DNA of 64,000 nt from Eggerthella sp. YY7918 (GTDB lineage: Bacteria > Actinomycetota > Coriobacteriia > Coriobacteriales > Eggerthellaceae), in assembly GCF_000270285.1 (NCBI RefSeq), contig NC_015738.1:2790001-2854000 (forward strand). Reading direction: 5' to 3'. Made by a program: the position numbers and the translations under genes. The notes under the pieces were generated by a model, which saw nothing but the letters and a program-made list of their open reading frames with translations, made no database searches and had not been told where the DNA came from. Shown here piece by piece: positions 1 through 64,000 of this stretch. Each line of letters begins with the position of its first letter. Position 1 is the stretch's first letter.

Positions 1-349
1 CAATGATGGCTCCAATGGCCGCATTGTACCCGTACGTCGCCACCACGCCCGTAAGCACCGTCACAAATGTGAAGCTGATGCCCATGACGATGGGCAACCC
101 CGAACCTATGCGCCACAGCGGGAACAGCTGGATAAGCGTACCAATGCCCGCAATGAGCATGGCACTTTGCACGAGCGTGCCCGTCTGCACATCACCAAGG
201 CCTGCCACGCCGGCAATGATCAGAATAGGTGCCAAGTTGGCCACAAACATGGCCAAGATGTGCTGAATGCCGTAAGGCACCGCACGCAGAAGCGGAATGT
301 CGCCATCGAGTTTGAAGAGGTTCTCGTGGTTGAACTCCTTGAGCTTCAT
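1..349 (-). CDS. pbuX: Xanthine/uracil-type permease, N-terminal part
   Basis: The window edge cuts this gene; about 116 N-terminal residues are visible. The reverse-strand translation begins [17 protein letters not shown] and continues with [17 protein letters not shown], a signature of the nucleobase:cation symporter-2 family, followed by hydrophobic membrane segments. Its ATG overlaps the xpt stop codon by four bases (ATGA), so the two are translationally coupled. Xanthine phosphoribosyltransferase followed by a xanthine permease is a known salvage pairing, as in Bacillus xpt-pbuX, so xanthine uptake is the likely role. The exact nucleobase is inferred from the neighbour. Confidence 0.85.
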
Positions 350-921
350 CGGAACACGACCTCCCCCGTTTCCGGATCCATCGCGTCCACAATGGCAAGC
401 GATTCCAGCCGGTACCCGCGTTCGCGCAATTCGGCACCGCCCGGTTGAAAGCCCTTCTCCACGGCAATACCAATGCCCTCCACCGTAGCGCCCGCCTCGT
501 CAACCAGCTCGATCAGGCCGTTCAGCGCGCAGCCGTTCGCCAAAAAGTCGTCGATGATCAGCACATGGTCGTCAGGCCCTAAAAACTTCTTCGACACAAT
601 CACGTCATAGATTCGCTTATGCGTAAAAGACTGTATGCGTGTTGAGTACATCTCGCCGTCAAGGTTGATGGATTGCGCCTTTTTCGCAAACACCACCGGC
701 ACCCCAAAATAGCGAGCGACAACGCAGGCAATGCCAATGCCCGAAGCTTCGATAGTCAGAATTTTTGTCACAGGAACATCGTCGAACAAGCGCTTAAACT
801 CCGCACCCATCGCGTCAAATAGCTCGATGTCCAACTGGTGATTCAGAAAGCTATCCACCTTGAGGACGCCTTCCGACTTCACCACCCCGTCGCGCCTAAT
901 GCGCTCCTCCAACAGCTCCAT
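346..921 (-). CDS. xpt: Xanthine phosphoribosyltransferase
   Basis: This cytosolic enzyme converts xanthine and PRPP to XMP in purine salvage. The 191-residue product aligns along its length with Bacillus Xpt: [11 protein letters not shown] near the N-terminus, the PRPP-binding stretch [12 protein letters not shown], and [12 protein letters not shown]. The ATG at 921 was chosen because a GGAGG lies five bases upstream and the protein then starts at the same place as the Bacillus enzyme; a TTG at 942 is possible but lacks a comparable site. It is the first gene of an operon with the permease. No purine riboswitch pattern was found in the 159 bases upstream. Confidence 0.93.
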
Positions 922-992
922 GCAAGCCTCCATCCGCTGCAAGCAAAACCCCGAAACATGTGCTCTTCCCAGTTTAGCGGAATATAGACAAA

Positions 993-1009
993 GCAGAACG
1001 GTTTTCTGC
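993..1009. promoter_or_regulatory. Short inverted repeat in the xpt/GGDEF divergent region
   Basis: GCAGAA and TTCTGC are separated by five bases in the 159-base gap between divergent xpt (start 921) and the first GGDEF gene (start 1081). The reverse strand carries TATATT just downstream of it, which could be the xpt -10 box, so the dyad may be an operator. No regulator is identified. Confidence 0.3.
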
Positions 1010-1080
1010 CGTCATCAAGTGGTATGATGAATTACACGCGTGCCTCGTCGCAGCGCAGGTGCGTCCCGAAAGGAGAATTG

Positions 1081-2295
1081 TTGTTCGGCCCTGCATTGGT
1101 GATTGCCCTTGCGCTTATTGTACCTTTCGCCATGGCGGCATTTCGCTTTGCGTATGCGCTGGGCGACAGGGACGGTCATTGGCGCACATCTTCCATTCTA
1201 TTTGGCAGCACGCTCGCCCTCTGTCTTTTGGCTTTCCTCGTAGGAGTAATGCCTCTCATCGGCTTGTTTGCAGGTGTGTGGCTATCGGCATTTATCTCGT
1301 TTGGATTGCTCAATCGGTGCACACGGCGCTCCCTCCTTATCGGAAACACGATGGCGCTTTGTTTCGTGCTGCCAAGCAGCCTAGTGCTTTTCGGGCATCT
1401 CAGCTTGCTGGAAGCGAGAGGAATTGAACCCGATTATTTCACAGGATCCGCAGATCAACTGGCCGTTGTGCAGTTGCTCGCCGCCGCGTCCCTTCTGATA
1501 GGCTGCGTGTTTATCCTTGTACTGGCACGCACGCTGGGAGGCACTTATCCAGCAACCGAACAGGCTGATCGCGCTTTGCGACAATTCCATATGTTTGCAG
1601 CTTTTGGCATGATTTACGAGTTATTGGATCTTGTGCCGCTTTCCCTCAACACCAAGTTTCCCTTTATGCCATACTTTTTATTTGGCGGGTCGGTGCTCCT
1701 CCTGCTGTTCTTCGCGGTGTTTACCCTGTCCACCACCTATCTTGGCGCGGAAGCATTTCGGGAATCGGAAAATATCGACCTTGAGCGACGTCGGCGCGAT
1801 GAGATGGTGCGCATGAAGCTCTACCAACACGAAGCCACCATAGACCCCCTCACCAACCTGAACGTTCGGCGCGTCGGCCGCGAACACCTTTCACGACTGG
1901 ATAAAACCAGAATGCCTTATCTGATGGCATTCCTCGACGTGAACGGCCTGAAGGATATCAATGATGCCTTCGGCCATGCCGTAGGTGACGAATGCCTCAA
2001 AGCGTTCGCGCTGGCTCTGGCGAAAACATTTCCTGATGATCATGTGATTCGGTGGGGCGGCGACGAGTTTGTAGTGCTCACAGAATCCGACGACATCGAC
2101 GCGTTTGAGGCGAACCTTGACGCACTCGATGCCCAGTTCGACACACCTGAAGGTACGCACCCCGTTCGGTTCTGCTACGGCATAGCCTCTTCTGCCTTAG
2201 GCGACTCAGATACCATCCTGCGCCACGCCGACGAAGCCATGTATTGCAGAAAACAGGCAGGTCGCACGCCAGCATGCGGAGGCGAGGTGCAATGA
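1081..2295 (+). CDS. Membrane GGDEF protein, probable diguanylate cyclase (copy A1)
   Basis: Probably makes c-di-GMP from two GTP at the inner face of the membrane. The 404-residue product has several hydrophobic helices in its first 240 residues, a linker with GAEAFRESENI, then a GGDEF domain with DVNGLKDINDAFGH and an intact GGDEF active-site motif. No RxxD inhibitory site precedes the motif. I start it at the TTG at 1081: AAAGGAG lies just upstream, and the N-terminus (FGPAL) then lines up with the second copy (HQPAL, start 3646). An ATG at 1024 is open in frame but has no ribosome binding site. Its TGA overlaps the next gene's ATG. Confidence 0.85.
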   Translation: MFGPALVIALALIVPFAMAAFRFAYALGDRDGHWRTSSILFGSTLALCLLAFLVGVMPLIGLFAGVWLSAFISFGLLNRCTRRSLLIGNTMALCFVLPSSLVLFGHLSLLEARGIEPDYFTGSADQLAVVQLLAAASLLIGCVFILVLARTLGGTYPATEQADRALRQFHMFAAFGMIYELLDLVPLSLNTKFPFMPYFLFGGSVLLLLFFAVFTLSTTYLGAEAFRESENIDLERRRRDEMVRMKLYQHEATIDPLTNLNVRRVGREHLSRLDKTRMPYLMAFLDVNGLKDINDAFGHAVGDECLKAFALALAKTFPDDHVIRWGGDEFVVLTESDDIDAFEANLDALDAQFDTPEGTHPVRFCYGIASSALGDSDTILRHADEAMYCRKQAGRTPACGGEVQ

Positions 2296-3506
2296 GCCCC
2301 CTGTTCTACCTCATAACAACCATCCTTACGCTGGTCATGTATGTGTTATATAACGCCCTCTTTTTCGATCTGGTTTTAAAGGTGCTCGCCGTTCGCCCTG
2401 CACGCTGGAAAACGCATGTGGCTGCCTGCATTGCGAACTTCACAGCCTTCTTTTTTCTCAGCGCTACGGAATTGCCGCTGGCATTCAACTGGACGTTTAT
2501 CGCTCTCTTGTTTGCGCTTGAGATCAAAGTAATCTATCGGGTGCGTTGGACCGATTGCGTGTTCGGCGCACTCATTGGCGCTACTATCGGTCTCGCGGGA
2601 ACGCTCATTGCACGCTCAACCTGCGCGTTGATGCTCAACATCCCCCTCTCTGAGGTCAACAACGATGTTTCGAGCATAAAGGCAATACCTGTTGCGGCGG
2701 GCTTTCTGTTGGCCGCGATCACCATGCGCGGTGTCAATACACCGCGCAACCAGCGCATTCTGGAGACGATTCGCGGCGAACAGCGCGTCGTTCGCTTCCT
2801 GCTAGTGGAAATATCGCTGTGCTATCTGTATTTGTGCTTGAATTTGTTGTTGTACTACAGCGATCTTAATTCCCTGGTCATTAAGCTATGGAGCTTGAAA
2901 ACCGCGCTGTTTGTTTCCTTGGGCATCGTGCTCTCGCTATGGTTTGCCTACCGCACCGCATCGGTGTTTGGCCAAGCACGTCGTCGCAGCATGTTGGCAC
3001 GCGAAATTGAGCGCGATCAGAAGACGAACCTCCAGCTGAAGGAATTGGCCGAACACGATGAACTGACCGGATGCTTCACGCGCAGCTACGCGAAACGCAA
3101 GCTCGACGAGCTGTTGCAAGAGGGAGCTGCCGCTGCCGTTGTGTTTGCCGATGTGGACAAGCTCAAGATGGTGAATGACCGATTCGGCCACAAGGCGGGT
3201 GACGTGTATCTTGCAGCAACCGCAAACGCGCTCGACCAGGCGCGCGCTTCAACCCGCGACTTTGTAGCGCGCTATGGCGGCGACGAGTTTTTGGTCGTGC
3301 TCACCGGACCACTGCCAACAGCCCACGTGGCCGAGCGCATGAGCGTTGCGACGCGCAGCCTACGCGCAAGCGGCCGTGACGAAGATCTACCTTACGAACC
3401 CAGCATAAGTTGGGGTCTTGCCCTTCCTCAAGAAGGCGAAAACGCCGAGTCGGTCATAGCGCGTGCTGACAAGGAGATGTATCGCACTAAACACACCTCT
3501 TGCTAG
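2292..3506 (+). CDS. Membrane GGDEF protein, probable diguanylate cyclase (copy B1)
   Basis: This is the second member of the gene pair, starting inside the stop of the first (ATGA), so the two are translationally coupled and may form a complex. The 404-residue protein has about seven hydrophobic segments in residues 1-240, a short linker (REIERDQKTNLQLKELAEHD) and a GGDEF domain with DVDKLKMVNDRFGH and the motif ARYGGDEF. The canonical RxxD feedback site is absent. The membrane part differs from copy A1, so the pair may combine two sensor types. It matches the interrupted gene at 4932 closely, including seven residues between TG and AERM after the active site. Confidence 0.85.
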   Translation: MSPLFYLITTILTLVMYVLYNALFFDLVLKVLAVRPARWKTHVAACIANFTAFFFLSATELPLAFNWTFIALLFALEIKVIYRVRWTDCVFGALIGATIGLAGTLIARSTCALMLNIPLSEVNNDVSSIKAIPVAAGFLLAAITMRGVNTPRNQRILETIRGEQRVVRFLLVEISLCYLYLCLNLLLYYSDLNSLVIKLWSLKTALFVSLGIVLSLWFAYRTASVFGQARRRSMLAREIERDQKTNLQLKELAEHDELTGCFTRSYAKRKLDELLQEGAAAAVVFADVDKLKMVNDRFGHKAGDVYLAATANALDQARASTRDFVARYGGDEFLVVLTGPLPTAHVAERMSVATRSLRASGRDEDLPYEPSISWGLALPQEGENAESVIARADKEMYRTKHTSC

Positions 3507-3541
3507 CGCCTTTCTCAGGTCCCCGCGTGATAAAATGAGCC

Positions 3542-3613
3542 GTACTTCGTTTGCTCAACGAAGTACACTTTGAGCAGCACCTGAGCAATTCGCTACCCTG
3601 TGCAAGCGAATTG
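3542..3613 (+). promoter_or_regulatory. Structured leader before the second GGDEF pair
   Basis: The 139-base gap between copies B1 and A2 can form two hairpins. One has a perfect 10-bp stem (3542-3551 with 3557-3566, five-base loop). The other has an 8-bp stem (3586-3593 with 3606-3613). The sequence does not match the c-di-GMP-I riboswitch core. It could be a terminator/attenuator or an unrecognised leader. Confidence 0.35.
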
Positions 3614-3645
3614 TTGCTGGAGCACATGCTGAGGAAGGAGACGCT

Positions 3646-4935
3646 GTGCATCAACCAGCCTTATGGCTCGCTTTCGCACTGGCACTGGTGTTTGCCGCAG
3701 CGTCTGTGCGTTTTGCACGCACGATAAGCGGTGCTCGACACGCACTTCTTTCGTTTCTGGCGTTTGCGGCGCTCATGATAGCTTCGGTTGCGCTGTTCTA
3801 TTTCGCTTCACTGCATCTGATTACGTTCTATATCATGGTTTTGGCTTCGTCCCTGTTAGCCATCGGACTCCTTGGCGGGCCCAGCATGCGTTCAATCATG
3901 GCAGCCAGCATCGTGGCGCTGTGCTTCATGCTTGCTAACGGGCTTCTGTGCTACGGTTATCTCAACATTATTGGATACGCCGAAGCAAGCACCTACGCCG
4001 CTGCTGCCTCGGGAGGTTTCTCCAACGAAACGCAAGGAGCCAACCGTTTGCTTTTAATCTCGGCAGCTCAGGGCCTTGCTGCTCTTTCGGTGTGGGGGCA
4101 GGGGCGCATTCTGGGCAAGGCGTTTCCTGCGTCGAAGCGTGCTGACCGCGCGCTGCGCCCTTTCTTTGCGTTTACCTGCTTCGCCATTGCCTATACGGTA
4201 CTTGACACCATTCCGTTTGCACTCAACACCTGGTTCGAAGACATGCCCCTCTTTCTGTTTGGAGGCACGGCGCTGCTTGCCGTGTTTTGCGTCGTATTCT
4301 CGGCGGTCACTTCAAGTTTGGGCGCCGAAGCCTTCCGTGAATCCGAAAATATCGTGCTTGAACGCAAGCGTACGGAGCAGGAATCACGCCTGCGCCTGAC
4401 GCGCCTGCAGGCAACCACCGACACACTTACCGGGCTGGCAACGCGTCGTGTAGGACAAAAGCGCCTTGAAGAACTTGACGTGCAGAGAACTGGCTACACG
4501 GTGGCGTTTATCGATTTGAACGGGCTCAAAAACGTGAACGATCACTATGGGCACGCCGCGGGCGATGCCTACCTCGTATCGTTTGCTCGCGCACTTGAGA
4601 ACGCATTGCCGCATCGGCTGATCGTGCGCTGGGGCGGCGACGAATTTCTTGCCATCGCGGAGGACACACCCAGCGAAACTGCCACGCAAAAGCTCAGCGA
4701 CGAACTGGCCTCGGTGCAGGCATCCGCCCGCGTGGGAAATACTGAGATGCCCGTACGATTCTGCTATGGATTGGCCTCGTGGGATCCCGGCTCGTCGGCC
4801 GGTACCGTCCTGCGTCGCGCCGATGATGCCATGTACGCTGCCAAACGTACCGCTCTAAAAGAAAACGCCTGCGGATATGCTGCCGGCCTTTCCGCCGTGT
4901 GTGGACGCTCGCCGCTCGAAGGAGGCTCGCTATGA
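3646..4935 (+). CDS. Membrane GGDEF protein, probable diguanylate cyclase (copy A2)
   Basis: Paralogue of the gene at 1081. The 429-residue product has an N-terminal block of hydrophobic helices, the shared linker GAEAFRESENIVLERKR, then a GGDEF domain with DLNGLKNVNDHYGHAAGD and WGGDEF. It starts at a GTG preceded by GGAAGGAG at good spacing. The C-terminus (about 25 residues after MYAAKR) is longer than in A1. Its TGA overlaps the ATG of the following gene, repeating the A1/B1 architecture, so the four genes are a tandem duplication of a two-gene unit. With B2 broken, A2 has lost its partner. Confidence 0.85.
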   Translation: MHQPALWLAFALALVFAAASVRFARTISGARHALLSFLAFAALMIASVALFYFASLHLITFYIMVLASSLLAIGLLGGPSMRSIMAASIVALCFMLANGLLCYGYLNIIGYAEASTYAAAASGGFSNETQGANRLLLISAAQGLAALSVWGQGRILGKAFPASKRADRALRPFFAFTCFAIAYTVLDTIPFALNTWFEDMPLFLFGGTALLAVFCVVFSAVTSSLGAEAFRESENIVLERKRTEQESRLRLTRLQATTDTLTGLATRRVGQKRLEELDVQRTGYTVAFIDLNGLKNVNDHYGHAAGDAYLVSFARALENALPHRLIVRWGGDEFLAIAEDTPSETATQKLSDELASVQASARVGNTEMPVRFCYGLASWDPGSSAGTVLRRADDAMYAAKRTALKENACGYAAGLSAVCGRSPLEGGSL

Positions 4936-5950
4936 ACGACCTCCTTTCCGTGCTGGCCTTTTTTGGTTCGCTTATACCCTATTTTCTGTATAACGCTTCG
5001 GTGTTTGTGTTTGCGAATCACGTGCTTGGGTGGCGGCCCGCGCGTTGGAAAATCTACGGCGCAACCTGTATCGTCAACTATGCTGTGTTCATTGTTTTAG
5101 GGCAGATCGCCACACCGCTGCCCATCAACTGGAGCATCGTAGCACTGCTGTTTTTCGCCGAGATCCGGCTCTTGTATCGCGCAGAATGGATCGACTGCGC
5201 TCAACTGTCCCTGATCAGCGGGATGCTTGGTCTTACGGGCACCATTGTTATGCGGTCTACCTGCGCTTTTATATTCGACATTCCGCTTTCGGCGTTCAGC
5301 AACGACATTGGCAACGCGAAGATGCTTCCCGTATCATTGGGATTTTTGCTGGCCGCGCTCAGCACACGCGGCGTCGATATCGCGCGCAACCGCCGCTTTT
5401 TCGCCACCATCCGCGCCGAGAAACGCGCGAATCGGTTTCTGCTGTTGGAGTTTTTGCTGTGCTACGGCTACCTATGCACGAACCTGCTGCTGTATTACGA
5501 CGACATGAACTCAGTCGTCACCAAGCTCTGGAGTTTGAAAACCGCGCTGTTCGTGTCGCTGGGCGCAGTGCTGGCCATCGGATTTGCCTATCATTCCGCC
5601 TCGACACTGGCTCAGGCTGAACGACGCAATACCCTGGCACGCGACATCGCGCGCACTGAGCTTGAGCGCGAACAGCTGCGCGAATTAGCCGATCGCGATC
5701 CCTTAACGGGCAGTTGCACACGCGGATATGCCGAACGCGCAGCCGCCGATTTGCTCGCACGCCAAGAACACCTGTGGCTGGCCTTTGTCGATCTGGACGG
5801 ACTCAAAATGGTGAACGACCTTTTTGGGCATGCAGAGGGCGACAGTTTTATCGCGTCGGCGGCCAGCGCCCTTGAGGGAGCGCGCGCGCATACCGACGAT
5901 TTCGTGGCGCGCTATGGCGGCGACGAATTTGTGGTTGTAATGACCGGAAA
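4932..5950 (+). pseudogene. 5' part of an interrupted membrane GGDEF gene (copy B2)
   Basis: This is the paralogue of copy B1, with the same membrane domain and the motif ARYGGDEFVVVMTG at its end. Immediately after TG the frame runs into foreign AT-rich DNA and stops at 5952-5954, giving 340 residues that lack the last third of the GGDEF domain. The missing 3' part lies at 10512-10719 in the same orientation. Joining the halves at codon AAC restores 407 codons and the same seven-residue spacing to AERM as in B1, so the host gene was intact before a clean insertion. The truncated product keeps the membrane part and active-site motif but probably cannot fold or cyclise GTP. Confidence 0.93.
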
Positions 5951-5989
5951 TTAGATGCTAAAAATTTGTAATTAAGAAGGAGTGATTAC

Positions 5990-6727
5990 ATGAACAAAAA
6001 TATAAAATATTCTCAAAACTTTTTAACGAGTGAAAAAGTACTCAACCAAATAATAAAACAATTGAATTTAAAAGAAACCGATACCGTTTACGAAATTGGA
6101 ACAGGTAAAGGGCATTTAACGACGAAACTGGCTAAAATAAGTAAACAGGTAACGTCTATTGAATTAGACAGTCATCTATTCAACTTATCGTCAGAAAAAT
6201 TAAAACTGAATACTCGTGTCACTTTAATTCACCAAGATATTCTACAGTTTCAATTCCCTAACAAACAGAGGTATAAAATTGTTGGGAGTATTCCTTACCA
6301 TTTAAGCACACAAATTATTAAAAAAGTGGTTTTTGAAAGCCATGCGTCTGACATCTATCTGATTGTTGAAGAAGGATTCTACAAGCGTACCTTGGATATT
6401 CACCGAACACTAGGGTTGCTCTTGCACACTCAAGTCTCGATTCAGCAATTGCTTAAGCTGCCAGCGGAATGCTTTCATCCTAAACCAAAAGTAAACAGTG
6501 TCTTAATAAAACTTACCCGCCATACCACAGATGTTCCAGATAAATATTGGAAGCTATATACGTACTTTGTTTCAAAATGGGTCAATCGAGAATATCGTCA
6601 ACTGTTTACTAAAAATCAGTTTCATCAAGCAATGAAACACGCCAAAGTAAACAATTTAAGTACCGTTACTTATGAGCAAGTATTGTCTATTTTTAATAGT
6701 TATCTATTATTTAACGGGAGGAAATAA
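5990..6727 (+). CDS. erm(B): 23S rRNA (adenine-N6) dimethyltransferase, macrolide-lincosamide-streptogramin B resistance
   Basis: It dimethylates A2058 of 23S rRNA and so blocks binding of macrolides, lincosamides and streptogramin B. The 245-residue product has the standard ErmB length and reads as ErmB throughout, with the SAM-binding motif [10 protein letters not shown] and the catalytic NIPY-type motif as SIPYH. GAAGGAG lies eight bases before the ATG. Only about 39 bases separate the start from the left junction, so the usual leader peptide and promoter are missing. Expression must then be constitutive and depend on transcription entering from the GGDEF genes. Codon use is AT-rich, unlike the host. 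Confidence 0.98.
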
Positions 6728-6731
6728 TTCT

Positions 6732-6863
6732 ATGAGTCGCTTTTGTAAATTTGGAAAGTTACACGTTACTAAAGGGAATGTAGATAAATTATTAGGTATA
6801 CTACTGACAGCTTCCAAGGAGCTAAAGAGGTCCCTAGCGCCTACGGGGAATTTGTATCGATAA
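6732..6863 (+). CDS. Small open frame downstream of erm(B)
   Basis: A 43-residue frame (MSRFCKFGKLHVTKGN...) starts five bases after the erm(B) stop, with GGGAGG overlapping the end of erm(B). This short frame is the usual companion of erm(B) in Inc18-type contexts. It probably derives from the broken front of the topoisomerase remnant that follows. No function is known. Confidence 0.5.
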   Translation: MSRFCKFGKLHVTKGNVDKLLGILLTASKELKRSLAPTGNLYR

Positions 6864-6899
6864 GGGGTACAAATTCCCACTAAGCGCTCGGGACCCCTT
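6824..6899. repeat. Long imperfect inverted repeat between erm(B) and the topoisomerase remnant
   Basis: Two arms of about 34 bases (6824-6858 and 6866-6899) around a seven-base loop pair with few mismatches; the inner part is GGGAATTTGTA against TACAAATTCCC. It sits where the small frame ends and the topoisomerase remnant begins, so it may mark an old insertion joint or act as a transcription terminator for erm(B). Confidence 0.6.
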
Positions 6900-7151
6900 G
6901 TAGGAAAATGTCCTAAGTGTGGCAACAATATTGTATTAAAAAAATCGTTTTATGGTTGTTCAAATTATCCTGAATGTACCTTCACTTTAGCTGAACATTT
7001 TAGAAAGAAAAAACTCACCAAAACAAATGTAAAAGAATTACTAGAGGGAAAAGAAACCCTGGTAAAAGGAATCAAAACGAAAGATAGAAAGTCCTACAAT
7101 GCCGTTGTAAAAATCGGAGAAAAGGGATATATTGATTTTATCTATGTATGA
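6882..7151 (+). pseudogene. C-terminal remnant of a plasmid type I topoisomerase
   Basis: The frame reads VGKCPKCGNNIVLKKSFYGC SNYPEC (a CxxC...C...C zinc ribbon) and runs to a TGA at 7149-7151. This is the C-terminal zinc-finger tail of a topoisomerase I/III-like protein such as the gamma product of Inc18 plasmids. No start codon or catalytic tyrosine domain remains. Topoisomerase next to omega-epsilon-zeta is the plasmid order, so the remnant records the source of the block. Confidence 0.75.
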
Positions 7152-7209
7152 GAACGTATTTTTTGAAATGCTTGAGCGAATCATTCAATTAGAAAACGAA
7201 AAAGAATAG
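7144..7209 (+). CDS. Tiny open frame before omega
   Basis: A 21-residue frame (MYENVFFEMLERIIQLENEKE) overlaps the end of the topoisomerase remnant and stops one base before the omega operator. It has no clear ribosome binding site and no recognised domain. It may be chance coding within plasmid DNA. Confidence 0.25.
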   Translation: MYENVFFEMLERIIQLENEKE

Positions 7210-7272
7210 AATCACAAATCACAAGTGATTAATCACAAATCACTTGTGATTTGTGATTGTTGATGATAAAAT
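7210..7272 (+). promoter_or_regulatory. Omega promoter with seven operator heptads
   Basis: Seven uninterrupted heptads of the form WATCACW fill 7210-7258, in the orientation two forward, one reverse, two forward, two reverse, as described for the omega promoter of pSM19035. TTGTGA at 7244-7249 and TAAAAT at 7267-7272, 17 bases apart, make the promoter, with the -35 box inside the heptads so that omega represses its own synthesis. Confidence 0.88.
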
Positions 7273-7300
7273 AAGAGTAAGAAGAAATAGAAAGAAGTGA

Positions 7301-7516
7301 GTGGTTGTGGGAAATTTAGGCGCACAAAAAGCAAAACGAAATGATACACCAATCAGTGCAAAAAAAGATATTATGGGGGATAAGACGGTTCGTGTTCGTG
7401 CTGACTTGCACCATATTATAAAAATCGAAACAGCAAAGAATGGCGGAAACGTAAAAGAAGTTATGGATAAAGCCTTAGAAGAATATATTCGGAAATATTT
7501 ACCTGACAAACTTTAA
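7301..7516 (+). CDS. Omega transcriptional repressor
   Basis: A 71-residue ribbon-helix-helix protein of the omega family from Inc18 plasmids, recognised over its full length (GNLGAQKAKRNDTPISAKKD, then DKTVRVRADLHH, the DNA-contacting strand). As a dimer it binds WATCACW heptads, seven of which lie directly upstream, and in plasmids it controls copy number, partition and the toxin-antitoxin genes. It starts at GTG 7301 with AGAAAG upstream. It is intact and first in the omega-epsilon-zeta operon, 16 bases before epsilon. With the toxin broken it probably only regulates itself and genes read through from it. Confidence 0.93.
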   Translation: MVVGNLGAQKAKRNDTPISAKKDIMGDKTVRVRADLHHIIKIETAKNGGNVKEVMDKALEEYIRKYLPDKL

Positions 7517-7532
7517 AAGGAGTGAAAATGAA

Positions 7533-7805
7533 ATGGCAGTTACTTATGAAAAAACATTTGAAATAGAGATCATTAACGAATTATCGGCAAGCGTTTATAA
7601 TCGAGTATTAAACTATGTTTTGAATCATGAATTAAATAAAAATGACTCTCAATTATTGGAAGTCAATTTATTAAACCAATTAAAGCTTGCAAAACGTGTA
7701 AATCTTTTTGATTATTCTTTAGAAGAATTACAAGCCGTTCATGAGTATTGGCGGTCAATGAATCGCTATTCAAAACAAGTTTTGAATAAAGAGAAAGTGG
7801 CTTAA
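7533..7805 (+). CDS. Epsilon antitoxin
   Basis: The 90-residue all-helical antitoxin of the epsilon/zeta system: it binds the zeta kinase and blocks its nucleotide pocket. The sequence [20 protein letters not shown] matches the family from its first residue, and AAAGGAG precedes the ATG. It lies one base before the zeta gene, as in intact systems. Here the toxin has lost its kinase core, so epsilon has no active target in this insert. Confidence 0.92.
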
Positions 7806-7806
7806 T

Positions 7807-8673
7807 ATGGCAAATATAGTCAATTTTACTGACAAACAATTTGAAAATCGCTTAAATGATAATTTAGAAGAATTGGTTCAAGGAAAAAAAGCGGTTGAAT
7901 CGCCAACCGCTTTTTTACTTGGTGGGCAACCAGGGTCAGGGAAAACGAGTTTGCGATCAGCAATTCTTGAAGAAACACAAGGGAATGTTATTGTCATTGA
8001 TAAAGAGGGGTTAAAAGCTGCTGGTGAATGGCATCAATTAAAACCTTTGTTTCCTTCGTTAGAAGGAAAATCTGTTCTTGACTTGGGGTGCGGATATGGC
8101 TGGCACTGCAAGTTCGCAGAAGAACAAGGAGCTACAAAAATATTAGGGATCGATTTAAGTAAGAAAATGATTGAGGAAGCCCAAAAGCGCAATTCAGGAA
8201 ATCAAATTGAATATCGTATTAGCGGATTAGAGGAATATGACTATCCAGAAAATGAATGGGATTGTGTTATATCTAATTTAGCTCTGCACTATATAGAGGA
8301 CATAGTGGAAATATTTCAAAAAGTGTATAGGACATTAAAACCAGGTGGAATTTTTCTTTTTAATATCGAACACCCTGTTTTTACCGCAGGAGTTGGGCAG
8401 GATTGGATTTATACAGATGATGGGAAACCGCAATATTGGGCGATTGATAATTACTTTATAACAGGAGAACGAAATACACATTTTTTAGGATGTGATGTAG
8501 TAAAACAACATCACACACTTACACAGATTATAATGGGATTGCTGAACAATGGGTTTGAGCTTAAAGTTGTAGAGGAAGCAGAACCGCCTAAAGAGATGAT
8601 GGATATTCCGGGTATGGAAGATGAACTTCGCCGCCCGATGATGTTACTTGTAAAGGCGATAGCGAAAAAATAA
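7807..8673 (+). CDS. Chimera: zeta toxin N-terminus fused to a SAM-dependent methyltransferase
   Basis: Residues 1-65 are zeta toxin ([19 protein letters not shown] through the P-loop GQPGSGKT to VIVID). At about 8001 the frame passes without a break into a class I methyltransferase with [12 protein letters not shown] (SAM site) and LALHY, ending at residue 288. The rest of zeta (substrate pocket and catalytic residues) is absent, so toxicity should be lost. The same join occurs in resistance clusters where a methyltransferase precedes ant(6)-Ia. Expression would use omega-operon signals. Whether the methyltransferase is functional with the extra domain is unknown. Confidence 0.88.
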
Positions 8674-8675
8674 TA

Positions 8676-8909
8676 TCTCTATTAGGAAAACTGATATACC
8701 CCAATTTAGAGAATGGCATAGTAATTCCTAGTGATAAAGAGAAAATGATTGCACTGGCAAATAAATACATTGAAAAAGAAAATGTAGATGCACTCATTCT
8801 CGCCTGTACGGAGCTGCCACTTGCCATAAAGCCCGAAGATGTTAATGTGCCAATCGTGAATACAACCCAAGTACATATCAATGCAATTTACCAATATGCA
8901 ATTCGATAA
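8676..8909 (+). pseudogene. C-terminal remnant of an aspartate/glutamate racemase
   Basis: From just after the methyltransferase stop, a frame without a start codon reads IALANKYIEKENVDALILAC then TELPLAIKPEDVNVPIVNTT and stops at 8907-8909. LACTELPL is the second catalytic-cysteine motif of the Asp/Glu racemase family. About two thirds of the gene are missing. The remnant travels between the methyltransferase and ant(6)-Ia in Gram-positive resistance clusters. Confidence 0.8.
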
Positions 8910-8913
8910 AAAT

Positions 8914-8996
8914 AGCAAAGCCAGCCGAGCCAGTCAACGGTCAAGATGAACGGCGCATTTCATGCGCCGCCGTTGACAGCCCCGCCCGTCTTTGCT
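8914..8996. repeat. Multi-arm dyad before ant(6)-Ia
   Basis: Three nested dyads share one centre: AGCAAAG/CTTTGCT (8914-8920, 8990-8996), GTCAACGG/CCGTTGAC (8933-8940, 8970-8977) and CGGCGCAT/ATGCGCCG (8951-8958, 8962-8969). The GC-rich block is unlike the AT-rich flanks. It could terminate transcription from the omega operon or be a relic of a recombination or replication site. Confidence 0.6.
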
Positions 8997-9065
8997 AAAG
9001 GGTAATCAAGGCGGGAAAGCCCTAAAATGGCTTCACACCTATTTCAATAATTGGAGGAGATAAAA

Positions 9066-9932
9066 ATGAGATCAGAAAAGGAAGTTTATGATATTGTTTT
9101 GAATTTTGCAAAAACAGACAAACGCATTCGCATGGTTACTTTGGAAGGATCTAGAACAAATACAAATATTCCGCCTGATGATTTTCAGGATTTTGATATT
9201 ACTTTTTTTGTTACGGATATGGACAGCTTCACAAGTGATGATAAATGGCTAGATATATTTGGTGAAAGGTTGATTCTGCAAAAGCCGGAAGATATGGAAT
9301 TATTTCCAGCTGTAGAAAAGGGATTTTCATATTTAATGCTGTTTACTGATGATGTTAAGATAGATTTAACTTTGCTGCCGCTGGAACTGATAGACGAGTA
9401 TTTTACATGGGATAAACTGGTAAAGTTACTGTTGGATAAAGACAACCGTATCGTAAAGCCGCCAATACCAACGGATATAGACTACCACTTGCAGAAGCCT
9501 ACTCAAAGAATGTTTGACGATTGCTGTAATGAATTTTGGAATACTACAACATATGTAGTAAAGGGCTTATGCCGCAAAGAAATTCTTTTTGCTATTGACC
9601 ATATGAATGATATAGTACGAAAAGAATTGCTTCGCATGATTTCCTGGCTGATTGGTATCAAACAGGGATTTCATTTCAGTTTGGGAAAAAACTATAAATT
9701 TATGAAGCAATATGTCCCAGAGGAATTGTGGGAACGACTTATGTCCACTTATAATATGGATTCCTATCCCCATATGTGGGAATCCTTTGAACAATGTATG
9801 GCATTGTTCCGGGAGGTTTCGTCAGAAGTGGCATGCCAGTTGGATTACCAGTATCCACTATATGATGAAAAAATCAGTAATTATGTGATTCGGCAAAAGA
9901 AAAAATATGGCATTGAAGATGATAACAAATAA
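9066..9932 (+). CDS. ant(6)-Ia: Aminoglycoside 6-nucleotidyltransferase, streptomycin resistance
   Basis: This enzyme adenylylates streptomycin at position 6 using ATP. The 288-residue product reads as the ANT(6)-Ia/AadE family throughout: VTLEGSRTNTN, the metal-binding DFDITFFV, and VKIDLTLLPLELI. The ATG at 9066 follows GGAGGAG; an upstream TTG would only include the ribosome binding site. In many Gram-positive clusters ant(6)-Ia is followed by sat4 and aphA-3, which are absent here. Base composition is strongly AT-rich compared with the host. Confidence 0.96.
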   Translation: MRSEKEVYDIVLNFAKTDKRIRMVTLEGSRTNTNIPPDDFQDFDITFFVTDMDSFTSDDKWLDIFGERLILQKPEDMELFPAVEKGFSYLMLFTDDVKIDLTLLPLELIDEYFTWDKLVKLLLDKDNRIVKPPIPTDIDYHLQKPTQRMFDDCCNEFWNTTTYVVKGLCRKEILFAIDHMNDIVRKELLRMISWLIGIKQGFHFSLGKNYKFMKQYVPEELWERLMSTYNMDSYPHMWESFEQCMALFREVSSEVACQLDYQYPLYDEKISNYVIRQKKKYGIEDDNK

Positions 9933-9955
9933 AATTTTTTCAATCGAAAAAATTT
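9932..9955 (+). terminator. AT-only hairpin after ant(6)-Ia
   Basis: A perfect 10-bp stem (9932-9941 with 9946-9955, loop AATC) begins at the last base of the ant(6)-Ia stop codon and is followed by TATTTT. It is AU-rich and so a weak but plausible terminator. Confidence 0.5.
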
Positions 9956-9989
9956 ATTTTGATTATTCAATTTTGAAAAACTGAATACC

Positions 9990-10511
9990 TCAAAATCAGA
10001 AAGAGCGCGGACAAGCACTTTGAGGGATTGGCCGCCTTGTCCACCCATCCAGCGGGGCGGCGGGCGGCGGTCAAGGCCGGGTGTAACCCCGTTCATTTCA
10101 GCCTTGACGGTTGCCCGCTGTCCTGCTACTTTTCCGGGAGTGTGGCCACAACTTCGGGACACTTTGTCCACAAGTCGGAGCGTAGGACGAGGGACGGGGG
10201 CTTTCATATACCTGCCGCCGTTCTCTGAAAACAGGCCGATTTTTTGCTCATTCCCATTCGCAAAAATTCAGCCTGTTTTCCTGCCGGAGCAAACGGGGCG
10301 CAAGAAGCACCGCACCCCGTTTCCCCCGTCAGCCACGCCAGCAGGTATAACACACTACACTTTGCAAGCAAAGTCGTGTGCCAAAGGGGGCACCCCTTTG
10401 GAAACCCCGGACAACAAAACAGGCGGTATGCTGCCCTCTCCGGGAGCATACCGCCGTTTGTTGTCAGCAGCCCGTTTCACGGTCTGCGTGTAGTTCCTTG
10501 TAAACTGACCT
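9990..10511. other. Non-coding, GC-rich hairpin-rich tail of the insert
   Basis: After about 60 AT-rich bases the composition switches abruptly to GC-rich. I see no convincing gene: frames up to 157 codons lack ribosome binding sites and recognisable motifs. It holds a CCAAAGGGG/CCCCTTTGG hairpin (10381-10401) and a larger dyad at 10412-10463 with an 11-bp core. The texture is that of intergenic or transfer-origin DNA of Clostridia-type integrative elements, which is an inference. It ends at the right junction with the GGDEF gene. Confidence 0.5.
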
Positions 10512-10719
10512 AAACCTCAGCCTAGAAAACGCAGCCGAGCGCATGGAGGTGTCGCTGCGCACGCTGCGCGAAACCGGCACCGAGAACAACCTGCCTTACG
10601 AACCCTCTATGAGCTGGGGGCTTGCGCAGGCTGAACCTGGCGATTCGCTCGACTCGCTGGTAAACCGCGCCGATGCCGCGATGTATGGCCGCAAACGCGG
10701 CAAGGCGCGCGCCAGCTAA
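10512..10719 (+). pseudogene. 3' part of the interrupted GGDEF gene (copy B2)
   Basis: The frame NLSLENAAERMEVSLRTLRE, then YEPSMSWGLA and VNRADAAMYGRKRGKARAS, is the C-terminal third of the GGDEF domain. It matches copy B1 (AERMSVATRSLRASG...YEPSISWGLA...ARADKEMY). It has no start codon or ribosome binding site and lies in line with the fragment ending at 5950. The two together make one gene of 407 codons. Confidence 0.93.
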
Positions 10720-10801
10720 GAATGCACCACCCGTTGTCCCGAGCGAACAACCCGAGTTAAAGGACGACAGCGAGGCATTCCCCAGACACAAACGAAATGC
10801 T

Positions 10802-12319
10802 TTACAGCACTACCGTTCCCGTCGCAATGAGGATGATGGACGCGATGGCAGCAAGCAAAATGATGGCAACAACCACTTTGTCGAGAGTGCTGGCAAGGTA
10901 CGCTTCGCCGCGCTCCTTCTTACCCTTGATGTACATAAGGATGCCGGGAGCGTACAAAAGCGACATGAGCGTAAGGCCTACGGCACCGCTTGCCCATGCC
11001 AAGAAGAAGCTGTACACCACGCCCACGATGCCGAAAATGCGCCACAGCACCATGTTGCCGCCGATTTTGCCCTTGAAGGCATCGGGCTCCGTGAACGTGA
11101 GTTTCGCGAAGTAAGCGGCAGAAAGCAGATACGGCAGCAGGATCATACCGGCCGACAAGGTGTAGAAGAACTGGTAGGTGCTGTCGGAGAACAGCATGAT
11201 GACCAAGAACACCTCGATAACAATGTTGGTGACGATAAGGGTAACGATGGGGGCGCCCTTCTTATTCGTCTTGGCGAACGCCTTGATGAACACGCCCTGT
11301 TCGGCCGCTTCGAAGGGAGATTCGCTCGACAGCACCGTATAACCCAGCATAGCACCCACCAGCGACAACACCACGCCGCCGTTGATGAGGATGGCACCCC
11401 ACTGGCCCACAGCATGTTCCATAACGCCCGCCAAGGCGGGGTTCGGCAGCTCGGCAAGTTCGGAGAGCGGCATAACGCCCATGGACAGCATGCTGACCAT
11501 AAGGTAGATAGACAACACACAGACAAATGCGATGATCGTGGCCTTGCCAACGTCCTTTTCCTTCTTGGCACGACCCGAAATGGCCACCGCGCCCTCAATA
11601 CCCACGAACACCCAAATGGTGATCATCATAGTGTTGCTGACCTGGTCGAAGAAAGGTAGCCCCGGTTCAGCTCCGGTAGTGAGGTTCGCCATGAAGATGG
11701 CCGGATCAAACTTCTGCAGAAAGATGATGGCCGTAATGGCAACGAAAATGGGGACGAACTTCGAGATGGTAATGACAGCATTCACGCCGGTTGCCTCTTT
11801 GATGCCGCGCGACACAAGGAACACGTAGAACCAAATGAGAAGGCTTGCCCCGATAATGGAGGGCAAATTGGTTCCCTCGCCAAAGATGGGGAAGAAATAC
11901 GAAAGCGCGCCAAACAAAAGTGACGAGAAGCTGACGGTGCACAAAAGGGCACTGATCCAGTAGCCCCACGCGCTGTTAAAGCCCAAAAAGTCGCCGAAGC
12001 CAGCGTTGGCATAACTGTAAATGCCGCCCTTGAGCTCAGGCTTGATGCGTGACAGTGCAAAGAACGTCAGAACGAGGCACAGCACGCCCACGCCTGAAAT
12101 ACTCCATGCTGTAAGAATGGCGGTACCACTTGCGCCGCCCGCTGCCTGGTCGCCCGCCAGCGTGAAGACGCCACCACCCACGATAAGCGTGATGACCGTA
12201 GTGACGAGGCGGAAAATACCCATACCGCCATGAGGCTGAGGAGTGGACATCGCCCCCTCGCCGGAGCAAGCCGACGGGGCTGAAGAAGCGCTTGTTGACA
12301 GATTCGCTGATTCACTCAT
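10802..12319 (-). CDS. APC-superfamily basic amino acid/polyamine antiporter
   Basis: A 505-residue inner-membrane transporter with about 12 hydrophobic helices. The N-terminal LVTTVITLIVGGGVFTLAGD is the glycine-rich first helix of the APA family (ArcD, LysI, PotE types), and GIEGAVAISGRAKKEKDVG is a family loop. Arginine/ornithine or similar exchange is likely but the substrate cannot be read from sequence. The start at 12319 (MSESANLS) follows GAGG; an upstream in-frame TTG at 12346 has less support. It is separated from the men genes by 156 bases and likely has its own promoter. Confidence 0.85.
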   Translation of the reverse strand: MSESANLSTSASSAPSACSGEGAMSTPQPHGGMGIFRLVTTVITLIVGGGVFTLAGDQAAGGASGTAILTAWSISGVGVLCLVLTFFALSRIKPELKGGIYSYANAGFGDFLGFNSAWGYWISALLCTVSFSSLLFGALSYFFPIFGEGTNLPSIIGASLLIWFYVFLVSRGIKEATGVNAVITISKFVPIFVAITAIIFLQKFDPAIFMANLTTGAEPGLPFFDQVSNTMMITIWVFVGIEGAVAISGRAKKEKDVGKATIIAFVCVLSIYLMVSMLSMGVMPLSELAELPNPALAGVMEHAVGQWGAILINGGVVLSLVGAMLGYTVLSSESPFEAAEQGVFIKAFAKTNKKGAPIVTLIVTNIVIEVFLVIMLFSDSTYQFFYTLSAGMILLPYLLSAAYFAKLTFTEPDAFKGKIGGNMVLWRIFGIVGVVYSFFLAWASGAVGLTLMSLLYAPGILMYIKGKKERGEAYLASTLDKVVVAIILLAAIASIILIATGTVVL

Positions 12320-12475
12320 GGGATCACCGTTTTCCTCGTATTTCAATTAGTTGCATAATACCCCACTGACATGCATCGGGACAGTATGTAATACGATATT
12401 TTGAAGAGCGATTCCAAGCCGACACGAAAGATGTCGAGTCGACTTTCCACGACAAAAGGGTGCCGACCCTGTCCG

Positions 12476-15406
12476 CTATCTGTCGATTTCGATGCGATCG
12501 ACCAAAACGGCTGCGAGCGCTGATCGGTCCAAATCACACCCAAGGCCATGAGCATGCCCTTCGCGATTGAGTGTGACAAACCCCCGCTCAGCTGTGTAGG
12601 GAGGGGTCGTGATGTCGCACGAGAAATAACGCGACGTGGCCCCAATGTCGCCAGGAGCATTGACGTTGGGCAATGCTTCGAATGCAGCGTGGGCCAACTT
12701 CGAGATGCCGGTGTCGTACATGCCGCCCATCCACACGTCGATTCCTCGCGCCTGAGCCATACGCGCGAATTCAACAGAAGGCTGAATTCCCCCCAGCTTG
12801 CCAATCTTGAGAGCGTAACAGCGAAGCTCAGGGTGCGAAAGCGCCCGGGCCATATCGAAGGGCCGGGCAATCGATTCATCAAGACAGATAGGCGTGCGCA
12901 TGGTGTGCTGAAGACGTGCGAGGCGAACGAAGATATCGGTGGACGATCCGGCCGGCACACGACGCGGATCGAGCGGCTCTTCGATCCAGGCCGCGCCGAA
13001 GCTGTCAAGTTCGCGCAGCTCTTCCACATCGCGTTCAGTAAAACTCTGGTTCGCATCAAGCGTTAGCATGACCTGGGGCAAAGCGGCCCGCACGGCACGA
13101 ACGCGCGCGGCACTTCCCGGCGCAATTTTAAGTTTGATGCGAGAATACCCTGCTGCCGCGCAACGGCGCGCCGCAGCCACCGTCTCGCTCACCGAGCCAT
13201 CGCTTATCACAGCACCGGCAGGAACGGCGATATCGCCGCAAGACGACGAAGTCAAAGCCGCTTTTTTAACACCCACGAGAGATCCCGACTCTTGGGGCGC
13301 GCCGGATGTTTGCCTCCTCATTCCCGCATACGCTTCTCCAACAAGCTGCCATAACGGCTTTTCGACTATCTTGCCATAAAGGTCCCACAAGGCCGGCTCA
13401 AGCGCTCCACACGCCATGGGGTATGCTTCTGCACGAGTGTCGGAGGCAAACGCAAGGCTTACTTCACGGGGATGAAGGAACGTTTCGTGCAAGACCAAGG
13501 GAGCCAAAACATCGTGCAAGATGCGCGTATCTTGACCGAGCGTTTCCGGCAAATACCAGTCCGTCGGAAACGATACGCACTCCCCTAAACCCGTTCTGCC
13601 TTCGTGATCAGTCACTTCAACAATGATGGACTCGCGCTGCGTCAACGTTCCCTTCGCGGTTTTAAAGGGATTGATAAACGGAAGACGTATGTGATACAGC
13701 GTGACGCGCGCTACTTCGATGCGCTCGCCATACTGCCGCTCAAGCTCGCTGCGATTGATTTTCCCCACGCCGCTGCGGGGGAACTCGTCAAGCACATATA
13801 CCTGCTTAGGCAGGTACAACTTCGAAAGTTGGGGCCTCAGATGTGCTTGCACCGATGCCGAAAAGGCGCGATTTCCCGCGGTTATCGAAGCGGTGTCATA
13901 CACGGGAGCGCGACCTGCCAAAGCGCCGGTCTTTGAAGGTTCAAGCGTCTGGGTTTCGCGCTCCACAAAGGCGACCGGCCGACGACCCCATCGTTCGTCA
14001 ACCGCGCCGAACACATGCGCATCTTTCACGCCGGGTATGCGCAGAATTTTCTCGCGTATTTCGGCCGGATAGACGTTCTCGCCACCGGAAACAAACATGT
14101 CATCGGTGCGCTCTTTCACATACAGCAACCCGCCGTAAAGCGCGGCAGTGTCCCCTGTCAGAAAATAGCCATCCACCGTGTAGGCGGCCTGCGCGTTCAG
14201 GTACCCCTTAAACAAGCCCGGTCCCTTCACCGCCAGGCGGCCGAACCCGTCCGCACCAGGATCGACAATATGAGCCTTATAGCTTGGAAGAAGTCGCAAC
14301 CCCCCTTGGAACGTCGAGGTAACCTGCGCATGAGCAATCAGGCTTGCTGTTTCTGTCATGCCATAACTTGAAAACACGCGAAGGCGCAGCGCGCGAACAC
14401 GATCAAGCGTGCTTGGATTCGTCGCGCCGCCTCCCAGCAGGATGCAGCCATAGCGAAGCAGCGATTCCGTACGCCCCGTTGCCAGCATATCCTGCAGCAT
14501 CTTGTCGACAACGGATATATGCGTTGCCCCCTTGCGATGTCCGTCTGCCAGAACCCGCTCCGCGTCGAAACGGTGGTAGAGCACAAAGGGACAGCAGTTC
14601 AGAAGGCTGCGAACGATAACCTGGAATCCTCCGACATGATAGAGCGGCAAGGCGGCTTGCCATAATCCTTCTCCGTGGCGACTGAGAGACGAATTGAACA
14701 CTTCTGCCGACCGGCACACATTATCCCATGTAAGCGGCACCGCTTTTGCGCGCCCCGTCGTGCCCGAAGTAAACATGACCACGGCACGGGCATCGCGGTC
14801 AAATATGTGGGCCGCATGCTCGGCAAAGTGGATGACAGCCTCAACGGCGTCTTGACGTGCTATCTCGCTGCGACGGCGCATGGCGGCACGTCCCGAAGGC
14901 GCGCGACCGAGAGCTTTTGTCGTGCGTGGTTCGGCACCCACCATACCCGCCCGGCCGGTAAAGGTAGGGCGTGCGGTACGCATTTGGGTGCGCCCACGTG
15001 GATACGATGCCGACTCGCCCGAGAGCAGAGCCATTGCCTTGTCAATCAAACGTTCTGCCCAGACTTTGTCGATGCGCGTCGTGATGGGCGAGCCAACAAC
15101 CCGCTCGAGCTCCATCAGACGAGCAAGCTTTTCTCCCTCCGTCAGACGATTATTGAGCGCCACCAACGAAAACCCGCCATAGGCAGCAGCTAGGATAAGA
15201 AACACGTACGCCGGGCAGTTCGGTAAGTCAACAGCCACGTGATCGTCCGGGCCAACCCCCCGATCACGCAAGCTTCGGGCGATTGCAGCAGACAGAAGGC
15301 GCATCTCGCGATACGAGTACGTCACCTCAGATCCGTCTTCGTCAACATAGGTAAAACACGTGCGATCAGGGCACCGGCGCACCATGCTTTCAAACATGCT
15401 GATCAT
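12476..15406 (-). CDS. menE-menC: Fused O-succinylbenzoate-CoA ligase and O-succinylbenzoate synthase
   Basis: One uninterrupted 976-residue frame encodes two sequential menaquinone enzymes. Residues 1-560 are MenE: the AMP-binding loop MFTSGTTGRAKAVP (about 211-224), SSYGMTETA, YFLTGDTA and the catalytic lysine region GVGKINRSE (about 546-554). Residues 562-976 are MenC of the enolase superfamily: RIKLK (lysines about 758 and 760), LDAN (D784), IEEP, LDES and the lysine of KIGKLGG. MenE carries an arginine-rich insertion at about 132-188 and MenC one at about 692-726. MenC acts before MenE, so the order in the chain is reversed relative to the pathway. The ATG at 15406 has a poor ribosome binding site; it follows menB by 85 bases. 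Confidence 0.9.
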   Translation of the reverse strand: MISMFESMVRRCPDRTCFTYVDEDGSEVTYSYREMRLLSAAIARSLRDRGVGPDDHVAVDLPNCPAYVFLILAAAYGGFSLVALNNRLTEGEKLARLMELERVVGSPITTRIDKVWAERLIDKAMALLSGESASYPRGRTQMRTARPTFTGRAGMVGAEPRTTKALGRAPSGRAAMRRRSEIARQDAVEAVIHFAEHAAHIFDRDARAVVMFTSGTTGRAKAVPLTWDNVCRSAEVFNSSLSRHGEGLWQAALPLYHVGGFQVIVRSLLNCCPFVLYHRFDAERVLADGHRKGATHISVVDKMLQDMLATGRTESLLRYGCILLGGGATNPSTLDRVRALRLRVFSSYGMTETASLIAHAQVTSTFQGGLRLLPSYKAHIVDPGADGFGRLAVKGPGLFKGYLNAQAAYTVDGYFLTGDTAALYGGLLYVKERTDDMFVSGGENVYPAEIREKILRIPGVKDAHVFGAVDERWGRRPVAFVERETQTLEPSKTGALAGRAPVYDTASITAGNRAFSASVQAHLRPQLSKLYLPKQVYVLDEFPRSGVGKINRSELERQYGERIEVARVTLYHIRLPFINPFKTAKGTLTQRESIIVEVTDHEGRTGLGECVSFPTDWYLPETLGQDTRILHDVLAPLVLHETFLHPREVSLAFASDTRAEAYPMACGALEPALWDLYGKIVEKPLWQLVGEAYAGMRRQTSGAPQESGSLVGVKKAALTSSSCGDIAVPAGAVISDGSVSETVAAARRCAAAGYSRIKLKIAPGSAARVRAVRAALPQVMLTLDANQSFTERDVEELRELDSFGAAWIEEPLDPRRVPAGSSTDIFVRLARLQHTMRTPICLDESIARPFDMARALSHPELRCYALKIGKLGGIQPSVEFARMAQARGIDVWMGGMYDTGISKLAHAAFEALPNVNAPGDIGATSRYFSCDITTPPYTAERGFVTLNREGHAHGLGCDLDRSALAAVLVDRIEIDR

Positions 15407-15491
15407 CGCTGTTTGGGCCCAACCTCTCGCATTATTCGATACCTACGCTACCTATGTTCGTCGCGCTTTGCAACAACCTCATCCCCTGATC

Positions 15492-16331
15492 CTAGGGAAA
15501 CTTCGGGAACTGGGTGAAATCCGGCTGACGCTTTTCTTTGAACGCGTCGCGGCCTTCCTTCGCCTCGTCCGTGGTGTAATACAACAGCGTCGCGTCGCCA
15601 GCCAGCTGCTGAATACCAGCCAAACCGTCGGTGGCGGCGTTGAACGACGCTTTCATGAAACGCAGCGCCGTGGGGCTGAGGCGCAGCATCTCGCGCGCCC
15701 AGCTGACGCATTCGGCTTCCAGCTCTTCAAACGGAACCACTTTGTTGACCAGGCCCATTTCCAGTGCCTCAGCCGCGGTGTACTGACGGCAGAGGTACCA
15801 AATTTCGCGCGCTTTCTTCTGGCCCACGATGTTGGCTAAATACCCCGCGCCGTAGCCGGCGTCGAAGCTACCCACCTTGGGGCCGGTTTGGCCGAACTTG
15901 GCCGTTTCAGCCGCGATGGACAGGTCGCAGAGGATGTGCAGCACGTGGCCGCCGCCGATGGCGTAGCCGTTCACCATGGCGATGACCGGCTTGGGCACCA
16001 CACGGATGAGGCGCTGCAGGTCGAGCACGTTGAGGCGCGGGATGTTGTCCTCGCCCACGTAGCCGCCGTTGCCGCGAATTTTCTGGTCGCCGCCGGAGCA
16101 GAACGCCTCGTCCTCGTGACGGCCGCCGTGGTTGGCGCCGGTGAGAATGATGACGCCGATGCCCGCGTCGTCGCGCGCTTCGGTGAAGGCGTCGTAGAGT
16201 TCGTTGACGGTGAGCGGGGTGAACGCATTGCGGCGTTCGGGCCGGTTGATGGTAATTTTGGCGATGCCGTCACACGTTTCGTAGACAATCTCGCGGTACG
16301 CCTTGCCCGCCTGCCATGCAATGTCGCTCAT
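15492..16331 (-). CDS. menB: 1,4-dihydroxy-2-naphthoyl-CoA synthase
   Basis: A cytosolic crotonase-family enzyme that closes the naphthoate ring of O-succinylbenzoyl-CoA. The 279-residue product has the MenB signatures [31 protein letters not shown] (oxyanion hole) and [15 protein letters not shown] (active-site aspartate region), and ends in the family tail [21 protein letters not shown] precedes the ATG. It lies between ppc and menE-menC on the same strand; the 276-base gap upstream holds no gene and may carry its promoter. Confidence 0.96.
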
Positions 16332-16607
16332 GCCCGTCCTTTCGCTGCGCGGTCTATCAACGCGCTTGGTTTTACAGGATCAAAATGTAAAGATTTACTT
16401 ATAGTATCGCGAATTGAACGCTTCGATATACTGAAACAAAATTTTCCCTGAAAACCGCAGGTCTTGCAATAAATTCGCACTGGTTTTGATATTGCCCTAA
16501 ACGAAAAGTAGAGCGAAAGGGGCGTTGTTGCATGAGGAAGGTAATTTTGGCACGAAGCATCGATCTTTCGCGCCAAAACCGTACCCGCGCAAAGCGTAAA
16601 AGGGAAA

Positions 16608-19388
16608 CTACCCTGTGTTCTGAAGGCCGGCAGACACGCCAGTGACGGTGGCCAGGATGAGGGCAAGGTATTCCGCTTTGGCTTCGTCGGACAATTCGTC
16701 TTGCTGACTCCGAATGACACGCAACGCCCGCACCTGCGCAAGCGAAAGCGCATCCACATAAGGGTTGCGCACGCGAATGGCACAGCCCAGCACACGGCGG
16801 TGCTCCAGCGGCCATTCGTCGCCCACAATGGCCAGCGCCCACGAACGGGTGAGCTGCATTTCATCGAACACAGTAGCTGCCAAATCGTCGCGATCGCCCA
16901 GCGCCAGATACATTTTGGCAATGCGTCCATCCGTTTTGGCGATGGACATTTCAATGTTATCCACGAAGGTGGCAAACAGAGGCCATTCGCGATACGCCTG
17001 GCGCAGAAGCTCCAGGTCGCCCAACTGTTCGCATGCCGTGCCAAAACCGTACCAAGCGGCCAGGTTGATGCGCGCCTGCGACCAGGAAAAAACCCACGGA
17101 ATAGTACGCAGATCGTCAAGCGATTGCGCTCCCAAACCGCGCTTGGCGGGTCGACTTCCAATGGGCAGCAAACCCACTTCAGCAAGTGGGGTAACGGTGG
17201 AAAACCACGGCGCAAAGTCGTCGGTGTGAAGCAGGCTCAGATAGCGTTTGTGAGCAGCTTCATTTAAGCAGGAGGCCGCTTCGGCATAGCGCGCAGCAGC
17301 CTGCGTATTGACACGTTCCACCGACGGCGCAGAATGCAGCAATGTCGCCGCAGCCACGCTTTCCACGTGGCGCAGCGCAAGCGCCCGGTTTCCATAACGT
17401 GCGAAAATGACTTCTCCCTGTTCAGTCACCTTAAACCGACCATTCACCGACCCTTGGGGCTGGGCAAGCACCGCACGGTTAGCCGGTCCGCCGCCGCGAC
17501 CGACCGCTCCCCCGCGGCCGTGCATAAGCACAAGATCGATATCATTCTGCTCTGCCCAGCGTGCGATGCGCTCCTGGGCGGAATCAAGCGCAAGCGTGGC
17601 CGTGACCGGGCCCGCATCTTTCGACGAATCCGAATAGCCCAACATAACTTCCATGCGACGGTTCGTCTGCGCAAGCCGTCGCTGCACGTACGGCAGCTGC
17701 AGCAGATCGTCTAGCACACTGACGCAGTTCTCGAGGTCTTCCAACTGTTCGAACAGGGGGATCACATCGAGCGTAGGAACGTCGTGCGCATGCGAAAACG
17801 CAAGCTCCGCCAGTTCATACACGTCCGCAATATGGCGCGCCTGCTTCGTGAACGATACGATGTAGCGCTCAGCCATCTTCTGTCCATAGCGTTTTTGGAT
17901 AGAGCCGATGGCGCGGAACGTGTCGAGCACCTCGCGCGTGGTGGCGTCGAGTTTTCCGTGCAGCCCGTGGGCACGAATGTCGGCAAGCGCGCGTTCATGC
18001 ACGAGCGAATGCTGCCGAAACTCCATTTCTACCAGATGGAAGCCGAACGATTCGACCTGCCAGATGAGCGTTTGCACCGGACCGTAGGCTGCACGTACAG
18101 CCCCGGCCTGCGCCAGCGAATCTTGAACCGTGCGCAGATCATCCAGCAGCTCATCGGGTGAAGTGTACCTGATGTCGGCGTTGCGCGCAGCAGTGCCTTC
18201 CAGACGCATGGCCATGACCAACATGACGGCACGGTGCGGCTCGAAGCGCAGGTCGGCAGCCACGCGTGCCGTCAGCGTTTCACTCATTTCCACTTGGTGG
18301 CTCCATACATTCATGAGCGCTTCGGAGGGACGTGTGTGCCGCGATTCCAGGGTAAGGTTACGCCCGACGCGATGACACGCTTCGGCAAGCTTGGACACCA
18401 TATGCTCGAAATACTTGGCCGCCACCCGACGTGACACTTTGGCCGTAACATTGGGATTGCCATCGCGGTCGGATCCGATCCAGCTACCCGGGTGAAAAAA
18501 CGCCGGACAGACGGGCGGCACGCGACCAGCATCTTCACCCAACACCCAGTCGTCGAAGCGACGATATACCTGCGGCACCAGATCGAACAGGGTGTTGTCG
18601 AATATGTCGATGATGGTGTCGGCCTCTTCAAGCGGTGTCGGCTTCTTCATTTCCGTGGGAGACGTGCGCAGAAGTGCATCGATTTCTTGCAACATGTGAC
18701 GTTCGTTTTCCACGAGGGCCGAGCCGCCCACGTGCGAATGCTCGTCGAGCAGCGCAGCAATGCGGCGGATTTTGCCCTCCACCGCCTTGCGTCGCGCTTC
18801 TGTGGGATGGGCGGTAAACACGGGATGGAATTCCAAGCCAGCAAGCAGTTCGGCCGCGCGTTCGGAACCAACCTCGTCCAACAGCCGATGATACGCCACC
18901 ACCAATTCGTTCGATGCGTCTACGGCGGACTTCATGGACACGCCGCGCTCCAATTCGTGCAGCGTTTTTACGCGATAGTTTTCCTCGGAAAGGTTCGCCA
19001 GATGGAAAAACGAAGTAAACGCCCGCACCACCACCTGCGCCTGATCGACCGGCAAGGCATCGATAAGTTCGACTGCCTGACGAAATGCCTGCGCCCCTTC
19101 GGTGGATGAGGTGGGTATACCCTGAGCATCTGTGGGTTCATCTGCCGCAACGCTGCCGGGATTGCCCTCGTTTGCCCTGATCATGTTGTTGAAAAGACGA
19201 TCGAGCGTAGCGCAGACGGCAGGATCGTATTCCTTGAGCACCTTGCGTTCCAGACGCAGGAATAGCGCCAGGTTTTCACGAAGGCTTTCCGGAATCTCGA
19301 TCTCTGTATAGGCCTTGATGGCCTCGGCGGTGTCTGCCGCGCCAAGATGGCGGTCGGGGGATGTGGGGACACCTTCGAGATTGGCCAT
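16608..19388 (-). CDS. ppc: Phosphoenolpyruvate carboxylase
   Basis: Carboxylates PEP to oxaloacetate in the cytosol, feeding the reductive branch to fumarate and succinate. The 926-residue product shows FTAHPTEARRK (catalytic histidine), GSWIGSDRDGNPNVTAKVS, LGYSDSSKDAG, the PEP-site loop MHGRGGAVGRGGGP and the invariant C-terminus QNTG. The ATG at 19388 follows AGGAG; an earlier in-frame start at 19406 lacks one. A TATAAT (reverse strand, 19425-19430) lies upstream, so ppc probably has its own promoter inside the men cluster. A variable loop at about residues 80-100 is not conserved in the family. Confidence 0.96.
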   Translation of the reverse strand: MANLEGVPTSPDRHLGAADTAEAIKAYTEIEIPESLRENLALFLRLERKVLKEYDPAVCATLDRLFNNMIRANEGNPGSVAADEPTDAQGIPTSSTEGAQAFRQAVELIDALPVDQAQVVVRAFTSFFHLANLSEENYRVKTLHELERGVSMKSAVDASNELVVAYHRLLDEVGSERAAELLAGLEFHPVFTAHPTEARRKAVEGKIRRIAALLDEHSHVGGSALVENERHMLQEIDALLRTSPTEMKKPTPLEEADTIIDIFDNTLFDLVPQVYRRFDDWVLGEDAGRVPPVCPAFFHPGSWIGSDRDGNPNVTAKVSRRVAAKYFEHMVSKLAEACHRVGRNLTLESRHTRPSEALMNVWSHQVEMSETLTARVAADLRFEPHRAVMLVMAMRLEGTAARNADIRYTSPDELLDDLRTVQDSLAQAGAVRAAYGPVQTLIWQVESFGFHLVEMEFRQHSLVHERALADIRAHGLHGKLDATTREVLDTFRAIGSIQKRYGQKMAERYIVSFTKQARHIADVYELAELAFSHAHDVPTLDVIPLFEQLEDLENCVSVLDDLLQLPYVQRRLAQTNRRMEVMLGYSDSSKDAGPVTATLALDSAQERIARWAEQNDIDLVLMHGRGGAVGRGGGPANRAVLAQPQGSVNGRFKVTEQGEVIFARYGNRALALRHVESVAAATLLHSAPSVERVNTQAAARYAEAASCLNEAAHKRYLSLLHTDDFAPWFSTVTPLAEVGLLPIGSRPAKRGLGAQSLDDLRTIPWVFSWSQARINLAAWYGFGTACEQLGDLELLRQAYREWPLFATFVDNIEMSIAKTDGRIAKMYLALGDRDDLAATVFDEMQLTRSWALAIVGDEWPLEHRRVLGCAIRVRNPYVDALSLAQVRALRVIRSQQDELSDEAKAEYLALILATVTGVSAGLQNTG

Positions 19389-19473
19389 AACGTCTCCTGT
19401 TCGCACGCGTATGTTTCGAGGGCCATTATACGGCTCTTGCGCAAGCTGGCGAGAAACCCTAACTCAACGACCA

Positions 19474-20442
19474 TCAACAAGCGTCAGAAGCGGAAAGAAA
19501 CGCATTGACCTCGCGCACAAATGCAGTCGGAGCTTCCAGATGAGTGTTGTGACCAGCGCTATCGAGCGTGCGCGTTTCGCAAAGAACCTCGGCGGCCAAC
19601 CGACTGGCAAGAGCACGGTACTTTTCATCGCGCCCTCCGGCTAGATAGAGTACGGGAAACCCCTGCGCGCTTAAGGCGACAAGCGCGGCGCACGTTTGCT
19701 CGCGGGAAGGCATGGCGTGCTGACCGGCGTGTTCGAACGTGCGAGCAAGAGCCTCGGCATCGTTGTTGAGACGCGCCGCGCGTTGACGTTCGCGCGTGAT
19801 AGCCAGCAGGTCACGCTGGGTGGCGAAGAGAGGCAACCCCTCCCAAGCATCCATGAATGCCGACACCCCTTCTGCACGCAGACGGCCTGCGTTGCTGACA
19901 TCGCGTGCGGCGGCCTGTTCGCGCTCGTCGGAGGTTGCAGGACCAAGACCAGCGCCTTCCAGTATGAGAGCGCTGGCGTTGGCAGCAAAGGCATCGGGAT
20001 CAAGGGTAGCTGCCATCAGAGCGACGCGACCGCCCATGGAATAGCCGATAACGACCGGGCGTGCTCCTTCATCGGCGGCTATCGAATGCAGAAAAGCAAG
20101 CACGGCCTGGGCTTGGGCTTCAAGCGCATAGGTTTGTGGATTGGCCGGGCGGTCGCTCGCGCCGTGGCCGACGAGATCCAGCGCGTAAACCGTCCGATTG
20201 TACGCGAGGTCGCGTGCAACCTCATCCCACGCTGCAGCGCTCTGCGCAAACCCGTGCAGCAGCACGATCGGGGCGCAACGTACAGAGGCCCCGTCAGCCG
20301 CACCATGAACCCCCTCGCGCGTTTCCCGTAAAGGCGCATCGACCGGATTCGACGAGCCAGACGCGCATACCTCTTCGGAGGCTCTCCAATACTGCACTCC
20401 GTAGTGCACCCCCGCATGCTCCCATGCTGATGGTTCGCTCAT
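19474..20442 (-). CDS. menH: SHCHC synthase-like alpha/beta hydrolase
   Basis: Probably removes pyruvate from SEPHCHC to give SHCHC in menaquinone synthesis. The 322-residue protein has the alpha/beta hydrolase elements VLLHGFAQSAAAWDEV, DLVGHGASDRP, the nucleophile elbow GYSMGG and a late histidine in SAGHNTHLE. It lies directly after menD, 61 bases downstream, as in many men operons. I start it at 20442 (MSEPSAWEH); an ATG at 20484 is also in frame and neither has a strong ribosome binding site. A loop of about 30 residues (VCASGSSNPVDAP...) near the N-terminus is unusual. Confidence 0.85.
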   Translation of the reverse strand: MSEPSAWEHAGVHYGVQYWRASEEVCASGSSNPVDAPLRETREGVHGAADGASVRCAPIVLLHGFAQSAAAWDEVARDLAYNRTVYALDLVGHGASDRPANPQTYALEAQAQAVLAFLHSIAADEGARPVVIGYSMGGRVALMAATLDPDAFAANASALILEGAGLGPATSDEREQAAARDVSNAGRLRAEGVSAFMDAWEGLPLFATQRDLLAITRERQRAARLNNDAEALARTFEHAGQHAMPSREQTCAALVALSAQGFPVLYLAGGRDEKYRALASRLAAEVLCETRTLDSAGHNTHLEAPTAFVREVNAFLSASDAC

Positions 20443-20503
20443 GGTGCCTGATCTCGTGCGTTTGCCATCCACCTCTGTCGCCATAGTGTTCGTTCGCACC
20501 ATC

Positions 20504-22459
20504 CTACCAGTAGGGTGCATAACGCTCTTTGAGGCCAACGAGAGGAACAGGGACTTCAATAAGGGAAATACCGGGCGTTCCAAGCAGCTCGTCGTAGGCG
20601 GCATCGAACGCGCCAAGCGTTTCCGTACGACGATACGGCACCGCAAACGCTTGGGCAGCTGCCTCAAAGTTGACGTCTTGCGGCGTGAGGAACAGACGTT
20701 CGAAGTAAGCGTCTTCCGACTTTTGTGGCAGCATGTCGAAGATGGCACCCCCGTCGTTGTTGAGCAGCACAATGACGATACTCGGAGCCGCCCCACCCGC
20801 ATCGCGCTGCACGCGCAATTCGCGCTGAAGCGCAAGGGCGTTCAGGTCGTGCAGCAACGTGAGATCGCCCGTGATGAATGTTGTTTGCGCAAACTGCTGC
20901 GCAGCGCCGAGGGCTGATGACAGCGTACCATCGATGCCATTGAGCCCGCGGTTGCACAACACCGTAAGGCGCTTCTCGTCGCGCAGATAGAACGTGTCAA
21001 GCGCACGGATGCTCATGGAGTTGGCCGCAAACACGCACGACCTCTCCGGCGCGCGCTCCATAACACGATGCACAAATGCGCCCTCAAAATCGTCGTGCGT
21101 CGCATCGCTCTCTGGTGCGCCGACGGCCACCCCTGCGATACGTTCACGAGCGCCATCATTTGCCGCCGCCCACGCTTCGGCGAAAGCGCACTGTTCGGCA
21201 GAAGGTTCGTACTCGATCGTTTGCAGATCGAATGCCACACGCAATGAACCGGCAAATTCAACAGGCTTGCAACGCACACATAGATCGGTCATCGCATTGA
21301 AGTCGCGTGTTTCCAACGGATCGACCACCACCTGCACCACGCCCGATGCAGCGGCCATCTGCGTTGCCTTCTTCGACACAGGATAGCGACCGAAACGGAT
21401 GATCACCTGAGGTGCCAGCTGCGGGGCAAGAACGCCGCCTGATTCGATAACAGAATCGTAGTTGTCGATGACACAGGCGTTGTCGAAGCAGCGCAGACCC
21501 GAAAGCGGGTCCGCCAGCAAAGGCAGCTGGAACGCTTCTGCCCAGGCCACCACCTTGCGCGCCTCGAATTCAGTCGCACAGGATCCCTCACCCGCCAACA
21601 CAAGCGCGCGCCGACCATCAAGCAGCGCTGCAATACGACCAGCCTCCTGCATACCGAACGACGCACGCGGATGCATCATTCCCACTGCTTCTGAAAAACG
21701 TCGACCGGTTTCGAACAGGCCGGCAACAGAGAAATCGGGCTTGAGCGGCTCGTCGAAGGGAAAATTCAGATGAACGGGTCCGCCGAAACAGGCCCCCGCG
21801 ATACGTGGTTCGTCATGGAAAATTCCCTCTTCACCAAGCGCCGCAATCACACCTTCACGGGCTGATTGACGAGCAAAGCGAATTGATGCCTCATCGGAAG
21901 AAGGCAGCAGCATCTGCCGAAACGCCCGCACATGATCGCCGTAGGCCTTCAGCTGATCGCAGGTTTGTGGCGCGCCGAGACCCTGCAGGCGCGGCGGACG
22001 ATCGCCGGTCAAGACAATCAGCGGCACGCGTGAACTTTCAGCTTCGAGCACTGCCGGATAGTAATTCGCCACCGCCGTGCCCGATGTGCAAATAATTGCT
22101 GCGGGGCGCCCGCTCGCCTTCGCCAACCCGAGCGCAAAAAACGCCGCGCCGCGCTCGTCCACATCGACAAACAGGCGCAAGCGCTCCGGATCGCGCTGTG
22201 AAAGCTCATACGCCGTCATGGCAAGCGGTGTCGACCGCGAACCGGGACTTACCACCACATCGCGCACGCCCCAGCGCGTCAGTTCGTCGAAGAACGCGCC
22301 CAGGAACAGGGCGGTCGCGGCGGGATCGGCTGACGCCGAACGGGATCCCTCGACTCCGCGCTGCGCGCTCCGCTCGGGATGACAGGAAGGGACAGCCCCC
22401 TGCTCGGGATGGCTTGACGAAGGTTCTATTTGTTCGGGACGATGGGAGGTTTCGCTCAT
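20504..22459 (-). CDS. menD: 2-succinyl-5-enolpyruvyl-6-hydroxy-3-cyclohexene-1-carboxylate synthase
   Basis: This ThDP-dependent enzyme joins isochorismate and 2-oxoglutarate. The 651-residue product has VVVSPGSRSTPLAM, the catalytic glutamate region DVDERGAAFFALGLAKASG, GDRPPRLQGLGAPQT, and the ThDP/Mg motif GDLTLLHDLNAL...NNDGGAIFDML. About 45 residues precede the normal MenD start; they include HPERSAQRGVEGSR, the translation of a widespread intergenic repeat, so repeat DNA has been captured in frame. No alternative start lies between the repeat and the conserved core. The ATG overlaps the menF stop by four bases. Confidence 0.95.
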   Translation of the reverse strand: MSETSHRPEQIEPSSSHPEQGAVPSCHPERSAQRGVEGSRSASADPAATALFLGAFFDELTRWGVRDVVVSPGSRSTPLAMTAYELSQRDPERLRLFVDVDERGAAFFALGLAKASGRPAAIICTSGTAVANYYPAVLEAESSRVPLIVLTGDRPPRLQGLGAPQTCDQLKAYGDHVRAFRQMLLPSSDEASIRFARQSAREGVIAALGEEGIFHDEPRIAGACFGGPVHLNFPFDEPLKPDFSVAGLFETGRRFSEAVGMMHPRASFGMQEAGRIAALLDGRRALVLAGEGSCATEFEARKVVAWAEAFQLPLLADPLSGLRCFDNACVIDNYDSVIESGGVLAPQLAPQVIIRFGRYPVSKKATQMAAASGVVQVVVDPLETRDFNAMTDLCVRCKPVEFAGSLRVAFDLQTIEYEPSAEQCAFAEAWAAANDGARERIAGVAVGAPESDATHDDFEGAFVHRVMERAPERSCVFAANSMSIRALDTFYLRDEKRLTVLCNRGLNGIDGTLSSALGAAQQFAQTTFITGDLTLLHDLNALALQRELRVQRDAGGAAPSIVIVLLNNDGGAIFDMLPQKSEDAYFERLFLTPQDVNFEAAAQAFAVPYRRTETLGAFDAAYDELLGTPGISLIEVPVPLVGLKERYAPYW

Positions 22460-23796
22460 TGCGCGACCCTTTCCTCGGTTTCCCCCTGGTCAGAAACGAA
22501 TGTTTCACGTGAAACATTCGTTTGCGTATTCTCCGCAGACTGAGCGCCTTCGCCTTCGAATGCACTCAGGATGGTCATGAGTTTCGCAGAGATCTCGTCG
22601 TATTCGTCGTCAGCGACACTGCCAGCTACAATTCCGCAGCCAGCATAAACCCAACCGATCTCGCCGTCGAACACGCCCGTGCGGAGCGCGACAGAAAACT
22701 CGCCGTCGCCCGCTCCGTCCACATACCCGCACGCACCCGCAAAGAACCCGCGATTGTAGGCCTCGATGCGTCGAATGAGCATTTCGGCCTCACCCACCGG
22801 CGTACCGGCCACGGCCGGCGTGGGGTGCAGATCGTTTTTCATCTCCCACAAATCAACGCCCTCAAGCACCCGCGCGCGAGCCGGCGTGTAGAGGTGTTGC
22901 ACGTGCGTGAGCGAGAGTATCCCCGGCTCGGCGGGCACCTCCACGTCATAGCAGGTGCGGCGAAACACCTCTCGGATGAAGCGCGCCACATAGTCGTGCT
23001 CAGCGCGGTTCTTCGGATCGGCCACAAGCTCGGCCGCCAAGCGCTCGCCTTCCTCCGGCGTATCCCCCGCAGGGCAGGTTCCCGCCAGGCACATGCTCTC
23101 AACCTCGGTACCGCATTTACGTATAAGCAGCTCGGGCGTGCAGCCACAGAAAAACACATCGGCGTAGCGATAGAGCAGCACCGTACCACGCGCCGGCCCG
23201 TCGATGAGATTCACCAGCAAATCTTTTGACGAAAACGGACGATCAGCCACCAGCTTCTGACGGCGCGAGAGCACCACTTTCTCAATACGGCCTGCGTCGA
23301 TGGCGGCAAGACCTGCAGCTACAGCTTCGCGCCATGCCCCGCGCGAATCGGGCTCGATACGATACGGCACACTCGTGCGCTGACGCGGAGGCGCGGCAAG
23401 CGCCTGTCGGACAAAACGTTCAATGCGCCCCGGATACACGGGCCCAAGCGAATTCACCTGCAGCAAACGCCCCTGTTCGTTTTCAATCAGAACAATTTCC
23501 GGCAGCATGAACTTGAGACGCGGAAAAGCCTCAAACAGCTCATCGGTCGGTGTGGGATTTTCCGCATCGAAGCGGTTGAAGGAGAAGAAAATAGGCTGCT
23601 GGTCAATGGGTCCATCCGGCTCGCACTCCGCATCGTCAAGCGTCGGCAGCGCAATGCAGCGTCCCAAACCCATGAAACGTATTGGGCGATCTTTGCGGTA
23701 ATACACAAACTGATCGGTGAACCCCTTCTGCAGCGTGCAGAACGCATCGACGATATCCGCATCAATTGCCACCGTATACGAGTACAGTTTCGTCAT
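22456..23796 (-). CDS. menF: Isochorismate synthase
   Basis: Converts chorismate to isochorismate, the committed step to menaquinone. The 446-residue protein has the chorismate-binding domain with IEKVVLSRR, TPELLIRK, AGTCPAGDTPEEGERLA, EHDYVARFIREVF, HPTPAVAGTPVGEA and the C-terminal YAGCGIVAGSVADDEY. The ATG at 23796 follows GGAGGG. It is the first gene of the menF-menD-menH run and overlaps menD by four bases. The last 25 codons encode a parS site (as NVSRETF). TIGR04076-type and VapD-like genes lie just upstream on the same strand. Confidence 0.95.
   Translation of the reverse strand: MTKLYSYTVAIDADIVDAFCTLQKGFTDQFVYYRKDRPIRFMGLGRCIALPTLDDAECEPDGPIDQQPIFFSFNRFDAENPTPTDELFEAFPRLKFMLPEIVLIENEQGRLLQVNSLGPVYPGRIERFVRQALAAPPRQRTSVPYRIEPDSRGAWREAVAAGLAAIDAGRIEKVVLSRRQKLVADRPFSSKDLLVNLIDGPARGTVLLYRYADVFFCGCTPELLIRKCGTEVESMCLAGTCPAGDTPEEGERLAAELVADPKNRAEHDYVARFIREVFRRTCYDVEVPAEPGILSLTHVQHLYTPARARVLEGVDLWEMKNDLHPTPAVAGTPVGEAEMLIRRIEAYNRGFFAGACGYVDGAGDGEFSVALRTGVFDGEIGWVYAGCGIVAGSVADDEYDEISAKLMTILSAFEGEGAQSAENTQTNVSRETFVSDQGETEERVAQ
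22501..22516. promoter_or_regulatory. parS, ParB/Spo0J binding site
   Basis: TGTTTCACGTGAAACA matches the 16-bp parS consensus perfectly and is fully palindromic. It lies within the 3' end of menF, as parS sites often do. A second perfect copy lies at 46152. Confidence 0.92.
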
Positions 23797-23812
23797 GAAA
23801 ACCCTCCGATAG

Positions 23813-24163
23813 TTAGCGCACAGGTTCGTAATCGAGAGTAGATTCTTCGCCTGTTGCTTCAAGTTTGAAGATGACGGGACGCAAACCATCGTTGCAGCTG
23901 CAGATAGCTACGCCGGGCTTTTTGATCCAATCGCCGTAGTAGAACAGACCGCCATCAGCACCTACGCCGTGCGCAAGCGCGAACACATACTGATAGATTG
24001 CCTTCCACGCTTCGTCACACAAACCCTCGGGTTTGGCATAATCGGCATAAAAGACCTGACCCTGTCGCATCATGGGACAGGGGCCCAGCCCGTCAGCACC
24101 GTACTCAGCGGCCAGCTCTTCGTCGAACGTAGTCTTCAGCACCGTGATCTTCACTTTGTTCAT
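23813..24163 (-). CDS. TIGR04076 family protein
   Basis: A 116-residue protein of unknown function starting MNKVKITVLKTTFDEELAAE. The conserved elements GPCPMMRQGQVFYADYAKPE, CDEAWKAIYQYVFALAHG and PGVAICSCNDGLRPVIFKLE match my recollection of the TIGR04076 family of anaerobes. It has four conserved cysteines, including a CSC pair, and no signal peptide, so it is probably cytosolic, possibly metal-binding (inference). The start at 24163 was chosen because family members begin here. It ends 17 bases before menF on the same strand, so it may be the first gene of the men transcript. Confidence 0.75.
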   Translation of the reverse strand: MNKVKITVLKTTFDEELAAEYGADGLGPCPMMRQGQVFYADYAKPEGLCDEAWKAIYQYVFALAHGVGADGGLFYYGDWIKKPGVAICSCNDGLRPVIFKLEATGEESTLDYEPVR

Positions 24164-24217
24164 AAGAAGCCTTTCCCCACTCGCCGCTATCTCAATTTTT
24201 AGTACATGCCCCATGCG

Positions 24218-24556
24218 TCAGCGCAAAGCTTCGTGGAGATCTTTGACGCTTTCAGTCATGTCGGACCAGCTCTCAACACGAAAACCCTGCAGATCTCGAA
24301 TTGCAGGAGCAAAATCAAGCGATGCAAGAGCTTGAGCCACTTTAATGATAAAAGATGCTGAGCCGTCGTTTTCCTTGCAAAAATACACGCTATATTGAAT
24401 GTGGGTAAAGCCAATATCCAACAGAACACGCTCAATTTCGCCATAGGCTTTCGGACGGCTTAAGCTGTAGTCTCGCTCAAGCATATTGGTATCGAGATCG
24501 AAAGTTATCCCGTACATATCCCCATCCAGTTCGTACGCAAGCTTTTCAATAGCCAT
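24218..24556 (-). CDS. VapD-like protein (Cas2-fold endoribonuclease family)
   Basis: The 112-residue protein carries DMYGITFDLDTNMLERDYS, with the catalytic-type aspartates after a first beta strand, then AYGEIERVLLDIGFTHIQYS and VYF, typical of virulence-associated protein D. VapD is a Cas2-related ribonuclease in several bacteria; activity here is inferred. The ATG at 24556 follows AAGGAGAG. It has about 17 extra residues before the usual start. No antitoxin gene adjoins it. ATTATA at 24711-24716 (TATAAT on the reverse strand) could be its -10 box. Confidence 0.7.
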   Translation of the reverse strand: MAIEKLAYELDGDMYGITFDLDTNMLERDYSLSRPKAYGEIERVLLDIGFTHIQYSVYFCKENDGSASFIIKVAQALASLDFAPAIRDLQGFRVESWSDMTESVKDLHEALR

Positions 24557-24764
24557 AGTACCACTCTCCTTGCGCGGAATGCCGCCAACGCTCCCAAACG
24601 AAGAGGATCTTGCGGACGTGGTACGGACAAAGGGGAGCACCGTTGTCATCTATGGGTACGCTTGTGATTATGAAGCGCACGCCCGCACTGGCTCTATTTC
24701 TATAGGCTCCATTATAACACATTAATAGAACAAATGTACTAATAAGGACAATGTAATTCTAAAA

Positions 24765-24786
24765 AAGCCGCAAAAATCTGCGGCTT
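24765..24786 (-). terminator. Rho-independent terminator after the NrdD-like gene
   Basis: On the reverse strand AAGCCGC pairs with GCGGCTT around an eight-base loop and is followed by a run of six T. It lies 35 bases past the stop at 24821. Confidence 0.85.
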
Positions 24787-24820
24787 AAAAATGTTGATGG
24801 TCTCTTTGAAAATGAAAAAG

Positions 24821-25210
24821 TTAGCAGCCGTTTGTGCAGGTGGGGATGGCATCCTTTCGGGAAATACCGTGCTTGACGCGATCGGCTTCCTCGGCGGTTT
24901 TTGCATCGTTCCAGCGGTCCATCGTACCCACAAGATATCCCGTAATGCGACGGATCCGGTCAAAAGGCACGGGAGCCAGCTCGTAATGAATGCCGACCTC
25001 TTCCCCGTCAACTTCCAGCACAAGGCCGGTGACCACGCTACTTGCATGCTGCACATTGCCGCGCTCGATGTAGGCACGCACCTCGTCATCGCTCACACGC
25101 GCATCGTTCTCATGCGCGTATGCAATCTGCACCGATACGCCGTCAACCTCACGTGCCTCGGCCCCATCAAGGAGCATCGTTGTATTCTGCTTCGTTTCTG
25201 CTGCCGTCAT
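24821..25210 (-). CDS. Small NrdD C-terminus-like protein
   Basis: A 129-residue protein. Its second half, RRITGYLVGTMDRWNDAKTA EEADRVKHG, resembles the segment near the C-terminus of anaerobic ribonucleotide reductase NrdD, and it ends in CTNGC. The glycyl-radical core is absent, so it cannot be a complete reductase. Similar short proteins are annotated as NrdD in Coriobacteriia, as far as I recall. AAGGAG precedes the ATG, and a strong terminator follows, so it is a single-gene unit. An AT-rich dyad-like stretch (ATGATACCTATATCATATCA) lies 27 bases upstream. A regulatory or radical-related role is only a guess. Confidence 0.5.
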   Translation of the reverse strand: MTAAETKQNTTMLLDGAEAREVDGVSVQIAYAHENDARVSDDEVRAYIERGNVQHASSVVTGLVLEVDGEEVGIHYELAPVPFDRIRRITGYLVGTMDRWNDAKTAEEADRVKHGISRKDAIPTCTNGC

Positions 25211-25315
25211 GCCGCACTCCTTACATCTTACTTTTAAATGATACCTATATCATATCAATTTAGTATCCGAAGACTGCAAACAAATTCCGCCAACGGCAGG
25301 TAAAGGAAGGCAATC

Positions 25316-26782
25316 TCACACCTCGGACGATTCCACCAGATCGATCAATTCCTGGCGCGAATGGACCCCCGTCTTCGCAAAAATATTCTTGGCATGAGAT
25401 CGCACCGTGTTCTTGGAAATAACAAGTTCCTCGGCAATATAGGGAACATCGCGCCCGCGCGCCAGAAGCTCAAGGACATCCGATTCTCGAGGAGACAGTC
25501 CGTAGCGCTCCACAACGGCCGCGCATCGTGCTTTCACTATGTCGCTCAAATCCGCTTCATCACTGTGCAGCGAAGAAACCTCTGTTTGCAGAGCTTCCGT
25601 CGCTTTCCGCCCCTGCTTGCGACGCGGCGCTACCATAGCCAATGAAAGCAGATACACCGCGACAAGCGCCACAACGGACAACTCGGCCAGCCCAACGTTT
25701 CGGCCCGCTCCCACAAGCAGTCCCACGACCGATCCCAAAAGCGAGCACAAATACACAATACCGGCGAATATCCCATACACCAGCACAGGCGGTAATGCCT
25801 GATTGCGCGCCGTCCGTCCGCACGACACCACCATAAGCGAGGACGTTACCGAAAAGATCGAGAACACAAGCGAGAGCACCACTTGACGAAACCCGCCTTC
25901 AAGCAGGGGTAGCAGCAAAAATGCAGTTGCTGTAAGCGGGAAGAGAATTTGATATAGCCGCATGAGCGTAACGCGCTCGTACAAATAGCGCCATGACGCC
26001 AAAAGCGCAATGCAGGCAACCAATAATCCCACCATGTTGCTGGCGTTTGTCTGCCCAAGAAGTCCTCCGCCTGTCACAGATCCAATGCGCACAACACCTA
26101 CGATGAAAGCCGAAAATGCGACGCACAGCAGGGGGCGCCACAATTCCGCAGCGGCTTCACGACAGCGATCGCGCCGCTGGGCGGGAATCGTTTCGAACAT
26201 GGGATGGGTCTGAGGAACGGAGCGCTGTGCGACAGAGGTAAGAACAACGGTCACAGGCGCGAGTACGAACATGAGCACCCAAGGAGCCGCCTGCTTTGGC
26301 AGCGCTTCGGCAGCGAAAAACAGAAGCGCCGATACCCCGGCCGCAGCAAATACGACAATGCCTGCCGAATATACTTTCTGTGCAGCAACAACTTCCTGCA
26401 ATGCGCAGAACATAAGGCCGCTTCCCAGCCCGAAGCATGCACCCACAAACGGCAACAACCATGAAAGGGAGACTGCGCCCGCCTGATCCAGCATGACCAG
26501 TACGGCACCCACCAAGAAAAAACCGAGCGCCACAAGAGGAGATCGCCATAGCCGCGCTTTGGGATATTTGTAAGCAAGTATGCCCGCTGTTAAAAGCGCC
26601 ACGGGAAATGCCGAACTTCGAACAAAGAATTCAACCATAAACAGTTCAGACGAATGTTCATGATCGATTAAGAATTGAAGATATCCTCCCCACAACATGA
26701 CCGAGGTACATGCCAGAAAGAACCCATATGCAAGGGTAACGAGCAGTTGCTCGCGCGCAAAGTTTTTTGGATAAATGCTCAC
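25316..26782 (-). CDS. Membrane-embedded LuxR-family transcriptional regulator
   Basis: The 488-residue protein has about 12 hydrophobic segments (residues 1-395), a charged linker and a C-terminal LuxR helix-turn-helix, LSPRESDVLELLARGRDVPY through ISKNTVRSHAKNIFAKTGVH. It would sense a ligand in the membrane and regulate nearby genes. It starts at GTG 26782 after GGGAGGGAGGT; a longer frame to 26848 lacks a site. It diverges from the FAD reductase at 27058 across 275 bases, the usual arrangement for this regulator type in Eggerthellaceae, so that reductase is the probable target. Confidence 0.85.
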   Translation of the reverse strand: MSIYPKNFAREQLLVTLAYGFFLACTSVMLWGGYLQFLIDHEHSSELFMVEFFVRSSAFPVALLTAGILAYKYPKARLWRSPLVALGFFLVGAVLVMLDQAGAVSLSWLLPFVGACFGLGSGLMFCALQEVVAAQKVYSAGIVVFAAAGVSALLFFAAEALPKQAAPWVLMFVLAPVTVVLTSVAQRSVPQTHPMFETIPAQRRDRCREAAAELWRPLLCVAFSAFIVGVVRIGSVTGGGLLGQTNASNMVGLLVACIALLASWRYLYERVTLMRLYQILFPLTATAFLLLPLLEGGFRQVVLSLVFSIFSVTSSLMVVSCGRTARNQALPPVLVYGIFAGIVYLCSLLGSVVGLLVGAGRNVGLAELSVVALVAVYLLSLAMVAPRRKQGRKATEALQTEVSSLHSDEADLSDIVKARCAAVVERYGLSPRESDVLELLARGRDVPYIAEELVISKNTVRSHAKNIFAKTGVHSRQELIDLVESSEV

Positions 26783-26900
26783 CGGTCCGCACCTCCCTCC
26801 CTCGCACGGACACACGCCGAACACGTATGCATCCAACGCGTGGAACATTGTACCGCACAGTCACCTCATCTAACCATGGCCGAAAGACCCCTTAAAGCTT

Positions 26901-26929
26901 CTGGGTGAAAAACCACCTAGGCTGGGTGA
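26901..26929. promoter_or_regulatory. Direct repeats in the LuxR/reductase divergent region
   Basis: CTGGGTGA occurs at 26901-26908 and 26922-26929, 21 bases apart, which is two helical turns. A separate dyad CGAGGA/TCCTCG lies at 26968-26985. Both are in the gap between the divergent LuxR and reductase genes and could be regulator sites. Confidence 0.4.
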
Positions 26930-27057
26930 GGTTCTATTTCTCCTGATCGATTAGGCTCTTATCAATTCGAGGAGTCAATTCCTCGTTCGGTCTGCCTTTC
27001 CGGAAAAACATCGGGCAGGCGCGATCTTAGAGAGCATACTAAGAAAGGGAGTGCATT

Positions 27058-28785
27058 ATGGAGGGAAGTCTGAATCGTCGAAGCTTTGTTAAAGGCGCGG
27101 CTCTTGGCGCAGCAAGTTTGGTCGCCGGCGGAGCATTGGCTGCATGTTCGCCGCAGAGCGAACCGGCCCCAAAGGGCAACGACGACGCATCGTCGACCAC
27201 AAGTCTCAATAAAGCGGAACAGCCGTGGAGCTTTGAAGTTGCGCCAGACCCTATCGCCGACAGCGAAATAACCGAAACGGTCGAATCGGATGTCGTGGTT
27301 GTTGGCGGCGGCATGAGCGGCCTGGTGACCGCGGCCTCCTGCGCTGAAAACGGCTTGAAAGTAACCCTTATCAGCGCATCATCGGCACCGGTAAGCCGCG
27401 GCGGATCCAACAACGGCGTATACTCCACCGTTATGGAAAAGATGGGAATCCCGCGCATGGATCCCACCTGGTTCTATCGCATGCAATACACGGCCAACGG
27501 TGGTAACTTCAGACCAGGCCTGTGGTACAAGTTCTACAACAATTCCGAAGAAGCCATCAACTGGATTATCGACATCGCGGCCAAAGCAGGCATCAAAACG
27601 ACAATCGAATCGGGCCCTGAATACAAAGAGGGCGACCCCATGTTCACGCCGCCAGCAGCCCACGCCTTCTATGTCGACGATGAAGAGCTGCATGGCGCTA
27701 TTGGTAACGGAGAAGGCTATATTGCCGAGGAAATGGGTCGGTATGTCACCGAGGATTTGAAGGTGGATGTCCGCTGGAACGTCAAAGGCGAACAATTGGT
27801 TCGCGGCGGCGTACCCAACGGCACCGAAGGCCGCGTCGATGCCATCATCGCGTCCAACGCCGACGGAGCTTACACCAAGTACGTGGGCACTAAGGCCGTA
27901 GTCATGGCAACGGGCGACTTCTCACATGACAAAGACATGATGGAAAAGTATTGCCCGCAGGCAGTAGAACTGTGTGACTTCACGACGGAAATTAATTACG
28001 ACCAGGGCATTTGGATGGGCGGCCTCATGCCGGGCGACGGCCATAAGATGGAGCTGTGGGTAGGCGGCGCATGGCAGAAAGAGCCCAACAATATCATGCT
28101 CGGTCGCCCGAATTTACCCGGCGATCAGCCGTATACCAGCCACACCGGTCTTATGGTGGATAACACCGGTAAGCGCTTCATGAACGAGGACGTGCTGGGT
28201 GGCCTCGCTTGCGCAACCATTATGCACCTGCCTGAAAAAACGGCCTACTGCATCTGGGGCGCTAACCGCGCAGAGGCTGGCGGCCCTTGGGGCGCCATCA
28301 ACTATGCCCATGGCGAGTACTTCACTGCCGAAGAAGTTATCGAACGCTGGGACACTGATGCCGACGGATTCGGCATCGTCAAAGCCGACACGCGCGAGGA
28401 GGTTATCTCACAGCTGGGCCTGCCCGCTGAGACCATCGACACCATCAACCGCTACAACGAAATGTGCGAAGCAGGCGTAGACACGGATTTCTACAAGACA
28501 GCAGATAAACTGATCTCCATCGGCGAAGATGACGGACCCTTCTACGGCGCTTCGTTCACCCCCGGTTTCTTGACCTCGCTGGGTGGTCTACGCACCGATG
28601 TGGACTTGCGCGTCCTCGACGAAAACGACGAGCCTATCGAAGGCCTCTTTAACGCAGGCTGCATGATTGGCAACTTCTATTCTGCCACCTACACGTTCGC
28701 CATGGAGGGCATGAATTACGGTGCCACGTGCATTACCTTGCCCTACGTGCTCGGGAAAGATCTTGCCGCGGGTAAATTTGAGTAA
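27058..28785 (+). CDS. Tat-exported FAD-dependent reductase (fumarate reductase flavoprotein family)
   Basis: A 575-residue protein with a Tat signal (RRSFVKG), a lipobox (LAAC) and therefore probably a lipoprotein outside the membrane. The FAD-binding site is VVVGGGMSGLVTAASCAENG. The body follows the flavocytochrome c/urocanate reductase fold, with MPGDGHKM, NTGKRFMNED and a C-terminal FAD-contacting segment. The fumarate reductase signature with histidine (HxTxGG) reads FLTSLGG here, so another unsaturated substrate is likely. There is no haem motif or FMN-binding domain, so a separate electron donor is needed. GAAAGGGAG precedes the ATG. The divergent LuxR gene probably controls it. Confidence 0.87.
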   Translation: MEGSLNRRSFVKGAALGAASLVAGGALAACSPQSEPAPKGNDDASSTTSLNKAEQPWSFEVAPDPIADSEITETVESDVVVVGGGMSGLVTAASCAENGLKVTLISASSAPVSRGGSNNGVYSTVMEKMGIPRMDPTWFYRMQYTANGGNFRPGLWYKFYNNSEEAINWIIDIAAKAGIKTTIESGPEYKEGDPMFTPPAAHAFYVDDEELHGAIGNGEGYIAEEMGRYVTEDLKVDVRWNVKGEQLVRGGVPNGTEGRVDAIIASNADGAYTKYVGTKAVVMATGDFSHDKDMMEKYCPQAVELCDFTTEINYDQGIWMGGLMPGDGHKMELWVGGAWQKEPNNIMLGRPNLPGDQPYTSHTGLMVDNTGKRFMNEDVLGGLACATIMHLPEKTAYCIWGANRAEAGGPWGAINYAHGEYFTAEEVIERWDTDADGFGIVKADTREEVISQLGLPAETIDTINRYNEMCEAGVDTDFYKTADKLISIGEDDGPFYGASFTPGFLTSLGGLRTDVDLRVLDENDEPIEGLFNAGCMIGNFYSATYTFAMEGMNYGATCITLPYVLGKDLAAGKFE

Positions 28786-28798
28786 CCCCAGATAACGC

Positions 28799-28857
28799 AC
28801 TTTGCTCAGGCAAAGTTGCATTCCCTCCCCGGTGCCCTCCCAACTTTGGGAGGGCAC
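28799..28857. terminator. Two hairpins between convergent genes
   Basis: ACTTTGC/GCAAAGT (28799-28816) is followed by a GC-rich dyad GTGCCCTCCCA...TGGGAGGGCAC (28832-28857). They lie between the reductase stop at 28785 and the convergent hydrolase stop at 28892 and can serve both directions. Confidence 0.65.
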
Positions 28858-28891
28858 TACCGTTTCGTATCGCTGCTGTTCCCTGCGAAAA

Positions 28892-29863
28892 TTAACGTAC
28901 CGAGAAGTGGTATTCGCCGTCTTGCTCGTACATCTGGAGGCGACCGCTGTGGACAAGATTCGTCAGAAAACCGGCGGTTTCACAGATAACGTCCCACTGC
29001 AGGACCTCGCTGCGCTCTTCCCACCGTTGGCGCGCCGACACATACGTCATCGCATGACAGATGTCCATGAATTCGGTCGTTCCGGCAGCAACAATGTTGA
29101 ATGCACGCTCTATACGCTTGAACTGGTTGGCCTTGATCAGCTCGCAGCGTTCGCGGTGATGCGAGAAGGGCTCATCATGCCCCGACAAGATCATCTTTAC
29201 GGGCAAGTTTGCCACCTTGTCGATACTGGCCAGGTAGTATCCCACTTCGTCGATTTCAAATCCTTCGACGTAAACGCTCGGCATGACTGCGTTCAAAATA
29301 TGGTCGCCCGACAGAAAGATCCCCGCATTCGGCTCCCAGAAGCACACCTCGTCCATGTCGTGACCCGGCGTTGTAATCGCATGAAACCGATACGACCCCA
29401 CGGACAGGATATCGCCGTCGAAAAGACGCTCGATGGGCGGTTTTACGCGCGAAGCAAGCCGCGTTGCTGCCTTTTCGGGCCCCGAAGAGGGCAACCGTCC
29501 AGGGTTCCTTTTCCGCAAATTCATCAGTTGCGGGAAAAGCGTGGCGAAACGACGTTCTATACGCTGTTCAATTACATCGAACGAAGGACTGCCGGCGCGC
29601 ACGATCATCCCAGGACTCCAGATGCGATCGATGCCGCCCATGTGATCGGCGTGGCCGTGCGTCAACCACACCTCGACGCTTTCCCACCCCATGCCAGTTT
29701 CAGCAAGGGCTTGATTGATCAGCGCTTCGCTTTCAGGATTATCGTAGCCTACGTCAACGAGTACGCTGCGGTCATCACCTTTGATTAGGTAGCAGTTAAC
29801 GCTGCCGGCGCTTGCCGGTATCGGTACGTTAATGAGGTAGATGTTGTCGCATACCTGCTGCAT
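28892..29863 (-). CDS. Metallo-beta-lactamase-fold hydrolase
   Basis: A 323-residue cytosolic protein with the binuclear zinc motif THGHADHMGG, a second histidine in TTPGHDMDE and an aspartate/histidine in FLSGDHILN. This layout is that of the glyoxalase II-like branch, whose members hydrolyse thioesters, lactones or phosphodiesters; the substrate is unknown. I start at 29863 (MQQVCDNIYLINVP), where family members begin. It follows the ACT protein by 63 bases on the same strand and may share its transcript. It faces the reductase at 27058 tail to tail. Confidence 0.85.
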   Translation of the reverse strand: MQQVCDNIYLINVPIPASAGSVNCYLIKGDDRSVLVDVGYDNPESEALINQALAETGMGWESVEVWLTHGHADHMGGIDRIWSPGMIVRAGSPSFDVIEQRIERRFATLFPQLMNLRKRNPGRLPSSGPEKAATRLASRVKPPIERLFDGDILSVGSYRFHAITTPGHDMDEVCFWEPNAGIFLSGDHILNAVMPSVYVEGFEIDEVGYYLASIDKVANLPVKMILSGHDEPFSHHRERCELIKANQFKRIERAFNIVAAGTTEFMDICHAMTYVSARQRWEERSEVLQWDVICETAGFLTNLVHSGRLQMYEQDGEYHFSVR

Positions 29864-29926
29864 GATGACCCCGTGAAGCAGTCTCGCGCAGAGCCGCCTT
29901 TGCACACTCCCCGCGAATGGACCGTG

Positions 29927-30196
29927 CTAGATTTTGTACATGTACTGAAAGACGTCTTCGCGCTGGATGATAATCTGAACGCCCAGATCATCACCCACTT
30001 CGGTGAGCTTCTCCTGCACCGTGTTGAAATCGGCGACCTCAAGATCAAGCGTGGTGAGCATCGTCATTGAGAAGATGTCCTCGAGAATGGTCTGGCTGAT
30101 GTCGTCGATGTTGGCGCCGCATTCGGCCAATGCGGTCGATACGGCAGCGACGATACCGCTGCGATCCTTGCCCAAAACAGAGATCACGCACTTCAT
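29927..30196 (-). CDS. ACT domain protein (UPF0237 type)
   Basis: An 89-residue protein that is a single ACT domain: MKCVISVLGKDRSGIVAAVS, then GANIDDISQTILEDIFSMTM. Such stand-alone domains bind small ligands, often amino acids, and occur in many anaerobes; the partner is unknown. GAAGGATC precedes the ATG at 30196. The longer frame upstream has no start signal. It is transcribed with, or just before, the metallo-hydrolase gene. Confidence 0.85.
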   Translation of the reverse strand: MKCVISVLGKDRSGIVAAVSTALAECGANIDDISQTILEDIFSMTMLTTLDLEVADFNTVQEKLTEVGDDLGVQIIIQREDVFQYMYKI

Positions 30197-30496
30197 AGGT
30201 TGATCCTTCTCTCGCCTACCCAGTATGTTCCTGTCTATGATACCCCACCATGCGAAAAAGCCCCACACGATTCGGCTCACCGTCTCTCGGCTGCTACAAA
30301 ATCACCGAATTCGGTCAGCGCACGGATCCCAAAAGCCTTTCCAAAGTTGTTCGATTTTCATTACAAAAGAAACCCCAGGTCATCTTTTCGCGAGTACATC
30401 TAAACCGCACCTGTTTGGAAGGAGGGTGACCGAAATCTGTCATTTTGCAGCATCGAAGGCCGCCGAAAGAAACCCAACCGAACATCTCATTGAACG

Positions 30497-30528
30497 AAGA
30501 TGCCGGAGCACAGTGGCCCCGGCATCTT
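30497..30528 (-). terminator. Hairpin after the second reductase gene
   Basis: AAGATGCCGG and CCGGCATCTT (30497-30506, 30519-30528) form a 10-bp stem with a 12-base loop, starting 33 bases past the stop of the minus-strand reductase. A long T run is absent. Apart from this hairpin, I see no gene in 30197-30560. Confidence 0.6.
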
Positions 30529-30560
30529 TACCGAACAGTTTACGCCATCGCTTAACGGCG

Positions 30561-32231
30561 TCACTCGATTCCCGCGAGCTCGCGTCCAACCAGATAGCCA
30601 TACGTCACGCACCTACCCAGGCTGTTCCCTGGTACAACGAGCGGATAGTCGGTGCCGTACAAACCGCCTGCGCAATTGCCGATGCTGTACAGGTTTTCGA
30701 TAAGCTGGTCGTTCTCATCCCACACCTGCGAGCGGGCGTTCACCATCAAACCTCCGATGGCCACCATAGCGGCCGGTCCGAACTGAGCCGCATAGTACGG
30801 CGCCCCGGTGATGGGTGTCATCATGACGGATCGCTTGCCAAAGTCTTCATCAACGCCCTTTGCGCACAGCTCGTTGTACCGATCCACCGTCGCCTTTAGC
30901 GCACTGGCCGGCAGCCCTGTTTGCTCGGCAAGCTCATCGAGCGTATCGGCTTTGAACACCATGCCCTGCTCCATCCCTGACGAGATGCAGCCTTCCCACC
31001 ATTCGGCACCTGTCGGAGGATCGTTGTAATGGTGGCGATGGAAATCCCAAAACATACCGCCGCCCTCGTCGAGCGTGTCTATTGAATCCTGCAACCAGCG
31101 ATCGCCGCCGAAAATAGCCCAACAGTACCCTTGGCTGTCGGGTTGATCCAATACGTTGAGCGAACGCCCTTGGCACCAGGTGTCCTCATTCATATATCGT
31201 TCGCCACGCATGTTCACATGCAAGAAATTGCCATTTGAAAGGGCTGTGAACTGTTGAGGATGAATCATCGGCGAATAGGCATAGTCCTGCACTTTCGCAC
31301 CAGCCCACATACCCATTTTCTGACCGTCGCCGGTGTTGGCACCCGTCGGCGTATACTGCGATGCCGCGCACTTGAGCATGATGGGCGCGAACGCCTCGCA
31401 CATTTCCGGATCACCCGAGATGTCTCCGGTTGCCATCACAAAACCTTTTGTTGCAACGAAACGACGGTACCCTTCTTCGCATGATGCGACGACACCTGTT
31501 ATCTGCTGACCGTCGCGCTCAAGCTGCTCGGCACGATGGTTGAAAAAGTATTCGGCACCGTTGGCGTTCGACTCATCAATGAGCACCTTGCCAGCAAACA
31601 TCGCACCGAAATTGTTTTCCGAATCCTTAAACTGCAGGCATCCATAGTATTCCGGATACGTCGGGCCCTTGTATCCGCACGCAAGCAGCATGATGGTGAA
31701 ATTGTTTGCCTCAAGCTTGTCACACAGCCACTCGATGCCCTCGGCCGAACGTCGAAGATAGTTCCACACATTCGCTTCGTTGCATCGCGATCCGCTTTGT
31801 GCAATCCAATCGCGGGCGATCTCTTCAACATCGACCTCGACTCCCGCCTCGCGCCAATAGCGGTTGTTCACCGATCCGAACGCCCCGCCCCGCAAGGAGG
31901 GTTCTCCCATTTTTTCAACCACAGCGACCGACAGCCCATTTTCCGAAGCCGAACACGCAGCAGCTACACCGGCGAGACCTGCGCCGATGATGACCACGTC
32001 TTTCTCGATAGTTTCTACAATGCGATCTTCTGATACCGGGTCGGGAGCGGTGTCCCATGACCAGCGCGTATCGCCTGCCGCCGAGGCAGCTCCTTGTGAA
32101 GCGCCCGTGTCGGCAGATGGCTGACAGCCAGCTAAGCCCGCAGTCGCGGCCAAACCCGCCGCCGCAGCCGCCCCTGCCAAAAAATGCCTTCTACTCAAAA
32201 CTGAGCCTTGGTTCCCTGTATGCTCTGCCAT
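30561..32231 (-). CDS. Tat-exported FAD-dependent reductase (fumarate reductase flavoprotein family)
   Basis: A 556-residue protein with a Tat signal (RRHFLAG), a lipobox (LAGC) and the FAD site VVIIGAGLAGVAAACSASENG. It has the family's VATKGFVMATGDISGD segment and a C-terminal GGLYGTDYPLVVPGNSLGRC. The position of the fumarate-binding histidine reads AAMVAIGG, so the substrate probably differs from fumarate. It is closer to the protein at 40823 (shared PG(N/M)SLGR ending) than to the other two. GAGGAGG precedes the ATG at 32231. It diverges from the LuxR gene at 32438. Confidence 0.86.
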   Translation of the reverse strand: MAEHTGNQGSVLSRRHFLAGAAAAAGLAATAGLAGCQPSADTGASQGAASAAGDTRWSWDTAPDPVSEDRIVETIEKDVVIIGAGLAGVAAACSASENGLSVAVVEKMGEPSLRGGAFGSVNNRYWREAGVEVDVEEIARDWIAQSGSRCNEANVWNYLRRSAEGIEWLCDKLEANNFTIMLLACGYKGPTYPEYYGCLQFKDSENNFGAMFAGKVLIDESNANGAEYFFNHRAEQLERDGQQITGVVASCEEGYRRFVATKGFVMATGDISGDPEMCEAFAPIMLKCAASQYTPTGANTGDGQKMGMWAGAKVQDYAYSPMIHPQQFTALSNGNFLHVNMRGERYMNEDTWCQGRSLNVLDQPDSQGYCWAIFGGDRWLQDSIDTLDEGGGMFWDFHRHHYNDPPTGAEWWEGCISSGMEQGMVFKADTLDELAEQTGLPASALKATVDRYNELCAKGVDEDFGKRSVMMTPITGAPYYAAQFGPAAMVAIGGLMVNARSQVWDENDQLIENLYSIGNCAGGLYGTDYPLVVPGNSLGRCVTYGYLVGRELAGIE

Positions 32232-32346
32232 AGCTCCTCCTCGTTTCCGATTGTGTTCGCGCCAGGCTACGCGACGCAACGAGCATGCCTGAGAACTCCC
32301 CTGTGCGACAACGCCTAAAAGGAATCATTCCACGCCTTGCGGCCGA

Positions 32347-32365
32347 ATGATACCTTTCGTATCAT
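32347..32365. promoter_or_regulatory. Palindrome between divergent reductase and LuxR genes
   Basis: ATGATAC and GTATCAT flank the spacer CTTTC, a perfect 7-5-7 dyad in the 206-base divergent gap. A palindrome with the same geometry lies at 40686, at another LuxR/reductase locus, suggesting an operator for this regulator class. Confidence 0.55.
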
Positions 32366-32437
32366 CTCAAAACGTATCTGAGCGTTTAGAATGAGGAACA
32401 GGGAGGAGGCTCGGTTTCACCGAATCGAGTTGCTGCA

Positions 32438-33865
32438 ATGACACCATCTGCCACCACACTGCATATGAGACAGGTCTGCACGCTCGTTGGCTTTGCGTTT
32501 GTGCAAGCTTGGCAAATGATTGCGTACGCCTCTCCGTTTTTCGCACCTCTCGGCAACCCGTTCGTAAGCGGATTGGCCCATCCCTACTCCTCGTACATCA
32601 ACGTGATGATCGCTGTCTGCGCTCCCTTGGCGATACTCGTCAAGGACAGGTTGCCCGGAGAGAAAGCCGGACTCGGATTCGTGTCAGCGGCCGCCATTTT
32701 GGGAACAGCGATTTTATGGAGTTCCCGCGTCGCAAGCGAGATTTCATTTCCCTTGTTCCTTATAGGAGCTTGCACCATGGGATTCTGCGACGCGTTTCTT
32801 CTGCTTTCGTGGGTGACCCTCTGGAGTACCATCGCCAACGGCGGCGTGCTTAAAAGCATCTGCTTTTCATACGTTATGGCCTTCGCGCTGTACCATGTAT
32901 TCTTGCTCTTGCCATACGAAATGCAGGCCTTCGTCGTCGTGGCGCTGCTGCCGGTAAGTGCCTTTTGCCTCATGTTCGGAGGCAACGAGCTACGCAGGAG
33001 ATTTCCCCTTGAGCTTCAGAGTGCCCCGCTAAACGCGTTCCAGAAGAAAGGCTCCCTCGTACTCGCCATCGCGGTGCTCCATCTCATCTTCGGACTCTCG
33101 CAGGTTTTCAATCAAGCTGCAATCGGCACAAACACGCTTCCAAATACGGTTATGACCGGCCTGCTCATCCTCTTAACAACCATGATTATCTTAGTGCAAT
33201 CGGATCCTGAAGACAGCGTATCTTTGCTGTACCGATCAGTGTTCTTGGGCATCGTCGTATTTGTCGTCTTAGCGGTGGCTCCCCTCGCCGCTTTATCGTC
33301 CGTCGCGTTTGGCTTCATGCGCTTTGCGATGTTCGCCCTCGACACGCTTACCATTCTTCTGGCTGCGGACTACGCATTCCGCATGCACAAGCCCGCGTAT
33401 CGTGTGTTCGGCGTGCTCTTCTCGATCAGCCGCCTCAGCTCGTTCGCCGGCTTCTTCGCAACGTCATACATCGCCTCCTCACGTCCCAATGACAACGACG
33501 TGCTCATCTGCCTTCTCCTCTTTTCGTTGCTCGCCGTCGTGTTTCTCCAAATCGCTGTGTTTTCTCAAGACGACCTTCGCTCCATATTTTGCATTCCCAA
33601 AGTCGCACCCGCAGAGCAGCAAGATGATAGCCTTCGGATAGCATCCTTTGCGCGCACCTTCGATTTGTCTGCACGGGAAACAGAGGTCTTCGAGTACCTG
33701 ATTAAAGGCCGCTCGGTTCCCTACCTCTGCGAAAAGCTGTACATCTCGCCCAACACTGGCAAGCGCCACGTTTCGAACATCTATCGCAAAACATGCGTTT
33801 ACAACAAGCAGTCTCTGCTTGATCTCTTCGATGCTTTCAAACGCACGGATACACAAGACGACTGA
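32438..33865 (+). CDS. Membrane-embedded LuxR-family transcriptional regulator
   Basis: A 475-residue protein with about 12 hydrophobic segments up to residue 385 and a C-terminal LuxR domain: LSARETEVFEYLIKGRSVPY, LYISPNTGKRHVSNIYRKTC. The threonine-glycine-lysine in SPNTGKRH replaces the more usual NTVRTH of the recognition helix. It diverges from the FAD reductase at 30561-32231 and probably controls it. It converges on the histidine kinase gene at 33908, leaving 42 bases between the stops. Confidence 0.85.
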   Translation: MTPSATTLHMRQVCTLVGFAFVQAWQMIAYASPFFAPLGNPFVSGLAHPYSSYINVMIAVCAPLAILVKDRLPGEKAGLGFVSAAAILGTAILWSSRVASEISFPLFLIGACTMGFCDAFLLLSWVTLWSTIANGGVLKSICFSYVMAFALYHVFLLLPYEMQAFVVVALLPVSAFCLMFGGNELRRRFPLELQSAPLNAFQKKGSLVLAIAVLHLIFGLSQVFNQAAIGTNTLPNTVMTGLLILLTTMIILVQSDPEDSVSLLYRSVFLGIVVFVVLAVAPLAALSSVAFGFMRFAMFALDTLTILLAADYAFRMHKPAYRVFGVLFSISRLSSFAGFFATSYIASSRPNDNDVLICLLLFSLLAVVFLQIAVFSQDDLRSIFCIPKVAPAEQQDDSLRIASFARTFDLSARETEVFEYLIKGRSVPYLCEKLYISPNTGKRHVSNIYRKTCVYNKQSLLDLFDAFKRTDTQDD

Positions 33866-33907
33866 TCGCACGAACAGATCTGTCTGGTTACCACAATACG
33901 ATTTCGC

Positions 33908-35713
33908 TTACAGCAACGGAAGCGACACGATAAACGTAGTCCCCTGTCCCACCGTACTCTCGACCCTAATCGTCCCTTCATGGTGCAAAATTACGGAACG
34001 CGCAATAGAAAGTCCCAGGCCGGTTGATTTTGACGTCGAAGATCGATCTTTGCAGTAATACTGATCGAACACCATCGCAATTTCCTCTTCGGTCAATCCA
34101 GGGCCGCTATCCGCTACGAACACATTAATCGAAGCATGCTCGGCATCGATAGCCATGGTCACCTGAACAGGTGTTTCTTCTGAATAGGCGGCAGCATTGT
34201 CAACAAGATTGCCAAACGCCTGACTCAGACGAACGCGGTCACCCTCAACACGACAGTCTTCTACAGAACGAAGTTCGATGGCAATCGTTTCTCCTGCGCT
34301 ATTAACACGCGGTGCCGCAACGACGTCTTCGAGCAATTTCCCAAGATCGATAACGTCCGAGCTAAATAAAACTTTACCTATCTCCAATTTTGCAATCATG
34401 AAGAGATCATTCACGAGCGAGGTCATAAACGAAACGCGCTCTTTGAGGACTGGCAAATGTTCAACAAGTGCTCGATCATCTTTTTCGCCCGACTGCACGA
34501 TATGAGACAACACAAAGAGTGGACTTCGCAAGTCATGAAATACGTTTAGCATGAGTTGATGTTTCTGAGCTTGTTGAAGCTGTAACTGCCTCGTACGAAG
34601 CTCTACTTTCTCATCAAGCCTTGCCGCTAAATCTTCAGCATCCTCAAATTTTTTGGCGAACTTCTTGTTGATGGCGATCATATAGCCAAGCAAACAGGGA
34701 AGATCGAATGCAGGTGCGGTAACAAAAAGGGAGTACCAGAGACTATCGTTTAGAGAAAGGAAGAGGAACAGCGACGAATTGGCCCGCATGACCTGCGTCA
34801 GAAAAAATACAGTGGTCAGCGCAAAGTTTTTTCTCTGGATCCTCAGCAACGCAAACAGGCCGACTCCGATGGTGGCGACAGCCCAGAAGTACTGCAAGAC
34901 GATCAAACCCATCTCGAACATCGAAGAAATGATCAGCGAAATAAGACCCACCGCGATAATATAGCGCGGGGTGGCCAAGAATGTTCGTAAGCATTGAGGT
35001 AATGGCAACGATAAAAGCTCACACCCGATGTGAAGACTCAGCAGAAGCGTTGTTATATTCAAGAACTGCCGAGCCAAGGCGAGAGTATCAGAATATGCTG
35101 CAGGCGGATGCGCAAACAGCAAGAGAACCCAGAGGAATAAAAGTATGGCGTACATAAAAGAACTGAGGAGATACCGCTCGGTCCGTTTGCTCAAAAACAG
35201 CACCAGACTATAGAGAGCCAAGGCGAGTAAAGCCCCCAGACATATCATCCGCAGGTCGCGAGACAGCTGAAAAAGTTCATCGGCATAACTGCGTTCAACA
35301 AGGAATACGCGAGGCGAAGCGCGGTTTGCGCCCTCGGATACGTACGAGAAGTGCAGAGCCCCTTCCCCTGTTTCGGGAACTTCGATGAGGGACTGGTTCA
35401 AATTGATCTGCTGATCTTCTGGCGAGCGTAAAACAACGCCATGTAAGGTAAATTCAAACGCTTTACCGCCGATTACAATCACGTCATAGGGCCGGTCATC
35501 GACATGAACAAGGTAGTCGATAACTCTCGGAGCATCACCTGCGTCATTTCCTGCAACTCCTTCAAGCAAACAGCTTTTTGCAGAAGGCGGCATCATTCCA
35601 TCGTGTGGTACTATGAGCTGCATTGAGCGCATACCGATAAAGCCTGCATACACAACCACAAGTACAAAGCCGCTCGCAATGAGCAAAGGAATTCGACGTT
35701 TGATAGACCCCAT
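33908..35713 (-). CDS. Sensor histidine kinase with 7TM domain
   Basis: A 601-residue membrane kinase: an N-terminal helix (about 9-28), an extracytoplasmic domain to about 155, seven hydrophobic helices (about 155-345), a coiled linker, then HisKA with FHDLRSP (H393) and a catalytic domain with NLVDNAA, DSGPGL and GLGLSIARS. The layout resembles 7TMR-DISM sensors. Its partner is the response regulator transcribed divergently from 35754, 40 bases away. It would phosphorylate that regulator at D51. The ligand is unknown; the neighbouring reductase suggests an electron-acceptor substrate. Confidence 0.88.
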   Translation of the reverse strand: MGSIKRRIPLLIASGFVLVVVYAGFIGMRSMQLIVPHDGMMPPSAKSCLLEGVAGNDAGDAPRVIDYLVHVDDRPYDVIVIGGKAFEFTLHGVVLRSPEDQQINLNQSLIEVPETGEGALHFSYVSEGANRASPRVFLVERSYADELFQLSRDLRMICLGALLALALYSLVLFLSKRTERYLLSSFMYAILLFLWVLLLFAHPPAAYSDTLALARQFLNITTLLLSLHIGCELLSLPLPQCLRTFLATPRYIIAVGLISLIISSMFEMGLIVLQYFWAVATIGVGLFALLRIQRKNFALTTVFFLTQVMRANSSLFLFLSLNDSLWYSLFVTAPAFDLPCLLGYMIAINKKFAKKFEDAEDLAARLDEKVELRTRQLQLQQAQKHQLMLNVFHDLRSPLFVLSHIVQSGEKDDRALVEHLPVLKERVSFMTSLVNDLFMIAKLEIGKVLFSSDVIDLGKLLEDVVAAPRVNSAGETIAIELRSVEDCRVEGDRVRLSQAFGNLVDNAAAYSEETPVQVTMAIDAEHASINVFVADSGPGLTEEEIAMVFDQYYCKDRSSTSKSTGLGLSIARSVILHHEGTIRVESTVGQGTTFIVSLPLL

Positions 35714-35753
35714 GGTTTTCGATGCTCCACCTTAGCGATCAGGAGATGGATCC

Positions 35754-36455
35754 ATGCACGTGCTTATTGTAGAAGACGACCCGATGATTTCTCACATTAT
35801 AGAGGATCGTCTCATTGAGGCAGGATACGAAACTTCAGTCGCCCCAGACGCTGATACGGCTTATCGACTTGTTGAAAAGTATCCTTTTGATTTAATTCTG
35901 CTGGATATCCTTCTTCCCAAAAGCAACGGCTTCGACGTATGCGCAACGCTTAGAACCAGCTATGCAACCCCCATTATTTTTATGAGTTGCCTCGATGATA
36001 GCGATTCTATTGTTCAGGCGCTCGAAATGGGCGGAGACGATTATCTTGTAAAACCCTTCGATGTCGAAGTTCTTCTTGCTCGCATTAAAGCAAATCTGCG
36101 CCGTGCCGAACTTCTCAGCAACCATAGATCCAATCAGGCCATATACCGATTCAACACGTTTTCGCTCAACTGCGAGCGACACAGCGTGCTCAAAGACGAC
36201 GAGGAAACTCCGCTTACCGCACTTGAGTTCCAAATTCTCTTTTTCTTACTAAGTCACAGCCGCACATACTACACCCCCGAGCAAATCTACGAAAAGGTTT
36301 GGGGGAAGGATAGTTATGGCGATGTACGAACGGTAATCGTCCACATCCACGGTATAAGACAAAAAATTGAGCGCGACCCAAAAAACCCAACCTATCTCTC
36401 TCGCCAACGGGGGCGCGGCTATGCGTTCATACCCGATGAAGACGATGCGCAATAA
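35754..36455 (+). CDS. OmpR-family response regulator
   Basis: A 233-residue two-domain regulator: a receiver with VEDD, phosphoacceptor D51 in LILLDILLP and KPFD, followed by a winged-helix domain (LTALEFQILFFLLSHS, VWGKDSYGDVRTVIVHIHGI RQKIE). It diverges from its probable kinase at 35713 and is followed in the same direction, after 99 bases, by the FAD reductase at 36555, its likely target. This locus uses a two-component system where the three other reductase loci use LuxR proteins. Confidence 0.92.
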   Translation: MHVLIVEDDPMISHIIEDRLIEAGYETSVAPDADTAYRLVEKYPFDLILLDILLPKSNGFDVCATLRTSYATPIIFMSCLDDSDSIVQALEMGGDDYLVKPFDVEVLLARIKANLRRAELLSNHRSNQAIYRFNTFSLNCERHSVLKDDEETPLTALEFQILFFLLSHSRTYYTPEQIYEKVWGKDSYGDVRTVIVHIHGIRQKIERDPKNPTYLSRQRGRGYAFIPDEDDAQ

Positions 36456-36456
36456 T

Positions 36457-36471
36457 TTAAGGTTGCCTTAA
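36457..36471. promoter_or_regulatory. Palindrome upstream of the third reductase
   Basis: TTAAGG-TTG-CCTTAA begins just after the response regulator stop and 84 bases before the reductase start. It is a candidate binding site for that regulator; TAAAAT at 36495-36500 could be a -10 box. Confidence 0.4.
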
Positions 36472-36554
36472 TCTTACGGCACGCTCCCCTTTCCTAAAAT
36501 AGCGCCAAGGATGCAGGGCATCCTTGATCAAACGTTAGCGAAAGGGGAAGACGC

Positions 36555-38255
36555 ATGAGTTTAACAAGGAGAGATTTCATCACTGGAGCCATCGGAGCAA
36601 GCATCGGATGTGTGCCCGCGCTTGCTGCGTGCAGCCCTACCTCAAAGACTTCGGCAGAAAGCGAGACCAACTCCTCCGAAACTGCTGCCACACAAGGAAC
36701 ATCCTATTCGTTCGAAATACCGCCTCAGCCTATCGAGGAATCTGAAATAGCCGAAACGTTTGAGGCCGATGTTGTAGTTGTGGGCGGTGGAACCGCCGGT
36801 CTATGCACAGCAGTTTCAGCCCAACAAAGCGGCTGCTCCGTCATCTTGGTATCTGCCAGCAAAGCTCCGGTATCCCGCGGCGGCTCGAATCATGCAGCCT
36901 ACAGCAGGGTCATGGAAGAAAACGGCGTCCCCCGCTATGACGTCGATAGGTTTTTCCGCAAGGAGTTTCTTGTGGGAGGCTATACCGCCGACCAACGTAA
37001 GTGGTTCCGCTTCTACAACAACAGCGAAGAAGCTATGAACTGGGCTCTCGATGTGATTGAGCCGTACGGAGGCCGAGGCATCCTTGAGGGTTCTCCTGAA
37101 GGAATCGACGAGACAGATCCCATGTTCACGCCTGTTGCATCACACTGCTTCGTCGATGACGAAATTACCTCTCCGAGCATTGGTCAAAGCATTTTGGTAA
37201 ATGCACTGGCAAAAACGCTGGAAAACGAAGGCGGCTCGATCTATTGGCAGAATATCGGACGCCAGCTTGTCCGCGGCGGTGTAGCGAACGGAACAGAAGG
37301 GCGCGTCGAAGCGGTTATCGCCGAGCGCGAGGACGGTTCATACGCAAAATACGCAGGCAAAAAAGCCGTTGTTCTTGCAACGGGAGACTTTTCAAAAGAC
37401 CCCGAGATGATGGAAAAGTATTGCCCCTGGGCAATCCCCACGTTGGTTGACGTTGATGTTATCGACTACGACATTGGACTGTTCAACGGATCGCTTATGC
37501 CCGGCGACGGCCACAAAATGGGTCTGTGGATTGGCGCCGCTTGGCAAAAGAATGTGCCGAATGCCGCAATGATCGGAGGCAATGGCGTCAACAATTTCTG
37601 CAATCAACCGCTTCTTGGACATACCGGACTCATGGTAAACATCCGCGGCGAACGATATAGCAACGAGTTTGCCTGCGGGGCTCTTTCGAACAGAAACGCC
37701 CTTATGCAAACAGACGGTCGTACTTTTATGATCTGGGGCCAAAATTACTTGGAGGAAGGTGGGCCTTGGTACACCTATCCGCGTTCGCATGGCGATGCCC
37801 CTGTCTCCAATGAGCAAACGCAGGAAAAATGGGATAAGTTTGTCGAAAATGGCGCTTGGTTCAAATGCGACACCCTGGAAGAGCTCTGCGAAAAGCTTGA
37901 GCTACCGAAGGAGACCCTCGACACCATAGCTCGCTACAACGAGCTCTGCGAAAAGGGCGTCGATGAAGACTTCCACAAAGATGCTCAGTATATGATACCC
38001 ATCAAGGATGCGCCTTATTACGGATTCGAAAACTCTGTGCGATTCTTAACCGTCCTTGGCGGTCTTAACACCGATCAGTATATGCGCGTGTGCAACGCGA
38101 AAGACGAGCCTATCCCCGGCCTGTACAACGTCGGAACGATGGTGGGTGATTTCTTCTCGAGCGTATACACCTTCATGGCAGAAGGGAGCAATTACGGCGC
38201 CTGCTGCTTGACGTTTGGATATCTGACCGGAAAGTACATCGCCGAAAACGAATAG
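36555..38255 (+). CDS. Tat-exported FAD-dependent reductase (fumarate reductase flavoprotein family)
   Basis: A 566-residue protein with a Tat signal (RRDFITG), a lipobox (LAAC) and FAD site VVVVGGGTAGLCTAVSAQQSG. It is close to the product of 27058: both share SKAPVSRGGSN-like and SLMPGDGHKM segments and a YTFMAEG/YTFAMEG ending. The usual HxTxGG histidine motif is replaced by FLTVLGG. No haem or FMN domain is present. GAAAGGGGAAG lies 8 bases before the ATG. It is followed by a strong terminator, so it is a single-gene transcript probably governed by the two-component system upstream. Confidence 0.87.
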   Translation: MSLTRRDFITGAIGASIGCVPALAACSPTSKTSAESETNSSETAATQGTSYSFEIPPQPIEESEIAETFEADVVVVGGGTAGLCTAVSAQQSGCSVILVSASKAPVSRGGSNHAAYSRVMEENGVPRYDVDRFFRKEFLVGGYTADQRKWFRFYNNSEEAMNWALDVIEPYGGRGILEGSPEGIDETDPMFTPVASHCFVDDEITSPSIGQSILVNALAKTLENEGGSIYWQNIGRQLVRGGVANGTEGRVEAVIAEREDGSYAKYAGKKAVVLATGDFSKDPEMMEKYCPWAIPTLVDVDVIDYDIGLFNGSLMPGDGHKMGLWIGAAWQKNVPNAAMIGGNGVNNFCNQPLLGHTGLMVNIRGERYSNEFACGALSNRNALMQTDGRTFMIWGQNYLEEGGPWYTYPRSHGDAPVSNEQTQEKWDKFVENGAWFKCDTLEELCEKLELPKETLDTIARYNELCEKGVDEDFHKDAQYMIPIKDAPYYGFENSVRFLTVLGGLNTDQYMRVCNAKDEPIPGLYNVGTMVGDFFSSVYTFMAEGSNYGACCLTFGYLTGKYIAENE

Positions 38256-38264
38256 CCCCTCCTA

Positions 38265-38302
38265 AAAAGGGGAAGGTGCTCAAGACGGCACCTTCCCCTT
38301 TT
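38265..38302 (+). terminator. Strong terminator after the third reductase
   Basis: A perfect 15-bp stem (38265-38279 with 38288-38302, eight-base loop) ending in TTTT lies 10 bases past the reductase stop. It is symmetric (A run and T run) and can also serve the convergent folE gene. Confidence 0.92.
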
Positions 38303-38334
38303 GTTGTCACAAAATGATAGCTTTTGCTGTGAAG

Positions 38335-38904
38335 TTAGTCCCGTCGAGCGAAGATGAGGGAGAGGGCTTCGGCACGGGTGGCTTGGCTGCGTTCGAACGC
38401 GCCGCGAACGGCGCTCGTGGTGGTTTTCGCGCCCGCCTTCTTTACGCCGCGCATGCTCATGCAAAGATGCTCGGCCTCCAACACCACAATGACACCCTGG
38501 GGATGCAGCTCGTCGATAAGCGTGTCGGCGATTTGCGAGGTCAAACGCTCCTGCACCTGCGGACGCTTCGCGAACACATCCACCAGCCGTGCGAGTTTCG
38601 ACAGACCGCAAATGCGCCCGTCGGCCGCCGGAATATAGGCCACATGCGCCATGCCGAAAAACGGTACGAGATGATGCTCGCACATGGAGTAAAAGGGGAT
38701 GTCGCGCACGAGCACCATTTCCTCGTGATGCTCGTCGAATGTGGTGGCAAAGTGCTCGGCCGGATCTTGCTCAAGTCCCGCAAACACTTCTTCGTACATG
38801 CGCGCCACACGCGCCGGCGTTTCGCGCAGCCCTTCGCGCGTGGGATCCTCCCCCACGCCTTCAAGGATCATCCGCACGCCCTCTTCGATTTTTGCCTTGT
38901 CCAT
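38335..38904 (-). CDS. folE: GTP cyclohydrolase I
   Basis: Converts GTP to 7,8-dihydroneopterin triphosphate, the first step of tetrahydrofolate synthesis. The 189-residue product has the zinc-site motif [22 protein letters not shown] and [18 protein letters not shown] with the second zinc cysteine. The start at 38904 follows GGCGGCGGAC; an in-frame ATG at 38940 would add 12 residues. It stands alone between a reductase and a LuxR gene, without other folate genes. Confidence 0.95.
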
Positions 38905-39067
38905 AATCGTCCGCCGCCTGTCAGTTTCCGACCTGTTCATTCACGCTTGCATCATAGCACGCAGGTCAAGGCCGACTCTATGGCAGCATTACCCTTCAGC
39001 ACGGGAAACGGGCTCGCTGTATCGGTTATAATCTGCAACCAACACAAGGGAAAGGCGCAGTGGGTAC

Positions 39068-40645
39068 GTGGGCACACCATCAAGCATAGCCGCGCACTAC
39101 TTCTCGCAAGGCGGAGCGCGTTACATCGGCCTTGGGTTTTATTGGGCATGGCTCTTCTTGACCTTCTATACGTCCATTCTTCTCCCAAGTTCACCTTCGG
39201 CGGCCGCCTTGGTAAGCGACATGTGGACATGGGCGGCATGGGCGCACGCCATTACCCTTTTGGCTTGCGCGCTTTTGGCGCGCCGGCTCCAGCCCCTTGC
39301 GTTACGACAATCCTCGATCATTCTCTCGTCCGTCATCACCTGTCTTGGAACGTTGCTCATACCCTTTGGCTACCTCTTTGCCAACACAACGCCTTTCGCA
39401 ATGGTCACGCTTGCAACAAGCGGAGCCGTCATCACTGGAGCTTCAACTGCATGGATCGTGCTGTCGTGGGGCATACTGTACAGCAAACGCGGTGCACGTT
39501 TTTCGCTGTTCGGCATCATCGCTTCATATCTACTCTCTGCCGTCATCTATTTTCTCGTGCAGCTCATGTCGCCTTTTGTAGCTATTGCGACCACCGTGCT
39601 TCTGCCCATATGCTCGGGAGCGTTGATGCTCTCCGTTCGAACCCAAGCTTCTTCCGATGTTGCTTCACCTAAGAAATACGGGCAGAGCAGAAACCATCGT
39701 TTCGCGCCCCGCGTACTGCTTCCTCTGACAGCTATCTTCCTCTATGCATTATGCGGTGAAATGCTCCGCGGATTTGCAACAGCCTCTGGTGAGCAGACAA
39801 GCCTTGATGTCATGGGTAATCTTTACCTACTCGGCAGTGCTGTAGGCTTGGTGATCATGGGTACCATTCTTGCCCTGATTCCCAGCTTTACGCGAAAACG
39901 CCCTTCCGAAATGCCCGGCATTCGCATCACGCTCCTCATTATGGCGGCAGGGTTTCTTGTTACTACGCTCACCAGCGCTTCGTTCTTCTTCGCTTACGCC
40001 GTTTTTGGCGCCGCCTTTCAGTGCTATCGGTCGCTTGTGTGGATGTACAGCGCAGACGTGGCCGAGCGCACCGGAGCGCCCGCATTCACCATCTTTGGCG
40101 CGACGCAATGTTGCTCTGCCTTCGCGGTGGTTATCGGAGTGCCCATTGCGTCATCGCTGAGCCAATTCGTCTTTTCGGGACTTACTCAATGGACCACCAT
40201 TGCTTCAATTGCCGTGTTTCTCATTTTCACAACAGCCGTGCTCGTTATAAACCCGAAAGATCTTGAGACCGCTTGGGGCCTCACACCAAGCAATGCAACG
40301 AACAATTTCGAAGCTGCCGAAACGCAGAGCATGCAATCAGAAGACGATGCGTCATCGGCCATGGACACGTCGTCGATAGGTCCTTCTTCAGCCCAAAACA
40401 ACGATCTGGACTCCGAAGAAAACACCCTTGCCTTTCTGACAGATGAATTTGGACTCACCGCCCGCGAGTACGAGGTTGCGCTCCTCCTTGCAAAAGGACG
40501 CAGCCTTCCCTTCATTCAGGAAGAGCTTCACATTGCACAGGGAACCGCCCAAACGCATCTGGTGCATATTTACCGCAAACTCGATGTCCATTCGCGCCAA
40601 GAATTTCTCGATGTGATTGAATCGCGCCTCAACATGACGCTTTAA
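39068..40645 (+). CDS. Membrane-embedded LuxR-family transcriptional regulator
   Basis: A 525-residue protein with about 12 hydrophobic segments, a serine- and aspartate-rich linker (about 405-445) and a C-terminal LuxR domain: LTAREYEVALLLAKGRSLPF, LHIAQGTAQTHLVHIYRKLD. It begins at GTG 39068 with GGGAAAGG upstream. Unlike the two divergent cases, it lies in the same direction as its neighbouring reductase (40823), 177 bases upstream of it, with a 7-5-7 palindrome between them. It probably controls that gene. Confidence 0.84.
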   Translation: MGTPSSIAAHYFSQGGARYIGLGFYWAWLFLTFYTSILLPSSPSAAALVSDMWTWAAWAHAITLLACALLARRLQPLALRQSSIILSSVITCLGTLLIPFGYLFANTTPFAMVTLATSGAVITGASTAWIVLSWGILYSKRGARFSLFGIIASYLLSAVIYFLVQLMSPFVAIATTVLLPICSGALMLSVRTQASSDVASPKKYGQSRNHRFAPRVLLPLTAIFLYALCGEMLRGFATASGEQTSLDVMGNLYLLGSAVGLVIMGTILALIPSFTRKRPSEMPGIRITLLIMAAGFLVTTLTSASFFFAYAVFGAAFQCYRSLVWMYSADVAERTGAPAFTIFGATQCCSAFAVVIGVPIASSLSQFVFSGLTQWTTIASIAVFLIFTTAVLVINPKDLETAWGLTPSNATNNFEAAETQSMQSEDDASSAMDTSSIGPSSAQNNDLDSEENTLAFLTDEFGLTAREYEVALLLAKGRSLPFIQEELHIAQGTAQTHLVHIYRKLDVHSRQEFLDVIESRLNMTL

Positions 40646-40685
40646 GCAAATTAAAACACCTGTTCAGACGCGTATAGCGAGAAAG

Positions 40686-40704
40686 ATCGTATATATCATA
40701 CGAT
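40686..40704. promoter_or_regulatory. Palindrome between LuxR gene and fourth reductase
   Basis: ATCGTAT and ATACGAT flank ATATC, a perfect 7-5-7 dyad, 119 bases before the reductase start. It has the same geometry as the site at 32347 and is a likely operator. Confidence 0.55.
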
Positions 40705-40822
40705 GCTCAATTTCAAAAATCGAATGCTTCATTGGACGGCATGCTCTTGCTTTTCCCACATCATTTCCTGTGGCGCATATCTGCAACGCGCCGCAGGAAT
40801 ATCTTTTAGGGAAGGGACGACA

Positions 40823-42472
40823 ATGCAGAAACAACCATTGTGTACGAGGCGCTCATTTATCGGCTTGGGAGGCGTAGCAGCGGCCACTCTTGCAGCGGGA
40901 TCACTCGCTGGCTGCGCATCCGGATCGTCATCGTCATCGTCATCAAAGGACAGTTCGGCACCTGCTGCCGAAACAACCGACTACAAAGCGGCACCCGCGC
41001 CCATTGCCGACAGCGAAATCAAAGAAACCGTCGAAGCGGACATTGTGGTAATCGGTGGCGGCATATCGGGTGCTGTTGCGGCAGCTACTGCAGCTGAAGC
41101 AGGCAAAAAGGTTGTCGTGCTGCAAAAGGCCGAAACGGCTCTTTCGCATGGATCCGGAGCCGCCGCATGGAATTCAAAAGCCCAGAATGAGGTCGGCGCC
41201 AAATTTGATCCCTGGGAAGCTGTTATCGAATGGACGCGTCAAGGTGAAAATCGCGCCGACCTTGATCTACTGAAAACTTGGATATACAACAGCGGACCAA
41301 CCATGGATTGGGCGACCGAGCTCACCAACGATGTTGAAGGGGTCGGACCGGTAATGATGATTTACATGCCCGACATGGAATATCCCGACCATTTCAATAT
41401 GTGCTATCCCGCCGTTCATATGTGGACGGGGCAGATGCAAGCGCTCGCTCAGTGGCTCCTCGATTACTCCGAGGAAAACGGTGCCGAAGTTCGCTACAGC
41501 ACTCCCGCGGTGCAGCTTGTACGCGACGATAACAACACCGGTCGCGTGAGCGCCGCCATCGCAAAGAACTCTGATGGCTATATCAAGGTAACGGCAGCCG
41601 ATGGCGTTATCTTGGCCGCAGGCGACTATGGCAACAATCCCGACATGCGTGCCGAGTACCTACCGCATGCCGAAGGCCTCAAGTCAGCCTATACGCAACC
41701 CGACATCAACACGGGCGACGGTCAGCTTATGGGCATGTGGGTAGGCGGCTTTATGCAGCTTGCTCCCCATTGCTCGAATATCCATTACGATCCGCCCATC
41801 GATGTGCCCGACATCGGCGGATCAGGCATTCCGTGGCTATTCGTGAACAAGAAGGGCAAGCGTTTCTGCAACGAGGATATGCAGTATGGCCAGCTGTACG
41901 CTCAAGATATGAATCAACCTGATTATATGCACTTCCAAGTATTCGACGACAACTTCCGCACCGACTGGGAAGATATGGGCTCGGGCATGATGAAGAAGGA
42001 GCCTCCTGTCGACATTGTCGCAAGCATTGAAGCAGGCGTTGAAAAGGGTGATGTATATACGGGCGACACCCTTGAAGCACTGGCGGAAAGCATGGGAGTA
42101 CCCGCCGACGCATTGACCGCAACCGTTGAGCGGTACAACCAGCTTTGTGATGAGGGTTACGACGACGATTACGGCAAGCAGGCCGGACGTCTCAAGCCCG
42201 TACGCAAGGGGCCGTTCTATGCCATCGCTCGCCGCGCCGGCGTCTTATGCACCCTGAATGGCGTTATCACAAATGGCCAATGCCAGGTGCTTGACGCCGA
42301 TCGTGAAGTCATTGAAGGACTGTACGCTGTTGGCAACTGTCAGGGCAATTTCTTCGGCGGTCTTGAGCACCAGATGGTCATGCCCGGCATGAGCCTTGGT
42401 CGCGCTATGACCACCGGCCGCGTAGCCGCACTTGTCGCAAGCGGTCAAGAACTGGCAAAGGGTCGCCTGTAA
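40823..42472 (+). CDS. Tat-exported FAD-dependent reductase (fumarate reductase flavoprotein family)
   Basis: A 549-residue protein with a Tat signal (RRSFIGLGG), a lipobox (LAGC), a serine-rich stretch and the FAD site IVVIGGGISGAVAAATAAEAG. The C-terminus has GGLEHQMVMPGMSLGRAMTTG. The substrate-site histidine motif reads VLCTLNG, so fumarate is unlikely. The ATG at 40823 follows GAAGGGACG; an in-frame upstream ATG at 40703 would place the Tat signal internally and is rejected. The upstream LuxR gene is the probable regulator. A terminator follows at 42511. Confidence 0.87.
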   Translation: MQKQPLCTRRSFIGLGGVAAATLAAGSLAGCASGSSSSSSSKDSSAPAAETTDYKAAPAPIADSEIKETVEADIVVIGGGISGAVAAATAAEAGKKVVVLQKAETALSHGSGAAAWNSKAQNEVGAKFDPWEAVIEWTRQGENRADLDLLKTWIYNSGPTMDWATELTNDVEGVGPVMMIYMPDMEYPDHFNMCYPAVHMWTGQMQALAQWLLDYSEENGAEVRYSTPAVQLVRDDNNTGRVSAAIAKNSDGYIKVTAADGVILAAGDYGNNPDMRAEYLPHAEGLKSAYTQPDINTGDGQLMGMWVGGFMQLAPHCSNIHYDPPIDVPDIGGSGIPWLFVNKKGKRFCNEDMQYGQLYAQDMNQPDYMHFQVFDDNFRTDWEDMGSGMMKKEPPVDIVASIEAGVEKGDVYTGDTLEALAESMGVPADALTATVERYNQLCDEGYDDDYGKQAGRLKPVRKGPFYAIARRAGVLCTLNGVITNGQCQVLDADREVIEGLYAVGNCQGNFFGGLEHQMVMPGMSLGRAMTTGRVAALVASGQELAKGRL

Positions 42473-42510
42473 TCGCGTCGTGTAACGCACAAAGTTTGCC
42501 TCCCTCCATG

Positions 42511-42541
42511 CGTCGGCATCCGTGCACAACGGATGCCGACG
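42511..42541 (+). terminator. Hairpin after the fourth reductase
   Basis: A perfect 13-bp stem (42511-42523 with 42529-42541, loop GCACA) lies 39 bases beyond the stop, between convergent genes. It lacks a long T run. Confidence 0.75.
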
Positions 42542-42590
42542 TTGAGTTTACGAGCAAATGGTTAGCGCTATGGGGGGTTGCTCTGAAGAA

Positions 42591-43799
42591 TTATGCTGCA
42601 ACGTTTCGCCTGCGAATGAACGCGGCAGTCAGCGCTGTGAGCAGGCTTATCGTTGCCGCACCACTCGTGACGGCGATCGGCACCGTCAACGTGTCGTCAG
42701 TACTCGCGAGCGTTCGGGGTGTGCGAATGATTTTCGCAGCACGTCTTTCCGTATTTGACGAGCTGCCCTCTGACCCCGAGGCTGCCGTCGGCACTTTTTC
42801 AAAAAGAGCCGAGATCGTCATATCTTCAGTGACATAGTCGAACGGCTTACTCCATCCAAGGAAGCGATAGCCATCAGGCGCCGTGACATCCGGAGCATGC
42901 GCAGCACCAAAGAGCGGCACGGTTTCCGTCGTAAGCAAAACGCCATTAAGCCCCATAAAGCTCACGTTTCGAGTGGCTGTGATGTTAAAGGAGCCGTCCG
43001 GGTTGAGAGTGCCGATTTGCTCGCCGTTCTCATACACGGGCATCGCATCATTGACGGTAAGCGTTTGATAATTAAGCAGCTGATGCAAATCGGTAGCCCC
43101 AAAAGGGGCGGCCACAGCAAGAGTCGTGGTGGGGTTGCCCACCGACACGCCCTGAACGGGAATAGGCTTTCCCATAGTCACTTGCGAGAGGTCAAGAATG
43201 CCGCCGAGAGCGGTGATCACTCCGTCAACACGCGCATTGGGCCCCAATACCAAGGTCGCTTTTTGCCAGACAAAGGCGCTTTCAATAGTGCCGTCCACAC
43301 GTACCGTGGCCGAATTGAACACATCAACCGCCGAGTTACCCGTCTCCAGCGTAATCTTCCCGTCGCCGCCAATCGCATCGGCACGTGCCGTTGTCAGCTG
43401 AACGATCTCGTTGCCGGGTCCGTCTACGATAAAGGTAGTAGAACGCTTCACAGTGAGGGACTGAATGCGTACATATGACCCAATGCCCACTTCCCTCACG
43501 TTTTCATTCACGACCACGGTTCCTGCAGGCGCCGCTGCATCAGTCATACCTTTGATGACAACGCCATCTTCTGAGATAGTGAGAGTGGAATTTGCATAGG
43601 TGTAGGAGTTTGCCGGTCCTTCAACTTCAAAAGGCCCCACCACTTCGGCACATGCACGACCGGAAGCGCTTGCGGCAATCAGGAAAGCTATGAATACCAG
43701 AGCGCACGCCAGTATTGCTTTGCTGATGTGCTGCGGTGAACGCGGGACCGATTGACACGGTATAACTTCCAGTCTGTAATTGTGGTCATGCGGAAACAC
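42591..43799 (-). CDS. Secreted cell-surface protein with C-terminal membrane anchor
   Basis: A 402-residue protein with an N-terminal hydrophobic export segment (about 26-48), a region rich in short beta strands with repeated V/T-G turns, an InlB B-repeat-like unit (GYRFLGWSKPFDYVTEDMTI) and a C-terminus LASTDDT, hydrophobic helix, FIRRRNVAA. The tail has the order of a sortase signal but with LASTD in place of LPxTG. It starts at GTG 43799 after AGGAG. No sortase gene is nearby. Adhesion or surface display is plausible but unproven. Confidence 0.7.
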   Translation of the reverse strand: MFPHDHNYRLEVIPCQSVPRSPQHISKAILACALVFIAFLIAASASGRACAEVVGPFEVEGPANSYTYANSTLTISEDGVVIKGMTDAAAPAGTVVVNENVREVGIGSYVRIQSLTVKRSTTFIVDGPGNEIVQLTTARADAIGGDGKITLETGNSAVDVFNSATVRVDGTIESAFVWQKATLVLGPNARVDGVITALGGILDLSQVTMGKPIPVQGVSVGNPTTTLAVAAPFGATDLHQLLNYQTLTVNDAMPVYENGEQIGTLNPDGSFNITATRNVSFMGLNGVLLTTETVPLFGAAHAPDVTAPDGYRFLGWSKPFDYVTEDMTISALFEKVPTAASGSEGSSSNTERRAAKIIRTPRTLASTDDTLTVPIAVTSGAATISLLTALTAAFIRRRNVAA

Positions 43800-43819
43800 G
43801 AGAGACTCCTATCGCCAGG

Positions 43820-43835
43820 TAGTCTCGCGAGACTA
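43820..43835. promoter_or_regulatory. Perfect 16-bp palindrome upstream of the surface protein
   Basis: TAGTCTCGCGAGACTA lies 21 bases upstream of the surface protein gene start, inside the 185-base gap to the divergent msrAB. It is a candidate operator; no matching regulator is encoded beside it. Confidence 0.45.
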
Positions 43836-43984
43836 TCACTTCACTTTGCCGATGCGGCTTGTTGTTTCCAGTCGTAACTCATCGGTCACGCAACGGATGG
43901 CGAAGCTTGCCCAAAATGTACACGCCTGCGCGGTAGAATGGAAGCTGTACTATCACGGCCTTGCCGCTTCGAAAGGAGCCCGCC

Positions 43985-45205
43985 ATGAAGACAGGCAGTG
44001 AATCGAGAATTGCTGTACCGGCGCAGACGAAACCGCATGCACGAGCCATCACGCAGAAAGCGCGGGTCGGCGGTTGCCTTGCTGCAGCATCACTGGTTGC
44101 CCTGTCGGCGCTCGGATGCACGACGCAGGATAACACGGGCGGCATAGGCTTCCTGAATCTTGGGGGCGGCCTTTCGTACGACGAGGCTAAGCAGTTGCCC
44201 TTCAAGCAGGTAGACGTTGATCCCACCCGCGCTCACACGATTTATTTTGCCGGGGGATGCTTCTGGGGCATCGACGCATACTTCTCGTTGGTGCCAGGCG
44301 TGGTGGATACCACCTCGGGCTATGCAAACGGTACCGTGGAAAATCCCTCGTATGAAAACGTATGCACCGGCAATACCGGTCATGCCGAAACGGTGCGTGT
44401 GCGCTACGACCCCGAGGCCGTGAGCCTGCAAACGCTGGTGGAAAACTATTTCGGCCTTATCGATCCTTTGAGCGTGAACAGCCAAGGCAACGATTTGGGT
44501 ACGCAATACCGCACCGGTATCTACTATGAAGATGCCGGGGACCTTCCCGTACTCGAAGCGGCATACGCCGCCGAAGAGGAACGCGTCGGACGCCCTCTTG
44601 CGGTGGAGCTTGAGCCTTTAACCTGCTTCTACGAGGCTGAAGAATACCACCAAGACTACCTCGACAAAAATCCGACGGGCTACTGCCATGTCGATTTTTC
44701 GGGTTTGCAAGCGTTCGCCGACGATGGCTCGGAGGGCACATCGCTTGACGCGAGCGCCTATGAGAAGCCTTCAGAAGATACATTGCGCGAACAACTTACG
44801 CCCGAGCAGTTTGATGTCACACAAAACGCCGCGACCGAACGGCCCTTCACCGGTGAGTATTACAACAATACCGAACCCGGCATCTACGTGGATGTGGCCA
44901 CCGGCGAGCCGCTGTTCTCATCGGCCGATCAGTATGATGCCGGCTGCGGTTGGCCCAGCTTCACGAAACCCATCGATCCCAACGTGGTGTCCGAGTGGGC
45001 CGATACCAGCCACGGCATGAACCGCGTGGAGGTGAAGAGCCGTGTGGGCGAATCGCATCTCGGCCATGTGTTCAACGACGGCCCCACCGACAAAGGCGGT
45101 CTACGCTACTGCATCAACAGCGCATCGCTGCGCTTCGTCCCCCTAGCCGATATGGACGCACAAGGCTACGGCGACCTCAAACATTTGGTCATAAGCCAAA
45201 AGTAA
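43985..45205 (+). CDS. msrAB: Exported MsrA-MsrB methionine sulfoxide reductase fusion
   Basis: Repairs both S and R methionine sulfoxides. The 406-residue protein begins with an export signal (about 28-45) ending in a lipobox-like ALGC. MsrA follows with the catalytic GGCFWG and [11 protein letters not shown]. MsrB follows with [18 protein letters not shown] and the catalytic cysteine in [11 protein letters not shown]. It lacks the CxxC zinc pairs of many MsrB proteins. GAAAGGAG precedes the ATG at 43985. It should act outside the membrane, protecting surface proteins. It converges on xth with only 10 bases between the stops. Confidence 0.93.
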
Positions 45206-45215
45206 CGTCCCGCCG

Positions 45216-46073
45216 CTATAAGTCCAACTCTATTCCTACCGGGCAGTGATCGCTGCCGTAGACTTCGTCGTAGATGCAAGCGCTTTCGATCTTGGGGGCT
45301 AACGCCTCACTGACCAGAAAGTAGTCGATACGCCAACCGGCGTTTGTTTGGCGGGCCTTGAAGCGGTAGCTCCACCAGGAGTACGCGCCGGTCACATCCG
45401 GGTGCAGGTGGCGGAAGGAATCCACAAAGCCTGCATCCAAGAGGTCGGTGAACTTGCCGCGTTCCTCGTCGGAAAAGCCCGCTTTGCCGCGGTTGGGGCC
45501 GGGGTTTTTCAGGTCGATCTCCTGATGTGCCACATTGAAGTCGCCGCACATGACCACGGGCTTCGGGTCGGTCGATTCGCCCGGTTGCGTCAGCGGCAGC
45601 TCGGAGATGGTCACGTGACCCTCGCCCGGCGCCGGACGCTGCACGGGCACGCCGGCGGGCAGCACGCCTTCCTCAAGCCCCTTGCAGAAGTCGCGGAACG
45701 CATCGTCCCACTGCATGCGGTGCGCGATTCGCGCCAGCTCGTTCTGCGCGTTGGGCGTGTACACGTCCACGAACCAAAAGCCGGGAAACTCCAGCGCCAC
45801 AATGCGTCCCTCGGCATCCAGGTAGTCCGACCCTAGACCGTGCAGCACCTGCAGCGGCTGCTCCTTGCAAAACACCGCCGTGCCGGAGTAGCCCTTCTTC
45901 TGCGCATAGCTCCAATACTCGCGATACTGCGGCAAGTCGAGCGTGGCCTGACCCTCCTGCAGTTTCGTCTCCTGCAACGCCACGATGTCCGCGTCGATTT
46001 CGCAGACAATGTCCTCGAACCCCTTGTTGAGCACAGCCCGCAAACCATTCACATTCCACGAGATGAAACGCAT
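45216..46073 (-). CDS. xth: Exodeoxyribonuclease III (AP endonuclease)
   Basis: Cuts DNA at abasic sites and degrades one strand 3' to 5'. The 285-residue product begins MRFISWNVNGLRAVLNKGF and has the catalytic elements LQETKLQEG, VDVYTPNA, MCGDFNVAHQEIDL and GSDHCPVGIELDL. A loop of about 40 residues at about 137-165 (LEEGVLPAGVPVQRPAPGEG) is longer than usual. The upstream region holds a parS site and the 153-bp repeat. Confidence 0.95.
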   Translation of the reverse strand: MRFISWNVNGLRAVLNKGFEDIVCEIDADIVALQETKLQEGQATLDLPQYREYWSYAQKKGYSGTAVFCKEQPLQVLHGLGSDYLDAEGRIVALEFPGFWFVDVYTPNAQNELARIAHRMQWDDAFRDFCKGLEEGVLPAGVPVQRPAPGEGHVTISELPLTQPGESTDPKPVVMCGDFNVAHQEIDLKNPGPNRGKAGFSDEERGKFTDLLDAGFVDSFRHLHPDVTGAYSWWSYRFKARQTNAGWRIDYFLVSEALAPKIESACIYDEVYGSDHCPVGIELDL

Positions 46074-46151
46074 GCTAAAACCTTTCGTATCGAATCACCA
46101 AGATCAATCCCGCTGTTTAATGTTCAGTATACCCCGAACACTCTTCGTAAG

Positions 46152-46167
46152 TGTTTCACGTGAAACA
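46152..46167. promoter_or_regulatory. parS, ParB/Spo0J binding site
   Basis: TGTTTCACGTGAAACA, identical to the site at 22501, lies between xth and rlmH in non-coding DNA. Two perfect 16-mers within 24 kb make a chance match very unlikely. Confidence 0.93.
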
Positions 46168-46210
46168 CTGAGATTTGGACATGCGCATTCAAAGAGTCCG
46201 TCGCACAAGC

Positions 46211-46363
46211 TGGCCCCAAATCGGGAGCTGTGGCAATTTCCTCCTGTAAGATTAGGTTTTGCTGCAAGCACAGAATACTGTGAACAGGGGTTTTAACGTT
46301 GCCTACAGCTTTCCGTTTGCTCAAATCCTTTAAGATATTGCCACAGCCCCCAATTTGGGGCCA
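46211..46363. repeat. 153-bp palindromic dispersed repeat, copy 1
   Basis: The ends are 27-base inverted repeats (46211-46237 and 46337-46363) that match at 25 positions and begin TGGCCCCAAAT. A related unit of 152 bp lies at 62216-62367. Part of the interior is also shared when copy 2 is read in reverse (CAGGG, TTTTAA, TTTCGTTT-like stretches). There is no open frame. It may be a MITE-like element or a structured RNA. Confidence 0.8.
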
Positions 46364-46387
46364 CGTGAGGCAGAAATGCCCGCAAAC

Positions 46388-46858
46388 TTACTTGTGGTAC
46401 GGTTCGCCTCGGGAAATTTTTTGGGAACGGTAGAGTTGTTCCAAAAGTACGACGCGTGCCAGGTTGTGCGGCAGGGTGATAGGGCCGAACGAAAGCGTCT
46501 CGTCGGCGCGAGCGCGCACGGCATCGTTCACGCCATCGGAACCGCCTATCACAAAGGCAAAGTCGCTCATGCCGCGAAGCGCAAGCGCGTCGATGCGCTG
46601 CGACAATCCCACGCTGGAGCGTTCCTTGCCCTCAATTGCCAGCAGTACCACATGCGCCGCCTCAGGCAACGCGGCCACAATCGCAGCACCTTCGCGCTCA
46701 CGCGCCGCCTCTACGCCACCTGCACGCGCAGGATCCACATCCGCAACCTCTACCACACGCGTCTGCGCATAGGGCTGCAGCCGTTTCAGGTATTCCCCGC
46801 ACGCATCGACCCAGAACCGCTCCTTCAACTTGCCAACGGCGACAATGGTGAATTTCAT
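46388..46858 (-). CDS. rlmH: 23S rRNA (pseudouridine-1915-N3) methyltransferase
   Basis: Methylates pseudouridine 1915 in helix 69 of 23S rRNA. The 156-residue SPOUT protein has MKFTIVAVGKLKERFW, LLAIEGKERSS, FVIGGSDGV (the knotted SAM site) and the C-terminal LLEQLYRSQKISRGEPYHK, all as in RlmH. Its ATG overlaps the stop of the solute-binding protein by four bases, so it is translationally coupled to the signalling operon. rlmH is often origin-proximal, in agreement with the parS sites. Confidence 0.96.
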   Translation of the reverse strand: MKFTIVAVGKLKERFWVDACGEYLKRLQPYAQTRVVEVADVDPARAGGVEAAREREGAAIVAALPEAAHVVLLAIEGKERSSVGLSQRIDALALRGMSDFAFVIGGSDGVNDAVRARADETLSFGPITLPHNLARVVLLEQLYRSQKISRGEPYHK

Positions 46859-48297
46859 GAACTCGCCTGCGTGGTTCCCGAACCGCTCGAACCATTCGTA
46901 GCCCCTGCGGATCCTGCTCCCCGCGCGGCATTCGAGGCCTCGATCTCTTTCAAACCTTCGGCAATAGCGGCGTTACAGCTTTCATCGATGCCCGCAGCAA
47001 CTTCTTCAGCGGTTTTTGTACCGCGCAGCAAATCCTGCATGTTGGGATAGAATGCGGCACGCACACCTTCCCAGTTCGGCGTATTGTTCAGGAAATCGAC
47101 GGTGTTCTGCGAATTGCGCGTGTACATATCCAGATAGGCAATCTGATCCTTGTTCTGCTCCACCAGATGCTCGTTCACCGGAATACTGCTGAGCGCATAG
47201 CGCAGGAATTCGTCATCGGAGTAAATAAAGCGCACGAAATCCTTCGCCACTTTTACCTTGTCGGCATCGCCGTTATCGAACACGGTGAATCCGTTCAAGA
47301 ACGTGGTTGCAATGCCCGATCCTGTAGGATCGGGGAAGTTGGCCAAAAACGCATCCATGCCCATCTCGTCCACTACGGCACGGAAGTTCACCATATTGCC
47401 GGGGCAAATGGCCATCTGACCGTTATTAAACAGCTCGATATTGGAGATGAACTCCAAGTTTTCGGCACCTTTGGGGATAATGGCCTGCTCGTTGAGTGAA
47501 GAAACCCACGAGAGCGCCTGTACACCCTCGGGAGAACTCACATTGAAGTTGCCCTCATCGTCGAAAATCGAGGCACCGTAGGCACGCAGGAGAGACATGA
47601 CGTGGGTATCACCCTGATTGTTCGAAGCATAGAATGCGAGCGGAAACGTTCCGCTTGTGGTCATGGACGCTTTAAGCGCCTGAAGGATTTCATTGAACTC
47701 GTCAATGGACCATTGTGCAATCTCGCCATCAGCGGGAATGTACTGCTCAAGTCCGGCGGCGCGCATAAGATCGGCGTTCACCATAAACGTGTTTTGCAGC
47801 TGATAGAACGGCATGGTGTAGGTGGCGCCGTCCACCATGCACTGCTGCCAGATAGCCTCGTCGATGTCGGCGCGCAGCTCGTCATCGATAACATCGTCAA
47901 GGGTGGCTACCCGTCCTTCGCGGATGTACGTGGGAAGGTTGAAGGAGCCTGCAAACAGCACATCGGCTGCCTCAGGCGTATCGAACTTGTCGATGACTTG
48001 CGCCTTTTCGTCGACGTACTGGAACTTCGTATAGTTGAACGTTACTTCGGCATCCTCATAGGTGGCAGCGAATCGCTCGCCTGCCTCCTGGAACAAATCC
48101 ATGATCTCAGCGTCGGGATGATCGGCATCATAAGCCGTCGTGACTGGCGGGCATTTCACATTGATGGTGATTTGTTTTTTGTCCGCAGAGTTGCCTTTGG
48201 ACGCTTGCTCTTCGGAATTGCCTCCGCAGCCAACCAGTGCAAACGCGAGTCCGCAAGCCAGCGCACCCGCAAGCACTATACCGAAAAATCGTTTCAT
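46855..48297 (-). CDS. Extracellular solute-binding lipoprotein
   Basis: A 480-residue protein with a lipoprotein signal (lipobox ALVGC) and a type 1 extracellular binding-protein fold (QITINVKCPP, VADVLFAGSFNLPTY-like hinge, PFYQLQNTFMVNADLMRAAG). Family members bind sugars or oligosaccharides. No permease or ATPase gene accompanies it. It starts one base after the stop of the hybrid kinase and overlaps rlmH, so it is part of the phosphorelay operon. It may present a ligand to the kinase rather than feed a transporter. The serine/glycine-rich tail is a likely linker. Confidence 0.85.
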   Translation of the reverse strand: MKRFFGIVLAGALACGLAFALVGCGGNSEEQASKGNSADKKQITINVKCPPVTTAYDADHPDAEIMDLFQEAGERFAATYEDAEVTFNYTKFQYVDEKAQVIDKFDTPEAADVLFAGSFNLPTYIREGRVATLDDVIDDELRADIDEAIWQQCMVDGATYTMPFYQLQNTFMVNADLMRAAGLEQYIPADGEIAQWSIDEFNEILQALKASMTTSGTFPLAFYASNNQGDTHVMSLLRAYGASIFDDEGNFNVSSPEGVQALSWVSSLNEQAIIPKGAENLEFISNIELFNNGQMAICPGNMVNFRAVVDEMGMDAFLANFPDPTGSGIATTFLNGFTVFDNGDADKVKVAKDFVRFIYSDDEFLRYALSSIPVNEHLVEQNKDQIAYLDMYTRNSQNTVDFLNNTPNWEGVRAAFYPNMQDLLRGTKTAEEVAAGIDESCNAAIAEGLKEIEASNAARGAGSAGATNGSSGSGTTQASS

Positions 48298-48298
48298 G

Positions 48299-50433
<2,135 letters not shown>

Positions 50434-50437
<4 letters not shown>

Positions 50438-51960
50438 ACAGACGCACTCGCTGTCACAATGCGGCCCACAACACCCAGTTTATGCGGGCCATCGGCCTCT
50501 GCAGCCCATACAACCAAACACGACACATCACAGGGTTGTTTGCTGCCATCGGCAAGCGTCAGATCAACACGAACGTCAAACGTCGGATTGCGCGTCGAGG
50601 TCTCTTCACTCTTTTGTAGAAGTGCTTGAGCAGCATGATCTTCGTTCGGCAAAAACGCATGGTTCGACGCATTCGTTACAATTTCGGGATATCCGAACCG
50701 TTTACGACCCCGCCCGGAAAACACCACCGTATCGCTCTCGATGTCATAGTCAAACAGCACGCCGTCAAAAAACGAAGCTGCAAAACTGAACTTCGCCCGT
50801 TCCCGCTCCAACAGCAGAACAGTGCGATCGCCCAAACCCGGCTCGCTGCGCTCCAGTACCTCACGGGAAAGCTTGCCCACATCGAATAACTCGGCCGATC
50901 GATCGCTGCGAATAGTTACCATTTCCCGGAGATGGTCAGCCTCTTCCAAGAAGCACCGCATAAGATCGGGGTTAAACGCACCGCATTCGCCATTTTCAAT
51001 CATGGCGACCGCAGTTTCGTGCGAGAACGCCCTCTTGTAAACGCGCTCGCTCACAAGGGCATCGTACACATCGGCTAGCGCCACCACCTGCGCAGCCACG
51101 GGAATTGCATCGCCCGCCAAACCGTCAGGATAACCCCGTCCGTCCCAACGTTCGTGATGCCACCGGCATATTTCACGTGCGCAGGTGACAAGGTCTTCGT
51201 CCTTGCCAAAGTGCAGACCTTCCAACATCTCGTCGCCAATGGCGGCGTGAGTTTTCATAATCTCGAATTCTTCATCGGTCAAGCGCCCCGGCTTGTTAAG
51301 AATCTCTTCGGGAATGGCAATTTTGCCGATGTCATGCAGGGCTGCCGCATTCGAAATGAGCGCAATTTTCGACGGCGTAAGCCGATATTCGGGGAAGCGC
51401 TGCTTCATGGCTTCAAGCAAAATTTCGGTAATGATGCGAATGCGCGCCACATGCAAGCCCGACTCGCCGTTGCGGAACTCCACCACCGTGCTCAGGATGT
51501 CCACCATAAGCGTGTTGGTTTTTTCGCGCTCCTGCACTTGTTCGGCAATCAGGTCTTTGAGCAGGCTTTGCTTCGCAAACAGCGCGATAGTGTTGCGCAC
51601 ACGCTGCAGTACCACCTCAGGGTCAAACGGACGATTGACATAATCGACCACACCCAGCTCGAACCCTTTACGTATGTAGGCTGGTGACGTCTCGGCCGAA
51701 ATGACGATAACGGGAACGTCTTCGCTCCACTTGTTGCTGCGCAGATAGGTAAGCACCTCAAACCCATCCATGTTCGGCATCACAATGTCGAGCAGAACAA
51801 GAGAGATGGCCCCTTCTTTTCGTCGCAGTATATCGAGCGCTTCCGCACCGTCGCGAGCTTCGACGATGTTATAGTCATCCGACAGAATATCTGACAGCAG
51901 CGAGCGATTAACGGCGGTATCGTCGGCAATGAGAATGGTTTGTCGCTTGCCGTTGCTCAT
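50434..51960 (-). CDS. Response regulator with HD-GYP domain (c-di-GMP phosphodiesterase)
   Basis: A 508-residue output protein: receiver with IADD, D58 in LVLLDIVMPNMDG, then an HD-GYP domain with the metal ligands HD (209-210), the IGKIAIPEEILNKPG loop and HHERWDGRGYPDG (GYP at 276-278), all intact, so c-di-GMP hydrolysis is expected. Residues from about 380 on form a further PAS-like region of unknown role. The start at 51960 overlaps the HPt stop (ATGA). It is the probable terminal target of the phosphorelay. Confidence 0.93.
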
Positions 51961-52316
51961 GAGAGTTCTCTCACGAGCGAGGCCAAAAGATCGCACTGTT
52001 CTTTAAGACGCGTATAGAGCATCGCCGCCGTATCCTCGTCCTCGGGAACGACGCCGTTGCGCAAACATTCGACCAAATCCACCGCCGCTGCGGTCATGGG
52101 TTCAAGCATAAGGTTCATGCCCATACCCTTGATGGTATGCGCCGCGCGAAACGCACTGTCATAGTCACGAGATGCCATGGCGCGGTCAAGCTCGGCAAAC
52201 GCAGGTTCCTCCATTGTCTGGACAAGGTAGGTTTTGACGCGATCTTCCTTGCGCAACAGCGCGAGCACATCGTCGAAATCAACGCCAATGGTTGTATAAA
52301 GGTCTCGAACGTCCAC
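51957..52316 (-). CDS. Histidine phosphotransfer (HPt) protein
   Basis: A 119-residue helical protein with the HPt motif AAHTIKGMGMNL, phospho-histidine H60. It would shuttle phosphate between the hybrid kinase receiver and the HD-GYP regulator. It begins at GTG 52316 after GAGGGAG and is the first gene of the five-gene coupled operon. The upstream 137-base gap contains a 14-bp palindrome. Confidence 0.92.
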   Translation of the reverse strand: MDVRDLYTTIGVDFDDVLALLRKEDRVKTYLVQTMEEPAFAELDRAMASRDYDSAFRAAHTIKGMGMNLMLEPMTAAAVDLVECLRNGVVPEDEDTAAMLYTRLKEQCDLLASLVRELS

Positions 52317-52398
52317 GAGCTCCCTCTCTGCGCGACCTCATTAACTCGTTAGCTGGTATATCATATCGCTTTTTTGCCGATATGTCGCTTGAGAGCTT

Positions 52399-52412
52399 TG
52401 GCAATATTGCCA
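52399..52412. promoter_or_regulatory. Perfect 14-bp palindrome upstream of the phosphorelay operon
   Basis: TGGCAATATTGCCA lies 83 bases upstream of the HPt start and 42 bases from the napH-like stop. It may be an operator for the phosphorelay operon. Confidence 0.4.
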
Positions 52413-52453
52413 GATTGGCCGTCGAAAGATTGATCGTGAAAGCTGTTGGTAGA

Positions 52454-53365
52454 CTACTTTCCCGCAGTCGCCCCATCCTCTTCCAACGTATCGGCGGGTG
52501 CCCCTGCCAGCGTTTCATCCGAAGTACGCACTTTCAGCGAGATGGACTTAGTCGGACAGTTCTCCACGCAGTCAAGGCAGAACGTGCATGATTCAAGCGT
52601 CGCCGTACCGGGATGAGCCACATCGATACCCTCGGGACACACCGTCGAACACGTACGACATCCTTCCTGCGAAAGACAGGTGGCGCAGTTCGCCTGCGGA
52701 CGTACGCCGAAGCCCAACTTCGCGCGCGCCTTACCGATGAGCCCGAAGAAGAACCCCAGCGGACAGATGGACGAACACCAGCGTTTGAACAGGAAGAGCT
52801 CCGCCACAAGCATAAGCGGGAAGATGATAAGCTCCCAGCCTGGCTGCAAAAGCACAAACACACGATTGAGCGCCCACAGTGTTCCGAATACCAGCCCGAT
52901 GGGACACAACAAGCAAAATACCGGGAAGCGCACGATGAAGGACACCACCAACAGTACCGCGAGCACGATACCCTGCGTCTTCAAACTCACGTTCGCTTCG
53001 GCACAGGTCGCACAACCTCCTGCACACCCCTCTGTGGTGGACGGGACGGAAACCTCTTGCCCGCTGCGCCCGAAAATGCCGCGAGGCGTGTGACCGCCGA
53101 AGATATTTTTCAGAAGCTGCGAGGGACACACCCAGGAACAAAACGCCCGGCCAAGTAAAAATACAATGACAAGCACGGCGATAACGCCCGGCAGAAATCC
53201 CCACGGAACGCTTTGAGCGGCAACGGCTATTTGGGCAAACCCTACCGGACAGAGCACGCACAGTGTGCCGATGGCCGCGGCCCCACCCATATGAGCAGCG
53301 ACAACGGCCAGGACAAGCACGCCGGTGGCCACAAGGATACGGATGGTCTTATTACGCGTTTTCAT
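52454..53365 (-). CDS. NapH-like membrane ferredoxin (quinol oxidation)
   Basis: A 303-residue membrane protein with four to five helices, cytoplasmic cysteine motifs (GRAFCSWVCP and CSSICPLGF) of the NapH/NosR/CcoG type and a C-terminal ferredoxin (CTFCLDCVENCP). It likely takes electrons from menaquinol and hands them to the NapG-like partner. An insertion with EGCAGGCATC at about 113-122 adds four cysteines. AGGAG precedes the ATG, which overlaps the end of the NapG-like gene by 14 bases. It is the last gene of the molybdoenzyme operon. Confidence 0.86.
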   Translation of the reverse strand: MKTRNKTIRILVATGVLVLAVVAAHMGGAAAIGTLCVLCPVGFAQIAVAAQSVPWGFLPGVIAVLVIVFLLGRAFCSWVCPSQLLKNIFGGHTPRGIFGRSGQEVSVPSTTEGCAGGCATCAEANVSLKTQGIVLAVLLVVSFIVRFPVFCLLCPIGLVFGTLWALNRVFVLLQPGWELIIFPLMLVAELFLFKRWCSSICPLGFFFGLIGKARAKLGFGVRPQANCATCLSQEGCRTCSTVCPEGIDVAHPGTATLESCTFCLDCVENCPTKSISLKVRTSDETLAGAPADTLEEDGATAGK

Positions 53366-54104
53366 GAGCAACTCCTGCCTCGCGCGTTTTGCCCGGACCG
53401 TCGGGGTGCGTGCCTTTGTCATGGGGAGCCAAAACGGCATCCGAAGCAACTGCGACGCTACGCTGTGCCGCCAACTCGTCGCTTGTCACCGCGCCGACCG
53501 CATGGGCCGCCTCACTCGCGCGGGATACGACGATGATCCCCTTGTCGGCTACACTTGCGTCGTAGGCACGAAGCGATGCGGAGGGACACACCTGCTCGCA
53601 TTTGCCGCAACCGTCGCAATAGTCGGCATGCACCACGGGACGATCATGATCGTCAAGCGTGATAGCTCCTTCGACAGGGCATTCGTCCTTACACACGGTA
53701 CATCCCGCCCAGTCCCAGGCCACGCACGCATCCTTGAGCACCACGGCAACGCCCATGTCGCGTTCGCGCGGACCGCCGTAAGCCAGCGCTCCGGTGGGAC
53801 ACGCGTCGACGCACTTCATGCAGAAGTCGCAAAAGGCATGTTCGAAGGCAACGGTCGGGGTGCCGTATGCAATGATATTCTCTGCGAGGGGAACGGGGGT
53901 GATGATGCCATAGGGACAGGCTTGCAAGCATTTCTGACACCGATTGCAGGCTGCCACTAACTCTGCGTTCGATGTCGCGCCGGGAGGTCGTACATACGCC
54001 GCATCGGCTTGCCTGGTCAGCGCACCAACGCCACCTGTTCCCACAAGCGCGGCGCCCACGGCTCCTGCCGCTAAAAAGCCCCTGCGCGTTATCACCTCTG
54101 CCAC
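53352..54104 (-). CDS. NapG-like Tat-exported ferredoxin
   Basis: A 250-residue protein with a Tat signal (TRRGFLAAG) and four 4Fe-4S motifs: CNRCQKCLQACP, CDFCMKCVDACP, CTVCKDECP and CDGCGKCEQVCP. This is the NapG/MauM type, which passes electrons outside the membrane. It starts at GTG 54104. The C-terminal 50 residues after the clusters are alanine-rich and poorly conserved. With the NapH-like protein it gives the operon a second quinol-oxidising path beside the NrfD-type subunit. Confidence 0.88.
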   Translation of the reverse strand: MAEVITRRGFLAAGAVGAALVGTGGVGALTRQADAAYVRPPGATSNAELVAACNRCQKCLQACPYGIITPVPLAENIIAYGTPTVAFEHAFCDFCMKCVDACPTGALAYGGPRERDMGVAVVLKDACVAWDWAGCTVCKDECPVEGAITLDDHDRPVVHADYCDGCGKCEQVCPSASLRAYDASVADKGIIVVSRASEAAHAVGAVTSDELAAQRSVAVASDAVLAPHDKGTHPDGPGKTREAGVAHENA

Positions 54105-54141
54105 CTACCTCATCCCCCTCACGTCACTCGCAACCCTCGTG

Positions 54142-54825
54142 CTAACCCTCGTCCACAACCTCGGCAAGCGCTTCTTCATCGGCCTTCAGATAAGCCTCGG
54201 TAAACGTTGCCATATCCACATAGAATCCCTCTTCAGCTGCCGCCTTTAAATCGGCCGAGAAACGTTCGATCCAGTTGAGCAGGTGGTTTTGCAAGAATGT
54301 GCGCTGATCGCGCAGCACGGCCTCGGCGTTCTCGGCTTCGCCCGCACGCAGCGCCTCCACCGTGCGCTCACACAGACGCGCCATGAAGGCAAGCTCCACA
54401 GCAAGATGATCCTCTGGTTCTTTGAAGTCGGGATTCTTGGCGAACTGCGCTTCGCGATACAGATGCACCACCGAAACGTAGGCGTCCTGCATCATGAGGC
54501 CCTTGGAGCTGGTATACACCGACTCATAGGGAAATGCTTTCTGTGCCGTGCGCGGGCCCATGCCGAAAAACGCACGGTTGAATACGACCGCGAGCTGCTC
54601 GAGCGCCGCGTCGTCGCAGTTGGCAAGATCCGCCTGCAGCGCGGCAAAGGAGTTTGCCAAGCCTTCGACCTCGGAATTGAGTTGGGCGCTTTGCGCAAAC
54701 TCGGCCGCAAATGCCGCATCGATTTCCTTTTCGTAGCACCGGGACAAAAGCGCATACACCCGCCCTCGGTTTTCGCAAAAATCCGCCAGATTCTCTACCA
54801 GCTCGGCAGGAAGTGTCTCAGTCAT
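54142..54825 (-). CDS. TorD/DmsD-family chaperone
   Basis: A 227-residue all-helical protein with the family pattern RVYALLSRCYEKEIDAAFAA, PYESVYTSSKGLMMQDAYVS and EDHLAVELAFMARLC. It should bind the Tat signal of the molybdoenzyme and hold it for cofactor insertion in the cytosol. AAGGAG precedes the ATG at 54825. It follows the membrane subunit gene after a 154-base gap with two strong hairpins, so its level may be set separately from the enzyme. Confidence 0.88.
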   Translation of the reverse strand: MTETLPAELVENLADFCENRGRVYALLSRCYEKEIDAAFAAEFAQSAQLNSEVEGLANSFAALQADLANCDDAALEQLAVVFNRAFFGMGPRTAQKAFPYESVYTSSKGLMMQDAYVSVVHLYREAQFAKNPDFKEPEDHLAVELAFMARLCERTVEALRAGEAENAEAVLRDQRTFLQNHLLNWIERFSADLKAAAEEGFYVDMATFTEAYLKADEEALAEVVDEG

Positions 54826-54864
54826 GGTCGTTCTCCTTGGTCGTTGATTCTTCAGTCGGCCGTC

Positions 54865-54971
54865 CCCCGTGCCGGAACGCTCCATAGGGAGGGGGTAAGC
54901 GTTCCGGTACGGGGCGCGGTCGCCTCAGTATAAGGAAAGCGCGACGGGCGGCGACATGAGCCGCCGCCCGT
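54865..54971 (-). promoter_or_regulatory. Two strong hairpins between dmsC-like and torD-like genes
   Basis: One dyad pairs 54865-54881 with 54898-54914 (17 bp, one mismatch). The other pairs 54944-54953 with 54962-54971 (10 bp, all GC-rich). They lie inside an operon without T runs, so they may stabilise the upstream mRNA or attenuate the downstream genes. Confidence 0.65.
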
Positions 54972-54979
54972 TTTGCAGC

Positions 54980-55858
54980 CTACCTATAGATGAACTGCTC
55001 CACACTGGTGCCCACGCTGTACATGATGACGCGCAGAACCACCGCGCCCACAGCCGAGCACGCCAACGCCACGAACATCCACGTGGCCAGGCTCTTCGGA
55101 TTGGCCACACCTGTGTTGCCTTCGCCTTTCGTCGCCTTCACGCAGGCAAGGACGGTCAGCACCACCGGGGCGACAAGCCCCACCAGCACGACGCCAACCC
55201 AGAATGCGACGGCCAGATCGCCCGAGATAAGGCGCTCGATGGAACGCGATGCCTCCTGATAAGGAGCAATCGCAATCCACACCACGTAGGCCAGAGAAGT
55301 CACCACCATGATGATGACACCCGCCAGCGCAAGCTTGAGCGCAAAGCCGCCCTCTTCGGCCGCATTGCCCTTCAGCAACACGAGACCGCACATGAGCAGC
55401 ATGCCCATAGCCAGGCCGCCGCCCAAGAACATGAGCGGAAGAGCCACGCTATCCCACGCAGGACGTGCGGCGACAAGATAGCTCGCGCCCGCTACGATGG
55501 GCAGCACGATACCGATGATGCCACCCAGCACGCCGAACACCTTGGTCACGCCGGGATAATCCTTGCGCGACAAGATCACATACACCAGCGCCACGATACC
55601 CATGATGGCAACAATAAAGAGTTCTTTGGAAAGCCCTGAACCCAGGTTGCCCAAAAGATGCGTCGCACGCTCTGGATGTCCCATGTGCAGCACCGACACG
55701 CAGCCACCCACCGCCAAGCAGATGAGCGCGATGAGCGCACCGATGAAACGCACATCCTTGAACTTACCCTTCAGCTCGCCCACGCCCAAAAACACGAACG
55801 AACCTGAAGTCACACCGAGAAGAACACTAAAGATCAAAAGGGGCCACTGAACTTCCAT
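54980..55858 (-). CDS. NrfD/DmsC-like membrane anchor subunit
   Basis: A 292-residue membrane protein with eight to nine hydrophobic helices, starting MEVQWPLLIFSVLLGVTSGS. It resembles the DMSO reductase anchor family (DmsC), including the LHMGHPERATHLLGNLGSGL SKELF segment. It would anchor the catalytic and iron-sulfur subunits and oxidise menaquinol. It starts two bases after the stop of the iron-sulfur subunit gene, consistent with tight coupling. Confidence 0.88.
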   Translation of the reverse strand: MEVQWPLLIFSVLLGVTSGSFVFLGVGELKGKFKDVRFIGALIALICLAVGGCVSVLHMGHPERATHLLGNLGSGLSKELFIVAIMGIVALVYVILSRKDYPGVTKVFGVLGGIIGIVLPIVAGASYLVAARPAWDSVALPLMFLGGGLAMGMLLMCGLVLLKGNAAEEGGFALKLALAGVIIMVVTSLAYVVWIAIAPYQEASRSIERLISGDLAVAFWVGVVLVGLVAPVVLTVLACVKATKGEGNTGVANPKSLATWMFVALACSAVGAVVLRVIMYSVGTSVEQFIYR

Positions 55859-55860
55859 GC

Positions 55861-56433
55861 TTACTCATCCCCTTTCCACGTGCATTTATCCAGGCCGTAG
55901 GAAACACCGGGGTGGTTCCCCACGTCCTTGAGCTTGTACGTCTTCTTCTTGGCAACCATCTTCGCCACATCGGACTCGGGATCATCCAGGTCGCCGAACA
56001 GACGCGCCTGACCGGGGCAATGCCTCACGCACGCTGGCTTCTCGCCCTTGTCGATGAGGTGTGCACACATCGTGCACTTCTCGATAACGCCCTTGTCCTT
56101 GTCGGTGTCGTAGGTACGCACGCCGTAGGGGCAGGCCATAACGCAATACTGGCAGCCAATGCACTTGGAGTGGTCAACAAGCACCACGCCGTCTTCGCGT
56201 CGATAGCTGGCGCCGGTCGGGCACACGCTGACGCATTGCGGGTTGTCGCAGTGCTGGCATGCCACGGGCAAGTAGTACATCTCCAGGTCGGGGTACGTGC
56301 CCGACGGTCCTACGGTAAGCACCTTGTTGTAATAGGTACCCAAACCAACGTTGTTTTCCTGCTTGCACACCACGGCACAGGAGTGACAACCGATGCAGCT
56401 ATCTAGGTCGATAGCAATAATATTGCGGGTCAT
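55861..56433 (-). CDS. DmsB-like iron-sulfur subunit
   Basis: A 190-residue protein with four 4Fe-4S motifs: CIGCHSCAVVCKQEN, CQHCDNPQCVSVCP, CIGCQYCVMACPYGV and CTMCAHLIDKGEKPACVRHC. This is the electron-transfer subunit of DMSO reductase-family complexes. It has no signal of its own and would be exported with the catalytic subunit. Its ATG begins just after the catalytic gene stop, with GGGAGGT inside the end of that gene. Confidence 0.93.
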   Translation of the reverse strand: MTRNIIAIDLDSCIGCHSCAVVCKQENNVGLGTYYNKVLTVGPSGTYPDLEMYYLPVACQHCDNPQCVSVCPTGASYRREDGVVLVDHSKCIGCQYCVMACPYGVRTYDTDKDKGVIEKCTMCAHLIDKGEKPACVRHCPGQARLFGDLDDPESDVAKMVAKKKTYKLKDVGNHPGVSYGLDKCTWKGDE

Positions 56434-56434
56434 G

Positions 56435-59344
56435 TTACGCCACACCTCCCTTCACGCTCACCTGCGTCACGCCGTCTTGCTGTTCGTCGGCAGCAAGCGC
56501 TTCGGCGGAAAGCGGCAGGAATATCTTCAGATCGTCTTCGTTCATGCAGATGTTGTTCGGGGCGCCTTCTTCAGCCTTGTACACCTTGCAGAGGCCGCCG
56601 AAGTTGTCGGTTCCGACTGCGGGGTCGTACGGGCCGTTGTTCTCGAACAGCACATTGCAGTTACAGTCGTACGCACCGTGCAGATCGTCGGTCGCCTCGC
56701 GCTCGGGGAACCACCAGTCGTGCTCGACATGGATGGTGCCGGGCTTGATGGCCTCGGTCAGGTTCGCACGCTGGCGAATGCGGTCGACATACGTCTCGAT
56801 CCATACCCAGTCGTCCTGCTGAATGCCCAGTTCCGCGGCCGTGGCGGGGTTGATGTCCATCGTCGGGAACATGTGAACCTCGCGCATCCACGGGCTGTTG
56901 CGATACTCCGTGTGGAAGAACGCGTGGCTACGACCGCCCGTGATGAGCGTGTAGGGGTATTCCTCCAGCAGGTCGGGACGCGCCTTCGGCGTGATGGGCG
57001 GTTCGATGTACAGCGGCAAGGGACCGTTGCCGTACAGCAGCAGGTCTTCGGACCACATTTCCATCTTGCCGTTGTCCGACTGCGGGTGCGGCGGAATCAC
57101 TTTGCCATCCGGAGTCTTGGCGCCGGGGAAACGGTAGACCGAACCCATCTTGTTGCCACGATACATGGTGTTGAAGCCGGGGCGGAAGTCGCTCGTCTTG
57201 CGCATGAAGCCCGTCTCGTACTTCGGCGCACCCTTGACCGTAGCCATTTCCACGCCGGTCACGCTGATACGCTCGCGGAAGTCCTCGAAGCTTGAACAGG
57301 AGAGTTGCGGCGGCAGCGTCTCGGGGCCCTTCACCATGTAATCGAAGAACTCGTACTTGTCTTTCCAGTACATATCCACGTCCATGTACTTCGCGAACTC
57401 GAAGCAGATGTCCATGTCGTCCTTGCACTCGCCCAGCGGCTCGTGGAAGGGCTGACGGATGAGGTAGGTGTGGCTGGTCGGGAAGCCGTGGCCCGAGTGT
57501 GCCCACTCCACGCGGTCAACCTCGTTGGGATGCGCCGCCGGCAAGATGATGTCGGCCAGCTCGCCCGAGGGGGTCATGTAGATGTCCACGTTCACGAAGA
57601 AGTCGAGGTTCTTGAAGCCTTCCACGATCTCGTGGCCGCCTTCGATAGAGAGGATCGGCTCGCTCGTCTGCTGCCAGTAACCATGAATCTGGAACGGGTC
57701 GCCCTTCGCCATAGCCTTTGTGGTAGCTGCGCCGAAACCGCCCTGCTGGCCGTAAATGACCTGCCCACCGGAGTTCTGCGTGGTTTCCTTGAGCTCGCCG
57801 GTCGCGTCGTCGGCCACAAGAATTTGCTGATAGCCGGTGTTCTGACACACGGACAGCTTCTTGATGTTCATGGCCGTTTCCTTGCGGCGCTGACCCATAC
57901 GACCTTCCTTGTTGGGCACGACGTCGAACATAAACGAGTCGTAACCGGTGGCAGGCTCGCGTCCGATGTTCTGGCCGCCCTTCGTGTCGAAGTTGCCGGC
58001 AAGCGCCATCATGATGGTGAACGCCTGCGAGATACCCGAGGTGTTGATGGAGAATTCCACCTTCTGGCCACGGCAGAAGCATGCGTGCGGACTGGCATCG
58101 ATGTAGGTTTGAATGGCTTCGCGAATTCTATCCTCGTCCAGTTCGCAGAATTCGGCGGCGCGTTCGATGGTCCAGGGGGTCACATGCTCTACGAGAATGT
58201 CCCAGCTGGTGCGATACGTCTTGCCGTTGATTTCGCGGCTGCCGGAAAGCGCGGGCTTCGCGTCGGCCACGATGTTGCCGGCCTCGTCGAGCCACTGGAA
58301 CGCCTTCGGGCCGCCCACGCCCTGCTTGTTCTGCCAGTCGCCCGACCAGTAAATCAGCTGGTCATGCGCTTCGTCCCAAGCGGGATACAGCTCTTCGTTG
58401 CCGCCTTCCTGCATCATGGACTGACGCAGCTGGTAGCCGGTACCCTCTTCATCGATGAAGAACGGGGCATTGGTATAGTAGCGCGCGAAGTCTTCGGCGC
58501 ACTTGTCCGAGTGGATAATCTCGTTGATGAACGCAAGTACGAGTGCCATGTCCGAACCCGGACGGATGGGCAACCAAATGTCAGCCTTACTTGCCGTGCA
58601 GGTGAAACGCGGGTCGACGCAGATGACCTTCGCGCCGCGTTCCTGCGCACGCTTCACGGTCAGCCAGTCGTAGTAACCGCGGCTGCGCTCCTGGCGGCAC
58701 CAGATGAGGATGCAGTCGGTATTGTTGCCATCCCAGCCGGTGTACTGCGTTTCGTCGCCATAGAGACGCTGGCTGGTGAAGTAAGAACCGACCCAGCACA
58801 GGTTGCCAACGCCAAACGTGGCCGTGCTGCCCAGCTCCAACCACAGCTTGTTGATGGCCTGGAATTGCAGCATGTCGCGACCCGTGCCGTACTGGTGGGC
58901 GATGGTGTGCCAGCCATACTGCTCGCCGATTTCGGTAAAGCGCTGGGCGGCCTCTTCATAGGCCTCTTCCCAGGTGATGCGCTTCCACTGGCCGGAGCCC
59001 TTCTCGCCCACGCGCTTCTGCGGGTAGCGCACGCGCAGCGGGTTGTACAGCTCCTGCGGGATGGCGAAGGCACGCGAGCACAGCGTTCCCTCGCTGAACA
59101 GGTCGGGATTGCCCTCGATTTTCACAAGGCGCCCGTCTTTGACGTGCCCGAACAATGCGCAGCGACCGTAACACTGGCGGCATGCGCTCGGGATGATTTT
59201 CACGTCGTCGGACGAGGTCCCCGCACCGTTGGCGCCTGCTTCTTCCGCAGCGGCCGTTGTGGCCGAAGCACCAAGCAGCAGCGTTGAGGCAGTCGCAACG
59301 GCTGTAGCCTTCACGAAGCCTCGGCGGCTCATCTTCAGTGACAT
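56435..59344 (-). CDS. Molybdopterin oxidoreductase catalytic subunit (DMSO reductase superfamily)
   Basis: A 969-residue enzyme with a Tat signal (SRRGFVKA), an N-terminal 4Fe-4S motif CRQCYGRCALFGHV...TLC, and bis-MGD binding segments including DCILIWCRQERSRG and the C-terminal TGGRSHAFFHTEYRN. It would reduce an external electron acceptor using menaquinol electrons. The Mo-ligand region reads GVGNLCWVGSYF, and I cannot decide the ligand. Substrate is open: DMSO/TMAO-type oxides, or a catechol or other aromatic substrate as known for relatives in Eggerthella. GGAGGAG precedes the ATG. It heads a six-gene operon (A-B-C-torD-napG-napH types). Confidence 0.9.
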   Translation of the reverse strand: MSLKMSRRGFVKATAVATASTLLLGASATTAAAEEAGANGAGTSSDDVKIIPSACRQCYGRCALFGHVKDGRLVKIEGNPDLFSEGTLCSRAFAIPQELYNPLRVRYPQKRVGEKGSGQWKRITWEEAYEEAAQRFTEIGEQYGWHTIAHQYGTGRDMLQFQAINKLWLELGSTATFGVGNLCWVGSYFTSQRLYGDETQYTGWDGNNTDCILIWCRQERSRGYYDWLTVKRAQERGAKVICVDPRFTCTASKADIWLPIRPGSDMALVLAFINEIIHSDKCAEDFARYYTNAPFFIDEEGTGYQLRQSMMQEGGNEELYPAWDEAHDQLIYWSGDWQNKQGVGGPKAFQWLDEAGNIVADAKPALSGSREINGKTYRTSWDILVEHVTPWTIERAAEFCELDEDRIREAIQTYIDASPHACFCRGQKVEFSINTSGISQAFTIMMALAGNFDTKGGQNIGREPATGYDSFMFDVVPNKEGRMGQRRKETAMNIKKLSVCQNTGYQQILVADDATGELKETTQNSGGQVIYGQQGGFGAATTKAMAKGDPFQIHGYWQQTSEPILSIEGGHEIVEGFKNLDFFVNVDIYMTPSGELADIILPAAHPNEVDRVEWAHSGHGFPTSHTYLIRQPFHEPLGECKDDMDICFEFAKYMDVDMYWKDKYEFFDYMVKGPETLPPQLSCSSFEDFRERISVTGVEMATVKGAPKYETGFMRKTSDFRPGFNTMYRGNKMGSVYRFPGAKTPDGKVIPPHPQSDNGKMEMWSEDLLLYGNGPLPLYIEPPITPKARPDLLEEYPYTLITGGRSHAFFHTEYRNSPWMREVHMFPTMDINPATAAELGIQQDDWVWIETYVDRIRQRANLTEAIKPGTIHVEHDWWFPEREATDDLHGAYDCNCNVLFENNGPYDPAVGTDNFGGLCKVYKAEEGAPNNICMNEDDLKIFLPLSAEALAADEQQDGVTQVSVKGGVA

Positions 59345-59497
59345 CTCTCCTCCTTTTACCTCTCCTCGTTGGGAGGAAGTTGGAGAAGGAACCTCTTTGA
59401 GAAACGATGTCCGAGTTGGTTTCGACCGTGGAAAGCGCCGTTCACCCGGCAGTACGTCCTGTCTTCCCCTTATTCCCCCATTTTACTTGCATACCTA

Positions 59498-59525
59498 ATT
59501 ATATTTGCTGTAATTATTAGTGCAA
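59498..59525 (-). promoter_or_regulatory. Promoter of the molybdoenzyme operon
   Basis: On the reverse strand TTGCAC (59520-59525) and TATAAT (59498-59503) are 16 bases apart. The leader to the ATG at 59344 would be about 145 bases, with no evident small frame. The rest of the 422-base gap (59345-59766) has no gene; TTGACG at 59687-59692 may belong to the plus-strand marR promoter. Confidence 0.65.
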
Positions 59526-59766
59526 CAACTTTAATTATGCTATTTTAAGGATAATCGCGGTGTAGCGCGCATCAGATAGGCGGAACAGGCATGCGAAACG
59601 AATCAATTACGCTGGGGTGAAATTGATCGTGCGCCTGCCAACCGCAGAGTCCAACCGTGGAGTTTGAGCGACGAGGAACAAATTCGTTGACGATACACAC
59701 GCGAATATGATTATCATGGTGCAACGATTCAACCGCTTGAGCCATGCGCGATAGAAAGACAAGGCC

Positions 59767-60207
59767 ATGGGCAACCAACACAATCAGCTTATTGGGTTTA
59801 AGGTATACGACGCACAGCGCTCCATTTTTAAGGCGCTCGAAAAAACGCTCGCGGTTTACGGAATAACCCCTGGTCAATGGAATTTGCTTAACCAGCTTGA
59901 TCGCGCGGGCGAACTTTCGCAGAAAGCGCTTGCAGACCGCACGCGCAAAGAGCAGGCCACCATCACGCGCTACCTTGACATCCTTGAACGGAAAAACCTT
60001 ATTGTGCGCACCCGGGATGCAAAGGATCGCCGCGCGCATTCCGTCACCATCACCGACGATGCTCGCGCTCTTTTGAAAAGCGTCGAACCGGTTGCTTTCA
60101 ATGCGGCCGAACGCCTGATTGAAGGTATCGACCAGGATGATCTGGATACGTTCACCGCGGTACTCGCCCACCTGAAAGATAACGCCGAGGCGTATAACGC
60201 GGAGTAA
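59767..60207 (+). CDS. MarR-family transcriptional regulator
   Basis: A 146-residue winged-helix protein: GITPGQWNLLNQLDRAGELS, LADRTRKEQATITRYLDILE (recognition helix) and the wing DAKDRRAHSVTITD. It diverges from the molybdoenzyme operon and so may regulate it and itself in response to a small, possibly aromatic, ligand; that fits a phenolic substrate but is only inference. The ATG at 59767 has AAGG upstream. A small hairpin follows the stop. Confidence 0.9.
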   Translation: MGNQHNQLIGFKVYDAQRSIFKALEKTLAVYGITPGQWNLLNQLDRAGELSQKALADRTRKEQATITRYLDILERKNLIVRTRDAKDRRAHSVTITDDARALLKSVEPVAFNAAERLIEGIDQDDLDTFTAVLAHLKDNAEAYNAE

Positions 60208-60226
60208 CGGCCGGTAGGGAGGCCGT
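60205..60226 (+). terminator. Hairpin at the marR stop
   Basis: AACGGCC and GGCCGTT with an eight-base loop overlap the end of marR. The T run is missing, so termination is uncertain. Confidence 0.45.
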
Positions 60227-60365
60227 TGCCCCCACAACAACAGCTTCGAACAAAAAAGTGATAACAATCTGCTTCATCCTTTGCTACAATGCCCGTGCAT
60301 AATTTCATAGCGTCACCCCGTTGATGCGTCTTGAATCGAAGACTGTTGTTTGAAACAGGGCGCGG

Positions 60366-60464
60366 AAGGGGCCTCTGGAGAATCCCGCTCAGCGGGTGCC
60401 GAAGGGGCAAGGCGCACGTCCACCATCGACGTGTAGCTGAAACTCTCAGGCAAAAGGACAGAGC
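60366..60464 (+). promoter_or_regulatory. Glycine riboswitch
   Basis: The RNA carries the conserved elements CTGGAGAA, GTGCCGAAGGGGCAA and AACTCTCAGGCAAAAGGACA in order, which are diagnostic. Only one full aptamer is visible rather than a tandem pair. It lies about 116 bases before the AGCS transporter gene, and TACAAT at 60285-60290 could be the promoter -10 box. Confidence 0.93.
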
Positions 60465-60579
60465 AAAGCATCTCGCTTGTCGCGACTTCGCACGTTCCGC
60501 CCCCATCCTCCATAGACCCCCTCATCCCCATCAGGGTGCGCCCGCATCGTATTTGTAGGATTAAAAGGAGGAATGGAAC

Positions 60580-62097
60580 GTGGAAGGGTTTTTCGATGTC
60601 ATCAACAATGCGCTTAAGGCCATTGATGACTTCATCTGGGGCATCCCGCTTATGGTGCTCATCTTGTTTGGGGGCATTCTGCTGACGGTGCGCCTGCGCG
60701 GCGTGCAGTTTCGCCAGTTGCCGCGCGCACTGCGCTATATGATCAAGAACGAAACGGGCGGCGAAGGCGAAGTAACCAGCTTCGGCGCACTGTGCACCGC
60801 GCTGTCAGCCACCATCGGTACCGGCAACATCGTGGGCGTGGCCACGGCTATCGTCGCAGGTGGTCCGGGTGCTTTGTTCTGGATGTGGCTGGCGGCGCTG
60901 TTTGGCATGGCAACGAAGTTCTCCGAGGGCCTGCTTGCCGTGAAGTTCCGCAGCGTCGACAAGAAGACGGGACATGTGCTGGGCGGCCCGTTCTACTACA
61001 TCGAGCGCGGCATGGGAATGCGCTGGCGCTGGTTGGCGAAGATCTTCGCTTTCTTCGGCATGTGCGTGGGTCTGTTCGGCATCGGTACGTTCACGCAGGT
61101 GAACTCCATTTCTACGGCTATCACCGGATTCTTTGATCCCGAGAAGAACATCACGGTAAACATCCTCGGCATGGATTACTCCATTTTCACGGTTATTGGA
61201 TCGCTGCTGCTGGCGGTGTTTGTGGGCCTTGTGGTCATCGGCGGACTCAAGCGCATCGCGAAGGTGAGCGAGCGCGTGATTCCTGCGATGGTGGTACTGT
61301 ATGTGGGCTTCTCGCTCGTGCTTATCTGCGTGAACCTTGACAAGGTGCCCGGCGCGTTCGTCACCATTTTCGAAAGCGCTTTCGGCCTGCAGGCGATGGC
61401 GGGCGGCATGCTCGGCGCCATTCTTGTTGCTATGCAGATGGGTATCGCCCGCGGTATTTTCTCGAACGAGGCGGGTCTTGGTTCCGCGCCCATCGCTGCA
61501 GCGGCTGCGCAGACGAAGGAGCCGGTACGTCAGGGCCTCGTGTCCATGACCGGCACGTTTTTGGACACCATCGTGGTGTGCTCCATGACCGGCCTTGCGC
61601 TTGTGATGACCGGCGCCTACCAGATGCCGGGCCTTGAGGGCGCTGCGGTGACCACCGCCGCATTCCAGGCAGGCCTGCCGTTCATTCCGGGCGAAGTGGT
61701 ATCGTTTGTGCTGATGGCATGTCTGGTACTGTTCGGCTTCACCACCATTTTGGGTTGGGATTACTACGGCGAGCGTTGCCTTGAGTACTTCAGCAACGGC
61801 TCCATGAAGGCCGTGAAAGTGTACCGGTGGCTCTACATCGCCGCCGTGTTTATTGGCCCCTACATGACTGTGGCTGCCGTGTGGACCATCGCCGACATCT
61901 TCAACGGCCTTATGGCGCTGCCGAACATGATCGCCCTCATCGCGCTTTCGGGTGTGGTGGCGAAGGAGACGCGCGACTACTTCGCACGCCTCAAAGCCGC
62001 CGGCAACGAAGATGCCATGGCGCCGCATCTTCCCGGCGACAACTGGGATATTCCGCCCATCGATTCACTGGAAGATCGACTGGGCGCAAAAAGCTAG
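60580..62097 (+). CDS. Sodium:alanine/glycine symporter (AGCS family)
   Basis: A 505-residue inner-membrane protein with about 11 helices and family motifs GEVTSFGALCTALSATIGTG NIVG and FSNEAGLGSAPIAAAAA. It takes up glycine or alanine with sodium. The glycine riboswitch upstream makes glycine the probable substrate. It begins at GTG 60580 with AAGGAGG eight to nine bases upstream; an ATG seven bases earlier is out of frame. It is a single-gene transcript with a hairpin after it. Confidence 0.94.
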   Translation: MEGFFDVINNALKAIDDFIWGIPLMVLILFGGILLTVRLRGVQFRQLPRALRYMIKNETGGEGEVTSFGALCTALSATIGTGNIVGVATAIVAGGPGALFWMWLAALFGMATKFSEGLLAVKFRSVDKKTGHVLGGPFYYIERGMGMRWRWLAKIFAFFGMCVGLFGIGTFTQVNSISTAITGFFDPEKNITVNILGMDYSIFTVIGSLLLAVFVGLVVIGGLKRIAKVSERVIPAMVVLYVGFSLVLICVNLDKVPGAFVTIFESAFGLQAMAGGMLGAILVAMQMGIARGIFSNEAGLGSAPIAAAAAQTKEPVRQGLVSMTGTFLDTIVVCSMTGLALVMTGAYQMPGLEGAAVTTAAFQAGLPFIPGEVVSFVLMACLVLFGFTTILGWDYYGERCLEYFSNGSMKAVKVYRWLYIAAVFIGPYMTVAAVWTIADIFNGLMALPNMIALIALSGVVAKETRDYFARLKAAGNEDAMAPHLPGDNWDIPPIDSLEDRLGAKS

Positions 62098-62112
62098 TGC
62101 TCATAAGCGTGT

Positions 62113-62174
62113 CATGGAAGTGGCACGCTTACTTAGCCCTCCCCGCGCGTCAAGCGCGCAACAGCAAGAATACG
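62113..62174. repeat. 62-bp direct repeat, copy 1 (before aroK)
   Basis: It starts CATGGAAGTGGCACGCTTA and contains CCGCGCGTCAAGCGCGCAAC, a GC dyad. A nearly identical 61-bp copy lies at 62981-63041 on the other side of aroK, in the same orientation. It overlaps the start of the hairpin at 62169. Confidence 0.8.
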
Positions 62175-62207
62175 CCTCTCGACATCATCAACGTCGAGAG
62201 GCGTATT
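62169..62207. terminator. Perfect 15-bp hairpin after the AGCS gene
   Basis: 62169-62183 pairs perfectly with 62193-62207 around a nine-base loop. It follows the transporter stop by 71 bases. No T run follows, so it may terminate weakly or only protect the mRNA. Confidence 0.65.
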
Positions 62208-62215
62208 CTGTCGCA

Positions 62216-62367
62216 TGGCCCCAAAACGGGGGCTATGGCAATTTTAGAAAGGTTTGGATAAACGAAACGTTTCCGGGAATTTAAAATGCCCTGATCGTAG
62301 AGCCTCCCCTTTGCTGAGAGACATACCTGAACGCAAGAAAATTGCCACAGCCCCCGTTTTGAGGCCA
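62216..62367. repeat. 152-bp palindromic dispersed repeat, copy 2
   Basis: The ends (62216-62244 and 62339-62367) are inverted repeats matching at 27 of 29 positions and begin TGGCCCCAAAA. They equal those of the copy at 46211 except at a few positions. The interior shows partial similarity in reverse orientation. It lies between the AGCS and aroK genes, without coding potential. Confidence 0.8.
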
Positions 62368-62407
62368 CCTCAGCACAGAGCGGAGACTAAGTGGAGGACA
62401 AAGTCGT

Positions 62408-62917
62408 TTACTTTAGCGCGTCGGCTACCTTGCGGGCGGCTGCGGTGATGGAGAGGTCGTTCACGTCGACGGTGATTTCGGCATACTGCTCGTAGAGCGG
62501 CTTGCGCTCGTCATAGAGTTCGCGCAGGCTCATGCCAATGCCGCCTTTGAGCACCACGCCACGCTCCTGCAGATCGCTCAGGCGGTTGACCAGCTGATCA
62601 AAGGATATTTTTAGGTAGACTATGCGTCCGATTTCCGCGAGATGCTGCATGGCATCGTCGGAATACACAGCCGAACCACCGGTAGCGATGACCGTTTTTG
62701 AAGCTACGAGGTCGCTCAGTATTTCATTCTCTACCTGAATGAAGCCCTCGGGACCGCACGCATCGATAATCTTTTGCAACGTCTTGTCGCACTGGTTCTG
62801 AATGACCAAGTCGGCGTCGACAAAATCGTAGTTCAAAATTTTTGCCAGAACAATGCCGAGCGTAGACTTTCCCGCCCCCGGCATACCAATGAGCACAATG
62901 TTGTCTTTTTCCGCCAT
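62408..62917 (-). CDS. aroK: Shikimate kinase
   Basis: Phosphorylates shikimate on the way to chorismate, the precursor of menaquinone as well as aromatic amino acids. The 169-residue product has the P-loop IGMPGAGKSTLG, DADLVIQNQ (shikimate contact), GGSAVYS and RGVVLKGGIGMSLRELYDER. GGAGGAATC precedes the ATG at 62917. It stands alone between two copies of a 62-bp repeat, and the last 27 bases of the gene region recur at 63823. Confidence 0.93.
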   Translation of the reverse strand: MAEKDNIVLIGMPGAGKSTLGIVLAKILNYDFVDADLVIQNQCDKTLQKIIDACGPEGFIQVENEILSDLVASKTVIATGGSAVYSDDAMQHLAEIGRIVYLKISFDQLVNRLSDLQERGVVLKGGIGMSLRELYDERKPLYEQYAEITVDVNDLSITAAARKVADALK

Positions 62918-62980
62918 GATTCCTCCTAAACCTGCAAAAGCCAACTCGCATTCATTATCAGTGGCTGATTGTGCGTACGC

Positions 62981-63041
62981 CATGGAAGTGGCGCGCTTAA
63001 CAGCCCTCCCCGCGCGTCAGGCGCGCAACAGCAAGAATGCG
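62981..63041. repeat. 62-bp direct repeat, copy 2 (after aroK)
   Basis: CATGGAAGTGGCGCGCTTAA onward matches copy 1 at 62113 with a few changes, including CGCGCGTCAGGCGCGCAACA. The copies are 868 bases apart and bracket aroK. Confidence 0.8.
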
Positions 63042-63070
63042 TCATGTTAGTCACATTGGTTTACCACGCC

Positions 63071-63331
63071 TCACGCTGATGGCGCAAACCCGCCACAATA
63101 TACCACGTCAGCTTCTTCATCGTAGCGGTATATGACATCAAATGAACCCACGACAAGCTTCCTTACAGCATCGCCATGTCGGTGACGTATCGAAACTGGA
63201 ACGTTGCGCGATCCGGCAGTGGGGATAGTTTCAAGGAGATCGAGTGCACCAAGAACAGCCTCAAACATTCGATCCGTCTCAATTTTGAGAAGGTCGCATT
63301 TGAATCCTTCTGAGATCAGGATCTTAGGCAT
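63071..63331 (-). CDS. RelE/ParE-family toxin
   Basis: An 86-residue protein with the RelE/ParE fold pattern: an N-terminal strand, a helix KIETDRMFEAVLGALDLLET, then RNVPVSIRHRHGDAVRKLVV and SFDVIYRYDEEADVVYCGG. It would act as an mRNA interferase or gyrase poison; which one cannot be told. Its ATG lies inside the 3' end of the antitoxin gene (8-base overlap), the usual order with the antitoxin first. Confidence 0.82.
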   Translation of the reverse strand: MPKILISEGFKCDLLKIETDRMFEAVLGALDLLETIPTAGSRNVPVSIRHRHGDAVRKLVVGSFDVIYRYDEEADVVYCGGFAPSA

Positions 63332-63614
63332 GCTGGTCCCGCTCCTGTCGAACGATCTCTTTGAAAGCGGCTAGATCGTGATAATAACGACCCTCCGCGA
63401 AGTCCTGGTCAGCACGATCAAGCAGCGCTTCGATGCGTGCCTCGTACGCAGCTTCCTCGCGCGCCCGTTCTATGGTCTCCGCAAATACGCTTTCGGAACA
63501 GAAGATGAAAGCTCCATTGCCGTTTTCCGTAATGTGTACAATACCATTGCGTGCGGCGTCCTTTACTTCACGTTGTTTGGTAGTAAGGGCCGTTGTCGAG
63601 TAAATAGGCTCCAT
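63324..63614 (-). CDS. Antitoxin of the RelE/ParE pair (Phd/YefM-like)
   Basis: A 96-residue protein beginning MEPIYSTTALTTKQREVKDA ARNGIVHITENGNGAFIFCS, the Phd/YefM-like DNA-binding N-terminus, followed by a long acidic helix (RADQDFAEGRYYHDLAAFKEI) that would bind the toxin. GAAAGGATG is at good spacing before the start. It is the first gene of the pair and should autoregulate. The upstream 298-base gap contains no gene. Confidence 0.82.
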   Translation of the reverse strand: MEPIYSTTALTTKQREVKDAARNGIVHITENGNGAFIFCSESVFAETIERAREEAAYEARIEALLDRADQDFAEGRYYHDLAAFKEIVRQERDQHA

Positions 63615-63912
63615 GGTAGTACATCCTTTCCGGTTTTACACAGTTTATCACATATGATATTCCATGGTTAATTACCTATCTAAACCATAAAGCCTCTGCG
63701 GCAAAAGAAACAAGAGGGTTGTTAAGAAAGAGACTGGCGGCGAAATGCGCACGTATCTTTTGGCGCACGGACGTGGCTTTTCGGCCGCTCGTCCGTGTGT
63801 TTTGGATCTCCTGTTGTGTAAGGTCGTTTACTTCAGGCGCGTCGGCTACCCAACAGACGGCGACCAGATAAGTCGCCGTCTGTTTGAGGTGCTGTCAAGG
63901 TGTTATAAAAGA
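63615..63912. other. Intergenic region with a copy of the aroK tail
   Basis: No gene is seen in these 298 bases. 63823-63850 repeats 62403-62429 (the aroK stop region) with one change and one inserted base. A dyad CACGGACG/CGTCCGTG lies at 63766-63797. Confidence 0.55.
63852..63884 (-). terminator. Hairpin after the partial gene at the right edge
   Basis: A 13-bp stem (63852-63864 with 63872-63884, seven-base loop) lies 29 bases past the stop of the minus-strand gene at 63913. There is no long T run on that strand. Confidence 0.6.
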
Positions 63913-64000
63913 CTATTCTTCTTTTGCGAGCTGACCCTCGGCGTACAACTGGTCGATTTCCTCCTGCGTCAAGCCAACTTCGAACAGGATGTCTTCGTTA
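63913..64000 (-). CDS. C-terminus of a probable CaiB/BaiF (family III) CoA-transferase
   Basis: Only the last 28 residues are in the window: NEDILFEVGLTQEEIDQLYA EGQLAKEE and a TAG. The pattern of a start-of-tail NEDIL followed by G(x)TxEEIDxLxAEG resembles the C-termini of family III CoA-transferases such as formyl-CoA or carnitine CoA transferases. This is a weak basis; another enzyme could end similarly. Confidence 0.45.
   Translation of the reverse strand, partial: NEDILFEVGLTQEEIDQLYAEGQLAKEE

What the first reader, a model, noticed from the sequence alone, without database searches (positions are those of the whole stretch)
4932..10719. A diguanylate cyclase gene is split by a 4.56 kb resistance insert and can be exactly reconstructed
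The halves at 4932-5950 and 10512-10719 rejoin at codon AAC to give 407 codons, against 404 for the intact paralogue at 2292, with the same seven residues between TG and AERM. AAA lies at both junctions. This shows a clean insertion without loss of host bases, directly seen in the sequence. It probably abolishes one c-di-GMP synthesising enzyme while providing two resistances.
Basis: seen in the sequence. Interest (0 to 1): 0.75.

Follow-up and report, generated by a model that had tools for sequence, protein, structure and literature searches.

The report
Resistance cassette precisely inserted in diguanylate-cyclase gene
A gut bacterium's signalling gene is cleanly cut by a small antibiotic-resistance cassette that is a leftover of a widespread gut mobile element; the same cassette, with the same two ends, sits in a different gene of a sister species, so it appears to move as a unit although it carries no recognisable moving machinery of its own.

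Summary
Each half of the cyclase gene aligns without gaps to the paralogue at 2292 and to a relative's intact gene, in one register: no codon lost or gained. The insert's right 24 bases are the right end of an integrative mobilizable element (IME) family, found on 118 genome contigs, mostly with different flanks. The family inserts at TTT-N10-AA-N10-AAA; member L148 encodes a 503-aa serine recombinase. The insert lacks the family's left end, relaxase and recombinase. Its left end lies in the 5' region of a pAMbeta1-type erm(B), just past the lost promoter, at a sequence that is itself a strong target half-site. Enteroscipio rubneri carries the same cassette with identical ends in a thioesterase gene. 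Most likely a nested family element was excised, leaving a stranded cassette that another family element could carry. Clean insertion and right end are shown; the route to the left end is inferred, and no intermediate was found. New variant of a known kind (cis-mobilizable element).

The parts
1024..4935 (+). three intact GGDEF membrane-protein genes directly upstream (1024-2295, 2292-3506, 3646-4935), overlapping or closely spaced with the broken one: a likely operon that reads into the insert
   Evidence: ORFs; GGDEF Pfam hits; operon inferred from spacing
4932..5950 (+). left part of the diguanylate-cyclase gene (339 codons plus AA of the cut codon)
5948..5950 (.). left joint: AAA, core AA shared by host and erm(B) 5' flank
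5948..5970 (+). target-like half-site (AA-N10-AAA) at the left edge of the cassette, in the erm(B) 5' region, just downstream of the donor promoter
5951..10511 (+). the insert (4.56 kb)
5990..6727 (+). erm(B), intact; lacks its own promoter and the leader peptide (leaderless allele as in pAMbeta1)
6898..7151 (+). 3' fragment of a type IA topoisomerase gene (limits approximate)
   Evidence: blastn to L011; annotation
7301..7516 (+). omega transcriptional repressor
   Evidence: Pfam PF07764; ORF
7533..7805 (+). epsilon antitoxin
   Evidence: Pfam PF08998
7807..8673 (+). first part of a zeta toxin gene fused in frame to a SAM methyltransferase; plasmid-type DNA stops at about 8006
8909..10511 (+). 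IME-derived right part, with ant(6) as cargo (many other members run 8913-9060 straight into 9966-10514)
9051..9932 (+). ant(6) / aadE aminoglycoside 6-adenylyltransferase
   Evidence: NCBIfam NF033084 above cut-off
10410..10466 (.). subterminal hairpin (GACAACAAA...TTTGTTGTC)
   Evidence: read; hairpins of other sequence at the same place in viral-contig copies; not folded
10488..10511 (+). right arm of the family attP (GTGTAGTTCCTTGTAAACTGACCT), inverted repeat of the family left end
10512..10514 (.). right joint: AAA, core AA
10515..10719 (+). right part of the diguanylate-cyclase gene

Best explanation
The insert is a stranded, promoterless resistance cassette left by an IME family that moves with a large serine recombinase. 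SHOWN: the right end is that family's right end. The family joins host DNA at an AA core with arms TTT-N10-AA-N10-AAA. The cassette lies at an AA in the cyclase gene with no codon lost. It has no left attachment arm and no recognisable recombinase, transposase or relaxase gene. The same cassette, with identical ends, lies at another AA in a different gene of Enteroscipio rubneri. Its left edge is a target-like half-site in the 5' region of a pAMbeta1-type erm(B), just past the promoter. INFERRED: a family element had inserted at that site upstream of erm(B), in a larger element that ended in the present right end. That element travelled together with the cassette by pairing its own left end with the cassette's right end, and landed in each host gene. 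Its later precise excision (host/left end x its own right end/erm(B)) left host-AA-erm(B)...right end-AA-host. A further family element docking at the left joint could carry the cassette off again and restore the host gene. erm(B) is then transcribed from the host operon.
For: Target logo: 125 distinct right flanks and 19 left flanks give symmetric TTT-N10-AA-N10-AAA. The left end was found in 12 of 20 larger regions; in L148 a 503-aa Resolvase/Recombinase/zinc-ribbon protein lies beside it, and two plasmid records annotate a recombinase or resolvase gene of the same length, 1512 bp. Left joint as target half-site: score 10.1, above all 657 AA sites inside the insert, and rank 1 of 1496 and 4 of 2321 AA sites in two donor plasmid stretches. 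Same cassette in E. rubneri at another gene, 3 indel bases in all; there too the host gene appears to have lost nothing, once an IS-like repeat with an 8-bp duplication on the right joint is allowed for. pAMbeta1 has the same leaderless erm(B) with TATAAT upstream of the joint. None of the 12 frames of 80 aa or more that start in the insert is a recombinase, transposase or relaxase by Pfam.
Against: No intermediate (family right end joined to erm(B) at this base, exact pattern) was found: 0 in viral contigs, 0 of 167 loci, 0 of 398 genomes of the phylum of G437. No fetched right flank matches any of seven family elements, so no nested insertion was seen. Scored as a whole site with both halves, the erm(B) site ranks only 73 of 1496 and 136 of 2321, because its left half is poor (-5.7). 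Only 3 of 11 distinct left joints of right-end-only copies are target-like; 8 are not, so ordinary deletion also makes such copies. Under a looser null (any position, five shifts) the erm(B) joint has a fraction of 0.008. Host half-sites are weak in E. rubneri (0.877 of host AA sites score below the left half, 0.642 below the right half), and the cyclase left half stands at 0.831. The window genome holds no copy of the family recombinase (best match 35% identity, query residues 11-232). Another multi-targeting recombinase, Cp36 (not compared by sequence), did not recombine attL with attR (PMC10083194, passages), so excision may need another factor.
Confidence: 0.55

Rival explanations
1. One-step mobility in trans: a family recombinase from elsewhere pairs the cassette's true right end with the target-like sequence upstream of erm(B) as a surrogate left end, makes a circle and inserts it at AA sites.
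For: Explains identical ends at two loci with no tandem intermediate, and none was seen. Needs only the right half of the erm(B) site, which is the strong half.
Against: The left edge resembles a target (attB) half, not the family's left arm AGTACAGTTTACAAGGGACTACAC; attP/attB-specific serine integrases would not be expected to accept that pairing (general knowledge). No recombinase gene of the family in the window genome.
Confidence: 0.25
2. A complete element inserted at the AA, and a later ordinary deletion (short repeat AAA) removed its left part up to erm(B).
For: AAA is present at the joint and in the donor. 8 of 11 distinct left joints of right-end-only copies are not target-like, so such deletions happen in the family.
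Against: The deletion would have to stop exactly at the host border and at the same inner base in two different genes of two species. The inner end is also among the best target-like half-sites of the donor region.
Confidence: 0.12
3. A transposase with a 3-bp target duplication (AAA) moved the cassette.
For: AAA at both joints and in E. rubneri.
Against: No transposase among the insert's frames. By eye the two ends are not inverted repeats. AAA lies in both donor edges as well. The right end belongs to a serine-recombinase family with an AA core.
Confidence: 0.03
4. Assembly artefact.
For: None found.
Against: Single-contig genome; the same cassette occurs in an independent assembly of another species; the cyclase keeps frame and length.
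Confidence: 0.01

Closest known systems
CIME (cis-mobilizable element) and accretion, as reviewed in PMC5704250 (section 2.3 and passages read; the originals by Pavlovic 2004 and Bellanger 2011 seen only as references)
   Same: A decayed element without integration or transfer genes that a related element can carry off after integrating next to it.
   Different: A CIME keeps both attL and attR; here only the right end is an element end, and the left end is a target half-site in cargo DNA.
IME_Rho_tet (PMC12904643; abstract, four sections and passages read)
   Same: Serine-recombinase IME of gut Bacillota with terminal inverted repeats; partial copies reported in Actinomycetota.
   Different: There the end lies 81-90 bp past the recombinase stop, with a tet gene and mobC; in L148 it is about 55 bp, with a Mob_Pre relaxase and no tet gene noticed among the frames. 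The published repeat sequence is in a figure, so the ends could not be compared.
Multi-targeting large serine recombinases (PMC10083194; passages read)
   Same: Many unrelated targets, an AA or TT core, AT-rich arms.
   Different: The DUF4368 domain said to be common there was not found in the Pfam scan here. No recombinase of that study was compared by sequence.
pAMbeta1-type erm(B)-omega-epsilon-zeta region (NC_013514)
   Same: Leaderless erm(B), same gene order apart from the ParA gene, which the window lacks.
   Different: In the window erm(B) has lost the promoter and zeta is cut and fused to a methyltransferase.
Pseudo-SCC elements carried by Ccr recombinases (recalled, not tested)
   Same: Elements lacking recombinase genes, moved in composite islands by serine recombinases; CcrB is a distant match, below its cut-off.
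   Different: SCC uses one specific chromosomal site (recalled).

Membership tests
CIME | has lost integration and transfer genes | tested here: met
   no recombinase or relaxase among the 12 frames of 80 aa or more starting in the insert
CIME | retains an attR-type end | tested here: met
   10488-10514 equals the family right end
CIME | retains an attL-type end | tested here: not met
   left edge is erm(B) 5' DNA, not the family left end TACAGTTTACAAGGGACTACAC
CIME | can be mobilised in cis after accretion | not testable with these tools
   needs an experiment; two occupied sites are suggestive
IME (the insert itself) | encodes its own recombinase and a relaxase or oriT | tested here: not met
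   oriT not searched
IME (the parent family, example L148) | recombinase and relaxase between two ends | tested here: met
   Resolvase/Recombinase/Zn_ribbon_recom 503 aa; Mob_Pre relaxase; ends 7.6 kb apart
IME (the parent family) | excision and transfer observed | not testable with these tools
   sequence only
IME_Rho_tet | 3' end 81-90 bp past the recombinase stop | tested here: not met
   about 55 bp in L148; paper section read
IME_Rho_tet | 21-bp terminal repeat sequence | tested here: inconclusive
   sequence only in a figure of the paper
IME_Rho_tet | carries a ribosomal-protection tet gene | tested here: inconclusive
   none noticed among the L148 frames of 120 aa or more, five of which were scanned and include an MFS transporter; no tet model was run
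Multi-targeting large serine recombinase | many unrelated target sites for one recombinase group | tested here: met
   125 distinct right flanks
Multi-targeting large serine recombinase | DUF4368 domain (common, not universal) | tested here: not met
   Pfam scan of the L148 recombinase
IS-type composite transposon | IS copies or transposase at the ends | tested here: not met
   none among the insert's frames and the flanks are host gene; the IS-like repeat in E. rubneri appears later, with an 8-bp duplication

The most novel reading that the evidence does not exclude
A class of one-ended satellites of serine-recombinase IMEs: cargo with one true element end and, at the other side, a target half-site. 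Any family element that docks at that half-site becomes the vehicle, carries the cargo to a new gene, leaves the old gene whole, and excises itself there. Because the docking site lies just below a lost promoter, the resistance gene is expressed only when the landing gene is transcribed in the same direction, so each landing is a promoter capture.
Probability: 0.35. Interest if true: 0.8.

Novelty: new variant of a known kind. Interest (0 to 1): 0.6.

Why it matters
It shows how drug-resistance genes from an Enterococcus-type plasmid can come to lie in chromosomes of gut Actinomycetota without any recognisable mobile-element gene nearby, and why such cassettes are missed when annotation looks for transposases. 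It gives a testable rule (a right-end sequence, an AA core and TTT/AAA arms) for finding other stranded cassettes and their host scars. It also describes, from sequence, an element family at over one hundred sites, mostly in gut Clostridia by record title; searches listed no paper that I could match to it, which covers open-access text only and was judged mainly from listings.

Tried and rejected
Transposition with a 3-bp duplication: rejected, because AAA is part of both donor edges and no transposase is present. IS200/IS605-type end: considered because of the hairpin and because several right flanks look like an IS200-type tnpA (by eye); rejected when the left end with its serine recombinase was found; tnpA is a recurrent target. 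Enteroscipio as an insertion with host loss: first read so, because the right flank did not continue the thioesterase; corrected when that flank proved to be one of nine copies of a repeat (7 of the 9 abut a contig end by coordinates or locus lengths; the other two not tested) and the other half of the gene was found on another contig next to a similar repeat end. That the two ends belong to one IS is inferred; no transposase was looked for. Junction search for the predicted intermediate: nothing. Nested family insertions among fetched right flanks: none. L165 looked like a tandem, but shows an internal duplication rather than two element ends; not pursued. A second copy in the window genome: none beyond the insert and two short self-matches inside it. 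Strain identity: the 3,123,671-bp size recalls Eggerthella sp. YY7918; from memory, unconfirmed; one paper was searched for the name. G001 and G448 are taken as one assembly (E. rubneri ResAG-96), and G516 and G439 as one (Gordonibacter sp. An230), from matching coordinates.

Counts and dropped rows: the target matrix uses 125 distinct 24-mers; L029 (duplicate of L016), L083 and L129 (cassette copies) were dropped. Some contigs share a flank (for example L057 and L115). The 11 left joints are those whose homology to the reference element or cassette ended inside DNA I held; copies cut by a contig or locus end were not scored. L167 (last 57 bases only) was left out as probably another element type, and so were similar short matches in L079, L110, L136 and L047. 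The chance of 3 in 11 in the full report was worked by hand.
Full report
Observation. The cyclase gene at 4932 is open through codon 339 and is cut in codon 340; its remainder lies at 10515-10719. Aligned apart, both halves keep one register with the intact paralogue at 2292 and with a relative's gene in G004: no codon lost or gained. The broken gene follows three other GGDEF genes on the same strand, close enough for one operon (operon inferred).

Make-up of the insert. 5948-8006 is Enterococcus-type DNA: erm(B), a topoisomerase fragment, omega, epsilon and the first part of zeta, without the ParA gene of the plasmids. The erm(B) is the leaderless allele of pAMbeta1; 4 of the 15 plasmid rows listed match it in one piece at 100%, out of 1268 records with a match. 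The joint removes what lies upstream of AAATTAG in pAMbeta1, including a TATAAT box. No promoter-like match was listed on the + strand between 5700 and erm(B), though such scans are weak. From about 8909 to the right end the DNA is shared with Campylobacter, Subdoligranulum, Lactobacillus and Blautia records in part, with ant(6) as cargo. None of the 12 frames of 80 aa or more that start in the insert is a recombinase, transposase or relaxase by Pfam.

The right end. Homology stopped at the same bases (10512-10514) in four unrelated contexts. A pattern scan found the end in 7 viral contigs and 118 genome contigs, mostly on different flanks. In larger stretches from 20 places, 12 showed the left end AGTACAGTTTACAAGGGACTACAC, an inverted repeat of the right end, 6.2 to 9.7 kb away; five of the 12 are 7619 bp. 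In L148 a 503-aa protein with Resolvase, Recombinase and zinc-ribbon domains lies beside the left end, followed by a Mob_Pre relaxase and a RepA_N protein. Among solved structures the recombinase's best match is the TP901-1 integrase.

Target. Right flanks (124 distinct 30-mers) read T-AA-N10-AAA-n-A; left flanks (19) read TTT-N10-AA followed by the element's AG. The target is thus symmetric about an AA core. The cyclase site fits partly: 98.4% of AA sites in the window host DNA score below its right half, 83.1% below its left half.

The left end. It lacks the family's left arm. Read as a target half-site it scores 10.1, where true targets have a median of 6.4; none of 657 AA sites inside the insert scores as high. 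In two plasmid stretches it ranks 1 of 1496 and 4 of 2321 as a right half; with its poor left half added the whole site ranks 73 and 136. With a looser null the fraction is 0.008. Among 11 distinct left joints of right-end-only copies, three (this one, L156, L159) have fractions of 0.0154 or less, and eight have 0.2155 or more. By hand, three of eleven at that level has a chance of about 0.0005.

Second site. Of 138 genomes of the family, own included, 2 hold the whole insert and 3 more hold pieces. E. rubneri, of the same genus in this collection, has the cassette with the same first and last base, differing by three deleted bases, two of them in erm(B), which is out of frame there. It lies in the sense direction in a thioesterase gene. 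The gene's other half is on another contig, beside an IS-like repeat end; the cassette's right joint meets the other repeat end, and both bear the 8 bases CCTAAAGA. Allowing for one such repeat inserted there, the host reading is continuous with its homologues. Gordonibacter sp. An230 has 8184-10514 at 100% identity with the same right end, a strong left host half-site, and another left joint that is not clearly target-like (fraction 0.2465).

Reading. The identical ends at two loci, the AA core, the family right end and the target-like left end fit a serine-recombinase history better than chance deletion. The route proposed (nested insertion, composite movement, precise excision of the vehicle) uses canonical pairings at every step, but no intermediate was found, so it stands as inference. 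I put the insertion chemistry and the identity of the right end near 0.9 and the exact route near 0.5.

Consequence. Translation of the cut cyclase ends in TAG right at the joint, and the erm(B) ribosome site follows; in E. rubneri the same TAG ends the cut thioesterase. Expression from the host operon is therefore plausible and untested. Sense orientation in both hosts is what selection would give, but two cases prove nothing.

Known kinds. By working principle it is closest to CIMEs moved by accretion (PMC5704250, section read), but the lack of one att end fails the definition. IME_Rho_tet is a comparable gut IME with different anatomy as far as I could compare. Multi-targeting serine recombinases with AA or TT cores are described in PMC10083194 (passages).

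Noticed in passing
window 12476-15406 (-): One 976-aa frame joins an o-succinylbenzoate-CoA ligase (MenE, below its curated cut-off) and an o-succinylbenzoate synthase (MenC, above it), two menaquinone steps in one protein.
   Followed up: no
window 7807-8673 (+): The first part of a zeta toxin is fused in frame to a SAM methyltransferase, making one open frame of 288 aa.
   Followed up: partly
L168 10506-10638 and L218: E. rubneri has an IS-like repeat with nine end copies found, seven abutting contig ends; one sits exactly on the cassette's right joint with an apparent 8-bp duplication.
   Followed up: partly
L017, L020, L040, L041, L123, L166: The start of what looks by eye like an IS200-type tnpA gene is a recurrent target of the IME family, cut at the same codon.
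   Followed up: no
L148 1672-12854: A 7.6-kb family element lies on a viral contig and interrupts a 1211-aa frame that looks by eye like a tail tape-measure gene; phages may carry these elements.
   Followed up: no
L016 6425, L029: In a Campylobacter jejuni plasmid the family right end is followed at once by a partial tet(O).
   Followed up: partly
L152-L154, L156, L157, L159, L042, L073, L115: Right-end-only copies with varied left joints recur; L156 and L159, from two genera, end seven bases apart in the same stretch of the element.
   Followed up: partly
L174 (genome G515): A genome with the same genus code as G516 (Gordonibacter An230) holds window 8050-8495 at 100% identity at position 126-571 of a contig.
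   Followed up: no
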